Shown: piece by piece, positions 1-64,000 of the stretch
Layout: every line of letters begins with the position of its first letter
How positions within the stretch are numbered: position 1 is the first letter of the stretch
Origin: Bernardetia sp. ABR2-2B
GTDB taxonomy: Bacteria > Bacteroidota > Bacteroidia > Cytophagales > Bernardetiaceae
NCBI RefSeq assembly: GCF_037126435.1
Contig: NZ_CP147020.1
Coordinates: forward strand, 3,824,001-3,888,000
Reading direction: 5' to 3'
Length of the DNA: 64,000 nucleotides
Notes under the pieces: generated by a model
Database searches by the model: none
What the model was told of the DNA's origin: nothing
The model's input: only the letters and a program-made list of their open reading frames with translations
Position numbers and translations under genes: made by a program

Positions 1-293
1 TTAAATGTTTTGATTTCTACAGCACTCCAATTTTTCAAATCATTGAAAAGCCATTTTTTTTTGGGTAGAAATAAATAAGAAACTGCTAATTCTTTCTTAG
101 AAAAATGAAATGAGGTTGGCATAAAAGCAATTTTGAGCAGTAGCAATAACACAATAATCGTTGCTATACCAATAATTAAAAATTTCCAATTTGACTCTAG
201 AGAAAGCGACCAAACAGCAATACCAATTACTCCGATAAAAAAAACAGCTAGAGAAAAAAGTGTTTGAAATTTGAAAGAAAGTTTATTACTCAT
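1..293 (-). CDS. Two-helix membrane protein, 3' end cut off by window edge
   Basis: Reading leftwards from an ATG at 293, an open frame of 97 codons runs off the window edge without a stop, so the C-terminus is missing. It begins MSNKLSFKFQTLFSL, then has two closely spaced hydrophobic segments (about residues 8-30 and 37-58) and a soluble part starting near PTSFHFSKKELAVSYLF. Two N-terminal helices followed by a short beta-rich part resemble small bacterial membrane proteins with a PH-like domain, but that is only a resemblance. The next gene on the same strand starts upstream (947-321), and the 27-bp gap between them suggests one transcript. Function unknown. Confidence 0.6.
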   Translation of the reverse strand, partial: MSNKLSFKFQTLFSLAVFFIGVIGIAVWSLSLESNWKFLIIGIATIIVLLLLLKIAFMPTSFHFSKKELAVSYLFLPKKKWLFNDLKNWSAVEIKTF

Positions 294-320
294 AAATGAA
301 TAGTATGTTTGGTAATTGAT

Positions 321-947
321 TTATTCTTCGTTTTGTTCTTCTTCTTCTATTTCATCATCATCTTCTACGTCTTCATCGTTTGACTCTTCTATCAAATTAG
401 TGGCAGAAGCAATAGACTTAGGCAATGCAAACTCACTAGATGGCAATAATTTATCTACATATAAAAGCAAAATATCCAAATGCTCAAACATCTCTTCGGC
501 ATGTGGGAGTAATCTTTCTCCATGAGGCAGTAAAATCTCACTATGAGGAAGTAATTTTTCAGTGTGTGGAAGTAATATATCTTTATATCTTAAAAGCAAT
601 TCTGTGTAAGGCAATAAAATATCTAAGTACGGCTCAAAAAGATGAAAGTACGGCAACAACTCTTCAGAATGAGGCAAAAGTTGGTCTGCGTATGGAATTA
701 ATTTTTCTGCATGAGGAGCTATCTGGTCAGCATACGGCAAGAGTTCGTCTTTGTAAGGCAACAGTTTTTCTATATGAGGCGCAAGCAAAGATGATTGAGG
801 CAATAAATTATTAGCGTGTGGCATTAGCTCATCTGCATGAAAAAGCAAACGAATACTGTGAGGTAGCAAAGAAGGCGCATTTTTGAGAAGTTGAGGCGCA
901 TTTTTGGCAAATCCTTTTATTAAATTTCTATATTTTTTATTAGCCAA
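321..947 (-). CDS. Heptad-repeat protein ([HY]xxxLLP)23 with acidic tail
   Basis: 208 residues. Residues 16-176 are 23 uninterrupted 7-residue units of the form [HY]-x-x-x-L-L-P, for example HAEKLIP, YADQLLP and HTEKLLP. His or Tyr holds the first position and Pro the last in most units. The N-terminus is short and basic (MANKKYRNLIKGFAK). There is no signal peptide or membrane helix. The last 32 residues are strongly acidic (EESNDEDVEDDDEIEEEE). A Pro every seventh residue rules out an ordinary coiled coil and suggests short repeated turns or helices forming a solenoid-like rod; this is inference. I do not recognise a family or function. The downstream neighbour on the same strand is the truncated membrane protein gene at 1-293. 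Confidence 0.85.
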   Translation of the reverse strand: MANKKYRNLIKGFAKNAPQLLKNAPSLLPHSIRLLFHADELMPHANNLLPQSSLLAPHIEKLLPYKDELLPYADQIAPHAEKLIPYADQLLPHSEELLPYFHLFEPYLDILLPYTELLLRYKDILLPHTEKLLPHSEILLPHGERLLPHAEEMFEHLDILLLYVDKLLPSSEFALPKSIASATNLIEESNDEDVEDDDEIEEEEQNEE

Positions 948-1082
948 ACCTTTTTATAGAGAGTAAATTATTTGATAGAAGATAATCATACAGTTATAGC
1001 AACTGAATTTAGAAAGAATTAGTTTTGATAAAAGGATAGGAATATTAAACCCTAAGGGCTTGTAAGAATAAAATTACAAAAA

Positions 1083-1472
1083 TTATTCCTTTGCAGCCAC
1101 ACAAGAAATCTCTACACGTACGTCTTTTGGCAAACGAGATACTTCGACAGTTTCTCTAGCAGGAGGATTTTCCTCAAAATACTCTCCGTACGCTCCATTG
1201 ATAGCTTGAAAATCATTCATATCTTTTACAAAAATTCCACATTTTATCACATCAGAAAAAGATAATCCAGCAGCCTCTAAAATCTGTTTCATGTTGTGCA
1301 TTACTTTGTGTGTTTCTTCTTCTATACTTTCACCGTTTTGTCCTGTGATTTTTCCACTTTTGGCATCCATGGCAATTTGCCCAGAAACAAAAAGTGTGTT
1401 TCCATTCCAAACAGCTTGACTATAAGGTCCTATGGGAGCAGGAGCATTTTCTGTAAATACTATTCTTGACAT
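1083..1472 (-). CDS. ridA: RidA family enamine/imine deaminase
   Basis: 129 residues, full length for the YjgF/YER057c/UK114 family. RidA proteins hydrolyse reactive enamine/imine intermediates, such as 2-aminoacrylate from PLP enzymes, to keto acids and ammonia in the cytosol as a trimer. Family signatures visible are PIGPYSQAV near the N-terminus, LFVSGQIA, and the catalytic arginine at residue 106 in NPPARETVEV. The ATG start gives the usual MSRIVFTENAPAP beginning. It lies 117 bp from the stop of the thiolase gene, which is transcribed in the same direction just upstream, so co-transcription is possible though the gap contains repeat-like sequence. Confidence 0.95.
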   Translation of the reverse strand: MSRIVFTENAPAPIGPYSQAVWNGNTLFVSGQIAMDAKSGKITGQNGESIEEETHKVMHNMKQILEAAGLSFSDVIKCGIFVKDMNDFQAINGAYGEYFEENPPARETVEVSRLPKDVRVEISCVAAKE

Positions 1473-1479
1473 AATTTCT

Positions 1480-1582
1480 TGCGAATTAGAGATTGGAATT
1501 TGGAAATTAGGGATTAGGAGTTGGGAACTGGAGTTAAGAATTAGGTAATTATCCTATTTCCTAATTCCCATCTCCTATTTAT
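1480..1582. repeat. Intergenic imperfect inverted repeat, AATTAGG/CCTAATT-rich
   Basis: The gap between ridA and the thiolase gene is built from short related words. GAAATTAGGGATTAGG on the left is mirrored by CCTATTTCCTAATTCCC on the right. The same word family appears around 19425-19480 (CATTTCCTAGTTCCC). It looks like a member of a dispersed intergenic repeat that can fold as an RNA hairpin. It might act as a terminator or mRNA stabiliser for the thiolase transcript, but no U-run is obvious. Confidence 0.45.
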
Positions 1583-1589
1583 TCTTTAG

Positions 1590-2783
1590 TTACTTCTTCA
1601 AGTTTTCAATAATGAGAGCCGAAGCACCACCACCACCATTACAGATAGCAGCCAAGCCGTATTTTCCATTATTTTGGCTCAAAACATTTGTAAGTGTAGT
1701 AACGATTCTTGAACCCGAGCAGCCAAGTGGATGCCCAAGAGAAACTGCACCACCATTTACATTTACGTTTTTTGGGTCAATATCTAGTTCTTTGTTAAAT
1801 GCCATCGTAACAGCCGAAAATGCTTCATTCACTTCAAAAAAGTCAATGTCATTTTTCGTAAGACCTGCACGTTTTAAGGCTTTTGGTGCTGCAATTGTTG
1901 GTGCAGTCGTAAACCATTGTGGCTCTTGTTCTGCATCTGCAAAATCTACAATTCTAGCTATTGGAGTAAGACCTAACTCTTTTACTTTCTCTCCACTCAT
2001 CAAAATAGCTGCCGAAGCACCATCATTGATTGTAGAAGCATTTGCTGCCGTAACTGTTCCGTTTGGTGTAAAGACAGCTCTTAGATTAGGGATTTTTTCA
2101 AATTTTACTTTTTTGTACTCTTCATCCTCATTTACAATTACTGCATCCCCTCTGCGCTGTGGAATTTCTACTGGTACAATTTCGTCTTTAAATTTACCTG
2201 CCTCTGTTGCATTTTTTGAGCGAGTATAAGATTCTATAGCATAGGCATCTTGCGCCTCACGAGTAAACTTATATTTTTCGGCTGTTTTATCAGCACTTAC
2301 ACCCATAGCAGAGTTGTCATACGCATCAGCCAAGCCATCACGCATCAGCCCATCGATAAGTGTTCCGTGTCCGTAGCCATACCCACCAAAACGAGCTTTA
2401 TCTAAATAAAAAGGAATATTTGACATACTTTCCATTCCACCAGCCACAACAACATCAGAATGACCTAACATAATACTTTGAGCTGCAAACATAATAGATT
2501 TCATGCCCGAAGCACAAACTTTATTTACTGTCGTACATTGAACTGAGTATGGAAGACCAGCCAAAACAGCAGCCTGACGAGCAGGAGCTTGTCCAAGATT
2601 TGCTGAAATTACGTTACCCATATATACTTCTTCTACTTCTTTAGGGTCAAGGTTGATTTTTTCTAAAGCTCCTTTTATGGCTGTTGCGCCAAGCTGTGTA
2701 GCTGCAACGGCTGCCAAAGAACCATTAAAACTACCAATAGGAGTACGAACTGTTGAGACTAAGTAAACTTCTTTGATTGTCAT
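1590..2783 (-). CDS. Acetyl-CoA C-acyltransferase (thiolase)
   Basis: 397 residues, the normal length of a type II thiolase. It catalyses reversible thiolytic cleavage or condensation of acyl-CoAs (beta-oxidation or acetoacetyl-CoA formation) in the cytosol. The active-site residues are visible: nucleophilic Cys90 in VNKVCASGMKS, His351 in GGAVSLGHPLGCSGSR and Cys381 in ICNGGGGASA. The N-terminus VYLVSTVRTPIGSF is typical. Sequence alone does not separate degradative 3-ketoacyl-CoA thiolase from acetyl-CoA acetyltransferase; the compact length and MESMSNIPF motif favour acetoacetyl-CoA thiolase. ridA follows on the same strand. Confidence 0.93.
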   Translation of the reverse strand: MTIKEVYLVSTVRTPIGSFNGSLAAVAATQLGATAIKGALEKINLDPKEVEEVYMGNVISANLGQAPARQAAVLAGLPYSVQCTTVNKVCASGMKSIMFAAQSIMLGHSDVVVAGGMESMSNIPFYLDKARFGGYGYGHGTLIDGLMRDGLADAYDNSAMGVSADKTAEKYKFTREAQDAYAIESYTRSKNATEAGKFKDEIVPVEIPQRRGDAVIVNEDEEYKKVKFEKIPNLRAVFTPNGTVTAANASTINDGASAAILMSGEKVKELGLTPIARIVDFADAEQEPQWFTTAPTIAAPKALKRAGLTKNDIDFFEVNEAFSAVTMAFNKELDIDPKNVNVNGGAVSLGHPLGCSGSRIVTTLTNVLSQNNGKYGLAAICNGGGGASALIIENLKK

Positions 2784-2942
2784 ATAAATATACTTTTTGA
2801 TGTAAATGTTGTAGTGTAAAAATTACTGTCTTGTTAGAAAATACAGTATTTTAATGGTCTGCAAGTTACAAAAAAATGAAATAAAAAACTCTTAAAGAAG
2901 TTAAAGAGAATTTAGTAAAAAGGTAATTTTTAGACAATGTAT

Positions 2943-3392
2943 TTAGTTTAATAATTCGCTTTCAGCATAATCATCACCCTTATCTAACTCTCTAAAGTAA
3001 AACATAATAGAGCCATTAGGAGAAATTTTGAGTTCAGAATAGCCTTCTAGTTGCATTGTTTCTAATACCTTCTTAGATTCTTTTAGACTAAGGTCTGTTT
3101 TCATGGCAAGTTCGGTAGGTGTTAGGTGTCCTCCATTTTGAGAAGCTACTTCTAAGATTTGACGTTCGTATTTATTCATCAAAAATTTACGTTGTCCTAT
3201 ACGTGAAGCTCTCCAAAGGAAAAAACCTAAGCCTGCTGGAATTACGCCCAACGCCAAACTTCCCAAAAGTCCATTGACTAGCTCTGTTGTTCCTTCACTA
3301 ATCGTTCCTAACATAGCAATAAAAAAAATACTGCCTATTACTAAAAGTCCTATTCCAATTACTTTCCCAAGTTGATATTTAAGTGTTTGCAT
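2943..3392 (-). CDS. Two-TM protein with C-terminal winged-helix-like domain
   Basis: 149 residues. Two hydrophobic segments (about residues 11-31 and 40-61) form a membrane hairpin, followed by a basic stretch (RASRIGQRKFLMNKYERQ). A winged-helix-like region follows at about 75-135, with LTPTELAMKTDLSLKESKKVLETM as helix-turn-helix and YSELKISPNGSIMFYF as wing strands. This suggests a membrane-tethered regulator or a PCI/wHTH-type scaffold; no family is confidently recognised. It stands alone, divergent from the gldJ-like gene across a 587-bp gap. Confidence 0.7.
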   Translation of the reverse strand: MQTLKYQLGKVIGIGLLVIGSIFFIAMLGTISEGTTELVNGLLGSLALGVIPAGLGFFLWRASRIGQRKFLMNKYERQILEVASQNGGHLTPTELAMKTDLSLKESKKVLETMQLEGYSELKISPNGSIMFYFRELDKGDDYAESELLN

Positions 3393-3979
3393 AATAGAGG
3401 CTAATTTGGTGTTTTTTGAATTGTAGAGTTCTAAATTACTATATTTTATTGATAATCAAATATTTACGATGTTTTTTTTAAAAGAATTTCTTATTTAGTA
3501 CGTAAATATTGTTGTTTTTGTAAGTTTGATAGTCAGTACATTATAATAATGTTGTTTTTCAAAAATCCAACAATCAATTTTCTAGTTTGACTTTTTTTTC
3601 TAAAATTTGTGAATAAATTTGTCTTGTAAGCACAATAAAATGGCACTTTAAGCATTATTGATGTAAGGGAAATTATATAAACGGTTTTTGTGTATATTTG
3701 TATTTCTATTATATAAAATGCTTCAAAAACTATTTCAAACCTTTAATAATAAAAGGAATTAACAAAACTTTGCTTGAAATTTGCAAGTGATAAAGTAAAA
3801 TTAAGTTATAAAAATTGGCTTACTAATCAAAATAGCTATTTTTTTGACACTCCATTTCCCAAAATAATTTAGAAAATACTAATACTAAGCAATTTATTGT
3901 TTTTTATTGAAATCTCATTCAAAAAGACTTTATATAAAAATTCAATACAATTAAAAAAAAGATTATAATACCACGCATT
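3393..3979. promoter_or_regulatory. 587-bp intergenic region, divergent, AT-rich
   Basis: There is no credible ORF or RNA gene here. The region separates the divergent genes at 3392 (minus) and 3980 (plus), so it should contain both promoters. Words matching the Bacteroidota -7 box TAnnTTTG occur on the plus strand at 3522-3529, 3614-3621 and 3693-3700. Only the 3614 copy has a TTTG (3586-3589) at roughly suitable distance (24 bp, slightly long). The long leader suggests an extended 5' UTR for the gldJ-like gene. Confidence 0.3.
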
Positions 3980-5215
3980 ATGGCAAAATTGAGTTTTCAG
4001 TTCAGCGCATTATTCATCCTAGCTTTAGGATTAATGCTAGGAGGTTGTAACAAAAAACCACCAACAAGTACCTCTCCAGGTAAAAAAAGTACAGCTACAG
4101 GAGTAGCCTTTGGTAAGAAAAAACCAAATGGTGAAGAAGGTGGCTTCAAAGTAGAAAAATTTAAAGGACAACCTGCAGGGCCGAACCTTGTATTTATTGA
4201 AGGTGGTCGCCATATCTTAGGTTCTTTCGAAGAGAATGTAGAAATGACTGCTTCTGATAACATTGAAAATACAGTTACTATTAAGTCCTTTTATATGGAC
4301 GAAACAGAAATTGCAAATATTCACTGGTTGGAATATATGCATTATTTATTACAAGATTCTTCTCAACAAGCTTATGAAGAGTCATTGCCAGATACAACAG
4401 TTTGGTCTGCTGAGTTAGCTTACAATGATCCTTATGTTGATCATTATTTGCGTTACCCAGGTTTCCGTTATTTCCCAGTTGTGGGCGTTTCTTGGAAACA
4501 AGCAAGTGATTATTCACTTTGGCGTACAAGTATGGTAAACAATGGTTTAGCAATGAAGAGTGGCAAGAAAGACGTAAAGGAATTAGCTAAAAACGGAGAA
4601 CGTATTCCATTAGAATCAGGTGTAGTTTTACCTGGATACCGTCTTCCAACAGAGGCAGAGTGGGAATATGCAGCAAAAGGCTTAATCGGAACGCAGTATT
4701 TGGATGAAGCACAAGATTATGCTCGTCTTTATCCTTGGGACGGTCATTCACTTCGTAATCCTTACGGAAAACAAATGGGACAGTTCTTGGCTAACTTCAA
4801 ACGTGGTCGTGGTGATTATGCAGGTATTGCAGGTGCATTGAATGATGGTGCAATGATTACGACTTGGATTTACTCATATCCACCAAATGATTTTGGTCTT
4901 TATAATATGGCAGGAAACGTAAATGAGTGGGTTTGGGATATTTATCGTCCAGGTTCATTTGAAGATTTCGGAGGAGAGCCAAACGCAGATTTAAACCCTA
5001 TTCGTCGTAATGACTTCTTAGATAAATCTGAGGATTATGATTTTGCAAACTTCGAAACACTTATCAATAATCATGTTCGTGTTTATAAAGGTGGTTCTTG
5101 GAAAGATGTAGCTTATTGGTTATCTCCAGGTACTCGTCGTTATATTGAAGAAGATTCTTCTACTTCTCATATTGGTTTCCGTTGTGCGATGATTCGTGCT
5201 GATAGCGATAACTAA
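3980..5215 (+). CDS. gldJ: Gliding-motility lipoprotein GldJ-like, SUMF1/FGE-fold
   Basis: 411 residues. The N-terminal signal ends in a lipobox (LMLGGC), with Cys23 as the predicted lipidated residue. After a Lys-rich linker containing KSTATGVAF comes GPNLVFIEGG, the entry to a formylglycine-generating-enzyme (sulfatase-modifying) fold. Typical FGE-fold signatures are MDETEIANIHWLEYMHYL, LPTEAEWEYAAKG, NMAGNVNEWVWD and the C-terminal VYKGGSWKD...IGFRCAM. GldJ and GldK share this fold; the ATG-then-GGF linker and early MDETEIxN segment are closest to GldJ, which is needed for gliding and stabilises the T9SS outer-membrane ring in Flavobacterium. It is monocistronic here, with a terminator just after it and no gldKLMN neighbours. 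Confidence 0.75.
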   Translation: MAKLSFQFSALFILALGLMLGGCNKKPPTSTSPGKKSTATGVAFGKKKPNGEEGGFKVEKFKGQPAGPNLVFIEGGRHILGSFEENVEMTASDNIENTVTIKSFYMDETEIANIHWLEYMHYLLQDSSQQAYEESLPDTTVWSAELAYNDPYVDHYLRYPGFRYFPVVGVSWKQASDYSLWRTSMVNNGLAMKSGKKDVKELAKNGERIPLESGVVLPGYRLPTEAEWEYAAKGLIGTQYLDEAQDYARLYPWDGHSLRNPYGKQMGQFLANFKRGRGDYAGIAGALNDGAMITTWIYSYPPNDFGLYNMAGNVNEWVWDIYRPGSFEDFGGEPNADLNPIRRNDFLDKSEDYDFANFETLINNHVRVYKGGSWKDVAYWLSPGTRRYIEEDSSTSHIGFRCAMIRADSDN

Positions 5216-5239
5216 AATATAGATTTGTGAAAAATATTG

Positions 5240-5278
5240 AAAGCCTTTTACTTATAAAAGTAGAAGGCTTTTTTTTGT
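5240..5278 (+). terminator. Rho-independent terminator after gldJ-like gene
   Basis: A near-perfect 14-bp stem (AAAGCCTTTTACTT at 5240-5253 against AAGTAGAAGGCTTT at 5258-5271, one G-T pair), a 4-nt loop ATAA and a run of eight T residues. It lies 24 bp past the stop codon of the plus-strand gene. Confidence 0.9.
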
Positions 5279-5449
5279 TTGTGTATAATTATTGGTTATA
5301 CTTACCTACAAATAAATTTATTTAATCTAGTAAATAAATTCGTTTGACGAAAAAAATACTATTACAGGTTTGATTATTCACTCTCGGTATTTACTTTGTA
5401 GCTAAAATATAATAGAAATATATCCTAATTTATAGCCCTACTATTCAAA

Positions 5450-6892
5450 ATGCCAAGCTCTACTTCAAATAATTTGATAAATAATAAAAAAGAGGAAAAT
5501 ATCCATATTGTAGATTTATCGCTCAAAGTTCTGACTTTTGATTATCTGCTACGTTGGATTTCTTTAGGTAGTTACCGTTTGCTTTTTGGAGAAAGTGTGA
5601 AAGGCTCACATCTTGTTTTCTTTTTCTCTTTACAATTATTAATTGTCGTTTTTACATTAGGGTTTGCCTTTTGGAGAGAGTATGTATTTCGTGTAAACAA
5701 CGATTCAGAGTATTCTATTCCAGATTCTATTGAGCTTATTTGGAAGCAGTTTTGGGAATTGATTTATAAAAAACGGAATTATGAGATTGTGGGGTCTTCT
5801 TTTTCTATGCTCTTACGTTTCTTCTTTGTCATTACGTTTACCTATATGGTTATTTCAGCTTCCTTTGATGAAATAGTTTTTGATGGATATAGAGCTAACT
5901 TAATAGGTTTTGTTGGTGCAGTTTCATTGTTTATATATGGAATTTGGATATATTTCATCTCTCATTTTAGCGTTCCTGATTCAGAATTTCGCCCCGTACA
6001 AGCTCTCATTAGTGCTGCTAGTCGTAGAAAAGAAAACTTATCCGAGCTGTTAGAAGATGACTTACATGCCAGTAGGATAAATGAAGTAGATAACAATCCA
6101 ATAGATACAAACGATACTGAAATTTTAGAAATAGAAGGTGAGGTTAGAAATTTAATGAACCGAGTAGAAGCCTATATTTTGGAAAGTGTAATGTTTGGTG
6201 CACTTACTTTTTCGGGGTTCTTGACAATTATTGCATCAGATACTGATAGACTTAACTATGTCAGTATGCGACGTTTTGGATATAATATTGTCGAATTTAT
6301 GCTTGATTTGATTGTTTTTGAGTTCAAAAGACTAGAAGAGTATCATATTTTTACGACTGACCCAGAGCATTTACTTGTTTTGATAATGTTCCAAACAGTC
6401 CTTTGTGCTTTGTTTTTCTTGATGGTTATTGCAGCACGATTAAAGTTTAGTAAAACTGCCGAACAGATTGATAATACTGTTCGCCTTGCTCGTTCTTATA
6501 ATGATAAAGAAGAAGAAGTTTATATTCTTAAATTACAATCTCCTCATAATACATTATTAGACAAGCGTTTAATTGTTCTGAATCGTAAAATATCTCAACT
6601 CGTCTTACAAGCTGCTGACCTTATCAAAGAAGTGCATCCTGTCATTTCTTATATGAGTTTTCTTCGAAATATGGGGGTTTTGTTTTTCTTATTCATTATC
6701 ATTACCAGTCTTTTGTTCTTTAATACTACAGTAGCTATTTTCTTTGGTGCAATGTCTTTGACTGCCTATGTTTACAAGCAGTTCGATACTTGGTATCGTC
6801 AGAAACGTATGCAAAGAATCATTAATCAACATCAAGGAATAGAAAAAACGATTATTATTGAAAAAGAAGAAAAAGAAATTCCTGTTATTTGA
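5450..6892 (+). CDS. Multi-pass membrane protein of unknown function
   Basis: 480 residues. Hydrophobic segments lie near residues 57-78, 119-141, 153-173, 246-266, 315-335, 408-428 and 431-448, consistent with about seven membrane helices. A charged cytosolic stretch (about 185-240) contains an acidic, Asn-rich part (EVDNNPIDTNDTEILE). A second soluble region follows helix five (ARSYNDKEEEVYIL). The C-terminus is highly charged and ends in EKEEKEIPVI. No family signature is recognised. It lies 170 bp downstream of the gldJ-like terminator, so it has its own promoter. Confidence 0.75.
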   Translation: MPSSTSNNLINNKKEENIHIVDLSLKVLTFDYLLRWISLGSYRLLFGESVKGSHLVFFFSLQLLIVVFTLGFAFWREYVFRVNNDSEYSIPDSIELIWKQFWELIYKKRNYEIVGSSFSMLLRFFFVITFTYMVISASFDEIVFDGYRANLIGFVGAVSLFIYGIWIYFISHFSVPDSEFRPVQALISAASRRKENLSELLEDDLHASRINEVDNNPIDTNDTEILEIEGEVRNLMNRVEAYILESVMFGALTFSGFLTIIASDTDRLNYVSMRRFGYNIVEFMLDLIVFEFKRLEEYHIFTTDPEHLLVLIMFQTVLCALFFLMVIAARLKFSKTAEQIDNTVRLARSYNDKEEEVYILKLQSPHNTLLDKRLIVLNRKISQLVLQAADLIKEVHPVISYMSFLRNMGVLFFLFIIITSLLFFNTTVAIFFGAMSLTAYVYKQFDTWYRQKRMQRIINQHQGIEKTIIIEKEEKEIPVI

Positions 6893-7018
6893 TAAATAAT
6901 CTAGTTCTTTATAAATTCAGTCATACTTTTCCCTGTCAGATATTTTCGTAAGTGTATAGATAAGTCATTTTCTACAAATTGTAACTAGAATCATCTTGAG
7001 CCAAATAATTCTCTAAAA

Positions 7019-7582
7019 ATGAAAATAATTTCAAGTCTTCTTTTCTTATTATTTATTTCATTTTATTCTTACTCGCAATCTAAACTAGAAATAGAAGAAC
7101 GAATAAAAAAAGGAGAAGCTCCTCCATTAGCTCAAAAGTTCATAGATTCTTTGCATTTCTCTTCAAAAATAAAATGGTTCGTCGAACAAGATTACGATAG
7201 AAAAACATATGAAGCTAAAACAAAGTCAGAAGGAAAAAAATATAGTATTGAATTTGATACATTGGGAAAAATAGAAGATATAGAAGTAGAGATAAAATGG
7301 CATCAAATTCCAATAGCTGTTCGTAAAAATATTTGTCAGAGATTAAATGCTGATTTTGAAAAACATAAAATCAAAAAAATTCAGACTCAGTATAGTGGAA
7401 GTTCAGCTGACTTACTTAATTTAAAAACAAGTATTGAAAATCTTATCATTAAATATGAAATCGTATTAAAGGGGCAAAAGAAATCTCAAATTCTATTTTA
7501 TGAATATCTTTTTTCGAAAGAAGGAGAGTTTGAAGAAGAATCTCAATTTGATTTTAGAAATACTGACCATTTAGAATATTGA
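7019..7582 (+). CDS. Secreted PepSY-like protein
   Basis: 187 residues with a clear signal peptide (MKIISSLLFLLFISFYSYSQS) and probable cleavage near SYSQ-S, so it is exported. The mature part begins with a Lys/Glu-rich helix, then beta-strand pairs (IKWFVEQDYDRKTYEAKT, KYSIEFDTLGKIEDIEVEIKW) and helix IPIAVRKNICQRL. This order resembles the PepSY-like putative beta-lactamase-inhibitor fold common in Bacteroidota; that is inference from pattern. It is 27 bp from the next gene, which encodes an outer-membrane protein, so the pair is likely one envelope operon. Confidence 0.7.
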   Translation: MKIISSLLFLLFISFYSYSQSKLEIEERIKKGEAPPLAQKFIDSLHFSSKIKWFVEQDYDRKTYEAKTKSEGKKYSIEFDTLGKIEDIEVEIKWHQIPIAVRKNICQRLNADFEKHKIKKIQTQYSGSSADLLNLKTSIENLIIKYEIVLKGQKKSQILFYEYLFSKEGEFEEESQFDFRNTDHLEY

Positions 7583-7609
7583 ATCAATTATGAAATAAAA
7601 TCAGAAATA

Positions 7610-8305
7610 GTGATAAAAAAGTATATAATTTTATTCCTGTGTTTATTTTTAGGAATTTCTGCTGCTTTGGCACAATCTACTTACCAAATTGGAGTTCTTC
7701 CTTCTTTTACACTTACAAAAAAGCTGAAAAATCCAAAATGGAAGATAAGTTTGAATACACAGGCTCGTTTTTCTTATTACACAGGCGAGTTTTCTAGTTC
7801 TGATGTTTTTCAAAAAGATTTTGATTATGTTTTGACGGATGTCTCTATTCTAGTAAATAGAAAAGTAAGTTTGAATACTTCACTAACAGTAGGGTACTTG
7901 ACTAGATTTAGAAATAATGAAAATCATAATCGATTGTTCCAGCAATTTATCACAACTCAAAAATATAATTCTTTAGGTATAGCACACCGTTTTTCTACTG
8001 ACCAAACTTTCAGACCTAATCAAAAAACAGAATTTAGGGGACGTTATCGTTTAGCTTTTGATAGACCTTTAAAGGGAAATAAACTGAATCCGAAAGAATT
8101 TTATCTCAAACTAAATAATGAATATCTAATTGCTTTACAAAACCAAGAATGGAGCAATGAAATCAGATTAATTCCCTTTTTAGGATATGCCTTTACAGAT
8201 AAAAATAAATTAGAAATAGGAGTTGATTATCGTATCAGCTCATTAGGAGATGCGTTTTTGAGAAGTAACTTTTGGGTAGCCCTAAATTATTATTGGAGTT
8301 TTTAA
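7610..8305 (+). CDS. DUF2490-type outer-membrane beta-barrel protein
   Basis: 231 residues read from a GTG start at 7610; no in-frame ATG gives a usable signal peptide, whereas GTG yields MIKKYIILFLCLFLGISAALAQS, a good signal peptide. The mature part is rich in alternating beta-strands. The DUF2490 order is visible: WKISLNTQARFSYY, TDVSILVNRKVSLNTSLTVGY, RFSTDQTFRP, EFRGRYRLAFDRPL, EFYLKLNNEYLI, and the terminal strand FWVALNYYWSF ending in Phe as in outer-membrane barrels. The start codon and close spacing point to translation coupled to the upstream PepSY-like gene. Confidence 0.8.
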   Translation: MIKKYIILFLCLFLGISAALAQSTYQIGVLPSFTLTKKLKNPKWKISLNTQARFSYYTGEFSSSDVFQKDFDYVLTDVSILVNRKVSLNTSLTVGYLTRFRNNENHNRLFQQFITTQKYNSLGIAHRFSTDQTFRPNQKTEFRGRYRLAFDRPLKGNKLNPKEFYLKLNNEYLIALQNQEWSNEIRLIPFLGYAFTDKNKLEIGVDYRISSLGDAFLRSNFWVALNYYWSF

Positions 8306-8312
8306 TATAAGA

Positions 8313-8356
8313 AAAGCCATTTATCTAAAGTACCTAACTTTGTGATAAATGGCTTT
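8313..8356. terminator. Bidirectional terminator-like hairpin
   Basis: A perfect 13-bp inverted repeat (AAAGCCATTTATC at 8313-8325, GATAAATGGCTTT at 8344-8356) with an 18-nt loop. It lies between the convergent genes ending at 8305 (plus) and 8467 (minus). The T run is weak (TTTCTTAAATT), so it is a plausible but not strong terminator. Confidence 0.65.
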
Positions 8357-8466
8357 CTTAAATTAATAGAACCTATTTTAGATTATCTATGAAAAATAGT
8401 CAAAAAGTGAATAGGTTTTGGAAGTGTTGTATGTGTAATTACTTGAGCGTATTGAGCTTAATTTGC

Positions 8467-9108
8467 TTAGTTCATCTGACTTTCAGATTTTAAAACAATA
8501 TTTTGACTCAAATTTGTTATTGAATTTGATTTCTTATCATTAGCTGTATAAAGCCATAATTCAAATTCACGCTCTTCTTGTAAGTTAGAATTTGGTGAGC
8601 CATTGATATTGACCCAACGCAAAATTTCCTTGTCTATCTCTTCCTTATTTTGTATTCTTTTATACAACGTACTACGATAAAGTTTGGAAGTTCCGAAAGC
8701 AAAACAAAAATTAGTAATTGCTATTAATTTTGTTCCTTTAAGTTTTAGGTTTTTCTTTACCCATTTTTTAGAGTAATTCAAATCCTTACGCAATAAAGAA
8801 TCTGCTTGTTTTTCGGTGATGCCTCCTAAAAGTGCGCTATCTCTTTCGGTAATCAAATGACCATAACCGATAGTACGATAACCTGCTGGACAATTATAAG
8901 GCTCTAACATTAGTCCTTCTCTGCTTTTTATGCGAGTGATAAGACTATCCCATGTGTAATGGGTTCTTACTTCATCTACTGTGGTTTCATCATTTTCATC
9001 ATCTTCAAAACTGATGGTCGGTTGAACGACTGGCGAGTTATAAGAAGAATTAAACGATGTAATGAATAAAACAAAAATTGACAAAGTAACTATTGAAACA
9101 TATCTCAT
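8467..9108 (-). CDS. Exported T4/lambda-R-type lysozyme (GH24)
   Basis: 213 residues. An N-terminal hydrophobic stretch (residues 5-19) acts as signal or anchor, followed by an acidic linker and a GH24 lysozyme domain (about 52-185). Signature residues are the catalytic Glu64 in IKSREGLMLEPY and TIGYGH at 79-84, followed by ITEKQADSLLRKDL. GH24 enzymes cut the glycan strands of peptidoglycan; with a signal sequence it would act in the periplasm. No phage genes are nearby, so it is probably a domesticated envelope-remodelling lysozyme. A good Bacteroidota promoter lies just upstream (9134-9166). Confidence 0.88.
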   Translation of the reverse strand: MRYVSIVTLSIFVLFITSFNSSYNSPVVQPTISFEDDENDETTVDEVRTHYTWDSLITRIKSREGLMLEPYNCPAGYRTIGYGHLITERDSALLGGITEKQADSLLRKDLNYSKKWVKKNLKLKGTKLIAITNFCFAFGTSKLYRSTLYKRIQNKEEIDKEILRWVNINGSPNSNLQEEREFELWLYTANDKKSNSITNLSQNIVLKSESQMN

Positions 9109-9133
9109 ATTTAGATTTGATGGTGAACGAGTG

Positions 9134-9166
9134 CAAAGGTAAGACCTTATTATTCATATATCCAAA
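9134..9166 (-). promoter_or_regulatory. Bacteroidota sigma-ABfr-type promoter for the lysozyme gene
   Basis: On the minus strand, TTTG (9166-9163), a 21-bp spacer and TACCTTTG (9141-9134) match the TTTG-N17-23-TAnnTTTG consensus. The predicted start of transcription is about 20 nt upstream of the ATG at 9108. Confidence 0.65.
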
Positions 9167-9487
9167 TCTTAACTAATTGTTTTTCAGAGTGTTATATTTT
9201 TGTTTTAAAGTGAAATAGCCTTTTTACCAAAATAAATTTTGTGTTTTTGCTCTTTTACAGAATCTCAACTCATTATAAGCGATGTAATTTATACTTTATT
9301 CTGAAACTGTAATCTTCATATAATTCTTACATAGAGACAAAAAAAAGAGCTAAAAAAACTGTTTTTGGAAGCAAACATTTTTTGGTTTTGTACGTACGGT
9401 GTAAAAAATGACCATTGGTCAGTTAAGTTTTTAGATTCAACCTTTGCTTAATACAATAGTAAAGTGGCTTTAAAACTACTTTAAGGA
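9167..9487. other. Non-coding gap with two short palindromes
   Basis: There is no supported ORF between the lysozyme promoter and the stop of yifB. The region contains GTACGTAC (9390-9397) and the interrupted palindrome TGACCA-T-TGGTCA (9409-9421). Either could bind a dimeric regulator. Nothing else is seen. Confidence 0.3.
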
Positions 9488-11026
9488 TTAGGAAACCCAA
9501 TCACTTCTATCCAAACTTCTGAACTGAATAGCCTCTGCAATGTGTGTCGTCTGTATAGTTGGGCTATCTTGGAGGTCTGCGATGGTTCTGGCTACTTTCA
9601 AAATCCTATCATATGCTCTTGCTGAAAGTCCTAATCTTTCCATTGCATTCTTTAAGAGGATTTTGCTCGTCTCATCTATCTTACAAATCTTTTTTACCAT
9701 TTGAGAAGGCATCATTGCATTTGAATGAACAGAATCTATCACTTTAAAGCGTTCTTCTTGTACTTTTCTTGCCTTGATAACACGATTTCGTATTTCTTCA
9801 CTACTTTCAGCCTTTCTATTTGCTGTCATTTCATCGAAAGAAACTGGCGTTACCTCAACATGTAAATCAATTCTATCTAATAAAGGACCGCTAATTTTGT
9901 TCAAATATCGATGGACAATACCTGTTCCACACACACATTCTTTTTCTGGATGGTTATAATATCCACAAGGACAAGGATTCATACTTGCAATGAGCATAAA
10001 ATTACAAGGAAACTCTACCGAAACTTTAGCTCTTGAAATGGTAACTTTTCTATCTTCTAAAGGCTGACGCAGAACCTCTAATACAGAACGTTTGTATTCT
10101 GGTAGTTCATCCAAAAATAAAACACCATTATGAGCTAATGAAATTTCACCCGGTTGAGGATTTCCACCACCACCCACCAGAGCGACATCACTAATCGTAT
10201 GATGAGGCGAACGGTAGGGACGAGTAGCAACAAGTGCAGCATTTTCTCCCAAATGCCCAGAAACAGAATGAATTTTGGTAGTTTCTAAGGCTTCATATAA
10301 AGAAAGAGGAGGTAAAATAGAAGACAAGCGTTTGGCAAGCATTGTCTTTCCTGCCCCTGGAGGTCCAATCATTATTACGTTATGTCCTCCTGCAGCAGCA
10401 ATTTCTAAAGCACGTTTTATATTTTCTTGACCCTGTACGTCTGCAAAATCAGCTTCATATTCGTTTTTCTGTTGAGCAAAAATTTCTCTCGTATCTATTT
10501 GTAAAGGTTCGATATTGAGTTCATCTTCAAAAAAACCGACTGCTTCTTCTAGTGTTTCGACAGGAATAATATCCAAATTATTGACGATAGCTGCCTCTTT
10601 TGCATTTTCTTTTGGTAAAACAAAACCTTTGAAACCTTGCTTTCTTGCTTCAATTGCAATAGAAAGAACTCCACGAATGGGGCGCAACTTCCCATCAAGA
10701 GCAAGTTCTCCCAAAACAATATACTTATCGAAATTTGGAGCTGTAATTTGGTCAGAAGCAACAAGCAAACCAAGCGCAATAGGTAAATCGTAAGCAGAGC
10801 CTTCTTTTCTGACATCAGCAGGTGCAAGGTTTACAACTACTTTTTGGCGAGGAATACGGAAACCTAATTGTTTTACGGCAGATTCTACACGCTGTTCGCT
10901 TTCCTTAACGGCACTATCAGCCAAGCCAACAATTACGATTTTTGTTCCCTTAATTACATTTACTTCTATGGTTATAATATTTGCTTCTACGCCCACTACG
11001 GACGCTCCAAAAGTTTTGGCTATCAT
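9488..11026 (-). CDS. comM: YifB/ComM family Mg-chelatase-like AAA+ ATPase
   Basis: 511 residues from the internal ATG at 11026. An upstream ATG (11077) would add 17 residues, but family members begin close to MIAKTFGASVVGVEA, so the shorter start is preferred. Domains in order: a Lon-substrate-like ChlI domain (about 20-145), an AAA+ core with Walker A GPPGAGKT at 221-228 and Walker B VLFLDELPE, a Cys cluster NPCPCGYYNHPEKECVCG, and a Mg-chelatase C-terminal domain ending in AEAIQFRSLDR. ComM helicase promotes branch migration during integration of transformed DNA in other bacteria. It is unlinked to other competence genes here. Confidence 0.93.
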   Translation of the reverse strand: MIAKTFGASVVGVEANIITIEVNVIKGTKIVIVGLADSAVKESEQRVESAVKQLGFRIPRQKVVVNLAPADVRKEGSAYDLPIALGLLVASDQITAPNFDKYIVLGELALDGKLRPIRGVLSIAIEARKQGFKGFVLPKENAKEAAIVNNLDIIPVETLEEAVGFFEDELNIEPLQIDTREIFAQQKNEYEADFADVQGQENIKRALEIAAAGGHNVIMIGPPGAGKTMLAKRLSSILPPLSLYEALETTKIHSVSGHLGENAALVATRPYRSPHHTISDVALVGGGGNPQPGEISLAHNGVLFLDELPEYKRSVLEVLRQPLEDRKVTISRAKVSVEFPCNFMLIASMNPCPCGYYNHPEKECVCGTGIVHRYLNKISGPLLDRIDLHVEVTPVSFDEMTANRKAESSEEIRNRVIKARKVQEERFKVIDSVHSNAMMPSQMVKKICKIDETSKILLKNAMERLGLSARAYDRILKVARTIADLQDSPTIQTTHIAEAIQFRSLDRSDWVS

Positions 11027-11147
11027 TTTTTTGAGTTTAAACTGTTCTTTATGACAGACTGAAACCATCAGCTGCATATTTTACATCATTGAATCTCAAA
11101 TTAATCAAAAAAATTACAATAAAATAGAGTTTAGAAATAAATAAGCA

Positions 11148-11201
11148 TAAAAAAACCTTATTCTAATTTGTATCTAGTAAATACAAAGTCAGAATAAGGC
11201 T
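11148..11201 (-). terminator. Strong terminator for the small lipoprotein gene
   Basis: On the minus strand the outer stem CCTTATTCT/AGAATAAGG (11191-11199 with 11156-11164) and inner stem TTTGTAT/ATACAAA are followed by a T run (A8 at 11148-11155 on the plus strand). It lies about 90 bp after the small gene at 11291-11467. Confidence 0.85.
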
Positions 11202-11290
11202 TTATAAAATCAAAACGCTACCAAATGCAATTTCTTTAATAAATATAAAGGGGATATAGAATTAAATAACTGATAGGTAGCGTTTGAATG

Positions 11291-11467
11291 CTATTTAGTA
11301 GTTGGAGTAGTGGAAGCTGAATAATGAGCAACTTCTATTTTTTTTGAATTTTTTTTAACTTTTGGTGCAGCACTTAGAGAACATTCTTCGTTACGTTCAC
11401 AAGCAACCATAATTGCTAAACCAAAAAAGAGAGTTAGCTGTAAAAGTATTAGTTTTTTGAGTTTCAT
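11291..11467 (-). CDS. Small lipoprotein, 58 residues
   Basis: Found by translating the gap: ATG at 11467 to TAG at 11291, 58 residues, MKLKKLILLQLTLFFGLAIM and onwards. The lysine start, 14-residue hydrophobic core and IMVAC give a lipoprotein signal with the lipidated Cys near residue 23. The short mature part ERNEECSLSAAPKVKK is basic, and the end is Ser/Thr-rich (SASTTPTTK). A strong terminator follows the stop. Coding potential is supported by the signal peptide plus terminator, not by homology; function unknown. Confidence 0.65.
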   Translation of the reverse strand: MKLKKLILLQLTLFFGLAIMVACERNEECSLSAAPKVKKNSKKIEVAHYSASTTPTTK

Positions 11468-11704
11468 AAAAAAATAATCTAGTGAGTAGTTTTGGGAGAT
11501 GTCTTTTTAATTAAAAAATAATTATTAAGTCATTTCACAATTTTATGAGTCTTGCTTTAATTCAAGGGGAATGAATTAATTTATTATGAATACAAAGTTA
11601 AGAGATTTAATGGCTTTTAGCGAAAAAAGAGCCATTTTATAAAAAGCACAATACTACAGTTTGAAGTACTTTTTGCTTACTTTTTACATCAATCACTTAT
11701 TAAA

Positions 11705-12616
11705 TTAGCTTTCTACTGGAAAATATAATGGGTCTGGATAGATAAATTTATATCCTAATATTTCTTGTGTTTTTTTTGAGCTAATTATCTTAAAATCAGG
11801 TGTTTTTTCATTATTTGAAAATGTAGGAGCTTCAAAATTATGCTCTATTGCATTCTTTTGATAAACCTTTTGACGAATTGGATGAACTGGGCACACTACG
11901 TTAAATACTTCAAAATGGTTACTTGCTTGATGGCTAAAAAAGCTGTTTTGATTCATTTTTTGAGCGATTAAGGCAATAATATTTATCAAATCCTTTCTAT
12001 GTATGAAATTTACAGGAATATAACCTGTTTTGAGATTGTTTTTTCCAGCAAAATACTTTCCTGCCACTCGTTTTGCTCCCATAAGTCCACCTGCTCGTAA
12101 AACCACAACTTCCAAATCTGCTTTTTTACAGGCTTCTATAAATACATTTTCAGCTTCAAAAATATCTTTTCGGTTAGCTTCTTCTAAAGTTTGGACATCT
12201 TTTTCAACAACTTCCTTATTTAGTGTTGTATCATAGTCTTTATAAACAGAAGTTGAACTAATAAAAATTACTTTTTTAGTTGCTTTATCACTTTCTAATA
12301 AATGATTTTTGATAAATTCCATTTGAGTTTTATAAAATTCCTTATTTTCTCCTTTTTTGTGTCTTGAGGGTGGGATATTTATCAGAGCAATATCTGTATC
12401 GAAAAAATCTCCAAAAAAATCATTAGAGTCAGACGAATATTTTTTTATATTTTCTTCATTCAATTCTAAATGAAAAGGTTTTATCCCTTCTTTTTCTAAA
12501 ATTGTTATTTTGTCTTTAGATGTAGTAGAACCATTTACTTTTTGACCTTCTTCTATGAAGAATTTGGCTGTTTCTAATCCAAGCCAACCACAACCTAAAA
12601 TACTAATTGAACTCAT
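11705..12616 (-). CDS. NAD(P)-binding epimerase/dehydratase-like protein (YeeZ-like)
   Basis: 303 residues. The N-terminal Rossmann motif is ILGCGWLGLETAKFF, with Gly-x-Gly-x-x-Gly at about 8-13. Next come TTSKDKITILEKEGIKPFHLEL, DIALINIPPS, and VIFISSTSVYKDYD, which carries the SDR Ser and Tyr. It then has RAGGLMGAKR. This order matches atypical extended SDRs such as YeeZ/YbjT-type proteins. No substrate can be assigned. It is transcribed alone, opposite the downstream terminator-bearing phosphatase region. Confidence 0.82.
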   Translation of the reverse strand: MSSISILGCGWLGLETAKFFIEEGQKVNGSTTSKDKITILEKEGIKPFHLELNEENIKKYSSDSNDFFGDFFDTDIALINIPPSRHKKGENKEFYKTQMEFIKNHLLESDKATKKVIFISSTSVYKDYDTTLNKEVVEKDVQTLEEANRKDIFEAENVFIEACKKADLEVVVLRAGGLMGAKRVAGKYFAGKNNLKTGYIPVNFIHRKDLINIIALIAQKMNQNSFFSHQASNHFEVFNVVCPVHPIRQKVYQKNAIEHNFEAPTFSNNEKTPDFKIISSKKTQEILGYKFIYPDPLYFPVES

Positions 12617-12762
12617 TTTTTATAATTTGATGATTTACTTAAAGAAACAAGAACAGATGAATTTGCTTTTAGTTTTGAGAAATCCTTGTAAAAAGGCAGA
12701 GTTTGAGTAAGAGTTTTATAGGAGAATGTGGTTGTTAGATTTTCTTAGATTTATTTCCATAA

Positions 12763-12796
12763 AAAAAGCTATCAGTTTTTATTCTGATAGCTTTTT
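12763..12796 (-). terminator. Terminator after receiver-SpoIIE phosphatase
   Basis: A perfect 13-bp stem AAAAAGCTATCAG (12763-12775) and CTGATAGCTTTTT (12784-12796) with an 8-nt loop. It has A/T runs on both sides, so it can work in both directions, and lies 21 bp after the stop of the minus-strand gene at 12817. Confidence 0.88.
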
Positions 12797-12816
12797 CTGA
12801 TTCTACTTTTTTTTGC

Positions 12817-14085
12817 TTAAAAACGCATTCCCATAACTAAAATATCATCAATTTGAGAACGGTCTCCTTTCCAAGATTTGAACTTTTCATCTAAGATTTG
12901 TTTTTGCTCTTCAATAGGTTTTTCATGAATTTCTTTTAATAAAGCTCTAAAGTTTTTGCTCATAAATTTTTCAGATTTTTCTCCTCCAAATTGGTCTTGA
13001 TAACCATCAGAAAAAAGATACAACATAATAGGCTCACTCAAATCTACTTCGTGGCGAGTATAATTTCTATCTAATTGAAACTGAACTCCTCCAATTGGAT
13101 ATTTATCTCCTTTTATGAGTGTCATTTCTCCATTTTTAAAGTAAACCAAAGGATTTTTTGCTCCTGAAAATTGTAATTTTTTGTTTTCTAAATCAATCAC
13201 ACAAAGAGCCAAATCCATTCCATCACGACTTTTATTTTCTTCTTGTCGCAATGCTTTTCTGACGCTATCATGAAGTTCGTTTAAAATTTTATCTGATTCT
13301 ATAACTCCTCTAGCGCTTACAATTTCGTTTAATAAATCGTTACCAATAAGTGACATAAATGCCCCTGGAACTCCGTGTCCTGTACAATCAGCAGCCGTTA
13401 CTACGATTTTGTTACCTTCTTTCAAAAACCAATAAAAATCTCCACTTACAATATCCCTAGGTTTGAAATAAATAAATGAGTCTGGAATTGATTCTTTGAT
13501 TTCCTCTACACGAGGCAAGGCAGCATCTTGAATTCGCTTTGCATAGTTGATACTTTCTGTAATACTCTGATTTTTTGCTTCAATAATTTCTTTCTGAACT
13601 GTAATTTCGTTTGTTCTTTCTTCTATTGTTTGCTCCAAATCTCTACTGTATCGCTCTAGTTTTTGGTGTAACTGCTCTTTTTCTGTGATAGATTCTTTTA
13701 AGCGTTTTACGTGTTTTATTGTTTTTGAAATTGTCGCTCCCAAATCATTAAAATTGATTGGCTTAGTTACAAAATCAAACGCTCCATTATTCATTGCTCT
13801 TCTGATATTTCTCATATCTCCATACGCCGAAACGATAACTGTCTGAACAGTTGGATTTACTACTTTTGTTTTGGAAAGTAGCGTAATTCCGTCCATTTCA
13901 GGCATATTTACATCACATAAAATGACATCAATATTTGGATTGTCTTTTAATTTGTCAAGAGCTTCAGCACCATTGGCAGCAAAAATAAACTCATATTCAT
14001 GATTGCGAAGTTGCTTTCTGAATTTTTGTTTCATCAAAAGCTGCACATCTGGTTCGTCATCTACAACCATTAATATTGTCGGCAT
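12817..14085 (-). CDS. Response regulator with SpoIIE/PP2C phosphatase output (RsbU-like)
   Basis: 422 residues. An N-terminal receiver domain (1-125) has Asp9/Asp10, phospho-acceptor Asp58 in LCDVNMPEMDG, and Lys in FVTKPIN. A coiled coil follows (about 130-195). The PP2C-type SpoIIE serine phosphatase domain (200-420) has FKPRDIVSGDFYWF, ADCTGHGVPGAFMS, KSRDGMDLALCVID and LYLFSDGYQDQFGG. Such proteins dephosphorylate anti-anti-sigma factors or other Ser-phosphoproteins when the receiver is phosphorylated. The phosphatase domain is very similar to that of the gene at 19466-23470. No histidine kinase is adjacent. Confidence 0.92.
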   Translation of the reverse strand: MPTILMVVDDEPDVQLLMKQKFRKQLRNHEYEFIFAANGAEALDKLKDNPNIDVILCDVNMPEMDGITLLSKTKVVNPTVQTVIVSAYGDMRNIRRAMNNGAFDFVTKPINFNDLGATISKTIKHVKRLKESITEKEQLHQKLERYSRDLEQTIEERTNEITVQKEIIEAKNQSITESINYAKRIQDAALPRVEEIKESIPDSFIYFKPRDIVSGDFYWFLKEGNKIVVTAADCTGHGVPGAFMSLIGNDLLNEIVSARGVIESDKILNELHDSVRKALRQEENKSRDGMDLALCVIDLENKKLQFSGAKNPLVYFKNGEMTLIKGDKYPIGGVQFQLDRNYTRHEVDLSEPIMLYLFSDGYQDQFGGEKSEKFMSKNFRALLKEIHEKPIEEQKQILDEKFKSWKGDRSQIDDILVMGMRF

Positions 14086-14446
14086 AGGATAGTTTATTTT
14101 ATAAGGAGGTATATTTTCTTCAGACAGATTTATAAAAATGGTTTTTTTATCTTATCTTTTTAATGAATAGTATAGTAAGACTTAGGCAAATTTAATGCAA
14201 AAAATTAGTTTACCCTAAACATACTCAAAACTTAGCATACAAACAAAACAAAACTGTCGATAAAGCGATTAAATTGCTCGGTAAACATCATAAAAACAGA
14301 AATAAAATAAACCGAAAGGGAACAATAATCACTCAAATTCAATTATTATTTAGTAAATTTAGAAACAGAATTTTGTTTTTAAGTCAAATTAATGTCATTA
14401 CTAACCCAACTGGTAACTATTTACTGGTAACTGATAACTGAAAAAA
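14086..14446. other. 361-bp divergent intergenic region
   Basis: There is no ORF. The region is AT-rich and should contain promoters for the phosphatase (minus) and the DUF3137 gene (plus). Its right end has short tandem words, GGTAACTATTTACTGGTAAC then TGATAACTGA (14411-14441), ending 5 bp before the ATG. Confidence 0.35.
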
Positions 14447-15607
14447 ATGCGTAGTTTTGCAGAATTTAAAGCTCTTTTTGATGAAGATTTACTTCCTCAT
14501 TTAGAAGAACTTAAAAAAGAACTTTCTTGGCGTAATATTCTTCAATTTGGAATTGTGATAGCTCTTGCTGCTATTTTGAGTGTTCTTTTTGTTTTGATAG
14601 CAATGGAAATTGTAGCTATTTGGATGGTTGTAATTCTTTCTGTTTTTCTGATTGCAGGAGCAATTTGGCAAGTACGAAAATTAGCAGACAGAAGAGATAT
14701 TCAATTGCGCTACAAAAAGACAGTTAATTCCAAACTCATTGAGTTTGTAGCTCCTAGAGGAGATTATGATGCAAATGGTTTTGTTTCATATAGCGATTTT
14801 GTGGATAGTGAGTTATTCAAACGTGAACCTGATTTTTATGGTGGTGATGATTTACTAACAACAAATCAAGATGGAGTAGAGGTGGAGTTTTCGGAAGTAA
14901 AAGCTGCTTGGGAAGAACAGAGTGAAGATATAAAAGGTAATGATTCTAGTCAGTGGCATGTTATTTTTGATGGAATTTTTATGGTTTCTTCGCTAAGTAA
15001 AAGTTTTCCTGATATGATTATTATTCCTGATGCTTCGAAGGGAAGCTTCGGACGTTTAGGATATGAGACCAAAAAAGCAAACGAACAACACGGAGAGTTT
15101 GTAGATGTTGAGCATCCAGAATTTAATGATTATTTTACAGCCTATGCTAAAGATGCCAAAAAAGCGAAAAGCATGATTAGTGAAGATTTTATGGATAAAG
15201 CCGTTGAAATAGCTCAAACCATTGAAGAACCTATTTATTTTTCATTCAAAGGACGAAAAATGTACGTTGCAATCCGTTATGACAAACCAATGTTTGAGTT
15301 TAATACGTATCTTGCAAACGTAACCAGTCCTGATAAACCCTATGAAATATTCAAAGAAATGGATTTCTTGGTAAGTATTGGAGCATCGCTAAATAGTATG
15401 CAAAGAAGAGCATCAAATCCATCAATGGATAGTTTTGGAGGAGGAATGACTGGAATGGGAGGAATTGGAAGTATGGGTGATTTTGGTGGAATGGAAAGAG
15501 AAAATATTCAATCATCAGAGGAAGGAATTGGAAGTTTGGGTTCTATGTCAGCAGATGATATAGGGCTTACTGATGAAGAAATCCGTGCTATGATGGAAGG
15601 AGAATAA
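14447..15607 (+). CDS. DUF3137 membrane protein
   Basis: 386 residues. Two adjacent membrane helices (about 28-52 and 54-74) come first, then a large soluble domain with the DUF3137 pattern: WHVIFDGIFMVSSLSKSFP, IIIPDASKG, VDVEHPEFNDYFTAYAKD, and FSFKGRKMYVAIRYDKPMFE. The C-terminal 70 residues are low-complexity, Gly/Met/Ser-rich (GGGMTGMGGIGSMGDFGG) and end in an acidic helix. The family has no known biochemical role. It is followed by divIC 50 bp downstream, probably in one transcript. Confidence 0.85.
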   Translation: MRSFAEFKALFDEDLLPHLEELKKELSWRNILQFGIVIALAAILSVLFVLIAMEIVAIWMVVILSVFLIAGAIWQVRKLADRRDIQLRYKKTVNSKLIEFVAPRGDYDANGFVSYSDFVDSELFKREPDFYGGDDLLTTNQDGVEVEFSEVKAAWEEQSEDIKGNDSSQWHVIFDGIFMVSSLSKSFPDMIIIPDASKGSFGRLGYETKKANEQHGEFVDVEHPEFNDYFTAYAKDAKKAKSMISEDFMDKAVEIAQTIEEPIYFSFKGRKMYVAIRYDKPMFEFNTYLANVTSPDKPYEIFKEMDFLVSIGASLNSMQRRASNPSMDSFGGGMTGMGGIGSMGDFGGMERENIQSSEEGIGSLGSMSADDIGLTDEEIRAMMEGE

Positions 15608-15657
15608 AACAGCAGTTTTAATAAAAAATTTAATTACAATTTAGTTTATTTTAGGTC

Positions 15658-15933
15658 ATGACTTTTTTTCAACGTATCAATAATTTTTACTTTTGGTTTT
15701 TCGTAGCATTTATAGTTTGGATGTTTTTTTTAGATGGAAATGATGTTTTGAATCAAATCCGTATGCGCCAAACATTGGAAGAGCTACAAGCCGAAAAAGA
15801 ATATTATAGTGAACAAATTAACCTTTTAAAAACAAAAAAGGAGCAAATAAACGATTCTAAAAGTCTAGAAGAAATTGCAAGAGAAAAATACCTCATGACA
15901 AAAGAAGGCGAAGATGTTTATGTGGTAGAATAA
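15658..15933 (+). CDS. divIC: FtsB/DivIC-type cell-division protein
   Basis: 91 residues, normal for the family: a short cytosolic tail, one membrane helix (about 10-27), a periplasmic leucine-zipper coiled coil (30-65), then ARE-K-Y motif SLEEIAREKYLMTKEGEDVYVVE typical of septum formation initiators. With FtsL and FtsQ-like partners it activates septal peptidoglycan synthesis. The gene sits just after the DUF3137 gene and just before the cassette-like array, the last core gene before foreign-looking DNA. Confidence 0.9.
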   Translation: MTFFQRINNFYFWFFVAFIVWMFFLDGNDVLNQIRMRQTLEELQAEKEYYSEQINLLKTKKEQINDSKSLEEIAREKYLMTKEGEDVYVVE

Positions 15934-15940
15934 ATAAAGG

Positions 15941-15961
15941 TAGAAGTCAGATTTTAGAAGT
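15941..15961 (+). repeat. Copy of a dispersed intergenic word
   Basis: AGAAGTCAGATTTTAGAAGT is found here and again identically at 28922-28941. Inverted, diverged copies occur at about 29183-29200 and 44861-44886. The following TTAGAACTGAAAG also recurs at 44807. Confidence 0.6.
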
Positions 15962-16101
15962 TAGAACTGAAAGTCAGCGTAGCTAATTAACTTAATTCTA
16001 CTTTCTATATTTTTGCTTTGAAGTAGATAACATTAGTTCTTTTTTAATAATTGAACGCAGTTACGTTTATAAATGAGTTGTGCTTAATGTGAATAAAACG
16101 A

Positions 16102-16668
16102 ATGAAAGTAGCCTACGACAAATACTATGAGACAGAAAACTTGTTCGGAGAACCTTATCCCGAATTGATTGAGTTTTTTGCTGAATATTCCAGAAAAGGG
16201 AAGGCGCTTGACTTGGGTTGCGGACAAGGAAGAGATGTAATTGCTTTGGCTCGACTTGGCTACTCTGTAACTGGAATTGATAACTCAAAAGTCGGTATTG
16301 ACCAAATGAACCAAATCGGACAAAATGAAAATTTGGACTTGGTCGGGCAAGTCGGAGACATTTATGCATTTGACGGTTTTAATGAGTTTGACATTGTTCT
16401 TATGAACAGTATGTTTCATTTTGCCAAGAATGATAGGGAAAAAGAAATTGGACTGATTAAGAAAATCGTTTCGGAAATAAGAAACGGAAGTCTTGTGGTG
16501 GTTTGTATTCAGGATACAGGAGACAAAGTCCAAATTCTAAACAAAGCAATTGACTTTGAAAGAAAACTTAAACGACTATATGAGAAAGAATTTAAGTACG
16601 TATTTGAAGACAGTGACAGCAGACATAAATCTGAAACTGATTATCGAATGATAGTTATTGAAAAATAA
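16102..16668 (+). CDS. Class I SAM-dependent methyltransferase (TehB-like)
   Basis: 188 residues. Motif I is ALDLGCGQGRDVIALARLGYSVTGID (about residues 34-59) with the acidic end of strand two in GID, then motif with DIVLMNSMFHF. There is no methyl-acceptor signature, so the substrate is unknown; small-molecule (tellurite/thiol-like) methyltransferases share this layout. It is the first gene of the cassette-like array, starting 15 bp after the 5' box and ending 6 bp before the matching 3' box. That tight fit is typical of cassettes, with almost no room for a promoter. Confidence 0.88.
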   Translation: MKVAYDKYYETENLFGEPYPELIEFFAEYSRKGKALDLGCGQGRDVIALARLGYSVTGIDNSKVGIDQMNQIGQNENLDLVGQVGDIYAFDGFNEFDIVLMNSMFHFAKNDREKEIGLIKKIVSEIRNGSLVVVCIQDTGDKVQILNKAIDFERKLKRLYEKEFKYVFEDSDSRHKSETDYRMIVIEK

Positions 16669-16674
16669 AAACAC

Positions 16675-16880
16675 TAAGCACAACACGGTATATAGCAAAT
16701 AGGGCGTTCGGTGGACTACGAAAGTTCAGTGCTATTTACCATCACCGCCAAATCGTTGATTTGGCTTTTAAGAATGAATAAATTAAAAACAAAATACAAC
16801 GTTTTGGCTCAGTGCAAATTTGAAAGTTTATCGCTTTCTTCTTCCCTACTTGCCATATACTAACCGTTATGCCCAATTGT
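16675..16880 (+). repeat. attC-like spacer 1, long imperfect hairpin
   Basis: It starts with TAAGCACAAC and ends with GTTATGCCCAATTGT. Inside, GTATATAGCAAATAGGG (16688-16704) is complementary, with two mismatches, to CCCTACTTGCCATATAC (16844-16860). The two ends can therefore pair as in a folded attC site, with about 140 nt between the arms. Confidence 0.55.
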
Positions 16881-16893
16881 AATATGACAACAA

Positions 16894-17409
16894 ATGAACG
16901 TAATCTTCCACACAACAACAGCAATTAGTGTTGCAGTTTTACTGACAGATACAAAAAGAATTGAGCAATCAACGACTTGCAAACACGTTATTTGGACAGG
17001 TATTCTAGCATTTGCCATTGGACTTATTTCACACGGAGTGTTAGACTACATTCCTCATTGCTATCCTATTAACTCCAAACTTGATGCTGCCACTGGCTTA
17101 GCAATGATATTGACTATAACTTGGCTGACAAATAAAAAGTATCGTTTAATTATAGGACTTTCTTTGCTTGGGAGTATTTTCCCTGACTTGATTGACCTCT
17201 CTCCTGCAATTATTAACAAACAACTCGGACTTAGTTTGCCAATAATTGAAAAGATATTTCCTTGGCATTTGCACGATTATTCTGGCTCAATTTATAGTGA
17301 CAGGTGTAACAATTCGACACTAAATCATATTCTTTTACTTTTGACGGTTAGTATAGTTGTTTGGTGCAGACGAACAGATGCAAAACTAATGTTTAAAAGT
17401 AACGTATAA
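16894..17409 (+). CDS. Membrane protein resembling YdjM-type metal-dependent hydrolases
   Basis: 171 residues with about four hydrophobic segments (7-20, 30-50, 62-80, 84-105) and one near the end (146-162). Short polar motifs, HGVLDYIPH after helix two and GSIFPDLIDL after helix four, plus an early His (IFHTTTA), match the pattern of membrane-bound putative metal-dependent hydrolases (DUF457/YdjM-like). Function is unproven. It is the second cassette gene; its 5' box GTTATGCCC lies 13 bp before the ATG and the complementary GGGCATAAC directly after the stop. Confidence 0.65.
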   Translation: MNVIFHTTTAISVAVLLTDTKRIEQSTTCKHVIWTGILAFAIGLISHGVLDYIPHCYPINSKLDAATGLAMILTITWLTNKKYRLIIGLSLLGSIFPDLIDLSPAIINKQLGLSLPIIEKIFPWHLHDYSGSIYSDRCNNSTLNHILLLLTVSIVVWCRRTDAKLMFKSNV

Positions 17410-17414
17410 CAAAA

Positions 17415-17557
17415 ACAACTGGGCATAACATTGGCTTAACAAAAATAGGCGTAACATTTTGACACAGACAGTTAAACATAAAATAAACTTTTAAAGGTTT
17501 AGCGAGGGACGAGCTAAAAACTCCCGATTTCACCGAGCTATACCGTTATAAGCAATT
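17415..17557 (+). repeat. attC-like spacer 2 with 127-bp repeat copy A
   Basis: It begins ACAACTGGGCATAAC. Positions 17431-17557 align without gaps to 18741-18867 at 110 of 127 positions. A small hairpin TTTAGC/GCTAAA is at 17498-17518. The copy ends in TACCGTTATAAGCAATT, the 5' box of the next cassette. Confidence 0.7.
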
Positions 17558-17573
17558 AGCTTAAATAAATAAC

Positions 17574-17954
17574 ATGGAAGATAAACTACAAAGAGGAATT
17601 GTTGTACTTGACAAAGAACAAACTGAATGGAGAAAGGTTAAATGCAAAGAATTTTTAAATATTCAAAAAGGTGGTCCCTATATTTATACAATGGATAGAG
17701 ATCTGCCTGTAAAATTTGTTCCTCATGACACGTTTTCAAAGTATGTAACTTCCATCGCTAAGTCATCTATATATGTTCTATTTCATAGAGGAGATATGTA
17801 TAGAGTCAAAACTTGGGCTTTTAGGAAATTCTTTGGAGATGAGATATATTATTGTGTGATATTTGACGACACTTTTGATTGGTTTTTCTTTACTGATGAC
17901 AATAGCAAAGATTATAATCAAGTAAAGGCTTTCTATCGAAAAAATAATATTTAA
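17574..17954 (+). CDS. Cassette protein of unknown function, 126 aa
   Basis: 126 residues, soluble, no signal peptide, aromatic-rich C-terminal half (YYCVIFDDTFDWFFFTDD). The pattern QRGIVVLDKEQTEWRKVKCKEFLNIQ then GGPYIYTMDRDLPVKFVPHDTF suggests a compact alpha/beta or SH3-like small domain, not a recognised family. Third gene of the array. Its 3' box TGCCTCTAAC (17984-17993) matches the complement of its 5' box (TGCTTATAAC) at 8 of 10 positions. Orphan genes of this size are typical of cassette arrays. Confidence 0.6.
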   Translation: MEDKLQRGIVVLDKEQTEWRKVKCKEFLNIQKGGPYIYTMDRDLPVKFVPHDTFSKYVTSIAKSSIYVLFHRGDMYRVKTWAFRKFFGDEIYYCVIFDDTFDWFFFTDDNSKDYNQVKAFYRKNNI

Positions 17955-17983
17955 TGTAATTATATCATTGAAAAAAGACAAAC

Positions 17984-18046
17984 TGCCTCTAACAAAAAAT
18001 AAACGTCATTAAAGTGGACGTTTATTCAAACCATTACAAGCAATGC
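17984..18046 (+). repeat. attC-like spacer 3, compact hairpin
   Basis: TGCCTCTAAC, then a perfect 10-bp stem AATAAACGTC (17998-18007)/GACGTTTATT (18017-18026) with a 9-nt loop, then ATTACAAGCAATGC leading into the next ATG. The order box, arm, loop, arm, box and the size (63 bp) are those of a short attC site. Confidence 0.6.
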
Positions 18047-18047
18047 T

Positions 18048-18719
18048 ATGATAAATTATGAACTTAGGAATACAGACTCCGAAGATATTGAAGATTTACT
18101 TCTAAGAGTTGAAACTTCATTTAACATAAAATTCGTTAGCGATGAACTAGTATATATAAGAACATTTGGACAACTTTGCGACCATATCAAAAATAAAATT
18201 AAACTTGAGGATGTAAATAATTGTACAAGCCAACAAGCATTTTACAAACTTCGTGAGGTAATTTCAACAACATTGCAAATAGAAAGTAAAGTAATAACTT
18301 TAGATTTGCTTTTAACTGACATATTACCAAGACACAACAGACGTTTGAAGGTAAAAAAAATAGAAAATTATTTGGGTTTTAAGCTAAATATTTTACGACC
18401 CTCATATTGGATAATAGGAATATTTATAATAACACTTGTCATTTCCCTTATTGGACTTTCGCTTAATTTACAAACTTGTTTTTTTGGACTTGTATTTTCA
18501 ATTTTTGGACTTTTGCTTACAAATAAAATGGGAAGAGAACTTGATTTACAGACAGTTGGACAACTAGTTAAAAATATGACTAGAGAAAATTATCTTAAAT
18601 CAAGACGCAATCCAAAAACTTTTAACAAAAACGAAATAGAAAAGGTATTAACTGACTGGTTTAGTAACGATTTACAAATAGACAAAAATAGATTAACTAA
18701 AGATAAAGAATTTTTTTAA
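18048..18719 (+). CDS. Cassette protein with acyl-carrier-like N-terminus and two TM helices
   Basis: 223 residues. The N-terminal 80 residues (DIEDLLLRVETSFNIKF...FGQLCDHIKNKI) have the helix spacing of acyl-carrier-protein-like or regulatory helical domains but lack the DSL phosphopantetheine motif. Two close membrane helices follow (about 118-137 and 140-160), then a basic C-terminal region with NEIEKVLTDWFSNDLQID. No function is known to me. Fourth gene of the array, starting within 2 bp of its 5' box, with GCATTGTAAC (18726-18735) after the stop as a partial complement. Confidence 0.6.
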   Translation: MINYELRNTDSEDIEDLLLRVETSFNIKFVSDELVYIRTFGQLCDHIKNKIKLEDVNNCTSQQAFYKLREVISTTLQIESKVITLDLLLTDILPRHNRRLKVKKIENYLGFKLNILRPSYWIIGIFIITLVISLIGLSLNLQTCFFGLVFSIFGLLLTNKMGRELDLQTVGQLVKNMTRENYLKSRRNPKTFNKNEIEKVLTDWFSNDLQIDKNRLTKDKEFF

Positions 18720-18725
18720 CGAAAA

Positions 18726-18867
18726 GCATTGTAACCGAAATTAACTTAGCAAAAATAGGCGTAATGTTTTGACACAAACATTTGAATATAAAATAAACTA
18801 TTGAAGGTTGAGCGAGGGATGAGCTTAGAACTCCCGATTTCACCAAGTTATACCGTTATAAGCAATT
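18726..18867 (+). repeat. attC-like spacer 4 with 127-bp repeat copy B
   Basis: It opens with GCATTGTAAC. Positions 18741-18867 are the second copy of the 127-bp element (87% identical to 17431-17557). It ends with the same TACCGTTATAAGCAATT box before the last gene. Confidence 0.7.
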
Positions 18868-18877
18868 TAAATAAACA

Positions 18878-19279
18878 TTGAGAAAAGCATTAAAATACGG
18901 ACTTCTAACTTCTAGTATTGTGATTATTACAGTTGTTGGACTTATTGGCTTTGGATTTCACACAATAGAAATTGAAGACCATTATGGAGATTATCAAGAG
19001 ATATATTATAAATCAAAAGACTCTGATTTAATTGTCAATGAAGAAACTTCTGAATTTGGAATAGTTGGAAAGAACTGGAAAAGAATAAATATTAAAACTA
19101 AAGAGAAAGACTCAACTGATTTATATACTTTTGCGAGTAAAGGAAGTTATTATTCGAAAATAAAAGTATATCGACCGAAGACAACGATTGAACGAATAGA
19201 ACAAATGAATTTTGCAGATGTTAAGAAACTAATATCCGAAAAGAAAATAGAGTTAATATTGGAGCATCAAAATGAGTGA
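18878..19279 (+). CDS. Last cassette gene: membrane-anchored hypothetical protein
   Basis: 133 residues using a TTG start at 18878, giving MRKALKYGLLTSSIVIITVVG; no ATG would keep the hydrophobic N-terminus. One N-terminal membrane helix or signal anchor (8-28) is followed by a beta-rich domain (EDHYGDYQEIYYKS, GIVGKNWKRINIKTKE, GSYYSKIKVYRPK) ending in a Lys/Glu-rich helix. No family recognised. Its 5' box is intact, but no complementary 3' box is found before 19465, so this cassette appears cut short at its 3' side, where chromosomal sequence resumes. Confidence 0.55.
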   Translation: MRKALKYGLLTSSIVIITVVGLIGFGFHTIEIEDHYGDYQEIYYKSKDSDLIVNEETSEFGIVGKNWKRINIKTKEKDSTDLYTFASKGSYYSKIKVYRPKTTIERIEQMNFADVKKLISEKKIELILEHQNE

Positions 19280-19465
19280 AAAAGCAAAAATATTATTCAA
19301 TTTTCATAGCAACATTTTTGACGAACAAAACAAATAGCTAAAATCGTTTGGACAGATAAAATTAATCAAGAAGGTATTTAAGTGTCATGCTTTGTATTTC
19401 GTAAAACATACATGTGATGCTTCTCCCTACTCATTCTCCATTTCCTAGTTCCCATTTTCTAATAT

Positions 19466-22400
19466 CTAATTTCCCATCTTAAAACCAATCACAAGGACAT
19501 CATCTATTTGTTGGCGTTCTCCTTTCCAACGTATAAAGCCACGTTCTAAGAGTTGCTTTTGAGCTTCCATATCTTCTGCATAAATATCCTTTAAGACTTT
19601 ACGGAAGCGTTTTTTCATAAACTTATCATCATTTTTTCCTCCAAATTGGTCTTGATAACCATCAGAAAATATATAAAAAGAAGTGGGTTGATTTACTTCA
19701 ATGATATGCTCTTTGAAGGTAGGTGTTTTCTTCAAATATTTTCTTGAATACCCTCCAATTCCTCTAATATCGCCTTTTACTTGCTCTACATTTCCATTCT
19801 GAATATAAATCAATGGATTTTTTGCACCTCCAAAAGTTACTGTATTATTTTCTTTATCAATTACACAAATTGACATATCCATTCCATCACGACTTTGCGT
19901 TTCATTTTGGCGCAATGTATTTCGGACAGCTTTATCTAATTCCTCCAAAATAATAGCAGGACTCATAATTCCCATTACATTAATAATTCTATCCAAATGC
20001 GTTTCGGCAATAATAGACATAAATGCCCCCGGAACTCCATGTCCTGTACAATCAATGGCTGCAATAATCATTTTTCCTTCTCGCTCCGTAAACCAATAAA
20101 AATCGCCACTCACAATATCACGAGGCAAGAATAAAACAAAGGCTTCAAAGGCTTCTTTCAAAATAGATAGAGGAGGCAAAAGTGCGTGTTGAATGCGTTT
20201 TGCATAATTTATACTATCTGTAATATCTTTGTTTTTGTGTTGAAGAGCAATTCTGTTTTCATCTATTTCGTGTTTTTGAGCTTCTATTTTTGTATAGGCT
20301 TGTGAATTATCTAAAGCAATTACGATATAGGTTGCTAGGTTTCTAAGAATTGATAAATGTTCTGAATCAAAGGCATTTTCTGTGTAACTCTGAACAGTTA
20401 TGACACCAATTTTTCTATCTCCCAAAATGAGAGGCAAATAAACAACAGAAGAAGTTGTCTTTCCAAAATTTGGGTTTGGCTTTTCTTCCATATATTTTAA
20501 ATAATCTTGTTGAATATTATGGATAATGATTTCACGTTGTTCGTTAAAACACTTTACAGCCAATTCATTTTTATCATTCAAATCCAAAACATGAAAAGGT
20601 AATACATTTCCATCTTCAATAAAACCAGAAATAGTCAAATAATTTGCCTCTTCATCAAAAAGAGCTACACCAAAAGCATCAGCAGGCATCACTTTCTGAA
20701 TATTATCATAAACAGCTTGAATGATTTCTTTATGATGTAAACTAGCCGTTATTTGCCTTCCAATATCACTAAGCAAACGAATATTTGCATAAGCATTTTC
20801 TAATTGGTCTCGCTGTACACGCAATTCTTCAGTAGTTTCTAAGAGTTCTCCTGTTCTTTCTTTGACTGAATTTTCTAGTTTGATATTTTGTTCTCTAATA
20901 GCTTTTGTTCGGAAATAATAAATAGCAAAAAGTCCACTTGCAATAAGCAAAATACAAATAGTTCTGAACCACCATGTTGCCCAAAACGGAGGGCGCATTA
21001 TAATTTTGACAGAAGCTCCATCATTGTTCCAAAGTCCGTCGTTATTTGCTGCACGAACTACAAATTTATACTCTCCTTTTGGTAAATTAGTATAAGAAGC
21101 GAAACGACGGTCATTTACCTCATTCCAATTTTCCTCAAAACCCTCCAAACGATATGAATATCTATTATTTTCTGGATGTAAGAAATTAAGAGCCGTAAAT
21201 TCGAAGGTAATTACTTGGTCATCGTAACCCAAAATAATTTCATCAACAACTGAAATGTGATGTTTAAGAGGCGATTTTTTATTGTTTTCATCTCTAACAA
21301 GAACTGATTTATTAAAAATTTTGAAATCCGTCAAGACGACAGGAGGAAGATATGTATTTGACTTTACGGTATCTGGATGAAACATAGTTAGTCCACCAAT
21401 TCCACCAAAAAACATCATTCCATCATTTTTTCTCAAATGTGAAGCCCCTGAATTAAATTCATTACTTTGTATTCCGTCTTCAAGATTAAATTCCCAAACT
21501 ATACTATCTCCAATATCAAATTTGAGGATTCCATTATTTGTACTCAGCCACAAATTTTCTTTTTTGTCTCCCAAAATTCCGTGAATAACTCGGCTAAGTT
21601 TTGAGTCTAATTCGCCAAAGTGAAGAGCTTTTTTTGTTTTTGGGTCAAAACGGTTCAATCCATTTGGAGTTCCCAACCATAAATAACCTGATTCATCTTC
21701 CCAAATGGTTCTGACAGCATTACTACTGATACTTGTAGGGTCATCATCTTTGTAAGAAAAATTTTCGAAAGAAAGAATATTTCCTCTATTATCTCGTTTG
21801 GCAAGGCTAAGTCCCCCTTCTTCTGTTCCTATCCAAAGATTTCTGTTTCGGTCTTCAAAAATAGTACGAACGCTACCTCCTGCTAAAGAGGTTACATCAT
21901 TTTTATTATGCGTAAAGTACCTAAAACGATATGTTTTGAGTGAATCTTTTTTATCTTTTAAGTAGTTTCCTGTTGTATCTTCATAAATTTCATTTAATCC
22001 TTTGCCCAATGTTCCTATCCAAATTTTGCCATAACTATCTTTATACATTGTATAAATAATATTTCCACTTGGTACGGCATTTAAGCTATCGTTTTCATTT
22101 GCTACAAAGGTTTGAAAATCTAAAGAAATATGAGTTTCCTTATCAAGTTTGGCTCTAAAAAGTCCGTTTTTGAGTACAGAACCCCATAATACAGAATCAC
22201 CTTCATTTAATAAAGCTGTTACATCTCTATTACTAGGATTTTGAAAGGAGGAGAAAAATGTACTATAATTGAAAGCCGAATCTTTTGCTGTATTGAGATA
22301 ACTCCAACCATCGGCAGTTCCCACCCAAAGATTATTATCGTCAGAGTTTTCTATACTCCATACCCATGCAGGAGGAAGGCTATTTGGGTTTTCAGGATTA

Positions 22401-23470
22401 TGACGAAATGTTCTGAACTGTTTGGTGCGAGTATTTACTTTAAAAACTCCATTTTTATTTGTTCCTATCCATAAAAGCCCTGATTTGCTTTTTGTAATAG
22501 CTCTAAACCGTCCATAATTTTCGAACGTATTTCCTATATTTTGTCTTGTATAAGTATGTGTGTTTTGATTGAATTTACCAAGTTCTGAAACTGAAATAAT
22601 CCATAAATTACCGTCTTCATCTTGTTCTATTCCCTCAATAGGAAAAGGAGATGCTTTATATTCTGAAATATTATCTCCTAATCTATTATATCTACCAATT
22701 CCATCTTTTGTACCTATCCATAGTGCCTTAAAACGGTCTTCAAAAAAGCAGGTTACATATTCGTTTGGCAAAGAGGAAAAAGTAGAATCTGCTATGAAGA
22801 CTTTAAAATCATTTGTTTTGGGTTGATAACGAGCTGCTCCATTTGTTGTGCCTATCCAAACATTTCCTTTTTTATCTGTATGAAGTGCTGTAATTTCATT
22901 ATTAGGAAGTGAAGTAAGGTTTCCATCAGCAAAATATCGTTCAAATGTCTTTGTTTTTCTATCAAATTTGTTAAGTCCGTTTTTTGTGCCTATCCAAATA
23001 ACCCCTGTCGTATCTTCTGTAATTGCACTTACATCATCATGAGAAAGACTTTTATTATTCTTAGCTTTATGAGCATAATTAGTGAAATTGTCAAAATCAA
23101 GATTATATTTTGAAAAACCTCCTTCTGTTCCTATCCAAAGTGTACCATCTTTAGATTGGAAAAGCGTTTGTATATTGTTACTAGGCAGAGAAGTAGAATC
23201 TCCTCGTTGAGATTTGAATATTTTGAATTTGTAGGCATCATATCTATTTAATCCATCTTGCGTTCCGAACCACATAAACCCTTTCTTATCTTGTAGAATA
23301 GAAAGCACCGTCGATTGGGACAATCCTTGATCAATATTGAGATGCTCAGCTTCCAAAGGCGTATTTCCAAAATCGTTGAATTGAGCGAAAGAAATATTAG
23401 AGAAGAAAGAAAGACTATATAGAGTTAGAATACAGAAAAAAAGTGTACAAGCGTACCTCATGTATTTCAT
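19466..23470 (-). CDS. Two-component-propeller sensor with GAF and SpoIIE phosphatase domains
   Basis: 1334 residues. Signal peptide (about 1-30), then some fourteen propeller repeats with the Reg_prop signature (for example DKKGFMWFGTQDGLNRYD and DRNRNLWIGTEEGGLS) to about residue 740. A Y_Y_Y domain follows (YRLEGFEENWNEVNDRRFASYTNLPKGEYKF), a single membrane helix (about 830-850), a coiled coil, a GAF domain (about 900-1060), another coiled coil, and a C-terminal SpoIIE/PP2C domain (PRDIVSGDFYWF, IDCTGHGVPGAFMS, FSDGYQDQFGG). It would sense a periplasmic ligand and act as a cytosolic Ser phosphatase rather than a histidine kinase. Shares its phosphatase domain with 12817-14085. Confidence 0.93.
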   Translation of the reverse strand: MKYMRYACTLFFCILTLYSLSFFSNISFAQFNDFGNTPLEAEHLNIDQGLSQSTVLSILQDKKGFMWFGTQDGLNRYDAYKFKIFKSQRGDSTSLPSNNIQTLFQSKDGTLWIGTEGGFSKYNLDFDNFTNYAHKAKNNKSLSHDDVSAITEDTTGVIWIGTKNGLNKFDRKTKTFERYFADGNLTSLPNNEITALHTDKKGNVWIGTTNGAARYQPKTNDFKVFIADSTFSSLPNEYVTCFFEDRFKALWIGTKDGIGRYNRLGDNISEYKASPFPIEGIEQDEDGNLWIISVSELGKFNQNTHTYTRQNIGNTFENYGRFRAITKSKSGLLWIGTNKNGVFKVNTRTKQFRTFRHNPENPNSLPPAWVWSIENSDDNNLWVGTADGWSYLNTAKDSAFNYSTFFSSFQNPSNRDVTALLNEGDSVLWGSVLKNGLFRAKLDKETHISLDFQTFVANENDSLNAVPSGNIIYTMYKDSYGKIWIGTLGKGLNEIYEDTTGNYLKDKKDSLKTYRFRYFTHNKNDVTSLAGGSVRTIFEDRNRNLWIGTEEGGLSLAKRDNRGNILSFENFSYKDDDPTSISSNAVRTIWEDESGYLWLGTPNGLNRFDPKTKKALHFGELDSKLSRVIHGILGDKKENLWLSTNNGILKFDIGDSIVWEFNLEDGIQSNEFNSGASHLRKNDGMMFFGGIGGLTMFHPDTVKSNTYLPPVVLTDFKIFNKSVLVRDENNKKSPLKHHISVVDEIILGYDDQVITFEFTALNFLHPENNRYSYRLEGFEENWNEVNDRRFASYTNLPKGEYKFVVRAANNDGLWNNDGASVKIIMRPPFWATWWFRTICILLIASGLFAIYYFRTKAIREQNIKLENSVKERTGELLETTEELRVQRDQLENAYANIRLLSDIGRQITASLHHKEIIQAVYDNIQKVMPADAFGVALFDEEANYLTISGFIEDGNVLPFHVLDLNDKNELAVKCFNEQREIIIHNIQQDYLKYMEEKPNPNFGKTTSSVVYLPLILGDRKIGVITVQSYTENAFDSEHLSILRNLATYIVIALDNSQAYTKIEAQKHEIDENRIALQHKNKDITDSINYAKRIQHALLPPLSILKEAFEAFVLFLPRDIVSGDFYWFTEREGKMIIAAIDCTGHGVPGAFMSIIAETHLDRIINVMGIMSPAIILEELDKAVRNTLRQNETQSRDGMDMSICVIDKENNTVTFGGAKNPLIYIQNGNVEQVKGDIRGIGGYSRKYLKKTPTFKEHIIEVNQPTSFYIFSDGYQDQFGGKNDDKFMKKRFRKVLKDIYAEDMEAQKQLLERGFIRWKGERQQIDDVLVIGFKMGN

Positions 23471-23851
23471 TAGTTTAGGGCTAGTTATTTTGATAGAATT
23501 AAATATAATCGGCTAAATTTAGTTATTGCATGGAAAAATAAGCAAAAATTACAGCAAAACGATTTTTTATATAACTACTTTCGGTAGAAATGTTTTTTTA
23601 TTAGGTGGAAAACGTTTTAGATTTGGGCGAAATAAATAATTCTGTATTTCTATTTTCTGCAAATAGTACGCTGCACTACAATACTAATTCTCCATAAAAG
23701 CGTTTTTTGAATAAAAAGCTTCTTTTTTGATTCTATTAACTTACAAAAAAAGCTAATAGTAAAACTATCTTTGTAAATTTGAGTTATTATTTTTCCTTTT
23801 TGCTAAATTCTATAAATTATTTACAAAAACGTCTTACCTCATTTTCTCAAA
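23471..23851. promoter_or_regulatory. 381-bp divergent intergenic region
   Basis: There is no ORF. It separates the sensor-phosphatase gene (minus) and the TolC-like gene (plus). A perfect -7 word TATCTTTG is at 23766-23773 on the plus strand, but no TTTG at proper distance is seen. No repeat or RNA gene is visible. Confidence 0.3.
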
Positions 23852-25366
23852 ATGAATTACTTAAATTACTTTTTCGTAAAGTTACTTTTCATAGGCTTTA
23901 TTTTAGTTTTTAGTCTATTTTCTTCTTCAAGTTTGAAGGCACAAAATGATTCAATTCAAATTGATGTTATTCAAGATCCTTTACTTGAGCTTGAAACTGT
24001 TCCCATTCTTTCTTTATTGGAGATTGAAGACACGCTTTCTTTGTCAGAAGTATATGAAGTAATCTTTGAATATCATCCACTTATTCAGAAAGCAAAACTA
24101 ATTCCTGCACTTGCTATTCAAGATATTAGAAAAGCAAGAGGGATGTTTGACCCAACCATAATGGGCGAATGGACAGAAAAACAGTATAAAGAAACAAACT
24201 ACTATCAAAGAATAAATGCTGAAATTAAAGTTCCTACTATTTTGGGGTTTGATTTGAAGGCAGGTTATGAAACTAACTCAGGCGTTTATTTGAATAATGA
24301 TGAAAATCTTCCAGATGAAGGACTTTTTTATGCAGGAATAGAGCTACCTCTTCTTAGAAATTTGATTTTTGATGAACGACGTGCTACGCTGCGAAAAGCA
24401 CAAGTTTTTGCAGAAATGGCACAAGCCGAACAACAGAAAGAAATCAATAAATTATTTTTTGCTGTGGCAAAAGATTACTGGGAGTGGTATGCAGCTTATG
24501 AGAGTTTGAAGGTAGCAGAAGAGGGAATTGAGGTGGCAGAGTTTCGTTTTGAGAGCGTGAAAGATGCCTTTGAATATGGAAAATACCGTGCAATAGATAC
24601 AACAGAGGCACTTATGGAGCTTCAAAAACGAAAAGTAGAGCGTTTGCAATCTCTTGTAGATTTTGAAAAAACTCGTCTTGCTCTTTCTGGTCATGTGTGG
24701 TCAGAAGATGGAGAGGCTCTTTTTATTAAGCCTACGATTGCGCCTTCAAGTATGGGAGGACAACTAGAAAAATTTGATTTGCAAGGTATGTTGGCTACGG
24801 CTGCCGAATTTCATCCAGAATTATTAAAACAAAACTTCAAACTCAATACACTCAAGATAGACAGAAAGCTATATCAATTTTCTTTGATGCCTCAATTAGA
24901 TTTATCTTATAAACCGATTCTCTATCCACGTAAAGCAAATAATTTGGCTCTTCAAGAAGATTATAAATTTGGTTTGAAACTCTACGCCCCTTTATTTTTG
25001 AGGAAAGAACGAGCTAGTTTTGCTATGGCAAGAATAAAAATTCGTCAGCAAGAATTAGATTTGAATTTTACACAGCGAGATATTCAGATTGGAGTCGAAC
25101 AAGCTTATATTCAAGTTAATCGTTTGGCACAAATGGTAGAACTACAAAAACGAAATGCTGCCAATGCATTTGTTTTGCGTGATGGAGAACAAACACTTTT
25201 TGAGCTTGGAAGCAGCACCGTTTTTTTGATAAATTATAGAGAACGTTATTATCTTGATGCCAAATTAAAGCTTATTCAGTTAGAAATGAAATATGCAAAA
25301 GCAAAAGCAGAACTCCTTTGGAGCTCAGGACAGAATGAATTTGTGGATTTGAGGAATCAAGAGTAG
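23852..25366 (+). CDS. TolC-family outer-membrane efflux protein
   Basis: 504 residues. Signal peptide (1-31, ending SSLKAQ). The OEP pattern is seen twice: LSLSEVYEVIFEYHPLIQKAKLIP and later AAEFHPELLKQNFKLNTLKIDRKL, each followed by long coiled-coil helices and beta-strands (FDLKAGYETNSGVYL; YKFGLKLYAPLFLRKERA). TolC proteins form trimeric outer-membrane/periplasmic channels for tripartite pumps or type I secretion. No membrane-fusion or inner-membrane pump gene is adjacent, so the partner is elsewhere. The next gene is convergent, its stop 6 bp away. Confidence 0.88.
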   Translation: MNYLNYFFVKLLFIGFILVFSLFSSSSLKAQNDSIQIDVIQDPLLELETVPILSLLEIEDTLSLSEVYEVIFEYHPLIQKAKLIPALAIQDIRKARGMFDPTIMGEWTEKQYKETNYYQRINAEIKVPTILGFDLKAGYETNSGVYLNNDENLPDEGLFYAGIELPLLRNLIFDERRATLRKAQVFAEMAQAEQQKEINKLFFAVAKDYWEWYAAYESLKVAEEGIEVAEFRFESVKDAFEYGKYRAIDTTEALMELQKRKVERLQSLVDFEKTRLALSGHVWSEDGEALFIKPTIAPSSMGGQLEKFDLQGMLATAAEFHPELLKQNFKLNTLKIDRKLYQFSLMPQLDLSYKPILYPRKANNLALQEDYKFGLKLYAPLFLRKERASFAMARIKIRQQELDLNFTQRDIQIGVEQAYIQVNRLAQMVELQKRNAANAFVLRDGEQTLFELGSSTVFLINYRERYYLDAKLKLIQLEMKYAKAKAELLWSSGQNEFVDLRNQE

Positions 25367-25371
25367 GAAGG

Positions 25372-26469
25372 TTACTCTACCATAAAACGCTCAAAAGACT
25401 GCCAGTATTTATCTTTGTAGATTTCATAATCTATTTCAAAGACATCAATATATTTTTGTTGAATATCAAACATTACTTTTGAAATAAATCTAAAATCTGT
25501 AGAAGCAAAATAGATTTTTCTGTGATTATTTGCTGTTTCTCTTCCGATACTCAAATAAGCTTTAGAGTTTTTTAGTTTGTTCAGAATATTGTCTTCTAGT
25601 TCTTCTAAACGGTCTGCAATTTCACTTTTTGGAAAACCGTTACTCAAAAAGCCGTTTATTTTTTCATAATTGATATTCAAAGCTGTAATATAAGGACAAG
25701 ATGATTTGTTGTTCCAATGCAATAATGTTTTGTTGATTATGGCTAGTAAAGCTTTGCCATTTGGAAGCTCTCCTTTAAGTAATGAGTAACTTTTTTGTTG
25801 GTCATTATTTTTTATAATTTCTACTATCTCGCCATACTTTTCTTGGTATTCTTTTTCTCTCCAAATAAGATAGCTTTTTAGTTTTTCTATTGGAATTAGC
25901 TCTTGATTAGCAGTTTCTTTTTTCGATTCTATATTCAAAACATCAATCGTGGAGGCAAAATGTAGTTCTCCTAAATAGTTTTCTAAGAAAAGATATATTC
26001 CATTCGTTATTTTTCCTTTATCTGTCTCTTCGAATTCTTGATAAACTATCGTAATTTCTATTTCATCAGGGTAGTCTTGATGTTGAGTAGGATAAAATTT
26101 TAAGGTATCACTATTAAAAATTGTTTCTTCTATTTGTATCTGAATTTGCTCAATATCAGAAGCTGGTTTTGAGGCTTCAAAATTCCAGTTTTCCAAATTT
26201 GGTGCAGCTCTAACAAGCTCTTCAATAAAAACGATATTGCTCAAATCTGCATCTGCTGTAAAAATCAAATCTACAACCTCTTCACTTTTCATTCCTGTCA
26301 GGATATAAAAGCCATCTTTTATTTTTTCTAATTCTTCTAATATTGGGTCAAGAAAACCCTGTTCAATATATTTTTTACTCTTTACAATTTTGAAAAAACG
26401 TCTTTCATTTTTTAGAAACCAAATCCAAAAGTTCTTATAGGCTTGGTTTAGCTTTTCTTCTGTTGTCAT
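25372..26469 (-). CDS. Conserved-looking cytosolic protein, function unknown
   Basis: 365 residues, no signal peptide or membrane helix. An N-terminal segment (FWIWFLKNERRFFKIVKSKKYIEQGFLDPILEELEKI) is followed by a beta-rich region (GFYILTGMKSEEVVDLIFTADADLSNIVFIEELVRAAPNLENW) and a C-terminal alpha/beta part ending in YWQSFERFMVE. The first part has the look of a family common in Bacteroidota that I know only as hypothetical. It ends 12 bp after the start region of the VWA-like gene; the two minus-strand genes likely form an operon. Confidence 0.65.
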   Translation of the reverse strand: MTTEEKLNQAYKNFWIWFLKNERRFFKIVKSKKYIEQGFLDPILEELEKIKDGFYILTGMKSEEVVDLIFTADADLSNIVFIEELVRAAPNLENWNFEASKPASDIEQIQIQIEETIFNSDTLKFYPTQHQDYPDEIEITIVYQEFEETDKGKITNGIYLFLENYLGELHFASTIDVLNIESKKETANQELIPIEKLKSYLIWREKEYQEKYGEIVEIIKNNDQQKSYSLLKGELPNGKALLAIINKTLLHWNNKSSCPYITALNINYEKINGFLSNGFPKSEIADRLEELEDNILNKLKNSKAYLSIGRETANNHRKIYFASTDFRFISKVMFDIQQKYIDVFEIDYEIYKDKYWQSFERFMVE

Positions 26470-26481
26470 TTTTCTTTTTTA

Positions 26482-27735
26482 TTAAAATCCCCCTCTTTTT
26501 CTTTTGAATTTACGTCTTTCTTTACGCTCTAATTTTTTGAGTTCTCGTTTGCTTAATGCAGCCAAATCATCTAACCTTTTTTTGTGTTCGATGGCTTCTT
26601 CTAGTGAAATATCTTCTTCTAAAGTATGAATTGTTCCTTTTGTTTGAATAGCAATATCCCAATATTCAGAACGAATAGCATCAATTTCTTCTGTACGAGC
26701 AATCAAGATATGGACAGGAGTTTTGGATTCTGAAAGCTCCTCTAGTAATTTTATATCACGCACACTTGCCATATTATCAGCTATCAAAACTAATGATTTT
26801 GCTTTTGGGTAATTTTTTTGTGCATAAAGTAAGGCTTCTACATCATTTTCTGGAAAATCGCCTCCTGTTCCTGCTGCTTTGGATTCTTCCATCATTTGTA
26901 GAGCCTCGTCAATACTTCCTGTTTTGGTGGCATAAATCCCTCCTGTATTTCCTATTTTTTTTTCTTTAGTAGGCGTATCATTCCCATCATTAAAAAAGAC
27001 AAAATTTTGAATAGAAGAAGTATCACTTTGAGAGTTTTTTTGATTATGCCACAACAAAACAGGCGTTGCAAAATGATACATACTGGCTGTCCAATCACAC
27101 ACCACTACTACATCTTTCCAATCTTGACGGTCAAAAACTTGATAGGTAGAATTAGGTTTTGGTTTGCCTTCTTTTATAAAAGTCGCTTCTTCAGATTCAT
27201 TATTGTAAGCAAACGTAGGAACAGGAATTTCTGGGTTTGGCGTGTCAGGAACTTCTGGTGTTTCAGGTGTTTCTTTCTCTTCTTTTTTGGTTTGCTCTTT
27301 TCTCAAGTTATAATAGACTACAAAGCCGTGATAGAGTTCCTTAGCTTGTGCTGCCGTATTGACAACGTGAGCCACAAACTCCCATTCTATGTTAGATTTG
27401 AATAATTGAGGAGCTGTCTTTTCAAGTTCATTCAGACGAGCCAAATTTAGTTTTCGCTGTTGTAACTTCTGAAAATTATTTGTTTTTGGATATTTTGAAT
27501 AGACAAGTTCGACACGATATACATCTACCTCATCAAGCAGTTTTGAATGTGAAGTATTGGTTACTGCTATTTTCCCAAAGGCTGTCGGAAATAAAAAAGA
27601 ACCTTCTACGGAAGTTGCAGGGTCGTATTTTCGTGTCTCTCTAGTTTCTGCTTTTCCCATTATAAGATTAGCCGATTGAGCAAAAAGAGGAGTTGTGCCA
27701 AAAATAAAAAGGCAAAGTAAAATTAGGTGTTTCAT
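26482..27735 (-). CDS. Secreted VWA-like domain protein
   Basis: 417 residues. Signal peptide MKHLILLCLFIFGTTPLFAQS. A beta-rich domain (20-140) with RxxLxRLNELEKTAPQLF is followed by a Pro/Glu linker (TPETPEVPDTPNPEIP). A von Willebrand A-like domain (about 200-375) has VVVVCDWTASMYHFA, a degenerate MIDAS (Asp-x-Thr-x-Ser in place of DxSxS), TGGDFPENDVEAL and SLVLIADNMASV. A basic C-terminal tail (LSKRELKKLERKERRKFKRK) is unusual for an exported protein. Probably binds metal or a partner in the periplasm; role unknown. Its start faces the perfect palindrome at 27749. Confidence 0.8.
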   Translation of the reverse strand: MKHLILLCLFIFGTTPLFAQSANLIMGKAETRETRKYDPATSVEGSFLFPTAFGKIAVTNTSHSKLLDEVDVYRVELVYSKYPKTNNFQKLQQRKLNLARLNELEKTAPQLFKSNIEWEFVAHVVNTAAQAKELYHGFVVYYNLRKEQTKKEEKETPETPEVPDTPNPEIPVPTFAYNNESEEATFIKEGKPKPNSTYQVFDRQDWKDVVVVCDWTASMYHFATPVLLWHNQKNSQSDTSSIQNFVFFNDGNDTPTKEKKIGNTGGIYATKTGSIDEALQMMEESKAAGTGGDFPENDVEALLYAQKNYPKAKSLVLIADNMASVRDIKLLEELSESKTPVHILIARTEEIDAIRSEYWDIAIQTKGTIHTLEEDISLEEAIEHKKRLDDLAALSKRELKKLERKERRKFKRKRGGF

Positions 27736-27748
27736 AGAGAAATGCTTT

Positions 27749-27784
27749 AAGACCCTAAGGGTTTTTGAAAACCCTTAGGGTCTT
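27749..27784. repeat. Perfect 17-bp inverted repeat in a divergent promoter region
   Basis: AAGACCCTAAGGGTTTT (27749-27765) and its exact complement (27768-27784) are separated by 2 bp. It lies 14 bp upstream of the VWA-like start, between divergent genes, so a terminator role is unlikely unless for antisense RNA. AACCCTAAGGGCTTG near 1047 is a partial second copy. It may be a REP-like element or a dyad operator. Confidence 0.8.
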
Positions 27785-28013
27785 GACTTGAAAGAAATAT
27801 TTTTTTTACTATAAAAACGACTTTCTTTACTATTCCTTATCTAATAGTATCATTTTTAATAATTATTTACAAAATTAAGTTATTCAGATGGGAAAAGTCT
27901 TAATAAAAGCATAAAAGCAAGTACGTTTGATAGATTTTAGCAAAAAAAGTACGTAATTCGTTCATTATAATTTATTTTTTACCTAACGATACTTAGAAAG
28001 TGTTGGCTACTGT

Positions 28014-28910
28014 ATGATTACTCGTTCTACTCTTCTCCATCTTCGAATTCCATTTTCTATTTTTTTGATGCCTGTTTTTTGTTTTGCTGCTAGTCAGGCT
28101 GTTCATCTAACGTGGCAAATATATTTTATTGTTTTTGTGATTTTGCATATTTTCGTTTATCCAGCCAGTAATGGCTTCAATAGCTTTTATGATAAAGACG
28201 AGGGAAGTATTGGAGGACTTAAAAACCCACCCAAAGTAAATCAAGATTTGCTCACGACTTCACTAGTTTTTGATATAATCGGACTCTTTTTTAGTTTCAT
28301 GTTTGTCAATTGGCAGTTTGCCTTGCTTGTTTTTATTTATGGATTGATGTCAAAGGCATATAGCCACCCAAGTATTAGACTAAAAAAATATGCGATTGGT
28401 GGTTGGCTGACGGTCGGAATTTTTCAAGGAGCTTTTACCTATTTAATGTGTGTATTGGCTTTTGAAAAAGATTTCTCAATGTCTTCTGATACTGCTTTTA
28501 GTGGTTTTGAAGTGTTTTTTCAAGAAAGACATCTTTTTGCAGCTGCTTTGATTTCAGTTTTGCTTTTGGGTTCGTACCCAATGACACAGATTTATCAGCA
28601 CGAAGAAGATGCAAAGCGAGGCGACAAAACAATCAGTTTGTTTTTAGGCATTCGTGGAACGTTCATTTTTACCATTTTATTTTTTGGTTTGGCAGCAGTA
28701 GGGTTCTATTTTTACTTTTCTACCTATCAATATGAGTTTTACTTTTGGCTTTTTCAAGCCTTTCTAGCTCCTGTGTTGCTTTATTTTGTCTATTGGACGT
28801 TTATTTCTTGGAAAGATGCTTCACAGGCTAATTTTCAAAGAACTATGCTTCTGAACGTTTTGTCTTCGCTTTCTATGATTGCTTATTTTACGGTAATTAC
28901 TTTGATGTAA
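28014..28910 (+). CDS. UbiA-family prenyltransferase
   Basis: 298 residues with about eight or nine membrane helices. The two Asp-rich motifs of UbiA enzymes are visible: ASNGFNSFYDKDEGSIGG (N53 to D60/D62) in the first cytosolic loop and QIYQHEEDAKRGDKTISLFLG in the second. These bind Mg-prenyl diphosphate and place an isoprenoid chain on an aromatic or other acceptor (menaquinone, heme or carotenoid type). No pathway neighbours identify the acceptor. It ends at a bidirectional terminator shared with the convergent surface-protein gene. Confidence 0.85.
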   Translation: MITRSTLLHLRIPFSIFLMPVFCFAASQAVHLTWQIYFIVFVILHIFVYPASNGFNSFYDKDEGSIGGLKNPPKVNQDLLTTSLVFDIIGLFFSFMFVNWQFALLVFIYGLMSKAYSHPSIRLKKYAIGGWLTVGIFQGAFTYLMCVLAFEKDFSMSSDTAFSGFEVFFQERHLFAAALISVLLLGSYPMTQIYQHEEDAKRGDKTISLFLGIRGTFIFTILFFGLAAVGFYFYFSTYQYEFYFWLFQAFLAPVLLYFVYWTFISWKDASQANFQRTMLLNVLSSLSMIAYFTVITLM

Positions 28911-28920
28911 ATTTAGAAAT

Positions 28921-28941
28921 TAGAAGTCAGATTTTAGAAGT
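28921..28941 (+). repeat. Second copy of the dispersed 21-bp word
   Basis: Identical to 15941-15961 (AGAAGTCAGATTTTAGAAGT plus a leading T), located 11 bp after the UbiA-family stop. A diverged inverted copy (AAGTCTGACTTCTAAAA) lies at about 29183, near the end of the same gap. Confidence 0.6.
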
Positions 28942-29126
28942 AAATGCGACCTGATAAAGCAGCAAAGCTAATACATTCAAACACAGAGTTCGTAGAAAAT
29001 GAGGTAAAATACAAGTATATTTTAATCAAGAGAATATCAAGGAACAATTACGAATTACGAATTTAACTTTTTGATTGCCAGTTGATTGAATGTTTGTAAA
29101 CAGTAGTTTATTTAATTCTTATTCCC

Positions 29127-29172
29127 AAAAAAGCTACCCAAAATACAGTTAAAATATTTTAGGTAGCTTTTT
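29127..29172. terminator. Bidirectional terminator between convergent genes
   Basis: The stem AAAAAGCTACC/GGTAGCTTTTT extends inward through AAAATA/TATTTT with one mismatch, with A and T runs outside. It serves the UbiA-family gene (plus) and the surface protein (minus, stop at 29206). Confidence 0.85.
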
Positions 29173-29205
29173 CTAAATTTTAAGTCTGACTTCTAAAAAA
29201 AACTA

Positions 29206-32200
29206 TTATTTTATGATAAGTTTTTTAATAGAAGTTTGATTGTTAGAATAGGTTTTAATAATATACATTCCTTGAGCCATTCTATTGAGATAAAATGATT
29301 GTTTGTTACTTCCTTTCTGTAGAGATTGAATCCAGATAGTCCTTCCTATTGCATCAAAAACAGTTATTTCTATATTTTCTGAGAGAGGAAAGTCAAATTC
29401 TATTTCAAAGTTTCCATCCGTACTAGGATTTGGATAAATAACCCAATCGTTAGGCTGATTATCATTTCCCTCTGGTACTACAAATGAAATTGCTTCTGTT
29501 TGTCTTATACAACCAGATTGATAGGTAACAACTGCTGAATAAGAACCACTTTTCTTAGGTATAATCGTAATTTGTCCATCAAATTCTGTTACAACTTCAT
29601 CATCAAGTTTCCATGAAACAGAAACTATATTTTGATTATCTGCCTCTTGTTCTATAAAAATAGTTGTTTCAGAGGTGTTCAAATATGGTGTTGGAGCTTG
29701 AAAAATCTCAATTTCATTAGAAATAAGTTCACAGTCGTTTAGACTAACTTTTACCCTATATTTTCCTGCTGTATCTATCATTAATTTGTTTGTTCCATTA
29801 CTAACAATCAAACTATCATTTCTAAACCATTCATATTTTACATTTGAAATAGATTCAGTTGTCAAAGTCAAATCTACATTAGTACAAAGAGTGGTGGCAG
29901 AAGATTGCAATATTAATTCAGAAGGTAAGTTTGAATCTGTAATGGAAATAGTAATAGTAGTTTCTGAACTACAGCCATTTTTTGTTGCTCTCAATGTATA
30001 GTTTCCACTTTGAGTAACTCTTAATTCTGTTTCTGTACCAATTACATTATTGTTAAATAACCATTCATAACTAGCATTTGAGTTTGATTGTAGTGTAGAA
30101 CTAGTAATATTAAGTATTCCACTTCCACAAAAACTAATATTATTTTGTTGTTGTATTTCTGATAAAGGAGCATAGTTTACAAGAACTGTTACAGATTCAG
30201 ATGTTACTAGACAGTTTTCTCTTTTAATTCTTACTTGATAATCTCCAGAAGAAGTTGCTTCATAGTTTATTCCATTTCCTACTTCAACGCCATCTTTGAG
30301 CCACGTATAAGAAGTTGCATTACTTACACTTTGTGCTTCTAATGATATAGAGTTTTGACAAGAAATACGTTCGCTCTCTCCTAAAATAATTGCCTCAAAA
30401 GCTGTCTGATTATCATCTTTTTTTAGGGCTTGTATTGCAAATGTATATAGCGAATTATCTACATCACTATTTTTGATAGAAATAGTAGCATTTTGAACTC
30501 CTATAACATTTGGCGTATAAGTAACTGAAAAAGTAGCACTAGCATTTGCAGCTATAGAAGTGGTAGTAAAATTATTAACTACAAAATCAGAAGAACCATT
30601 AATAGAAATAAGGGGATTTCCAGTTAAATTTATTGTTGTACAGCCTTTATTAGTAATTGTAAATTCTCTGGTAATAGAACCAGCATTACAAGCATCAGCA
30701 ATTCCAAAATCTGTTCCTGTACTTGTAGTAGCATATGAACTACCGTTTAGAATATAGTTATTATTGCCTGTTACTTCTATTTTAGAACCTCCAAAATCAG
30801 AAACATAAACAGCACCTATCGGTACTCCATTGCTAGAACGATACCCTTGCGCTCCTATCACAAGTTTATTGGCATGTAAGGCAACACTACCACCCACATA
30901 TTCATCAAATTGAGCAGGAGAAGGTTTTATTTTTGCAATCTCTGACCAGTTAGCTCCTTCTTTTTTATAGAAGTAAGCAGCTCCTGATGTCGAATTTGTG
31001 CTAGATTCAAATGGAACTCCTACTAAAAGGTAGTTTCCGTAAAGGCTCAAAGATGTACCAAAAAGAGTATTACTAACAGCATCACTAGCAGTTATTTTTG
31101 ATTCTTCTATCCAGTTAGCTCCATTATATTTGTAAATATAAGCTGCTCCTTTATTGTTATTATTTCTATCTGTTCCTATGGCTAGTTGATTTCCTGAAAT
31201 AGAAATAGATTGACCAAAATTCATTCCTTGTGAAACATCATTAGGTTGAAGTTTGTCTATTTGTGTCCAAGTATTTTCATTTCTACGAAATGTATAAACA
31301 GCTCCTTCATCTGAATCATTGGTTTTTTGTCTTAAAGCTCCCACAATTGCCCAGTCATTTTGTATGTCGACAGTAAACCCAAATAGGTCAAATCCATTCA
31401 AATCATTAGAAGCCAATTTAGCTTGTTCTGACCATGTAGTACCTTCTCTCTTATAGATGTATGCTGCTCCTGCTGAACCTCCTGCTGCATCTTCTCCCCA
31501 AGCTCCAATAATAATATGTTCTTGATCAATGGCTACACTTCGTCCAAAGTAATCATCAACTTGTCTATCACTTGCTGTCAGTCTTGCTTGTTGAATCCAA
31601 TTACTCCCTTCTTTGTGAAATACATAAGCAGCTCCTCTAAAGCTATCTCTCCAACCTCCAACTACGATATAATCTTCATATATATCTACTGCATATCCAA
31701 AATCTAGTGTATTTCCTAAAGGTAAATTATTAGTGCCTTTCAAAACAGCATCTTCTTGCCAAGATATTCCATTATATTTATAAACAATAGCCTCTTGTTC
31801 TTCTGGAGAGCCTACTACCATATAGTTATTCCATATTGCTACAGATGTTCCAAAAAAAACTGATGGAGTGTTTGGACTGTCATAAACAATACGGTTAATA
31901 GGACTAGGAATTCCATAAACACCTGAACCTGTAATATTAAAGGTATAGGGAGTATTGCTAGGGTCATTACTTCTTATAGATATTATTGCCGTTTGAGTAG
32001 CTGCTCGTGTAGGTTTGAATGTAACTGCAAAAGTTTGTGCTTCAAAAGAAGCTATTGTATTACTTCTAACTTGACTAACTGTAAAATCTGATGAGCCAGA
32101 AATTTGTATAAAAGGGTTACCACTCAAAACTAAGTCACTAAAACCAGCATTTCTTATTGTAAATGTTTTTGTGATTGTATTAGCCGTACAGGTATAATCT

Positions 32201-33390
32201 ACAGCTCCGATATTAAATGTTTGGTTATCGTATATTTCTTCTCTATCTGCTTGAATAGTTAGTTGTGGTGCAGAAGAAGTCTCAAAAGTCATGAGAGTTG
32301 CATAGAAGTCGCTAAGTGCATTATGAAATAATAAATAAAGTTTGTCAGAAGAAGATATAGCTAAATTTTGTAAGTCTGTAACAGGGACAGCAAAATCTGG
32401 AGAGCCTACATGTACCCATCCTCCGTTATCAAATTTCATTACATTGGCTTTAGAAAATGCTGCATCTTTATAAGATACATAAGGAATTTCATTTTGCCCT
32501 ATTACAATACTTGGAAAAGCACCAGCATTTGCTGTAAAACCAGCATTACCTACAAGAACCCAGTTATTCCCATCAAATTTCATGACACTAACTTTATTAC
32601 CCTGTGCAAAATCTTGAAAAGCAACATAAGGAACATCACTAGAAGAAATAGCAAAACTACTATTCTGTAAGTCAATTTCTGTGAAACCTGTAAAACCTTC
32701 ATTACCAACGCTTACCCAGTTAGTGCCATCAAATTTCTTTACTGAAATCTGACTTGCCAACTCTATGTTGTTGTGCATAACATAAGGAATATTGTTGCTA
32801 TTTATTTTTAGTCTGTTAAGAGTAACAGCACCTGCATTTGCAGCACTCACACCAGCTCCAACATTTACCCAGTTTGTGCCATTAAACTTCATAACAAAGC
32901 TATTTCTTTCATTTTCATCTATAAAAAGAACATAAGGAGTACCGTTATTATCAATTTCTAAACTTTGATTTGTAGAGTTGGGGGAGCTAAAACCAGCATT
33001 ACCTACAAGAACCCAGTTTGTACCATCAAATTTTTTGACGGTAGTAGCTCTGTTTAATGTAAGGTCATTATAAGCAACATAAATAATATCATTATTATCT
33101 ATTGCAATACTTGTATATTCTGTTTCTACTGCAAAGCCTTCTGAACCTAATTCTGTTTGAGTATTTCCATCAAACTTTATGACTTTTGATATTCTTTCAG
33201 TATTTTCTTCTAAAACAAAATAAGCATTATCTTGAGAGTCAGTAACAAGACTCTCATCATAGGTTATACTAGTATTGTTAGGGCTAGTTATTAATGTTTT
33301 CCATTGCGCTTGGACTTGCCAACTAATTAATAAAAAGAATAAAGAAAAGAAAAATGAGATGTTTTTTTTGAAATGTAAAGATTGTTTCAT
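29206..33390 (-). CDS. Large T9SS-exported surface protein with FG-GAP-type repeats
   Basis: 1394 residues from the ATG at 33390; an upstream ATG (33483) would place 31 residues before the signal peptide MKQSLHFKKNISFFFSLFFL, so it is rejected. Regions in order: about seven repeats with FDGTNWVxVGNAGF (30-375), a choice-of-anchor/ASPM-Hydin-like Ig domain with SNDPSNTPYTF (380-500), FG-GAP-like repeats such as DYFGRSVAIDQEHIIIGAWG (510-870), a second Ig anchor domain, PKD/Ig-like repeats, and a type A T9SS sorting domain starting WVIYPNPSTDGNF. Cell-surface adhesin or matrix protein is inferred. C-terminal 300 residues are closely related to the giant neighbour. Confidence 0.88.
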   Translation of the reverse strand: MKQSLHFKKNISFFFSLFFLLISWQVQAQWKTLITSPNNTSITYDESLVTDSQDNAYFVLEENTERISKVIKFDGNTQTELGSEGFAVETEYTSIAIDNNDIIYVAYNDLTLNRATTVKKFDGTNWVLVGNAGFSSPNSTNQSLEIDNNGTPYVLFIDENERNSFVMKFNGTNWVNVGAGVSAANAGAVTLNRLKINSNNIPYVMHNNIELASQISVKKFDGTNWVSVGNEGFTGFTEIDLQNSSFAISSSDVPYVAFQDFAQGNKVSVMKFDGNNWVLVGNAGFTANAGAFPSIVIGQNEIPYVSYKDAAFSKANVMKFDNGGWVHVGSPDFAVPVTDLQNLAISSSDKLYLLFHNALSDFYATLMTFETSSAPQLTIQADREEIYDNQTFNIGAVDYTCTANTITKTFTIRNAGFSDLVLSGNPFIQISGSSDFTVSQVRSNTIASFEAQTFAVTFKPTRAATQTAIISIRSNDPSNTPYTFNITGSGVYGIPSPINRIVYDSPNTPSVFFGTSVAIWNNYMVVGSPEEQEAIVYKYNGISWQEDAVLKGTNNLPLGNTLDFGYAVDIYEDYIVVGGWRDSFRGAAYVFHKEGSNWIQQARLTASDRQVDDYFGRSVAIDQEHIIIGAWGEDAAGGSAGAAYIYKREGTTWSEQAKLASNDLNGFDLFGFTVDIQNDWAIVGALRQKTNDSDEGAVYTFRRNENTWTQIDKLQPNDVSQGMNFGQSISISGNQLAIGTDRNNNNKGAAYIYKYNGANWIEESKITASDAVSNTLFGTSLSLYGNYLLVGVPFESSTNSTSGAAYFYKKEGANWSEIAKIKPSPAQFDEYVGGSVALHANKLVIGAQGYRSSNGVPIGAVYVSDFGGSKIEVTGNNNYILNGSSYATTSTGTDFGIADACNAGSITREFTITNKGCTTINLTGNPLISINGSSDFVVNNFTTTSIAANASATFSVTYTPNVIGVQNATISIKNSDVDNSLYTFAIQALKKDDNQTAFEAIILGESERISCQNSISLEAQSVSNATSYTWLKDGVEVGNGINYEATSSGDYQVRIKRENCLVTSESVTVLVNYAPLSEIQQQNNISFCGSGILNITSSTLQSNSNASYEWLFNNNVIGTETELRVTQSGNYTLRATKNGCSSETTITISITDSNLPSELILQSSATTLCTNVDLTLTTESISNVKYEWFRNDSLIVSNGTNKLMIDTAGKYRVKVSLNDCELISNEIEIFQAPTPYLNTSETTIFIEQEADNQNIVSVSWKLDDEVVTEFDGQITIIPKKSGSYSAVVTYQSGCIRQTEAISFVVPEGNDNQPNDWVIYPNPSTDGNFEIEFDFPLSENIEITVFDAIGRTIWIQSLQKGSNKQSFYLNRMAQGMYIIKTYSNNQTSIKKLIIK

Positions 33391-33482
33391 TATTGTGTCT
33401 TTTGAAATTTGTGGTAATGGATTCTTTTTTTGTAAAAATAGCTTTGAATTATAGTTCTGACAATTAGTAAATGGTAAAAACA

Positions 33483-33528
33483 AGTCTCATTTTTTAATAA
33501 CAATATATCATTATTAAAAAATGAGACT
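33483..33528 (-). terminator. Perfect 18-bp inverted repeat after the giant surface-protein gene
   Basis: AGTCTCATTTTTTAATAA (33483-33500) and its complement (33511-33528) flank a 10-nt loop. On the minus strand it lies 43 bp after the stop at 33571 and is followed by CTTGTTTTTACC, a modest T run. Confidence 0.75.
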
Positions 33529-33570
33529 ATTAAATAAACTGTGATAAGCGATGTTTTTTATTCTGATTTT

Positions 33571-36500
33571 TTAATTTATAATCAGCTGCTTAACAAAAGA
33601 TTGCTTGTCAGAATATGCTTTCAGGACGTACATCCCTTGAGCCATTTTGCTAAGATTGATTTGTTTTTTGTTACTTCCTTTTTTGAAAGATTGCGTATAA
33701 ACAACTCTACCTGTAGCATCAAAAATAGTTATATCTGTATCTTCCAACAAAGAAGCTCCAAATTCTATTACAAAATTTCCGTCTGAGCTAGGGTTTGGAT
33801 AAACATTCCAGCCAGTTTGTTTTTTGTCTTCTTCTCCTGTTACTACTTCGATAACTCTGAATGAAACAGTTCTGGTCTGTGTTGTACAACCAGTTTGATA
33901 TATAACAACTGCTGAATAATTACCACTTTCTTTTGGAGTAATCGTTGTTTGTCCATCAAAAGCTGACAATATTTCGTTATTTAGTTTCCAAGAAACAGAA
34001 GCTATATTCTGGTTGTTTCCATTTTGTTCTTCTACAAAAAGAGTAGTTTCAGAAGTACGCAAATAAGCCGTCGGAACTTTCAAGATTTTAATTTCTGTTT
34101 CATTAGAAATCAATTCACAATTATTCTGACTGATTTTTACCTTATACTTTCCAGCTATTTTTGTAGTTAGTTTATTTGTTCCATTACTGATAATTAAACG
34201 TTCATTTCTTAACCATTGATAAGTTACATTTGGAATAGATTCAGTAATCAAAGTTACCTCTGTATTAGGACAAATGATATTAGCAGAAGATTGCATAAGC
34301 AGTTCAGAAGGCAAATCTGTAACTGTAACATTGATATTTGTTTCAGCACTACAACCGTTTTGAGTCGCTCTCAATGTATAATTTCCACTTTGAGTAACTA
34401 TAAGGCTATTTTCTGTTCCTACGATATCATTATCAAATAACCACTCATAAGTTGCATTTGAGTTTGATTGTAATGCAGAATTAGCAATATTAATTGTGCC
34501 ACTTTCACAGAAACCAACATTGTTTTGTTGTTGTATTTTTGATAAAGGAGCATAATTTAAAAGAACTCTTATAGGCTCTGAAATTTCAATACAGTTTCCT
34601 CTTTCAATTCTGACTTGATAGTTTCCAGAGAAATTAGCTTGATAATTTTCTCCACTTCCTACCACTATTCCACTTCTAAGCCAAGTGTAAGAAATTGCGT
34701 TATCTACTCTTTGTGCTTGTAAAGTTGTAGAACTCTGACAAGAAATAAGCTCATTTTCTCCTAAAATAGTTGCTTCAAAAACTGGCTGAACAATTACTTG
34801 AACAGCAGTTTTTTCACTTTCTCTTCCGTTACTAAATACACTTACATAAAAGGTTGTACTTTGAGTAATAGGTGGAAGTTCTATTGTTGAATTATAACTT
34901 TCAAAAATTGGATCAGCAGCATCTTGATTTTCGTAAATACGATAGGTTGCTCCTGTGCTTTTTACTTCAGCTATTGCCTCTTGACCTTCACAAATCTCAT
35001 TTGTAGAAATCAAAATTGGTGCTTCTGGTAAAGTGCGCTCTGAAGTGAGAACAGGCTGTGAAATAGAATTTCCATTTATTGCAATTACTTTATATAGATA
35101 TAAAATATCTGGATTCAAGTTTTCGTCTAGGTAAGAAATAATTGTTCCATTTGTAAGAGTAGCAATTAAAACACCATTTCTATAAATACGATAACCTGTG
35201 GTTGCTCCAATTGGAATATTCCAACTTAACTCAATTTGAGTAGTAGAAATTACCTGTGCCTCAAGATTTGTAACTGGGTTAGCTATACCTCCAGTATTTC
35301 CACCTCCTCCAGAAGTAACTTCTGAAAAATCAATCTGTAAGTTATTAACAGAGAAATTAGTAACATCTGCAGTAGTAACACCTTGAGTAAATGCAGTATT
35401 GTTAAACTCTACACTCAAATCATTTACATCATCTGAGTTTGTATGTGAAGTAGCTGTTCCCAAAAGATTGAAAGCTAGTTCTCCCTCATTTTGATAAACA
35501 ATAGAAGCTGTAAGACCAGTAGGAATATTTGTAACGATTGCTTTTCCAGTTGTTACAAAATCTTCTCCATTTGTTCCTTCGAAGATTCCACAAGGCAAAC
35601 TATAAATAGTCAGTTCATTATCTATTTGTCCAGAGGTTGGATTACTTTCTGTAAATGTAGTAGCTGAATAAGTTAGCTCTACAACTGGTGTAACAATTAC
35701 CTCTTGTGTCGCTGTTGCTGTATTTCCACTATTATCAGTTACTGTCCAAGTTACCATTGTTGTTCCGATAGGGAAAATGGTAGGTGCATCGTTTGTAGTA
35801 GTTGCAACACCACAGTTATCATCAGTTATTGATGTTCCTAAATCTACATTTGAAGCTGTACAGTTTCCATTATCTGCATTTACAGCTACATTTAAAGGTG
35901 CTGTAATTGTTGGATTTTGAGAATCTGTAATAATTACCTCTTGTGTCGCTGTTGCTGTATTTCCACTATTATCAGTTACTGTCCAAGTTACCGTTGTTGT
36001 TCCGATAGGGAAAATGGTAGGTGCATCGTTTGTAGTAGTTGCAACACCACAGTTATCATCAGTTGTTGATGTTCCTAAATCTACATTTGAAGCTGTACAG
36101 TTTCCATTATCTGCATTTACAGCTACATTTAAAGGTGCTGTAATTGTTGGATTTTGAGAATCTGTAACAATTACCTCTTGTGTCGCTGTTGCTGTATTTC
36201 CACTATTATCAGTTACTGTCCAAGTTACCGTTGTTGTTCCGATAGGGAAAATGGTAGGTGCATCGTTTGTAGTAGTTGCAACACCACAGTTATCATCAGT
36301 TGTTGATGTTCCTAAATCTACATTTGAAGCTGTACAGTTTCCATTATCTGTATTTGCTATAATATTTGAAGGTGCTGTAATTATTGGATTTTGAGTATCT
36401 GTAACAATTACCTCTTGTGTCGCTGTTGCTGTATTTCCACTATTATCAGTTACTGTCCAAGTTACCGTTGTTGTTCCGATAGGAAAAGTGATAGGTGCAT

Positions 36501-39500
36501 CGTTTGTAGTAGTTGCAACACCACAGTTATCATCAGTTATAGGTATTCCTAGATCAATGTTTGATGATTCACAATTTAAAGCTATGTCTATTGGTGCAGT
36601 AATAGTTGGGTTTTGATTATCAGTAACTGTTACATCTTGCGTACCTGTTGCTACATTTCCACTATCGTCTGTTGCTGTCCAAGTTACCGTTGTTGTGCCA
36701 ATAGGAAAAATACTAGGAGCATCATTTACTATACTCGCAACACTACCACAATTATCAGATGTATAAGGCGTTCTTAAGGTTATACTAGCTGTACAACTTC
36801 CTGTGTCTGTATTTGCATTTATATTATTGAATATATAAATCGTTGGAGGTACATCTTCTGTAACAGTTACATTCTGTGTAGCTGTTACTGTATTTCCTCC
36901 ATTATCAATCACAAACCAAGTTACAATTGTTGTTCCTACACGAAAAACAGAGGGAGCATCATTATATAGCTCTGCAATTCCACAATTATCTGAAGTAGTT
37001 GGTGTTCCCAAATCTACAAAAGTATAACAATAACCAACAAAACTAGGTGTTATAATATCTACAGGAGCTACAATAGTTGGGTTTTCTGTATCTGCTACTA
37101 CATTTATGATTTGGGTATCAGTAGATGTATTTCCTGCTTCATCTGTTACTGTCCAAGTTACAGTGGTTATTCCAGATGGAAAGAAATAAGGAGCATCATT
37201 TGATACATCAGAAACAGTACAATTATCACTAGCTACAGGAGTACCTAATTCAATATCATATCCTCCACAAGTAGAAATATCATTTGGTGCAATAATAACA
37301 GGTAATTCATTATCTACTTCTTCTCCCTCTACATCAAATGAAAAAACAGGATTATCACAATCGTTTGTTATTACCTTTAATTTTGCTTTTTTGATACCAC
37401 TAGATCTTGGGTCAAAAGTAACAGAAAGAGAATAATCTTCTCCCTGTTGTAATGTTAAAGGTAAAACAGGATTGTTTTCTATTCTAAAACTTGCATCATT
37501 ACGAATTGTGTTTTGAAGTGAAATCTGTTTAATAACTAAAGCGTCTGTTCCTATGTTTTCTATTTTATAAGATACATTTAACGTATCGACACAATTAACT
37601 GCTCCAAAAGAAGTAGAGTCTGCAAGACTTGCTATAGTTTGTCCATTACTAATAGCTGTACTATTTCCACTTATTTGTATTTGTGCATTAGAAACAGCAT
37701 TTGCTCCATATTTAAAGAAATATGCACTTCCTCTGCTTGATTGTTCTTGACTTGCTCCAACAAGAATAGTATTATTCCATACACTCATTTCTTTTCCAAA
37801 ACCTTGTCCACCTACTGCATCTGTAGGAATAATTTTATCAAATTGATTCCAAGTAGAATTTTGATTTGTAAATACATATACAGCACCTGACGAAATTCGA
37901 TTATTTTGATTCGAATAATCTCCAACCATTAATGTAGAATTATCAATATAAACAGAGCTTCCATATTGATAACTGTAATTGTCATTTGGTTGAATATTAT
38001 TTTGTGCATTCCAAACGTTATTTTCATAAGTGTATACGTGAGCATTTTGACTTGCTCCAATCGCTAATTTATTATTGTGCAAAGAAATAGATTTTCCAAA
38101 TGCACTTGCACCACTTAGTGTAAGTTTTGCGTTTCTATCCCAAGAGTTTCCATCTTTTTCATAGACATAGACAGCTCCACTACTAGATTCACTAGGAGCA
38201 CTTACTGCTATCTTTTCTTTGTGAATAGATACTTTGTCTCCAAATTGTGTGTAGTCATACCTTGAACCATCAGGTATAAATGTTTCTATAAGGTTACCGT
38301 TATCGTATGCTGATGGTGTATATAAGAATGCTCTATTTGCATCACTTCCAACTACTATATATTCTCCGTACACATCAACAGACTTACCAAACTTACGTGC
38401 ATTACTATATATGTCTCGTTTTACTTTACTCGTTTGTTCCCAAGCGTTATTAATCTTATCAAACACATAAACAACTCCTCTTCTACTTTGGTAAGGTTGT
38501 CCTTTACTTGGAGCACCTACAACAATTCTATTTTCATGAATAGCAACGCTATATCCGAACTCATCTCTAAGGTAAGCATCATCAGCCATAAGTTTTGCTT
38601 CTTGTATCCACTCTCCATTTTGCTTGTGATAGACATATACAGCTCCTGCATCTGCTGCTGCTTCGTCGTCTTTGTATTTGCCTATTACTGCATAATCTTG
38701 ATACAAGGCAACTGAATAGCCAAAATTATCACTACTTTGTGGATTTGAATCAACTACTTTTTGATGTTCAACAATATTACCGATATAAACCTGCTCACCT
38801 TTGATAGCATATTCATATACACTAACTCTACAATCACTATTATTTACTTGCAATGTCGCTTCATGAACGCCCCATTGAGCAGCAGAAAAAGTAACATTAA
38901 TCGTATATTGTTCATTTGGTAAAAGGCTTATAGGAAAGACACTATTATTTAATAAAAAGCTTGTAGCCGAATTACCAGAAAAAGTAATACTATTTATCAC
39001 TAATGTATCAGTTCCTGTATTTTTCAACGTATAAGGAAGTGTACTCTCACAGCCTATTGTCAATCCAAAATCAGTATAGTCAGTTAACGAAGTTATGGTA
39101 TTTCTATGAGGAATAATAGTATTGTTTCCTTTTACCTCCAACTTTGGAAGTTCTAGAGATGTATTTGCACAAGCATTAGACGTAGTCGAATATGGCTCAA
39201 TGTTTAATGTAGAATTATATTCTGTTATGAAAGCATCTCCATCACCACCAATATTAATAGAACCAAATACACTTCCCCAATAATTGTTCGACGCATCTGC
39301 TTCTCCATCTCCATGTATAATTGCATTATCATTACAAATAAAATTATTATATTGAATACTTTTTGAAATAGTATTATTAGAGTTGTTGTAATAATAGTAA
39401 TAAGCACTTCTACTATTATCTATACCAATATTATTTTTATGAAAAGTATTGCAGCTAATATTTAGGATTTTGTTGGCAACTTCCACTCCAGTCTCTCTAT

Positions 39501-42500
39501 TTTTAAAAGTGCAATTTTCTATATCAGTCTTTTGGCTATAAACTTTTAGACCTTTTCCAGCAGAATTATGGAGAGCAGAGTAACTAAAATCTAATTTTTT
39601 TACACTAACATAATTCAATCTATCTAAAATAATTGGATTGTCTATTTCACTCATATCTGTAGTGATTTCTATATCTGTATTAGGAACAGAACCATCAGAG
39701 ATTGAAATATTACCCTTATTACGATGCAAAATAGAGCTATTATCAATAGTGAGAATATTTTTAGGGATAACTGATTCTTTTCCAAATCTATTATTTTTCA
39801 CTAAAATGCCTCTGCTCGTAAGTGTATTGTTTAAATTACGAATTCGTAAAGCTCCTGTTATTCCACCAGAATCTCTAAAGTCGTTGCCTTCAATAACTAA
39901 TGAATAATTTCCTCCATATACGCCATTAATGTATAAGGCATTCTCTCTTCCTTTAATAGTCAAGTTTTTTAATGTTATGCTTGCAGAACAGCGATCTATG
40001 TCTACACCTAAACCATAAAAAGTACCGTGATTCGCACTGAAATCTAATGCTCTTATATCAATATTATGACATCCACGCAAGAATATGGGGTACTTTAGGT
40101 CTAATCCACTACTCAAAAATATATTTGTATTTGGAACACTTCCATCTGATATATTTAAGTTGTGAGAATATCTGATTGTCCAGCCTGAGATGACAGGTAG
40201 GTTTAAACTTCCTATCATATTATTTCTTAGTAATTTATTGCCGAATAAGTGTTCTAGCTCAACAGCACTAGTGTCAGCAGAAGAACCACAATTTCTAAAG
40301 TCATTGTCTTGAAGAATGATATCATCTATTGTATTTGAAGTACTACCTTCTATACGACCTCTCGCTTTTATCGCCTGTTGTCTATTATTTACTATTACAT
40401 CTTTTATGACTATATCGGCAACTTCCTTAATATCTATAGCTAATCCATAGAAGGTAGGTCTATTGTGTGAAAAGTCTAGTTTTTGTATACTGACATTATC
40501 TGCCTCCAATATCTTGATAGGAGCCTCTACGTTCAATCCTTCTGCATTAAGTTGAATATTTGTGTTGGGAATACTACCATCTGATATATTTAAAGTATTA
40601 GCATCTCTAATAACAAGTACACTACCTTGAAAATCATCATATAACCGTTCAAAATTATTATTTTCTATGAGCAGTCCACCTATTAAATTTTCCTCCTCTA
40701 CATAGCTTGCTTGAATCATTGTGTGGGTATTTGTAAAATTACTATTCAACACTTTTACATCTTTACAGTGAGTGGTTAATATGCCGACACGGCGATTTTT
40801 AGAAGTTATGTTATCAATCTCCACGTTATTACAGCTTAACATATACACACCTGTTCCAAAAGGTTGGTACTCTAACGGATTTGTATCGATATGTGATACA
40901 TCTATGTTACTAATTTTGATATTATCCACACGGTAAAATTGTAAGGCTCTTTCAAGTTCGTCAGGTATTGTATTAGGTAAAATAATATTTGTATTATTTG
41001 ATGCTGTATTAGAAACACTGATATTCTTTCCTTCAACTATCTTTATTATACTAAAGACATTTTCAGAAATACCTATGGGGTCAAATGAACTATTAGTCCC
41101 AAACAGATTATTATTTATATATATGCCTCCAACTAAGCTTTCTTCTATTAAGTTATGAAGAACTATAGCAGCAGACGTTGTGTTGTTATTATTTTCATTA
41201 TAACCATTATATGTAAGATCATTATTGACAATAGTGATGTCTGTAACTTCTGTAGCACTTATTGCAACTTCCCTTCTATGTATAATTGTATTATTTATCA
41301 ATACCCTCTTACATTTCCATAAATCTATAGCAGGCTCTTCATCACCAGTAATACGTGATGTAAAATCTAAATTATGTATTTCCAAGTCATTTACAAGATA
41401 TGCATCAATGAGTCGATCCATTTCACTCAAATCACCTATAATTTGGATATTAGTATTCGGTTCACTTCCATCTGAAATAATTAAACCATTTATATAATTC
41501 AAGTCAAGTAACCATCCATCATTTTCTGTTGCATAAGGAGATACTCCTCCAAAAAGGGTGTTAGAAACATGGATACCATTTGGAATATTTATGCTTTCTA
41601 GAGATGATAGGGTTAATGCTTTATTACAGTTTCTTAAGTCAGAGTTGGTAATAGATAAGTCTGTGGCATTATAGGCTGTTACCCCATTTCCCTCAGAAAC
41701 TTTTACATTATCTATACTTATGTTCTTGCATCCACGGCTAAATAATAGATGACCTTTAGTTTCAATATTTTCCACAGAAATATTTTCAGTAGCCTCAAAA
41801 CTGATTCTAATACGTTCCATGATTTCTGGCAACTGTATATTTGTATTATTTTCGATTTGAGAGTTAATATAGATATCTTTTGAGTTTTTTATGCTTATAT
41901 GTCCAAATATAATTGCAGGATAATTTACAAACTCATTATTAGTGAAGTTAATTCCCCCAATGATATTTTGAGATAGTAGGTTATTTGCCCTTATTAAGTC
42001 AGTTGTATTTTTAAATTTGTTTTCTGTTATCTCAACATCAGTAATATTTTCTAGTCCAAAAACATTAGCTATATTTTCAAATGTGTTTTTCGTAATGATA
42101 ACTTCTACCCCATTATTCAATTCTATAAGAGGTGTAACATCTCCATTGAGAGCATTACTGAAGAAGTAAATACCTTTCATTTGAAAAGATGAATTATTTG
42201 TTGTTTTAACTGCTGTTCTATATGGTCTAACTATCAAGCGAACAGTAGGTAAACCTAACTGGTAATTTGGAGCTGTACTACCATCTATAATTAGTGATTG
42301 AGTGATTGTTGGTAAAGAAGTTAATAAGGTTATATCCCCATCAACATCAAAAACGATCTCATCAGCATCAGTAGTTGCATTAGCATCAAGTATAGCTTGT
42401 CTTAACGTTCCTGCACCAGCATCTGCAAGAGAAGTAACTCTAATGGTAGCTGCATTAGCAATAGAGAAAGAAAAGAGAATAAAAACAAAAAAAACTACCC

Positions 42501-42546
42501 AACTTATATTTTTGAGTAGAGTAGCTTTAGTATATGATTTTTCCAT
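33571..42546 (-). CDS. Giant T9SS-exported beta-helix/HYR-repeat surface protein
   Basis: 2991 residues from the ATG at 42546 (signal peptide ending FSIANA). The ATG at 42621 is rejected because it overlaps the -33 box at 42621-42624. Order: right-handed beta-helix opening with [19 protein letters not shown] (25-1130) with recurring IxISDGSxPNTNIxL turns, ASPM/Hydin-like Ig domain, FG-GAP-like repeats [17 protein letters not shown] (1260-1640), a second anchor Ig domain, seven HYR domains (about 1745-2285), a beta region, fibronectin III (about 2420-2510), PKD/Ig-like repeats, and T9SS type A sorting domain starting [13 protein letters not shown]. Likely an adhesin exported by T9SS. Confidence 0.9.
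35691..36638 (-). repeat. Tandem 237-bp HYR-encoding DNA repeats
   Basis: Repeat starts at 35691, 35928, 36165 and 36402 are exactly 237 bp (79 codons) apart and nearly identical in DNA, including silent positions. The next unit is 222 bp long because it lacks five codons. Farther units (36624-37310) are diverged. Near-identity of the last units points to recent expansion or gene conversion. Confidence 0.92.
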
Positions 42547-42592
42547 AAATATGAATAATTGACTTAAAACAGAATGTAATAATTTGAAGATA

Positions 42593-42624
42593 CAAAAGTA
42601 ACTTTTATTTTTTGTAATCACAAA
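42593..42624 (-). promoter_or_regulatory. Promoter of the giant surface-protein gene
   Basis: On the minus strand TTTG (42624-42621), a 20-bp spacer and TACTTTTG (42600-42593) match the Bacteroidota consensus. It lies about 45 bp upstream of the ATG at 42546 and so supports that start. Confidence 0.7.
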
Positions 42625-42802
42625 GGATAATATAAAATATTGCGTTAATTTGCTGTATTATAGATAGTTGTATATACAAGCAAGTAAGTGTGGCTTTTTT
42701 GTAGATTATGAATAACTGACATTTTAAGAAATAAAAATAGTTGTAAGGTTACTTTTGTAAAATAAAATTCTGAATTTATTTTTATACATGAGACTTTATA
42801 CA

Positions 42803-43795
42803 CTACACAATCCCAATTTCTTTAGAGTGCAAAATAGCCTCTTCACTTTTCAAGAAATAACATGTTTTTTTACCTAAACTTTCTATGTTTTGAAGAATTT
42901 TTTTTGTGCTGCTTTTTTGTTGCTTTTTTGTTTGTCGGATATAAATTGCTTTTATATTTTGAGGAAATACTTTGCAGGTTTTTTCATAAATAATAGGGTC
43001 AGCTTGAGAGTCGTCTCCTAAAAGGACAAATTCCAAATGAGGATAAAATTCTATTATTTCTTTTATTTTTTGGAATTTATGGTCGTGATTTCCCCTTCCC
43101 GTAAAAAGAAAATCAAGGAGGCTTGTTTTGATAGTCTTTAATTTAATGACAGCCTTTGGAAGATTGTGAATTTTGGTAAATTTTTCGATAAAGTTATACA
43201 AATTCCATTCACTACTAGAAACATAAAAAAAAGCATTCGTTTCTCCTTTTTCTTGCCCTGCCTTGCTAAGTTGTTGGTAATGAGCAGTTACATCTTCAAA
43301 TATCTTTCTGTCATTTACATTTCTCCATAGCAAAACATAGATTTTTTTGAATAAATTATTTGTATGAGAAACCAAAAAAGTATCATCAATATCAGAAATA
43401 ATTGCTAGTTTTCCATCGTAAGGACGCAAAATTTCAGTTGCTTTCTTGACAGACTTTCCCTCATGATTTAGTTCTACCTCTATTTTGTTCCATCCACTTT
43501 GAGTATTATCTTGAAAAGAAGTTTCTAAGGGAATAGAAAAACGAAAATAACCATCGCTTAGAGTTTTGGTATGTATTTTTTTATTATTAAAATGTAGAAA
43601 TACATCTGCATCCGAAATAGTTTTTCTCTGAAAAGTACGAAGAATGGAATAAGCATGTTTGAATCTTGATTTTTCGCTAAGTGTTGTAGCTTTTTTCTTA
43701 AATACGTGACCAAAGACAACCAGTAGCTTATCACTAACATAACCTCTATAAACTTTTAAATCAGATTTTAAATGCAAATTTGAATCAGAACGCAT
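42803..43795 (-). CDS. App1-like phosphatidate phosphatase (DUF2183)
   Basis: 330 residues. An N-terminal beta-sandwich-like part (17-120, starting YRGYVSDKLLVVFGHVF) precedes a HAD-like catalytic domain. Asp motif SDIDDT lies at 134-139, then NDRKIFEDVTAHYQQL, FYVSSSEWNLYNFIEKF and EFVLLGDDSQADPIIY. The family includes yeast App1, a Mg-dependent phosphatidate phosphatase making diacylglycerol. The exact substrate here is inferred. It is divergent from a diacylglycerol-kinase-type gene across 89 bp, which supports a lipid-phosphate role. Confidence 0.85.
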   Translation of the reverse strand: MRSDSNLHLKSDLKVYRGYVSDKLLVVFGHVFKKKATTLSEKSRFKHAYSILRTFQRKTISDADVFLHFNNKKIHTKTLSDGYFRFSIPLETSFQDNTQSGWNKIEVELNHEGKSVKKATEILRPYDGKLAIISDIDDTFLVSHTNNLFKKIYVLLWRNVNDRKIFEDVTAHYQQLSKAGQEKGETNAFFYVSSSEWNLYNFIEKFTKIHNLPKAVIKLKTIKTSLLDFLFTGRGNHDHKFQKIKEIIEFYPHLEFVLLGDDSQADPIIYEKTCKVFPQNIKAIYIRQTKKQQKSSTKKILQNIESLGKKTCYFLKSEEAILHSKEIGIV

Positions 43796-43825
43796 ACAAT
43801 CACTTTTCGGAAATTAATATATTTA

Positions 43826-43857
43826 TTTGATAACAACTAAATTAGAATCTAGTTTTG
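43826..43857 (+). promoter_or_regulatory. Promoter of the lipid kinase gene
   Basis: TTTG (43826-43829), a 20-bp spacer and TAGTTTTG (43850-43857) fit the Bacteroidota consensus, placing the transcription start about 20 nt before the ATG at 43885. Confidence 0.7.
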
Positions 43858-43884
43858 ATAGAAGGTAAATAAAAGATAAAAATA

Positions 43885-44781
43885 ATGAATAACACAAACA
43901 AAATTTCTGTTTTTTTGGTAATAAATCCCTTAGCAGGTGGTACGGATAAAGAAGAAGAGCTATTTTTGATTAAAAAATATATAGACAGTAAAGGTTATAA
44001 TTTTTTTTATTATAAAACGACTGGAAATACAAAAGAGCCTAAAGATGATATTGAAATAAAGAAAATCTACAAAAAAAATAAACCAAAGAAAGTATTGATT
44101 GCAGGAGGAGACGGAACAATTAAGCTTGTAATTGAAACGCTTTTCGAAGAAGATGTGATTTTTGGAATTTTGCCTTTAGGTTCTGCCAACGGACTTGCAA
44201 AAGATTTAGATTTACCTATCAACTTAGAAGCCTGTTTGGATATTGCATTGCAAGATAATTTTAAGAACGTAGATAGCATTTCGATAAATAATATGAAAAG
44301 TTTTCATTTGAGTGATTTGGGTCTCAATGCAGAACTTATCAAGAACTACGAAAATACAAAAGCAAGAGGGAAAATGGGATATGTGCTTCAAGCTATTCCA
44401 ACATTGAGGGATTTTAAAGCTCCTTTTAATGCAAAAATTACGACACAAGATACAGAGATAAAAACACAAGCAAGTGTGATTTTGATTGCTAATTCTAGTA
44501 AATACGGAACAGGTGTAGTCGTAAACCCAGAAGGAAAGGTAGATGATGATATCTTCGAAATCGTAGTTTTTAGAAGTCTAGAATTAACTCTTATTTTAAA
44601 AATTCTTTTTGGAAACTTACCCATTGAAGATGAAGCAATTGAAATTATCAAAACCAAAAAAGCAACCATTCAAACAGATAGTCCGATTAGCTTTCAAATA
44701 GATGGTGAGTTTTGTGGAGAAGTACGAAAGTTGGATATAAAAATGGAAAAAAATAAAATAAAGATTGCAACGCCGAAATAA
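43885..44781 (+). CDS. Diacylglycerol kinase family lipid kinase (YegS/DgkB-like)
   Basis: 298 residues, standard length. The catalytic domain shows FLVINPLAGGTDKEE, the nucleotide-binding GGDGT at 74-78 (LIAGGDGTIKLVIETL), and LPLGSANGLAKDLDLP. The beta-sandwich C-terminal domain contains SSKYGTGVVVNPEGKVDDDIFEI and ends in the FQIDGEFCGEVRKLDIKM strand pair typical of this family. It phosphorylates diacylglycerol or a related lipid using ATP, at the membrane. Divergent from the App1-like phosphatase; its own promoter is at 43826-43857. Confidence 0.92.
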   Translation: MNNTNKISVFLVINPLAGGTDKEEELFLIKKYIDSKGYNFFYYKTTGNTKEPKDDIEIKKIYKKNKPKKVLIAGGDGTIKLVIETLFEEDVIFGILPLGSANGLAKDLDLPINLEACLDIALQDNFKNVDSISINNMKSFHLSDLGLNAELIKNYENTKARGKMGYVLQAIPTLRDFKAPFNAKITTQDTEIKTQASVILIANSSKYGTGVVVNPEGKVDDDIFEIVVFRSLELTLILKILFGNLPIEDEAIEIIKTKKATIQTDSPISFQIDGEFCGEVRKLDIKMEKNKIKIATPK

Positions 44782-44784
44782 AGT

Positions 44785-44886
44785 AAGAATTTAGAAGGTA
44801 GAAATTAGAACTGAAAGCCATACTGCAAATTAAATTAAATTGTATTTGTATTTATTTCTGAATTCTAAAATCTGACCTCTAAATTT
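44785..44886. repeat. Intergenic element with inverted ends of the dispersed word family
   Basis: The left end has AATTTAGAAGGTAGAAATTA and then TTAGAACTGAAAG, as at 15961. The right end has TTCTAAAATCTGACCTCTAA, the complement of the AGAAGTCAGATTTTAGAA-type word. An element of about 100 bp with inverted ends, between the lipid kinase and sigma-54 activator genes, may be a degenerate MITE-like or hairpin repeat. Confidence 0.45.
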
Positions 44887-45012
44887 ATTTAAACTCTGCC
44901 TTTTTGACACGTTTTTTAAACAACAAATGATTTCTTTGCTTATCTTTGAAAGATATTTGTGATTCTGTTCTGATACAGCCCTTTTTCTGCCAAAAATACG
45001 TATATCTTAACT

Positions 45013-46332
45013 ATGATAGACATTCAACCCATAAAATTACGTTTCGGAATTATTGGACATTCCCCTCTTCTTAATCATGCCATCAAAGTTGCTGCACAGG
45101 TAGCCAGTACGGATATGAGTGTTTTGATAACAGGTGAGAGTGGAACAGGAAAAGAATCTTTTTCTAAAATAATCCATCAGCTAAGTACACGCAAACACGC
45201 TACTTTTATAGCCATTAACTGTGGTGCAATCCCTGAAGGAACAATTAATTCAGAACTCTTTGGACACGAAAAAGGCTCGTTTACAGGGGCAGCAGGAACA
45301 CGAAAAGGCTATTTCGAAGAAACAGACGGAGGTACAATTTTTTTAGATGAAATAGGAGAAATGCCACTTGATACACAGGCAATGCTTTTACGTGTTTTGG
45401 AGAATGGAGAGTTTATAAAAGTAGGTTCTTCGAAGCCTCAAAAGACTGACGTACGTGTTGTGGCAGCTACAAATGCTCGTTTGGTACAAGATGTTGAAGA
45501 CGGAAAATTTAGAGAAGATTTGTATTATAGACTCAATACTGTTCCTATTTTTGTTCCTCCTTTGAGAGAACGAGAAAATGATGCAGAATTGCTTTTTCGT
45601 AAGTTTGCAGGAGATTTTTCGGAGCGTTATCGTAGCAAACCGATTATTTTAGATGAAGAAGCCAAACAGGTTTTGCTTTCTTATCCCTTCCCCGGGAATG
45701 TTCGTCAGCTCAAAAATTTAGTCGAACAAATGTCGGTTTTGGAAGGTGATAATAGAAATATCAATGCCGAAATATTAAAAAAATATTTGCCTAAAAATGC
45801 ACCACGAACAAATACTCTTCCTGCTCTTTCTGGAAATGAAAAAGCGAAAGATAATTTTTCTGAACGAGATTTACTCTATAAAATTTTGTTTGAGATGCGT
45901 AGAGATGTAACCGAATTGAAGCAACTTGTTTTGAATATTTTGGAAGGGCAAGGAAGTGCAGGAATGCTACAAAAATATGAACATCTCTTTGATGATATGG
46001 ATAAAAGTACAAGTCCTTATGCCGAAAAAAATACAAACTTACCATTGTATCTCAATCCATCAAATCCAAATTCTGTTGATTATAATCAAGACCTTCAAGA
46101 TAATTCTCCTATTGAATACGCAAGAGAAGTAGAAGAAGAAAATGAGTCTCAAAAAGAACCTGAACAAGAACCAGAAGAAGAAACATTATCTTTAGAGAAA
46201 AAAGAAAAAGAATTGATAATCAAAGCCTTAGATAAAAATAATAATCGTAGAAAATATGCAGCACAGGATTTAGGAATTTCAGAACGAACACTTTATAGAA
46301 AAATAAAGCAGTATGAATTGGATAATAAGTAA
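45013..46332 (+). CDS. Sigma-54-dependent transcriptional activator (no receiver domain)
   Basis: 439 residues. The AAA+ domain starts almost at the N-terminus: Walker A GESGTGKE at 41-48, the sigma-54 contact loop GSFTGA at 88-93 (Ser for the usual Ala), Walker B GTIFLDEIGEMP, and arginine-finger region FREDLYYRLN. A low-complexity acidic linker (about 370-405) precedes a Fis-type HTH (EKELIIKALDKNNNRRKYAAQDLGISERTLYRKI). With no N-terminal sensing domain, activity must be controlled by a partner or by amount. The following lptE is on the same strand 121 bp away. Confidence 0.92.
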   Translation: MIDIQPIKLRFGIIGHSPLLNHAIKVAAQVASTDMSVLITGESGTGKESFSKIIHQLSTRKHATFIAINCGAIPEGTINSELFGHEKGSFTGAAGTRKGYFEETDGGTIFLDEIGEMPLDTQAMLLRVLENGEFIKVGSSKPQKTDVRVVAATNARLVQDVEDGKFREDLYYRLNTVPIFVPPLRERENDAELLFRKFAGDFSERYRSKPIILDEEAKQVLLSYPFPGNVRQLKNLVEQMSVLEGDNRNINAEILKKYLPKNAPRTNTLPALSGNEKAKDNFSERDLLYKILFEMRRDVTELKQLVLNILEGQGSAGMLQKYEHLFDDMDKSTSPYAEKNTNLPLYLNPSNPNSVDYNQDLQDNSPIEYAREVEEENESQKEPEQEPEEETLSLEKKEKELIIKALDKNNNRRKYAAQDLGISERTLYRKIKQYELDNK

Positions 46333-46453
46333 ACAATGGTTAAATGTCAGTTATTAATGGTTAATTGAATTTCAATGCTGAAATAAAATAGATAATTTTG
46401 TGAATTAGATTCGATTACTTGTGGGGACACGAGCAACACATTTGTAAGCAACA

Positions 46454-46981
46454 ATGATAAATAAACATATAAGTAAAGTTCTATTTTTTAGTTTGATTTT
46501 ATTCTTATCAAGCTGTACGGGAGCATCTCTTTTCAAACTCAATGGAGGAACAATTGATTATACCAAAATCAAAACACTTTCTATTCAGCCTATTTTGAAC
46601 GATGCAGGACAAGGGCCTCCAACAATTACGATTAATGCAACTGAAAAACTGCGTGAGTTTTATCTTCGAAATACTCGTTTGAGTTTGGTTCAATCAAGTG
46701 GAGATATGCAGATTGAGGGACGAATTGTAGGCTACGAAGTTGTTCCTGTTGCACCACAAGGAGGTTCGCAGGTTGCGACTATTCAGCGTCTGCAAATCAG
46801 AATGGAAGTTACTTATTACAATGCTGTCAATGAAGACCAGTCTTTTGATGATAAAGTTTATACACAATTTGAAGATTTTGAGCAAAATCAAACGCTTTCA
46901 CAAGTAGAAGAGCAATTAGTAGAAATTATTTTAGACAGAATTGTGTTTGATATTTTTAATGATACAGCAGGAAATTGGTAA
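46454..46981 (+). CDS. lptE: LPS-assembly lipoprotein LptE
   Basis: 175 residues. Lipoprotein signal with lipobox LFLSSC and Cys21. The mature protein has the LptE pattern of Bacteroidota: GGTIDYTKIKTLSIQPILND, TEKLREFYLRNTRLSLV, GDMQIEGRIVGYEVVPVAP, RLQIRMEVTYYNAVNEDQSF and SQVEEQLVEIILDRIVFDIFNDTAGNW. LptE plugs the LptD barrel and takes part in lipopolysaccharide insertion in the outer membrane. The ATG at 46454 gives the signal directly. tRNA-Arg begins 8 bp after the stop. Confidence 0.9.
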   Translation: MINKHISKVLFFSLILFLSSCTGASLFKLNGGTIDYTKIKTLSIQPILNDAGQGPPTITINATEKLREFYLRNTRLSLVQSSGDMQIEGRIVGYEVVPVAPQGGSQVATIQRLQIRMEVTYYNAVNEDQSFDDKVYTQFEDFEQNQTLSQVEEQLVEIILDRIVFDIFNDTAGNW

Positions 46982-46988
46982 AGAAAAT

Positions 46989-47060
46989 GGCTCTGTAGTA
47001 CAATGGATAGTGCGTGAGCTTCCGACGCTCAAAATTTAGGTTCGATTCCTAACAGAGCTA
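46989..47060 (+). tRNA. tRNA-Arg(CCG), attachment-site tRNA
   Basis: 72 nt without encoded CCA. Acceptor GGCTCTG pairs with CAGAGCT (G1-U72), the anticodon stem is TGAGC/GCTCA with loop TTCCGAC (anticodon CCG), and the T arm is TTAGG-TTCGATT-CCTAA. The phage-type integrase gene begins 162 bp downstream, so its 3' half is the likely attachment site. Confidence 0.92.
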
Positions 47061-47072
47061 CTACTTTAAATC

Positions 47073-47110
47073 AATCCACGTATGTATATCTAATTATATG
47101 TACGTGGATT
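47073..47110. repeat. Inverted repeat between tRNA-Arg and integrase
   Basis: AATCCACGTA (47073-47082) with its complement TACGTGGATT (47101-47110), loop 18 nt. After it come a second, weaker inverted pair (AATCCACCGA near 47146; TCGGTAGATT near 47172) and three GACACC words up to the integrase start. Integrase arm-binding or excisionase sites are the likeliest meaning. Confidence 0.5.
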
Positions 47111-47222
47111 TGCTTTAAATAGCATATTTGTATATTTTTGTGTCAATCCACCGATATAAAAACACGTATTAGTCGGTAGATTTTGACACCTTAAAAGACA
47201 CCATTAACTTTTCACTGACACC

Positions 47223-48716
47223 TTGAAAAATATACAACAAAACGAAGCTAAAATATACATGAAGAGTGATGTGCTTTCAAATGGTCACTCTCATTTAATG
47301 TTGAGTTTTTCTTATGATGGCAATCGCCTTCGAATGTATACAGGAGAATCTTGTCTTCCAGAACATTTTGAAAAAGCAAAACAGAGGGTAAATAGAAAAC
47401 ATCCATTTCAGCTAGAGACAAATGCTATTTTAAATAAACTATGTACTGAAGTGGTTGCAGAATATAAAAGATTTAAACTGCAAGGGATAATTCCAACTAA
47501 GGAGCAGTTGAAAGAGGCTATCAAGCCAAAAAAAGAGGAGGAAATAGCAAAGTATGATATGGGTTATTATTTTGATGCCCTAGAAAGAAAGCAAATAGTA
47601 AATGGAAAGGCGAAAGCTACAAGACAAAACTATAAAACATTAAGAAGTCGTTTAGCTCTTTATGAAAGAAGTCGAAAGGTAAAGCTTACTTTTGAAGGCT
47701 TTGATTCTATGAGGCATACAGATTTTATGGAATGGTTGATTTATGAAAAAAACAATCATCCTAATACAATAGCAAAACGGAATCAATGTTTAAAGCATTT
47801 TTTTGATTTTTGTAAAGATGACCATGGTGTTAATGTAAACCCTTTTTATGAGAAAATAAAAATAGTTACAGTTGATACACCAACCATTTTTCTAGAAGAA
47901 AATGAATTAGAAGTTCTTGAGAATATTCAAGTAGATTCTTATTTAGAGAAAACAAGAGATTGTTATCTATTTGCTTGTTATACAGGTAGAAGATACTCTG
48001 AGATTGCTGAGTTCACTTATGACCAATTATCCATAAATGACGCTGGATTGGAAATAATGACTTTTTACGAAGAGAAAAAAATTCGTAAAGGTAATTTAGT
48101 TGTGGCACTAAATGATAAAGCTATAGCTATAATTGACAAATACAGAAGTAATAATGTTAGAAGTGAGAAGAAAAGATTTGTTCTTCCAACAATGACAAAT
48201 CAGAGATTAAATAAATACTTAAAAGAACTTGGGCATTTAGCAGAGATAGATACGCCTACAGAGAAAATTATATATGAACAAGGTACTCCAACGAGGGTAA
48301 TTGTACCAAAATATGAGTTAATGGATTTTCATACAGCAAGACACACTTATGCAACATTGAGCCTTCAAAAAGGTATGGCTATAGAGGTTTTGCAGAAAGA
48401 GCTTAATCATGCTAAAATTACACAAACGATGCATTACGCTAAAATAGTAAAATCATATCAACATAGAGAATCATTAAAGGCGTGGAATACAGATAAAATT
48501 ATTCAAAAATCTTCTGTAATAACAAACCCATCTCAAGAGCTAGAAAGGGTGAAAGAAAAAATTATGATTGCCAATAAAGCCAATAAATCGTATTTAGATT
48601 TGGATTATGAATTAGACAGCTTCATAATAAACGATTTAACCTCAAAAGGTTTTTTAATTAAAGTTCCTTCTCCAATAGAAAAATTAAAAGGAATCTTTCA
48701 CATTATTTCTTGGTAG
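47223..48716 (+). CDS. int: Tyrosine site-specific integrase
   Basis: 497 residues from a TTG at 47223; an ATG at 47259 (MKSDVLSN) is an alternative start. N-terminal arm-binding domain (1-110), SAM-like core-binding domain (130-215), and catalytic domain with Arg257 in YTGRRYSEI, the His370/Arg373 pair in DFHTARHTYAT, His396 in LNHAKITQTMHY and nucleophilic Tyr405. All catalytic residues are present, so it should be active. Bacteroidota phages and conjugative elements use this type to enter tRNA genes. A strong terminator follows at 48803. Confidence 0.93.
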   Translation: MKNIQQNEAKIYMKSDVLSNGHSHLMLSFSYDGNRLRMYTGESCLPEHFEKAKQRVNRKHPFQLETNAILNKLCTEVVAEYKRFKLQGIIPTKEQLKEAIKPKKEEEIAKYDMGYYFDALERKQIVNGKAKATRQNYKTLRSRLALYERSRKVKLTFEGFDSMRHTDFMEWLIYEKNNHPNTIAKRNQCLKHFFDFCKDDHGVNVNPFYEKIKIVTVDTPTIFLEENELEVLENIQVDSYLEKTRDCYLFACYTGRRYSEIAEFTYDQLSINDAGLEIMTFYEEKKIRKGNLVVALNDKAIAIIDKYRSNNVRSEKKRFVLPTMTNQRLNKYLKELGHLAEIDTPTEKIIYEQGTPTRVIVPKYELMDFHTARHTYATLSLQKGMAIEVLQKELNHAKITQTMHYAKIVKSYQHRESLKAWNTDKIIQKSSVITNPSQELERVKEKIMIANKANKSYLDLDYELDSFIINDLTSKGFLIKVPSPIEKLKGIFHIISW

Positions 48717-48802
48717 TGATTACAATCGACTGCAATTTTCGTATATTCTCAATTGCAGAAGCAAACATTCATTAAAGAGTTGCCGCTCTTAAAATGAACT
48801 TA

Positions 48803-48841
48803 AAAAAAAGACAATATCTCAACGAGATATTGTCTTTTTTT
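48803..48841 (+). terminator. Terminator after integrase
   Basis: The stem AAAAAAAGACAATATCTC (48803-48820) with GAGATATTGTCTTTTTTT, loop AAC, ending in a T run. Also usable by the minus-strand small ORF that converges on it. Confidence 0.92.
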
Positions 48842-48842
48842 A

Positions 48843-49048
48843 TCAATCATTGTCTTTTACAGAGTCTTCCAATAAATCTGCAAAGCGTTCTATAATTTTC
48901 TGTTGAGAAGTAATTACTTTTTCCAAAGTAGAAATATAGGCTTGATTATCTGCAATTTTTTGAGACAAAAATTTTATTTGAGAATTAATAATTATATTAT
49001 TTTTTTTAACTCGTAGTTTATTATCTTTGAAATAAATATTTTAATCAT
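48843..49048 (-). pseudogene. Small coiled-coil ORF with frameshift in an A8 tract
   Basis: From ATG at 49048 the frame reads MIKIFISKIINYELKKII and stops. Shifting frame at the A8 tract (plus-strand T8, 49000-49007) gives about 52 further residues (KNNIIINSQIKFLSQKIADN..., ending ERFADLLEDSVKDND) with strong heptad character to TGA at 48843. It is either a broken gene or one controlled by slippage in the homopolymer. The NIIIN peptide recurs in the neighbouring 49098 product (NSNIIINSKIS). Read depth over the tract would decide. Confidence 0.35.
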
Positions 49049-49097
49049 AGCTTTATTTTAATTTTTAAAAGCCGTAAAAGTACAATAACAAAGAGTA

Positions 49098-49289
49098 ATG
49101 ACAAATAAAAATTCAAATATAATTATCAATTCTAAAATAAGTAAGGATGTAAATCAAGTACAAAATAACTACTCTAAAAAAGAGCAATCAGAAAATACAT
49201 TTACACTTGCTCAAGCATTTCAAGAAATAAAACAATTGAGAAAAGAGGTTAAAGCTCTAAAACTACAAGTCAAAAAACAAAAGCCTTAA
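49098..49289 (+). CDS. Small coiled-coil protein, 63 aa
   Basis: 63 residues: an Asn/Ser-rich start (TNKNSNIIINSKISKDVNQVQNNY) and a C-terminal Lys/Leu coiled coil (LAQAFQEIKQLRKEVKALKLQVKKQK). Very basic at the end. Divergent from the frameshifted small ORF and overlapping the stop of the convergent methyltransferase gene by 4 bp. In the integrase-proximal lysogeny region such small proteins are often regulators, but no HTH is seen. Confidence 0.5.
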   Translation: MTNKNSNIIINSKISKDVNQVQNNYSKKEQSENTFTLAQAFQEIKQLRKEVKALKLQVKKQKP

Positions 49290-50677
49290 TCTATCCACTT
49301 CATTTCTACCTCTTCCCTATTCAAGCATTTTATTTCTTGATTAGGATACTTCTTACGATAGCGATTGAGAATATATTGAACGTATTTTGGTTCAATCTCT
49401 GTTCCGTAGGCTATTCTATCAGTTGCTTCGGCTCCCATAATCGTTGTTCCAGAACCCATAAACCAATCAATAATAATTTCTTGTTCATCAGATACATCAA
49501 GACAAACATCAGCTACCATCTGTACAGGTTTTGGGGTTGGATGGTTAGATAAAGCATCACGGTCTGGATTGGCAAAGCTATTCGCAGTTGGATAATCTAC
49601 TACATTTGGTCTGAATCTATCTGCCAAGCCTAATTTAGAAGTGTGTTTTGCATCTCCATTTTTGAAAATGAAAATGAGCTCGTGTTTGGCCCTGTAAAAA
49701 CTGCCATTACCAGCTTGATTTTTATTCCAAACAAGTAGTTGCTTTGGCTCTCTCGTTCCAAAAACAGGATAAGCTCCTTCACATACGTGCCAAGCGTGTC
49801 TGAAATCCATACATAGATAAATAATAGCTCCATCGACGCTGTGTTTTGCAGCTGTTTCATAAATTTGTTGAATGAATAACGAAAATTCTTTGTCAGACAT
49901 CTCTCCAGCTCCTTCTGCAAAATCTGTATGCGTATGTTTTCCTTTTCCACTAAAAAAATTAGTTGGTAGGTTATAAGGAGGGTCTGTAAAGACTACTCTT
50001 GCCTTTTTACCATTCATCAAAACAGCTACTTCTTTCTCATCTTTGAAGGACCCACAATATAATCTATGCTTTCCAAGCTCATAAATATCTCCAGCTTTTA
50101 CCCATAACTCTTGGTCAGATAAAGCTTCTATTTTTTCGGAGTGATTTTCGTCTTGTTCGTCCTCAATATTATCTGTCAGGTTATGGAAATCAAACTTTTG
50201 CTTTAGTTTATCAAAAGAAAGTTGAGGCAAACTTATATAGTCTTCCAACTCTTTTATATCTAAATCATAATCATTTACAAAAGTATTCATTCCTTCGTAA
50301 GTAATTTTAGCATACGAAGAAGAATAAACTAGAACCAAACGAGCTGCATCTTGTTTGTCTTTACATTCTAGTATCTCCATTGGTAATAATAAAGGAACTT
50401 CATATCCTTCTTCAATCATTTCTTTCAAAAGCATTATTCTATGCTTTCCATCTAAGCAATATATAAGCCCCCCTTCTTCTTCATTTATCCAACCTTTTAA
50501 AGAGAGAACAAATCCATTTTCTGCAAAACTTGCTTTCAATCTTTGTCTTTCCGTTTTTGGCAATTCTTTAAAATCTTCCTGCTGTATAAATACAACCTCT
50601 TGCCAATTAACCATTATCACTTTCAAAACCCTATTCTTAATTACTTTTGGGTCAATTACAACACTATCTCTTTGCAT
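49286..50677 (-). CDS. ParB/sulfiredoxin-like domain fused to beta-class DNA methyltransferase
   Basis: 463 residues. The N-terminal ParB/Srx-like domain (about 20-125) has LDGKHRIMLLKEM and a PMEILE strand. The methyltransferase domain shows catalytic DPPY at 232-235 (VVFTDPPYNLP) before the SAM-binding DWFMGSGTTIMGAE (FMGSG at 406-410), the motif order of beta-class N6-adenine or N4-cytosine enzymes. This fusion is common in phages next to terminase genes and modifies phage DNA against restriction. Transcribed opposite to the packaging genes. No cognate endonuclease is nearby. Confidence 0.92.
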   Translation of the reverse strand: MQRDSVVIDPKVIKNRVLKVIMVNWQEVVFIQQEDFKELPKTERQRLKASFAENGFVLSLKGWINEEEGGLIYCLDGKHRIMLLKEMIEEGYEVPLLLPMEILECKDKQDAARLVLVYSSSYAKITYEGMNTFVNDYDLDIKELEDYISLPQLSFDKLKQKFDFHNLTDNIEDEQDENHSEKIEALSDQELWVKAGDIYELGKHRLYCGSFKDEKEVAVLMNGKKARVVFTDPPYNLPTNFFSGKGKHTHTDFAEGAGEMSDKEFSLFIQQIYETAAKHSVDGAIIYLCMDFRHAWHVCEGAYPVFGTREPKQLLVWNKNQAGNGSFYRAKHELIFIFKNGDAKHTSKLGLADRFRPNVVDYPTANSFANPDRDALSNHPTPKPVQMVADVCLDVSDEQEIIIDWFMGSGTTIMGAEATDRIAYGTEIEPKYVQYILNRYRKKYPNQEIKCLNREEVEMKWID

Positions 50678-50760
50678 AATTTTAAATAAATTCCTTATAT
50701 TTTAATAAATTTGTAAATAAAACGCTAATTTATTAAATAATTCGTAATATTTTGAAGGTA

Positions 50761-51180
50761 ATGAGTGAGCAAGATAGAAGATTAGAGGCTTATTTGGGAA
50801 TAGAGCTGAACATACTTGAGGACAACTGTAGAAACTATCCTGTTGAAATACCAACACTTTATAAAAATGAAGAAAGGCGAATGTTGATAAGAAAATCAAA
50901 GATTTGGTCTGTTCAGTTTGATTTGCTTTCTAGGATAAAGAAAACCATCAAGCATTCTATGAAAGAAGGAGGTCATCAGCAAGTTATTGGCTACCTAAAA
51001 ATAGAGTTTGAAACTGTAGAAACATCTTGGCGTAATTTGCCATTGCCAGTACCAAGTATGTATAGTTCACAAGAGAAAGAAGATTATTTGAATAGAAGAG
51101 AATTGCTAGAAGCACAATGCAATCTATTAGACAGGATGTTGAAAGTAACTGAAAGTTGTATAATAGCTATAAAAAATTAA
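50761..51180 (+). CDS. Double-module phage protein (two copies of a ~60-aa unit)
   Basis: 139 residues from the ATG at 50761; a TTG at 50752 adds three. Two related modules: AYLGIELNILEDNCRNYPVEIPTLYKNEERRMLIRKS and GYLKIEFETVETSWRNLPLPVPSMYSSQEKEDYLNRRE, each followed by a helix with Q/N-LL-R. The shared frame is L-x-I-E-x-x-x-x-E, Asn-x-P, PxPS/T-LY, E-R, then a basic helix. The next gene carries a third copy. Just upstream of the terminase small subunit, so a DNA-packaging accessory role is possible. No named family recognised. Confidence 0.7.
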   Translation: MSEQDRRLEAYLGIELNILEDNCRNYPVEIPTLYKNEERRMLIRKSKIWSVQFDLLSRIKKTIKHSMKEGGHQQVIGYLKIEFETVETSWRNLPLPVPSMYSSQEKEDYLNRRELLEAQCNLLDRMLKVTESCIIAIKN

Positions 51181-51405
51181 ATGATGAGTAATTCAAAGAA
51201 AAGTAAACGCATTATGAATTTAATAAACATAAAATTAAAGAAGTTAGAAAATGATTTAGCTGGTTATCCTCTGCCTGTGCCTTCTTTACTTTCAAAGGAA
51301 GAGCGATTGAATTATATCCATAGACGAGAAATTATTGAAAAACAAATTCTTCTCCTTCTTGAAATTATAGAAATAAGTAATGAAACCATTTTACTGGATG
51401 GTTAG
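51181..51405 (+). CDS. Single-module paralogue of the preceding protein
   Basis: 74 residues, ATG immediately after the upstream TAA. One copy of the module: LINIKLKKLENDLAGYPLPVPSLLSKEERLNYIHRREIIEKQ, matching the second module of the preceding gene (PLPVPS, ER-NYI-RRE). The two genes and their three modules look like products of tandem duplication. Start-stop contact implies translational coupling. Function unknown. Confidence 0.7.
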   Translation: MMSNSKKSKRIMNLINIKLKKLENDLAGYPLPVPSLLSKEERLNYIHRREIIEKQILLLLEIIEISNETILLDG

Positions 51406-51432
51406 AAATGATAAAAATAGAATGCATAAACG

Positions 51433-51957
51433 ATGGCTAAGAAAAAGACCGAAGAACAAAAGCGACAGAATCAAGAAAAAAGGAGATTAGATAAAGTCCA
51501 AAAGATAACTCGTATTCGCCAAGTTTGTGAGTGGATGATGGATGGACATAATACCCAAGATATTATTTATCAAATCCAAACGATGTGGAATTTAAGCTCA
51601 CGTCAACCTTACACGTATATAAATTGGGCGTTAGAGTGGTTCGAAAAGTCTGTACAAGCAAAAATTGAAGAGCGCAGAGCTGTACATATTGCAGCAAGAA
51701 TGAAAATGTATAAAGATGTTTTAGAAGATAAAGACTTAAAAGCAAAGGATAGGTATTCAACAGCCTTAACCATTTTGCAAGATGTAGCTAGATTAGAAGG
51801 AATGTATAAAGAAACGATAAAAATAGAAAGTGAGCATACTGAAAGTTATAATTTTACGCTAAACTTAGGAGATAGTGAGCAGCAGGAGCAAATCAAAGAA
51901 CGTACAATTCAATTATTACCGTCCTCCGATAACGAATTATCAGAAGGCGATTCTTGA
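51433..51957 (+). CDS. Terminase small subunit-like protein
   Basis: 174 residues. Basic N-terminus (AKKKTEEQKRQNQEKRRLDKVQKITRIRQVCEWMMDGHNTQDIIYQI) with a helix-turn-helix-like segment and later coiled coil. The C-terminal acidic tail (PSSDNELSEGDS) overlaps the next gene. Position directly ahead of, and overlapping, the terminase large subunit plus the DNA-binding N-terminus supports the small-subunit role, which recognises phage DNA and hands it to the motor. Confidence 0.8.
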   Translation: MAKKKTEEQKRQNQEKRRLDKVQKITRIRQVCEWMMDGHNTQDIIYQIQTMWNLSSRQPYTYINWALEWFEKSVQAKIEERRAVHIAARMKMYKDVLEDKDLKAKDRYSTALTILQDVARLEGMYKETIKIESEHTESYNFTLNLGDSEQQEQIKERTIQLLPSSDNELSEGDS

Positions 51958-53140
51958 TAGTCCTGCTCGTTATACCGTAACAGAAGCATCTACCAAAGCA
52001 GGAAAAACTGCCTCCCATATAATTTGGCTCTTCGAACAAGCCTTGCAAGGAAAAAAAGGAGATAATTTTTGGTGGGTTGCACCTGTTTTTTCTCAAGCTG
52101 AGATTGCTTTTAGCAGAATGAAATCACAGATTTCTTTGCCTAATTTTTTTAAGGTCAATATTTCTAAGCTCAAACTTACCTTACCTAATGGCGTACACAT
52201 TTGGTTTAAATCTGCTGATAACCCAGATTCTTTATATGGCGATGATGTGCAAGCGATTGTCTTTGATGAATTTACTAGAGCCAAAGAAGCGGCTTGGCTT
52301 GCTATCCGTTCGGTCGTAACTAAGACTAAAGGAAAGATTAAGTTTATAGGAAACTGCGTTGGACTCAAGTCTTGGCACGGAAAACTGATAACTAAAGCAA
52401 AAATCTATACCGAAGAAAATAAAGATAAAGATTTAGAATGTCCTGAATACGAATACTTCAAAGTTACAGCCTATGATGCCGTTGAGGCTGGTATTCTTGC
52501 TTTAGAGGAAGTAGAACAAGCCAAGCAAGATATATCAGAAAAGGACTTCAAAGCCTTGTATTTAGTAGAAGCTCCAGATGATGGTGGTAATCCCTTTGGG
52601 CTTGGTCACATTGCTTCTTGTATTGTGCCTTCTATTTCTAAAAAACCTCCTGTATGCTATGGAATTGACCTTGCTAAGTCGGTAGATTATACTGTAGTGA
52701 TTGGATTGGATGAAGATGGACACCTTGCTTACTTCGAAAGATGGCAAGCTCCGTGGAAAACGACACTTAGGAAATTGCAAGGTCTTGAAAATATAGATAT
52801 GCTAATAGATAGCACAGGAGTTGGTGACCCTATCGTGGAGCAACTTCAAGATGTCTTTGACTTAGCTGAAGGCTTCCACTTCTCAAGTCGGAGCAAACAG
52901 CAACTTATGGAGGGCTTGGCTGTAGGTATTCAGCAGCAAATTATAACTTTTCCTGATGGCATTCTTAGGTATGAGTTAGATAGCTTTCAGTACGAACATA
53001 CAAGAACCTCTACTCGTTATTCTGCACCTGCTGGAGAACACGATGATACGGTTTGCGCCTTAGCTCTTGCTTACAGAAAATATGAAGAGCTTGGTAGGCA
53101 ACCTGTGTCAAGAGCAATGCCTATTTATGGGGGGCGTTAA
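51875..53140 (+). CDS. Terminase large subunit (packaging ATPase/nuclease)
   Basis: 421 residues from a GTG at 51875, overlapping the small subunit gene by 83 bp. ATPase domain: Walker A-like ASTKAGKT at 38-45, Walker B AIVFDEF with D131/E132. RNase H-like nuclease domain: Asp265 in YGIDLAKSVD, Asp312 in LIDSTGVGDP and Asp390/391 in GEHDDTVCAL. All expected catalytic acids are present. It translocates DNA into the prohead and cuts concatemers. The packaging module is then interrupted by the opposite-strand island before the portal gene. Confidence 0.93.
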   Translation: MSSRSKSKNVQFNYYRPPITNYQKAILDSPARYTVTEASTKAGKTASHIIWLFEQALQGKKGDNFWWVAPVFSQAEIAFSRMKSQISLPNFFKVNISKLKLTLPNGVHIWFKSADNPDSLYGDDVQAIVFDEFTRAKEAAWLAIRSVVTKTKGKIKFIGNCVGLKSWHGKLITKAKIYTEENKDKDLECPEYEYFKVTAYDAVEAGILALEEVEQAKQDISEKDFKALYLVEAPDDGGNPFGLGHIASCIVPSISKKPPVCYGIDLAKSVDYTVVIGLDEDGHLAYFERWQAPWKTTLRKLQGLENIDMLIDSTGVGDPIVEQLQDVFDLAEGFHFSSRSKQQLMEGLAVGIQQQIITFPDGILRYELDSFQYEHTRTSTRYSAPAGEHDDTVCALALAYRKYEELGRQPVSRAMPIYGGR

Positions 53141-53366
53141 TTTCTATTAGATAATTATTTTTAATTAAATCCTCAACGAAATTATCTACTGAATCAAAAC
53201 GAATTTCTATTCCTTCATATTCTTTGAGACGTTCTGCAAATCCTTTCATATATTTTTCTATGCTTTCTTGTCTTGTAAACCTTCCTTCATTTTTGAGTTG
53301 TTCTACAATTTCCAAGTTTGATAAGGATTTGATAACCTGCTCATCCTGTGTTTTGTATGTTTTCAT
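53121..53366 (-). CDS. Small acidic/basic mixed protein downstream of the amidoligase
   Basis: 81 residues from the ATG at 53366 (MKTYKTQDEQVIKSLSNLEI). An ATG at 53387 would overlap the upstream gene and is less likely. All-helical look with EIVEQLKNEGRFTRQESIEKYMKGFAERLKEYEGIEIRF, then FVEDLIKNNYLIEI. Its 3' end overlaps the terminase end by 20 bp on the other strand. It is 10 bp after the amidoligase stop and so shares its transcript. No function recognised. Confidence 0.6.
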   Translation of the reverse strand: MKTYKTQDEQVIKSLSNLEIVEQLKNEGRFTRQESIEKYMKGFAERLKEYEGIEIRFDSVDNFVEDLIKNNYLIEINAPHK

Positions 53367-53376
53367 AGTTCTAATT

Positions 53377-54291
53377 TTATGCTGCAAGTTCTTCTTTGCG
53401 ATTATTTAAGTAGGTATAAACTTTAGCTTGATTAAATGTTTTGAGGGTTTCAAAATTTACCCTTTCTATACGTTTGTCTTTTGAATATTCCACTAAATTA
53501 TGTAAAAATAAAATCCAATTACTGATTTTTTCAAATTCTACTGTTCCAGAGTGATGTCTAAATTCTACCGTCTTATATTTTACGTAAGACTTTGTGTTTA
53601 ATTTACTTTTTCTATAAGGAATGGCATCTGTCAGTTCTCTGATTGTAGATGCGTTCTCTACATCTATTTTATGTCTGATAATAGAACTGCAATATGAGTT
53701 GTTACTTGCCCTTCTGCTATTTGGTAAAAAAGTATCGATTACACTTTCTAAATCTGCATAATTCAAAACTAAGTTTTTAAACTGTTTTAGTTTGAATTTA
53801 CTTGCATCAAAATGTATATGCGTCCCACAAGATTTATTGATATAAGCATTACAATTCTTTAGAGCTTTACATACTTTCTCAAGTTCTTCTAATCCATTTT
53901 TACCTTTCAAAATTGGACTGACAATTTCAAATCCATTTGCTCCTCGTATGCTAGAATCTGTTATTATCTTCCAATGCCTTTTTGTTGTATGATTGTAACG
54001 CTCTATTTTTACATCAATACCTAGCCTAACAAGTTCGTTTTGTAATCTTGTTTTGGTTACGTTATAGGCTTCTATTTCTACTCCAAATTGCCTATTGAAA
54101 ATAGTAGGTTTAAATTTATTTCCATTGCGACTGTTAATTTTATTAGGGTAAGTTTTCGCATATACATTTTGAACAAAACCATAGCCAACTCCCATTAATT
54201 CGGCTACTTTTTTTCTTGTAAATCCCAACTCTAAAAGTTGTTTTATTTTGTTCGTTTTAGTGGTTTGAGAAGCTAATATTTGCTGTGTCAT
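53377..54291 (-). CDS. HTH plus amidoligase-family enzyme
   Basis: 304 residues. N-terminal HTH-like segment (about 8-45: LLELGFTRKKVAELMGVGYGFVQNVY) joined to an ATP-dependent amidoligase (Amidoligase_2, glutamine-synthetase-fold): FGVEIEAYNVTK, RHWKIITDSSIRGANGFEIVSPI, CGTHIHFDAS, and VEFRHHSGTVEFEKISNWI. The family forms amide bonds between carboxylates and amines; cell-wall and phage-encoded members occur, with substrate unknown. A regulatory-type HTH on the enzyme is unusual. Preceded by a bipartite promoter-like element at 54323-54356. Confidence 0.85.
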   Translation of the reverse strand: MTQQILASQTTKTNKIKQLLELGFTRKKVAELMGVGYGFVQNVYAKTYPNKINSRNGNKFKPTIFNRQFGVEIEAYNVTKTRLQNELVRLGIDVKIERYNHTTKRHWKIITDSSIRGANGFEIVSPILKGKNGLEELEKVCKALKNCNAYINKSCGTHIHFDASKFKLKQFKNLVLNYADLESVIDTFLPNSRRASNNSYCSSIIRHKIDVENASTIRELTDAIPYRKSKLNTKSYVKYKTVEFRHHSGTVEFEKISNWILFLHNLVEYSKDKRIERVNFETLKTFNQAKVYTYLNNRKEELAA

Positions 54292-54322
54292 GAGTATGAT
54301 TTTTATAAGTAGTTTAATTACA

Positions 54323-54356
54323 TACTGTACACGACACGTTTAGTGAATGGTTACGA
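54323..54356 (-). promoter_or_regulatory. Bipartite promoter-like element, copy 1 (amidoligase)
   Basis: On the minus strand: TCGTAACCAT (54356-54347), 12 bp, TCGTGTACAGTA (54334-54323), then TGTAATTAAAC. The element ends 31 bp before the ATG. Same motif and spacing as copies 2 and 3. Confidence 0.7.
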
Positions 54357-54417
54357 AATAAACAATAAAATGAATAATAGATATAAATTAAAAATAAATT
54401 AAAATATATCTATTTTA

Positions 54418-54451
54418 TTGTAACCTATATTTATAATCATCGTGTACAGTA
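54418..54451 (+). promoter_or_regulatory. Bipartite promoter-like element, copy 2
   Basis: TTGTAACCTA, 12 bp, TCGTGTACAGTA, then GTGTAAATTAAACAC. It ends 35 bp before the ATG at 54487. Confidence 0.7.
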
Positions 54452-54486
54452 GTGTAAATTAAACACTAACCATAATTTTATAAATA

Positions 54487-54786
54487 ATGACTACGACAAT
54501 CATAACATACATACACGAAGACTTACAACACGAAGCTATTTTGGTAAAACATAAAGGAACTTCTGAACAGCTAGAAGCGAAATTGAGAAAGCAATTTGAA
54601 GAACATGAAAAAACAATAACACTAACAGATGTAGTAATATTTTTGATGAGTAAGTCAAAAAAATATCAGATACTAGAAAATGAATATTTTTGGAAGGAAT
54701 CTGAATTTAGAAAAAGCGAAATATTTAAAGCTGCAAGTCAAGAAATAGAGTTTGCTTCAGATAGCTATTTCCAAATATATAATTAA
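54487..54786 (+). CDS. Hypothetical phage island protein, 99 aa
   Basis: 99 residues, soluble, Glu/Lys-rich: TTTIITYIHEDLQHEAILVKHKGTSEQLEAKLRKQFEEHEKTITLTDVVIFLMSKSKKYQILENEYFW. One alpha/beta-looking unit, no recognised motif. Single gene with its own bipartite element upstream (54418-54451) and another element immediately after it, so it is an independent transcript. Confidence 0.6.
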   Translation: MTTTIITYIHEDLQHEAILVKHKGTSEQLEAKLRKQFEEHEKTITLTDVVIFLMSKSKKYQILENEYFWKESEFRKSEIFKAASQEIEFASDSYFQIYN

Positions 54787-54802
54787 AGAAAGAACGAGAC
54801 TA

Positions 54803-54836
54803 TCGTAACCATACCGACACGTTATCGTGTACAGTA
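54803..54836 (+). promoter_or_regulatory. Bipartite promoter-like element, copy 3
   Basis: TCGTAACCAT, 12 bp, TCGTGTACAGTA, then GTGTAAATTTAACACG. It ends 35 bp before the ATG at 54872, the same distance as copy 2. Confidence 0.7.
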
Positions 54837-54871
54837 GTGTAAATTTAACACGAACTAAATAATAAATAGAA

Positions 54872-55099
54872 ATGAAACCTCAAATAATCAAGCTTCAATC
54901 TTATACATCTAAACTTCCTAAGACAAATTGTACTATAAAGGTTGCTGTAAAAGTTACAGATTTTCATAAAAATGATTGCCTAAAAACTCAAGTATTTACA
55001 GATGCTATATACGAAGACGGCTTTGTAAGCATAGATGGAGGCAAGGATTTTCATTTAGCACATCAATTTCTCTTTCATAAACTAAAAAGAACAAAATAA
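54872..55099 (+). CDS. Hypothetical phage island protein, 75 aa
   Basis: 75 residues, basic, no membrane segment: QIIKLQSYTSKLPKTNCTIKVAVKVTDFHKNDCLKTQVFTDAIYEDGFVSIDGGKDFHLAHQF. Strand-rich, compact domain; no recognised motif. First of a two-gene unit with 55104 (4 bp between stop and ATG), driven by promoter-like copy 3. Confidence 0.6.
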   Translation: MKPQIIKLQSYTSKLPKTNCTIKVAVKVTDFHKNDCLKTQVFTDAIYEDGFVSIDGGKDFHLAHQFLFHKLKRTK

Positions 55100-55103
55100 C
55101 ATC

Positions 55104-55349
55104 ATGAACATATTCTCATCAAATATAATAGAAGAGTACCTCCAAGAGTATGACAGAACTGTCCCAGTTACTAATAAAATATACGTTTATGAAACCCAAC
55201 AAGCAAATGAAAATATATTTGTAAAATATAGAATCGGAGAATATAGCAAATACGAAAATAGAGATAAAGAAATGTACATCCCTATCACGGATTTGATAGA
55301 CTTTACTTTTCTAAAATTGAAGAAGATAGAAAAATCTCTTGGGATTTAG
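55104..55349 (+). CDS. Hypothetical phage island protein, 81 aa
   Basis: 81 residues: NIFSSNIIEEYLQEYDRTVPVTNKIYVYETQQANENIFVKYRIGEYSKYENRDKEMYIPITDLIDFTFLKLKKIEKSLGI. Acidic N-terminal helix, beta-strands and a C-terminal helix. No family recognised. Follows 54872 with 4 bp spacing, then a weak terminator, after which the tRNA array comes in on the opposite strand. Confidence 0.6.
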   Translation: MNIFSSNIIEEYLQEYDRTVPVTNKIYVYETQQANENIFVKYRIGEYSKYENRDKEMYIPITDLIDFTFLKLKKIEKSLGI

Positions 55350-55353
55350 ATAC

Positions 55354-55395
55354 AAAAAAACACCTTCCAAAAGCTAATTTAAGAAAAGTGTTTTA
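55354..55395 (+). terminator. Weak hairpin after the 54872-55349 unit
   Basis: AAAACAC near 55357 pairs with GTGTTTT near 55388 around a 24-nt partly paired loop. The T run is short, so termination would be inefficient. Confidence 0.45.
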
Positions 55396-55450
55396 GCGAT
55401 GAGCCTTTGGGTATGCTTATCTAAGGTTGGTAGCGTAAAGACTTCTATTG

Positions 55451-55536
55451 TGCTGATTGAGGGATTCGAACCCACACTCACATTTCTGCAAAACAGGGCT
55501 TAAACCTATCGTGTCTTCCAGTTTCACCAAATCAGC
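55451..55536 (-). tRNA. tRNA-Leu(TAA)
   Basis: 86 nt, type II. Acceptor GCTGATT/AATCAGC, anticodon loop TTTAAGC, 17-nt variable region, T loop TTCGAAT, discriminator A. One T-stem mismatch. No CCA. Last gene of the minus-strand tRNA array. Confidence 0.92.
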
Positions 55537-55541
55537 AGTTG

Positions 55542-55615
55542 TAGCGATAGAGAGATTCGAACTCTCAAAACCTAGAGCCTAAATCTAGTACGTATGCCAG
55601 TTCCGTCATATCGCT
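55542..55615 (-). tRNA. tRNA-Leu(TAG) with a truncated variable arm
   Basis: 74 nt. Acceptor AGCGATA/TATCGCT, anticodon stem CTAGA/TCTAG, loop TTTAGGC (anticodon TAG), T arm GAGAG-TTCGAAT-CTCTC. The variable region is only GTTTT, yet tRNA-Leu is normally type II. The D region (GACGGAACTGGCATA) is leucine-like, so the long arm seems deleted. Confidence 0.85.
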
Positions 55616-55622
55616 ATTTTTG

Positions 55623-55709
55623 CAGATAGTACAGGATTCGAACCTGTGTATCAAGTTAATGATAAATGAGTTAGCAACCCATCGCAATAAACCACTCTGC
55701 CAACTATCT
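55623..55709 (-). tRNA. tRNA-Ser(GCT)
   Basis: 87 nt, type II. Acceptor AGATAGT/ACTATCT, loop TTGCTAA, 18-nt variable arm, discriminator G. Confidence 0.92.
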
Positions 55710-55717
55710 GTATTTTG

Positions 55718-55806
55718 AAGAGAGTAAGGGATTCGAACCCTTGTACCGAACAAACGGTATCTTGTTTTCAAGACAAGCGCAATCAGCCAGACTCTGCCAA
55801 CTCTCT
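55718..55806 (-). tRNA. tRNA-Ser(TGA)
   Basis: 89 nt, type II. Acceptor AGAGAGT/ACTCTCT, stem CTTGT/ACAAG, loop CTTGAAA, variable arm with ACCG/CGGT stem, T arm AAGGG-TTCGAAT-CCCTT. Confidence 0.9.
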
Positions 55807-55816
55807 TTTTTATTTG

Positions 55817-55888
55817 TATAACAGGCAAGATTCGAACTTGCGACCTCTTCATTCCAAATGAAGTAAACTACCACCGTTATCCTGCTAT
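55817..55888 (-). tRNA. tRNA-Pro(TGG)
   Basis: 72 nt. Acceptor ATAGCAG/CTGTTAT, stem CTTCA/TGAAG, loop TTTGGAA, T arm GCAAG-TTCGAAT-CTTGC, discriminator A. D stem is weak (TAAC/GTTT). Confidence 0.85.
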
Positions 55889-55893
55889 ATATG

Positions 55894-55965
55894 AGCGAAA
55901 TGAGAATTTCGAAATCTCAACCCTCAGTTTGGAAAACTGATGCTCTGCCTTTGAGCTAATTTCGC
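55894..55965 (-). tRNA. tRNA-Gly(TCC)
   Basis: 72 nt. Acceptor GCGAAAT/ATTTCGC, D stem GCTC/GAGC, stem TCAGT/ACTGA, loop TTTCCAA, discriminator U as usual for glycine. Confidence 0.92.
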
Positions 55966-55978
55966 TTTTTTGAAATAG

Positions 55979-56060
55979 ATGCGAGTGTTGGATTCGAACC
56001 AACGTATGTCGCATGACCCCAGCTTATGAGACTGGTGAGAAACCACTTCTCGAACTCGCA
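55979..56060 (-). tRNA. tRNA with CAT anticodon and an enlarged variable region
   Basis: 82 nt. Acceptor TGCGAGT/ACTCGCA, D stem GAGA/TCTC, stem CCAGT/GCTGG, loop CTCATAA. The variable region is 15 nt (GGTCATGCGACATAC) and can form a GTC/GAC mini-stem. Met or Ile(CAU) tRNAs have 5 nt there, so about 10 extra nucleotides seem inserted. Discriminator reads U. Confidence 0.8.
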
Positions 56061-56070
56061 TTATAATTTG

Positions 56071-56143
56071 TGGAAAAGATTGGATTCGAACCAATGACCA
56101 ACAGAGCTTCAATCTGACACTCTACCATCTGAGTTACTTTTCC
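56071..56143 (-). tRNA. tRNA-Phe(GAA)
   Basis: 73 nt. Acceptor GGAAAAG/CTTTTCC, D stem ACTC/GAGT, loop TTGAAGC, T arm ATTGG-TTCGAAT-CCAAT, discriminator A. Confidence 0.92.
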
Positions 56144-56149
56144 AATTTG

Positions 56150-56221
56150 CGAGAATGGAAGGTGTCGAACCTACGACCTATCGGTTAACAGCCGATTGCT
56201 CTACCACTGAGCTACACTCTC
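56150..56221 (-). tRNA. tRNA-Asn(GTT)
   Basis: 72 nt. Acceptor GAGAGTG/CATTCTC, D stem GCTC/GAGC, stem ATCGG/CCGAT, loop CTGTTAA, discriminator G. Confidence 0.93.
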
Positions 56222-56225
56222 ATTT

Positions 56226-56258
56226 TACACACTCTGTAAGAATCAAACTCATGTGTAT
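56226..56258 (-). pseudogene. tRNA 3'-half remnant
   Basis: The gap between tRNA-Asn and tRNA-Gln is 44 bp, the widest in the array. On the minus strand it reads CACATGAGTTTGATTCTTAC then AGAGTGTGT, like a decayed T arm (loop TTTGATT) plus acceptor strand. No anticodon arm remains. Confidence 0.5.
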
Positions 56259-56265
56259 GCTTTTG

Positions 56266-56338
56266 TTACCTCGTTAGGGTTCGAACCTAAACTCTTCTGA
56301 ACCAAAGTCAGACGTGTTACCCATTACACCACAAGGCA
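56266..56338 (-). tRNA. tRNA-Gln(TTG)
   Basis: 73 nt. Acceptor TGCCTTG/CGAGGTA with two G-U pairs, stem TCTGA/TCAGA, loop CTTTGGT, T arm TTAGG-TTCGAAC-CCTAA, discriminator A. Confidence 0.92.
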
Positions 56339-56354
56339 ATATTTATTTTTATTG

Positions 56355-56438
56355 TGGAAACTATAGGATTCGAACCTATAAAGTCGCAAGACTCCAGATT
56401 TACAGTCTGGCGCAGATTCCCATATCTACAAAGTTTCC
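56355..56438 (-). tRNA. tRNA-Tyr(GTA)
   Basis: 84 nt, type II as expected for bacterial tyrosine tRNA. Acceptor GGAAACT/AGTTTCC, stem CCAGA/TCTGG, loop CTGTAAA, variable arm with AGTC/GACT, discriminator A. Confidence 0.92.
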
Positions 56439-56450
56439 ATATTATAATTG

Positions 56451-56522
56451 TACTCCATAGCAGAATCGAACTGCTGTTATCTCTTAGAAAGAGAGATGTG
56501 ATAACCCCTACACTAATGGAGC
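56451..56522 (-). tRNA. tRNA-Glu(TTC)
   Basis: 72 nt. Acceptor GCTCCAT/ATGGAGT (G-U at the end), stem TCTCT/AGAGA, loop CTTTCTA, T loop TTCGATT, discriminator A. Confidence 0.9.
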
Positions 56523-56533
56523 AGGTTTAAGAG

Positions 56534-56607
56534 TTAGGCTAATAGGGTTCGAACCTATGACATTCTGTGCATCAGACAGATACTCTGACCAACTGAGTTA
56601 TAGCCTA
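56534..56607 (-). tRNA. tRNA-Ile(GAT)
   Basis: 74 nt. Acceptor TAGGCTA/TAGCCTA, D stem ACTC/GAGT, stem TCTGT/ACAGA, loop CTGATGC, T arm ATAGG-TTCGAAC-CCTAT, discriminator A. Confidence 0.93.
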
Positions 56608-56615
56608 ATTTATAG

Positions 56616-56689
56616 ATGCAGTGATCGGACTCGAACCGATGACCTGAAGGTTATGAGCCTTCCGAGCTACCAACTGCTACCACGCTGCA
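56616..56689 (-). tRNA. tRNA-Met-like (CAT), first of the array
   Basis: 74 nt. Acceptor TGCAGCG/CACTGCA has one C-A mismatch, stem GAAGG/CCTTC, loop CTCATAA, T arm ATCGG-TTCGAGT-CCGAT. The D region has one extra base compared with GAGC/GCTC. Met or Ile(CAU) cannot be told apart here; discriminator reads U. Confidence 0.85.
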
Positions 56690-56732
56690 TTATTTGTTTT
56701 GATAAACCCTGTTTGCCTGTTTAAAGTTCCTT

Positions 56733-56960
56733 TCAATGCTTCTCTATTCTACTTGAAAAATTAGGCATAGTAGGAGGGTTTGGATAAAACAAATGACAAT
56801 CTTCCCTTTTCTCTACGACAGAAACTTTATTATTAGGAACAGTCCAATACTTACTATCAATATCTTGATAGCCTTCGTTTTCTGAAATAGAAGTTGTAAA
56901 CCTTTTACAAGAGTCTTTTATTTCACAAGCTACTCCTGCACATTTTGCGATGTCATTCAT
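56733..56960 (-). CDS. Small Cys-containing protein, 75 aa
   Basis: 75 residues from the ATG at 56960 (MNDIAKCAGVACEIKDSCKRF). An ATG at 57011 would run 47 bp into the endolysin gene and is less likely. Four cysteines (C7, C12, C18, and C56 in EDCHLFYP) plus a nearby His suggest a small metal-binding fold; this is inference. No known family. It follows the amidase with 4 bp spacing, so it may belong to the lysis unit. Confidence 0.6.
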   Translation of the reverse strand: MNDIAKCAGVACEIKDSCKRFTTSISENEGYQDIDSKYWTVPNNKVSVVEKREDCHLFYPNPPTMPNFSSRIEKH

Positions 56961-56964
56961 AAAA

Positions 56965-57840
56965 TCAGTTATTAAAATAATTATCAACTCCCCTCGTAAT
57001 TGCCTTAGCAATAGTAGTCTGTCCTTCTTGACTTTTTAAATATTCTAAATCACTACTATTTGTCATAAAAGCGCATTCAACCGTTACGGCAGGGCAAATA
57101 GTTTTTCTAAGCACCATGTAATTCCACCCAACAGCTTTTCCTCTATTAAAACTCCAAGCTCGGTCTGGTAAGCCTGTTAGCTTTATCATTTGCTCGTGTA
57201 TGTCAATGGCTAGTTTTTCTCCTTCTTTGCTGTATTGTAAAATTTTATTTCCATTCTCATCCTTTATAGTCCTTTTCCAAAAAAAACTAACAGTTCCACT
57301 GGCAGGAGTAAACTCTAGTTTTGGGAAGTTTGGCTGATGAGCATTACAATGAAGGTCTATACAAATTACTTTTTTGCCTTGCTCTCTAGCCTTGAGTGTA
57401 ATTCTATTAATATGACCAATTACTATGTTTAGAGCTTTTATTGGATTTGGGTCTTCATAATCATAAGGGTTGGCAATGACACACTCATAACCTAGCCTTT
57501 CTAACATCGGAATTGTCTTTTCAGTAATCCATTTATTCAAAGTGTATTCTTTTGTTTTGTCAGGAGCTTCTTTACCAGAAGTATTCAAGCCGTGTCCATT
57601 TCTGAAAACGATAAGATTATTTTTGTTTGGATTCGGCTTTTCTTTTCCCTCCTGCTCCTTTTCAGATTCCTCAATCAAAACCTCAATCGGCTCTTTTTCT
57701 TCTTCTTTAAAGTCATCAATGGCAACAGGTATATTGATAATTATATCATCACTATCTTCTCCTATCTCTTCATCTATTTTTTCTTTCTTTTTCAAAATCC
57801 CTAACCAAAACAGGATTAATTTTACACTTCCCCAAATCAT
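56965..57840 (-). CDS. N-acetylmuramoyl-L-alanine amidase (endolysin, Amidase_3)
   Basis: 291 residues. An N-terminal hydrophobic segment (2-16, IWGSVKLILFWLGIL) is a likely membrane anchor or signal-arrest sequence, then an acidic linker (20-70). The catalytic domain has zinc ligands His83 in RNGHGLNTSG, Glu98 in KTKEYT and His164 in IDLHCNAH, and catalytic Glu255 in VECAFMTN. It cleaves the amide bond between MurNAc and the stem peptide for host lysis or exit. A 4-bp gap couples it to the Cys-containing gene downstream. Upstream lies the PAS gene on the same strand. Confidence 0.92.
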   Translation of the reverse strand: MIWGSVKLILFWLGILKKKEKIDEEIGEDSDDIIINIPVAIDDFKEEEKEPIEVLIEESEKEQEGKEKPNPNKNNLIVFRNGHGLNTSGKEAPDKTKEYTLNKWITEKTIPMLERLGYECVIANPYDYEDPNPIKALNIVIGHINRITLKAREQGKKVICIDLHCNAHQPNFPKLEFTPASGTVSFFWKRTIKDENGNKILQYSKEGEKLAIDIHEQMIKLTGLPDRAWSFNRGKAVGWNYMVLRKTICPAVTVECAFMTNSSDLEYLKSQEGQTTIAKAITRGVDNYFNN

Positions 57841-57847
57841 ATTTTTT

Positions 57848-58258
57848 TTATTTTATTATTCTAGCAATTCCAATTACAATTTTACCATCTGTATTTGCTA
57901 CACTATTCCATTCTAATAATACATCCTCATTTTTTGCATTTTTATAATAGTTTCTAAATTTAGAATCTGAAACAGCTCCTTTTTTTTCTCCAGTAAATAG
58001 TTTCCATGTTTCTTCCTTGCTTCGCTCAGAGATATAATTGATGAAGCACTCGCCTGTCATCATTATATAATCTAAACCTAACTTGTCTTGCCAAGCCTTA
58101 TTTACCACTAAAATTTTACCTGTATCTATCTCTACAATTAGAAATAAATCTTTCAATACATCTAAAATATCCGAGAAGGAAAATTGAAGTGATAGCATAT
58201 TAGCAAATCGTTCAGACCTTCTTATTTCTCTCTCCACATTTTCATTATCAGTAGTCAT
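57848..58258 (-). CDS. PAS-domain protein in the phage lysis region
   Basis: 136 residues from the ATG at 58258 (MTTDNENVEREIRRSERF). An ATG at 58372 would add a low-complexity Lys/Phe stretch lying in the divergent promoter gap and is rejected. Contains a PAS fold: ILDVLKDLFLIVEIDTGKILVVNKAW, then YIMMTGECFINYI, and a C-terminal NYYKNAKNEDVLLEWNSVANTDGKIVIGIAR strand pair. There is no kinase or output domain. A sensory module next to the endolysin gene, 7 bp away, is odd; it may tune lysis or bind a host regulator. Confidence 0.8.
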   Translation of the reverse strand: MTTDNENVEREIRRSERFANMLSLQFSFSDILDVLKDLFLIVEIDTGKILVVNKAWQDKLGLDYIMMTGECFINYISERSKEETWKLFTGEKKGAVSDSKFRNYYKNAKNEDVLLEWNSVANTDGKIVIGIARIIK

Positions 58259-58423
58259 TTTTTGAAAAATTGATAGTAAATCAGTTCTTTTTTTGATAAA
58301 AGTAAAAAAATAAAGCTGTTTTTTTATGAATTTTGCAAAAAAATCAAATAATTTTATCATTTTTACAATCAAACGTTATAATTGTTAAAGATTTTATAAT
58401 CAATCACTTAATTTTTTAGAAAA

Positions 58424-58786
58424 ATGGTAGAGCAAAATGAAAGTATAGAAGAGTTGAAAGATGTAGTTTCTTTCTTGTGTGACACAGGCGAAGCTATAGA
58501 TAGAATCTATGAAGATGGAAAAGCAGAGGCAGATGAGTTTGTGAAAGAAGGAACAGGATTGCTAATAAAATCTCCTAAACTAACAGGTTTACCGAAAGCA
58601 ATTGAACAAAGAAAGCTTTTAGTAAATCCTGCTAAACGCAAAGAACTCAACGATTTTGTAGCGCAAGATTTAGACCTCTTGAATGATGGAGTAGAAGAAG
58701 TTGTTGAAAATGGCTTGAATGCTCTTGACGCATTAACAACACTTGGTCAGTCTGTGCATAAATTGAGACAGAAGAAAGTAGCGTAA
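58424..58786 (+). CDS. Small phage protein, Glu/Asp-rich helical
   Basis: 120 residues. Helical, Glu/Asp-rich: VEQNESIEELKDVVSFLCDTGEAIDRIYEDGKAEADEFVKEGTGLLIKSPKLTGLPKAIEQRK, then LNDFVAQDLDLLNDGVEEVVENGLNAL. No signal or membrane helix. It sits 41 bp before the portal gene on the same strand, in the usual place of small packaging or head-assembly proteins. No known family is recognised. Confidence 0.65.
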   Translation: MVEQNESIEELKDVVSFLCDTGEAIDRIYEDGKAEADEFVKEGTGLLIKSPKLTGLPKAIEQRKLLVNPAKRKELNDFVAQDLDLLNDGVEEVVENGLNALDALTTLGQSVHKLRQKKVA

Positions 58787-58827
58787 TTAAAAAAAGCAAA
58801 AGATAATTTTATAAGTAAAAACAGAAG

Positions 58828-61185
58828 ATGCTGCCAGGATTAGATAAACTACTTTTTTGGAAAAAAAAGCCAAAGAAGGGCAAGGACGAGTATAAACACG
58901 AAGCCCAAAAGGAGAAAAGTAGCAGTAAGGTTGTTTATAAATTTCCAATTAGTGGAGGTTCTCGTAGCTCTTCTGTTTCTACTAAAGGTTCGTTTGCAGG
59001 AGGAGATAAAGAAAGAGAAATTTACCCAGAGTTTCCTTTGGAGTGGATTCCAATTTTGAGAAATCTTTCTGTCTATGATAGGAATGTAGGTAGAGCCGTA
59101 AATAATAGTGTTGCTCTTGCTCAAACTACTTATCAAATCGAACTACCTGACAATCTATCCAAAAGGGATAGAAAAAATATTATGGAGACGATTCGCACTT
59201 TTGAAAAAGATGCTAACATACATTCTTTTACAAGAAATGCGATACGTACAGTTACTTATTCTGGTGGAATTGCTACTGATGCTATTTTAGTTGCTAATCC
59301 TTTTCCTTCTGCTGTGAAGCGTTTGGCTATTTTGGATTTGTCTAATATTCGCTTCAACTACAATCCAAAGTCGGATGAGTACATAGCCAAGCAAGTAAAT
59401 GTCAATGTGATTGGTAAGTCAGAAATTATACTTCGAAAAGAAACTTTCTTTTATGAATGTATAAACCAGTTGGAGGAAAATCCTTATCCAGTACCTGCTT
59501 TGTTGGCAGCAATTGAAGATATAACAACTCAAAAGGAGATGTTAGATAATTTCAAAATTATCATTCAAAAATTGGGAATGATGGGTTTTTTGGAAGTGCT
59601 TGTTAGCATACCAGAACAAAAAAAAGGAGAAAACAATGATGCTTTTTATGAGAGATGTAAAAAACATCTGATTGAATATACTGATGAAATCAATAAAGGT
59701 CTAGCAAATGGATTTGCAGTAGCCTATGAAGGAGCAGCTTCTTTCAAGATGAATGCTACTAACATAAACTTTACAGGTGCAGAAAAAGCCTTTGAAATCA
59801 TCAATAAACTATTGCACAACGGACTGAATACTGATGGTGTTTTTATGAACGATAATACGAACACTTCTGAAACATTCGCTAGAGTTCTTTTGCAAGTTCT
59901 GATTGGCAATATTGATAGCATCCAAAAGACAGTTGCTTCTGTTTTAAGTCAAGCGTTTCTACTTCACTTGAGGCTACAAGGTTTTACCAAATTGGATTGG
60001 GTAAATGTTGTTTTTGAAAAGCCACTCATTGGAGATGCCTTGAAAGAAGCTCAGACCGAGGCAGTAAGAATACAGAATGCTAAGGCAAAAGAGGATGCTG
60101 GGTATATTGATTCAGATGCAGCAGCTCAAGAGTTAGGACATGAAAAAGCATCTGGTATCAAAAAAGAAAATCAAACACCTACTCCAAAAGTAGAAGTAGG
60201 ACCCGATAATAATACAAACCCTGATAAGGAAACAGAGGTATCTCTATCAAGGGAAGCCGATTTTGAAGCGACAGACTATAAAGATGATTATCTGACTAAA
60301 AATGCAGATAATTATTATACAGTTTTGGAGAGAAAATACAAGTCAGCAAGTAAGAAATTAATCAAGTTAGTAAAAGGAAATTTAGAAGAAATTGAACTTA
60401 CTAATGAGAATGATTTAGTAACTATTTTCTTTTTAGTTGTAGAGCAAAACTGGGAAACGCTCTTTACAGAGAATATCCAGAAAGACATTGAAAATTATAC
60501 ACAAAAGGTGTATAGAAAGTATCGTAAAGACAAATCTATTTTTCCAAAAGAGGAAGAAAAAGAAACTCAAAATGCAAAGGCTATAAATGCTAGTTTTGTC
60601 TCTCCTCCAGAGATGGTGGAGGATTTTTTAGACACTCGTTTGATTGAGTATTTGGCAGAAAGTGATGGTTTTTACTTGGGTAAATTCATTACAGATGAAG
60701 CTGCTAAACGCAGGATTACTCAAATGCTATTAGACTTTTATGTGGCAAATGATGGCGAAATTGGAAATAGCCAAACGCTTAGAGAGTTTGCAGAATTGAT
60801 GCAATCTCAACTAGAAATAGAGTTGTTTCAAATTCGTAGGATTGTAGATACAACGATGACAAATGCAAGGAATTTTGCACACATCAAGTATCTAAATCAA
60901 GCTGAAATAAAGCAGTTCAGAAGAGTAGAAATTGGAGATAGATTGACTTGTGTACACTGTCAAGCAATAGACGGAGATATATATGAGGTAGCGATGGAAA
61001 TTAGAAAAGCAGAAATCTTTGTTTCTTCTAATCCAGAAGATATAGTAAATATTTCTCCATTTGTAACGACAATAGATATTGATTCTTTTAGAAATATGAG
61101 TGCAGCCGAAAGACAAGCGCAAGGAATAGGCGCACAGGCAGCACATCCAAAATGTAGGGGGAGAATTGTAGCAGTTGTAAATTAG
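58828..61185 (+). CDS. Portal protein fused to Mu gpF-like minor head protein
   Basis: 785 residues. An N-terminal portal-like region (about 60-430) has YDRNVGRAVNNSVALAQTTYQIELPD, SGGIATDAILV and FARVLLQVLIGNIDSIQKTVASVLSQAF. A Pro/Glu linker follows (about 445-485). The C-terminal region (about 570-785) resembles Mu gpF-like head-morphogenesis domains: VDTTMTNARNFAHIKYLNQAEIKQFRRVEIGDRLTCVHCQAIDGDIYEV and the terminal AHPKCRGRIVAVVN. Portal forms the DNA entry ring; gpF-type proteins help head assembly. Fusing both into one chain is less common than separate genes. It is the first structural gene after the inserted island. Confidence 0.85.
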   Translation: MLPGLDKLLFWKKKPKKGKDEYKHEAQKEKSSSKVVYKFPISGGSRSSSVSTKGSFAGGDKEREIYPEFPLEWIPILRNLSVYDRNVGRAVNNSVALAQTTYQIELPDNLSKRDRKNIMETIRTFEKDANIHSFTRNAIRTVTYSGGIATDAILVANPFPSAVKRLAILDLSNIRFNYNPKSDEYIAKQVNVNVIGKSEIILRKETFFYECINQLEENPYPVPALLAAIEDITTQKEMLDNFKIIIQKLGMMGFLEVLVSIPEQKKGENNDAFYERCKKHLIEYTDEINKGLANGFAVAYEGAASFKMNATNINFTGAEKAFEIINKLLHNGLNTDGVFMNDNTNTSETFARVLLQVLIGNIDSIQKTVASVLSQAFLLHLRLQGFTKLDWVNVVFEKPLIGDALKEAQTEAVRIQNAKAKEDAGYIDSDAAAQELGHEKASGIKKENQTPTPKVEVGPDNNTNPDKETEVSLSREADFEATDYKDDYLTKNADNYYTVLERKYKSASKKLIKLVKGNLEEIELTNENDLVTIFFLVVEQNWETLFTENIQKDIENYTQKVYRKYRKDKSIFPKEEEKETQNAKAINASFVSPPEMVEDFLDTRLIEYLAESDGFYLGKFITDEAAKRRITQMLLDFYVANDGEIGNSQTLREFAELMQSQLEIELFQIRRIVDTTMTNARNFAHIKYLNQAEIKQFRRVEIGDRLTCVHCQAIDGDIYEVAMEIRKAEIFVSSNPEDIVNISPFVTTIDIDSFRNMSAAERQAQGIGAQAAHPKCRGRIVAVVN

Positions 61186-61190
61186 AAGAT

Positions 61191-61631
61191 ATGGAAGCAG
61201 AATTGAAAATTGTAGGAGGTGTCATCATTGCTATTATGTTTTTTGCCAACACAGGTATTGGTATTTGGATTTATCGCATTATGAAGTCTTCTGAAAAAGT
61301 CGATACGCTCAATGATGAGATAGACAAAACTAATGCTAAAATTACCAAAATAGAAGAAAAGGCAAGAAATGATAGACAGGATTTATTGGACAAAATTAAT
61401 TCTGAGCGAGAAGAAAGAATAAAGTTTGAAGCTCGTATAAAGCAAAATGAAAAAGACATTTCAAATTTGAGAAATGAATTATCTAGAAACTCTCAACGCT
61501 TTATAGAGATAGCTCAGAAGTTTGAAATTTCTATTACACACTTGAATACTTCTATGGAAAATTTCTCTGGGATACTAAAAGAAGTGAAAGAAGATTTGAA
61601 GGAAATAAAAACACATAGTGAGAAAAGATAA
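61191..61631 (+). CDS. Membrane-anchored coiled-coil phage protein
   Basis: 146 residues. One membrane helix (about 9-29: VGGVIIAIMFFANTGIGIWIYRI), then an almost unbroken coiled coil (35-140) rich in Lys, Glu and Asn (DEIDKTNAKITKIEEKARNDRQDLLDKINSEREERIKF). It begins 5 bp after the portal-fusion stop, so it is in the same operon. A membrane helix plus coiled coil next to virion genes could be a spanin or holin-associated component; nothing confirms it. Confidence 0.65.
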   Translation: MEAELKIVGGVIIAIMFFANTGIGIWIYRIMKSSEKVDTLNDEIDKTNAKITKIEEKARNDRQDLLDKINSEREERIKFEARIKQNEKDISNLRNELSRNSQRFIEIAQKFEISITHLNTSMENFSGILKEVKEDLKEIKTHSEKR

Positions 61632-61671
61632 GAAGTGAGATAAATTATTACAAAATAAACGGATAGTATAA

Positions 61672-63060
61672 ATGGATAAGAATAAAACAAAACGCCCCTT
61701 TGCAGTACAAGTCATTAACAAAGGACTTCCTGCTGTAGAAAATTTTGATAGTAACTACGCTTATTTTGGGTTTAGACTTTTCTCTGCTGACTCTATTATT
61801 GGAGCAGATGGATGGAATTGTTCTTACTGTCCAAAAGAAGTCTTACAAGAAGCTGCTCATAAATGGAACGAAAATGTCCTTCGCTTAGACCATAGATTAG
61901 CTACAAAAGAACTTGTCGGAACAATTTCTCAAGTTTGGTTCGATGACGGCACTATTCAAGATGGCGTTCGCATCCCCTCAGGTGTTAATGGTTATTTTAA
62001 AATTAACCGTACAGAATTTAGTAAAGAAGTAGAGTTACTACAATCTGACCCTGCTGGAATACGCTACACAAGTGCAGGTATTTCTTTTGAGTTCGAACCT
62101 TCCCATGAATTTGAGGACGATTGGGATTTTTGGAGGCAAGTAGGAAAGACAATCAATGGAGAGTATGTTCATTTCAAAATTACCAATATAGAAGAGGTCT
62201 TTGAGCAATCTCTAGTTTGGGAAGGCGCAGACCCTTGTGCAGTTAGGTTAGAAGAAGAAAATGATGAGGTTATTTTCAAATACTTGAAAGAAAACAGAGT
62301 ATTGGATGACAGTCGTTTGCAATCATTAAAAGACAGCAATCTTAGTTCTAAAGAATTCAAAACTGAGCTCAAAAAAGAAATGCCAAAAGGAATTGGTCGT
62401 TTTGCTAAGATGACTTTTGGAGGGAATCCTTCAGCAGGTAAACAAAATTTTTCAAACACAGAAGAAAAGTCAGCAAAAGACGAATCACAAAACCCACTTA
62501 ATCCCCTTGATGATACATTTGGAGAAGGTTTGGGTAAAATAATGAGTGAAGAAGAAGAGAAATTCAAAAGCATTATAGAGAAAAAGGAACAAAAACAAGT
62601 ATCTCTTGAGCAGCAACTCAAAGAAAAAACCTCTACCATTACAAGGCTACAAGTAGAAGTAGAAGAGCAAAAAGAGGAAGTAGCAAAGCTAAAAACTCAA
62701 CTTGATTTTGCTAATAAAAAAGCCAAAGACAACGAAGAGTTTGCAACCTTATCAAAAAAAATCTTAGAGAAACAAAGAAGTTATGCCAAAGAGGTCTATA
62801 CCAAGCAAGGTAAAGAACTGCCAAGTAGCATAGAAAATATCATCGATAAAGCTGACTTCGAAACGCTTGATGATTTGATTGTAGATTTTGGAGGCAAGTC
62901 TATGACAGCTTATGGGCAACCAAAATGTAGTGAGTGTGGCTCTCAAAAGTTTGTAATTCGCAATTCTGAACATACAGATTTGCCAGATGAGCGTAAAGGG
63001 AAAACTTCAAATTTAGATGAAGCATTAGATAATTTTAATTTCAACCAAACTATAAAATAA
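61672..63060 (+). CDS. Capsid maturation protease-scaffold protein
   Basis: 462 residues. The N-terminal third has a serine-protease pattern: His74 in RLDHRLATKE and Ser134 in RYTSAGISFEFEPS, as in prohead proteases. The middle is a linker with FGGNPSAGKQNFSN and a long coiled coil (about 305-370, KKEQKQVSLEQQLKEKTSTITRLQVEVEEQ) typical of scaffolds. The end has CSECGSQKF, one half of a zinc-ribbon. Protease plus scaffold in one chain is a known phage arrangement. Gene order portal, protease-scaffold, decoration, capsid supports the call. Confidence 0.8.
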   Translation: MDKNKTKRPFAVQVINKGLPAVENFDSNYAYFGFRLFSADSIIGADGWNCSYCPKEVLQEAAHKWNENVLRLDHRLATKELVGTISQVWFDDGTIQDGVRIPSGVNGYFKINRTEFSKEVELLQSDPAGIRYTSAGISFEFEPSHEFEDDWDFWRQVGKTINGEYVHFKITNIEEVFEQSLVWEGADPCAVRLEEENDEVIFKYLKENRVLDDSRLQSLKDSNLSSKEFKTELKKEMPKGIGRFAKMTFGGNPSAGKQNFSNTEEKSAKDESQNPLNPLDDTFGEGLGKIMSEEEEKFKSIIEKKEQKQVSLEQQLKEKTSTITRLQVEVEEQKEEVAKLKTQLDFANKKAKDNEEFATLSKKILEKQRSYAKEVYTKQGKELPSSIENIIDKADFETLDDLIVDFGGKSMTAYGQPKCSECGSQKFVIRNSEHTDLPDERKGKTSNLDEALDNFNFNQTIK

Positions 63061-63061
63061 G

Positions 63062-63499
63062 ATGACAGGAGATATTCAACCAAGAAATAAAGCAGCCTAT
63101 CCTGAACAAGGTTGCGTGATGACTTTAGATTGTGCAGACAACTCGCCTTTGGTAAGAGGGCAAGAGGTAGTGATTACCACGGCAGGTTTAATAGAAGCTC
63201 GTAATACAGACACATCTGATAACTTCATCGGAGTAGTAGACTCTCTACCTAAAAATGGAAAGGTTGGGGTTCGTACTATTTTCCTTTGTGAAACATTTGT
63301 TTCAAGCTCAGATGGTACTACCTCTTTAGGTGCAAACGGAATAGGAGTGAAACCAACAGGAAGTTTGCTAAATGGTACGCCTATTTATGAAGCAGCGACA
63401 AGTGGAAATCATTATGCAGCCATCATTTTAGATAATACAGATTCTGCAAATACTCGTTTAGGTATTTTATATACACCTAGAATCTCAACGGCTGTTTAG
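63062..63499 (+). CDS. Head decoration-like protein
   Basis: 145 residues, Gly/Thr/Asn-rich and beta-strand-dominated: MTLDCADNSPLVRGQEVVITTAGLIEARNTDTSDNFIGVVDSLPKNGKVGVRTIFLCETFVSSSDG, ending GILYTPRISTAV. It resembles small capsid-decoration or DUF2190-type proteins that often lie between protease and capsid genes. The assignment is from order and composition only. Starts 2 bp after the protease-scaffold stop, so coupled. Confidence 0.65.
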   Translation: MTGDIQPRNKAAYPEQGCVMTLDCADNSPLVRGQEVVITTAGLIEARNTDTSDNFIGVVDSLPKNGKVGVRTIFLCETFVSSSDGTTSLGANGIGVKPTGSLLNGTPIYEAATSGNHYAAIILDNTDSANTRLGILYTPRISTAV

Positions 63500-63556
63500 G
63501 TAAAGCAATTTTGATAGTTATAAAATAGTATAGAATAAAAATAATTATAATTGGAT

Positions 63557-64000
63557 ATGGATAAGAAAAAATATATTGGGTGTGAAGCTACCCAACAGTT
63601 CTTTGCTCAAAAGAGAGAAAATAAAGCAACTCTTTCAAAAGAATCTGCCAACCAAGCTGCTGAATCAGCAAGAAAAAGTTTTGCTGAATTTGCTGAATTT
63701 GTTTATAAAATACGAAGTGGTTATACGCAGGGTGATACAAAACACGCCCCTATTAACCTTTCAACAGATGATGCTTTCAAAATATTCTATGGAGCAGAGT
63801 CTACTTTTGAGTTTTTACAACTCTTTGGTGTAAATCCTGAAAAAGATACTTTGGAAGGAATGGCTCGTAAACTTACAGGGAATGCTGGGTTTAGCTTAAA
63901 TCCTGCTGAAGTATTTGAGATGATGGCTACTCAGAGTTCACATACAGCCTACTCTGTACAACGTGGAGATTATTCTCCAGAGTTTACATTTTTGCTACCA
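63557..64000 (+). CDS. Probable major capsid protein, N-terminal part only
   Basis: An open frame of 148 codons from ATG at 63557 to the window edge, MDKKKYIGCEATQQFFAQKREN..., no stop. Helix-rich N-terminus (ATLSKESANQAAESARKSFAEFAEFVYKIRSG) and a following part with FYGAESTFEFLQLFGVNPEKDTLEGMARKL. By position after decoration and protease-scaffold genes it is the likeliest major capsid gene. No fold signature is decisive in the visible part. Confidence 0.6.
   Translation, partial: MDKKKYIGCEATQQFFAQKRENKATLSKESANQAAESARKSFAEFAEFVYKIRSGYTQGDTKHAPINLSTDDAFKIFYGAESTFEFLQLFGVNPEKDTLEGMARKLTGNAGFSLNPAEVFEMMATQSSHTAYSVQRGDYSPEFTFLLP

Follow-up and report, generated by a model that had tools for sequence, protein, structure and literature searches.

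A conserved heptad-repeat protein of Bernardetia with proline in most units: a candidate curved amphipathic helix

Background

Exchangeable apolipoproteins (A-I, A-IV and E) are built of amphipathic helical repeats with a period of 11/22 residues, often with proline at the repeat start, and curve around lipid. Phasins are the amphipathic granule-coat proteins of polyhydroxyalkanoate (PHA)-making bacteria, while Perilipin 4 carries an 11-residue repeat without regular proline. More generally, proline in soluble helices usually lies on the outer, convex side, and where helices are curved around a hydrophobic core it is found opposite the hydrophobic face.

Here we describe a bacterial protein that resembles each of these systems in part. 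It is encoded in a stretch of 64,000 nucleotides from Bernardetia sp. ABR2-2B (the window) and repeats with a period of 7 residues, whereas the apolipoprotein repeat is 11/22 residues long. With Perilipin 4, which is reported to coat a hydrophobic object, the human lipid droplet, by an exceptionally long and repetitive amphipathic helix (PMC5889406), it would share just such a helix. No sequence match links it to phasins, and its binding to granules is a proposal made below. With heptad coiled coils it has in common the period of 7, a hydrophobic stripe and a predicted helix; unlike them, it contains proline in 16 of its 20 clear units, and each unit is hydrophobic at three positions, including a pair of adjacent leucines.

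The heptad gene and its pattern

The gene and its parts are as follows.

321..947, minus strand: heptad-protein gene, 208 aa, TTG start; an uninterrupted open frame kept in relatives
903..947, minus strand: basic head, residues 1-15; Y6, R7, L9 and K15 invariant in 8/8 orthologues
444..884, minus strand: gap-free heptad block, residues 22-168, 21 heptads; 147 ungapped columns in 8/8 orthologues; predicted helical
321..389, minus strand: acidic tail, residues 187-208, with the stop codon; D/E-rich; pLDDT under 50

As the sequence-only reading had described, the head is basic (K4, K5, R7, K11 and K15) and an acidic tail begins at about residue 187. This tail is D/E-rich in six of the seven genus members and varies in length; the orthologue from the sister genus (genome G008) has none. 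No obvious signal peptide was seen by eye. Start codons among the eight orthologues were TTG in six cases and GTG in two, never ATG (the G008 start was picked by alignment, and an earlier TTG is also present in its frame). The non-ATG start, common to all eight, may keep expression low.

The period itself is real. Over residues 15-170, 60 identity pairs were counted at lag 7 compared with 16.6 +- 3.5 in shuffled sequences (10,000 shuffles, maximum 31), and lags 14 and 21 almost equalled lag 7 in strength (59 and 56 pairs). The earlier description of this period as strict was overstated, as the exact [HY]xxxLLP unit occurs in only 11 of the 20 clear units, and the pattern is better called regular. 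These 20 units, counted by eye from the unit list, span residues 29-168 and follow the consensus P-[HY]-[AS]-[DE]-x-L-L; the 23 uninterrupted heptads originally reported are reached only when weak units at residues 15-28 and 169-175 are included. H or Y is present in 19 of the clear units (the remaining one has Q), proline in 16 (substituted elsewhere by F, R, E or L) and both leucines in 14.

Conservation

Matches to the heptad gene were found in all seven genomes of the genus and in one of four other genomes of the family (8/11 in total). A broken frame in related genomes, which the sequence-only reading had named as evidence against the protein, was not seen in any of the eight orthologues. 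The number of units, whose variation among close strains had been proposed as a check, was compared across species (one genome per species) and is fixed, with zero indels in the heptad block; from this it follows that the protein does not belong to the variable-number repeats.

When the window copy was compared with each of the six other genus members, dN/dS was 0.044-0.135 at a partly saturated dS of 0.64-1.40; in the comparison with G008 dS was saturated and no ratio was obtained. Second-position changes within the genus numbered 5-7 in about 170 codons. On the opposite strand, each of the three frames has at least two stops in the first 171 codons in 8/8 orthologues. Judged from these sequence comparisons, the frame at 321-947 is a real, conserved gene that is under purifying selection within the genus.

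With the window copy and the G008 orthologue aligned in register, identity was 0.56, compared with 0.37-0.47 for 16 whole-heptad shifts. Even at positions 2-5 of the heptad it was 0.39 in register and 0.14-0.32 when shifted. In-register identity being above the shifted values, each unit has kept its own identity; the choice of H or Y, for instance, is the same between the genera in 12 of the 14 units that could be compared (p 0.01 by permutation). The family, as far as found, appears confined to the genus of the window and one sister genus, and the protein is, on this comparative evidence, an old and strongly conserved orphan with an unusual repeat.

Searches for known families

The claim that the protein belongs to no known family held in the libraries searched (Pfam, NCBIfam, PHROGs, PDB and BFVD), where neither a cut-off nor a significant E-value was reached. 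The Pfam scan of the window protein listed only Importin_rep_6 (E 0.38), hence neither Phasin_2 nor the apolipoprotein family, and NCBIfam gave no match with the same query. Among the orthologues, that of G008 matched Importin_rep_6 (E 0.0042, 17.8 bits, below the cut-off of 23.9), Shikimate_dh_N (E 0.023, below cut-off) and, weakly, phrog_33764 (E 0.014), and that of genome G003 matched DUF5071 (E 0.043, below cut-off). NfI_DNAbd_pre-N appeared on 7 of 13 repeat slices, at best with E 0.0087, again below cut-off. Searches of PDB by sequence, with both the protein and the full profile, returned nothing significant, and comparison of the predicted fold with PDB and BFVD gave no match at E<=0.001, with 13 weaker ones listed.

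When a 35-residue repeat profile was compared with PDB, apolipoprotein A-IV came first (E 0.0038 and 0.026); RLLPHAN and RLEPYADQL are examples of the matching stretches. Of three control profiles, the reversed one gave E 0.0015 with a designed protein and the two swapped ones gave 0.69 and 1.3. Since the reversed control surpassed A-IV, the E-value of the latter is no evidence of kinship, and A-IV was rejected as a significant sequence relative. The 11/22 period of apolipoproteins was likewise not found in the heptad protein, which repeats at lags 7, 14 and 21. The RLLPHAN-type local motif that it has in common with A-IV is a resemblance of design only.

In mobile and viral sequences, the protein search yielded 46 plasmid and 7 phage records; the best E was 2e-4, and query coverage stayed below 80% in all of them. 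One plasmid match was located among phage-tail genes, opposite to a hypothetical protein, and the match in a 635-kb phage record was a coiled coil without regular proline. The 98 pattern matches in viral contigs included no relative. As for the literature, no such protein was named in the titles listed.

Predicted helix and its possible curvature

AlphaFold2, run on the 8-sequence alignment, predicted helices at residues 2-23, 25-36, 38-120, 122-155 and 157-167, with pLDDT of 85-92 over residues 61-140 (mean pLDDT 70, pTM 0.57, tail below 50). According to this model the protein probably forms one long helix. A proline in every heptad had been taken to exclude an ordinary coiled coil. Proline is indeed frequent, and the heptads as a set are not free of helix breakers, as those of coiled coils are; the exclusion is nevertheless weakened, both by the predicted helix at 38-120, which runs through the prolines, and by heptad positions 3, 6 and 7, which would suit a barrel-type bundle with proline outside.

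The same three positions are hydrophobic and form one stripe along the helix. Proline lies opposite this Leu/Leu/Ala face in 8/8 orthologues: with proline set to zero, the hydrophobic moment pointed 167-175 degrees away from it at 100 degrees per residue and 180-187 degrees away at 102.9 degrees per residue, again in 8/8 orthologues, which are related and thus not independent. When ten angles were compared, the native sequence had its largest moment at 102.9 degrees. An opposition of 167-187 degrees in eight related sequences is a feature of curved amphipathic helix coats, and we regard it as a likeness to such coats, not as membership among them. As proline usually lies on the convex side, the helix should bend around the Leu/Leu/Ala face. 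In a coarse kink model with bends of 15-30 degrees, the radius of the helix axis ranged over about 8-40 A with the kink and twist chosen, and 23 heptads made 1-2.7 turns.

The best reading of these data, to which we give a probability of about 40%, is a curved amphipathic helix that would coat or wrap a hydrophobic surface. According to this model, about 20 heptads of the P-[HY]-[AS]-[DE]-x-L-L type would make up one long amphipathic alpha-helix, in which proline on the polar side would bend every heptad toward the hydrophobic face. A curved belt, or else a wide superhelix, would result, with the hydrophobic side inside. Such a belt could adsorb to, coat or wrap a hydrophobic object within the cell, for example a membrane patch or a lipid or polyester granule. 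The basic head might make the first contact with this object, and in Bernardetia the acidic tail might hold the coated objects apart. A stronger version, namely that a single continuous alpha-helix with proline in most heptads is wound into a ring or wide superhelix, hydrophobic inside, and represents a new helical architecture of one bacterial family, is in our opinion unlikely.

The main rival is an oligomeric rod or barrel, in which several copies would pack via the Ala/Leu/Leu stripe (as in an a-d-g coiled-coil barrel), with proline and charges outside; this assembly, fixed in length, would act as a ruler, scaffold or spacer. The 147 residues kept without indels in 8/8 orthologues suit a ruler, the conserved H/Y choice per unit points the same way, and the top PDB match of the full profile was a designed coiled-coil protein, sc-apCC-6-LLIA, although at E 0.55 it was not significant. 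Regular packing is disfavoured by proline in 16 of the 20 units, and neither the fold comparison (at E<=0.001) nor the sequence searches gave a significant match. We consider the rod or barrel possible but rather doubtful.

Genomic neighbourhood

The genes next to the heptad gene in the window are given below.

3..293, minus strand: small protein with two long hydrophobic stretches, the next gene downstream; first 97 codons in the window, 145 aa in the genome
1083..1472, minus strand: RidA (Ribonuc_L-PSP), upstream neighbour; Pfam E 2.1e-39
1590..2783, minus strand: acetyl-CoA C-acyltransferase (thiolase), two genes upstream; TIGR01930, 460.8 bits, cut-off 240.55

RidA is located upstream of the heptad gene in 7/7 genus genomes, and by eye the thiolase gene follows beyond it in six of these seven loci, the seventh (L007) having another frame there. 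A 21-bp repeat of two copies is present at 1484-1527 of the window, between the RidA and thiolase genes. In G008 the neighbours are different, namely a PAS/GAF-type sensor and a membrane protease (by eye). No diverged copy of the heptad gene was detected at the RidA locus of G007, G008, G009 or G010, where about 1.5 kb on each side of the best RidA match was inspected for ORFs with a minimum length of 70 or 90 aa.

The small membrane protein lies directly downstream in 7/7 genus genomes at a spacing of -11 to +30 nt, and both proteins are well conserved. This might indicate that the two are partners, with a Bernardetia gene pair in which a PH-like protein holds the heptad protein at the inner membrane. 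The downstream protein has a match to the bacterial PH-like family bPH_7, which is weak (E 0.021, 14.8 bits, cut-off 25), and its structural model is poor (pLDDT 57). Moreover, it gave no match in the four other family genomes, and G008 keeps the heptad protein all the same. We therefore regard this partnership as improbable.

PHA genes and the granule reading

In its most concrete form, the curved-helix coat would be a phasin-like layer on polyhydroxyalkanoate granules. The genome of the window encodes a class III PhaC (TIGR01836, 468 bits, above the cut-off of 365). Adjoining it is a PhaE-like gene, whose match to TIGR01834 (E 3.8e-8) stays below the cut-off; the heptad gene is located outside this phaE-phaC cluster.

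L087 5125-7902, genome of the window: PhaE-like and class III PhaC genes

PhaC_N was found in 10 of the 11 family genomes, whereas Phasin_2 (PF09361), the only phasin family searched in the genomes, was found in none of the 11. The presence of PhaC together with the absence of Phasin_2 makes a phasin-like role possible without singling it out. The thiolase two genes upstream of the heptad gene also speaks for the coat reading, the different neighbourhood in G008 against it. All three family genomes that lack the heptad gene possess PhaC_N, and the draft genome G005 has the heptad gene and gave no PhaC_N match, so the heptad gene does not track PHA synthase.

Repeat DNA and a possible origin of the heptads

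In the phylum, the orthologue profile matched 10 of 395 genomes, one of which was the window's own, and in the order it matched 28 of 390, eight of which were orthologues. Eighteen non-orthologous loci were inspected with TRF. In 17 of them (L028, L037, L043, L029, L064, L067, L072, L063, L071, L065 and L097-L103) the match overlaps a DNA array with a period of 7, 21, 42 or 63 bp; the remaining one, L096, reads like a sensor-kinase coiled coil and contains a short array of 21-bp units (2.8 copies). Wider homologues in Bacteroidota were thus rejected for the inspected loci; three others (L009, L010 and L012) were judged from ORF lists alone.

Most other Bacteroidota loci that were inspected contained arrays of 7 or 21 bp, the translations of which mimic heptad proteins. 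For example, at L028 1-390 a 21-bp array at the contig end translates to heptads such as SLIPHSD, which are near the consensus of the heptad protein and non-homologous to it, and at L043 1118-1840 a 21-bp array carries, antisense to the profile match, a coiled-coil-like frame whose heptads are of the AELNKHN type. Elsewhere in the window, a 237-bp unit is repeated in 3.6 copies with 97% matching (35689-36538); these are possibly the repeats of a large surface protein.

In the heptad gene itself, TRF at score 30 reported only three short rows with periods of 3, 18 and 8 and no 21-bp array, and in the G008 orthologue it found nothing. Synonymous codons showed no clear sign of a former DNA repeat either, as the observed value was reached in 151 to 1684 of 2000 shuffles in the eight orthologues, and a recent repeat that the codons would still reveal was ruled out by this test. 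The look-alike translations of the 21-bp arrays would suggest that the heptad frame, too, is functionless, being low-complexity sequence or repeat DNA in translation; this is highly improbable given the lack of such an array or of shared codon memory in this gene, its low dN/dS and its length fixed in two genera. In the unlikely stronger version given above, the protein may descend from a 21-bp repeat, subsequently frozen at a fixed length by selection: such repeats occur at several places in the phylum, and in the codons of the heptad gene no trace is left.

Conclusions

If the curved-helix reading is true, the heptad protein would be a natural helix of fixed length in which about every second turn carries a bending proline, and would test how much proline a continuous helix can take up. 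The coat of polyester or lipid bodies would then have a candidate protein in a group which has PHA synthase genes and in which no Phasin_2 was found. Even without a coat role, this is an orphan family whose conservation is strong and whose repeat is unusual.
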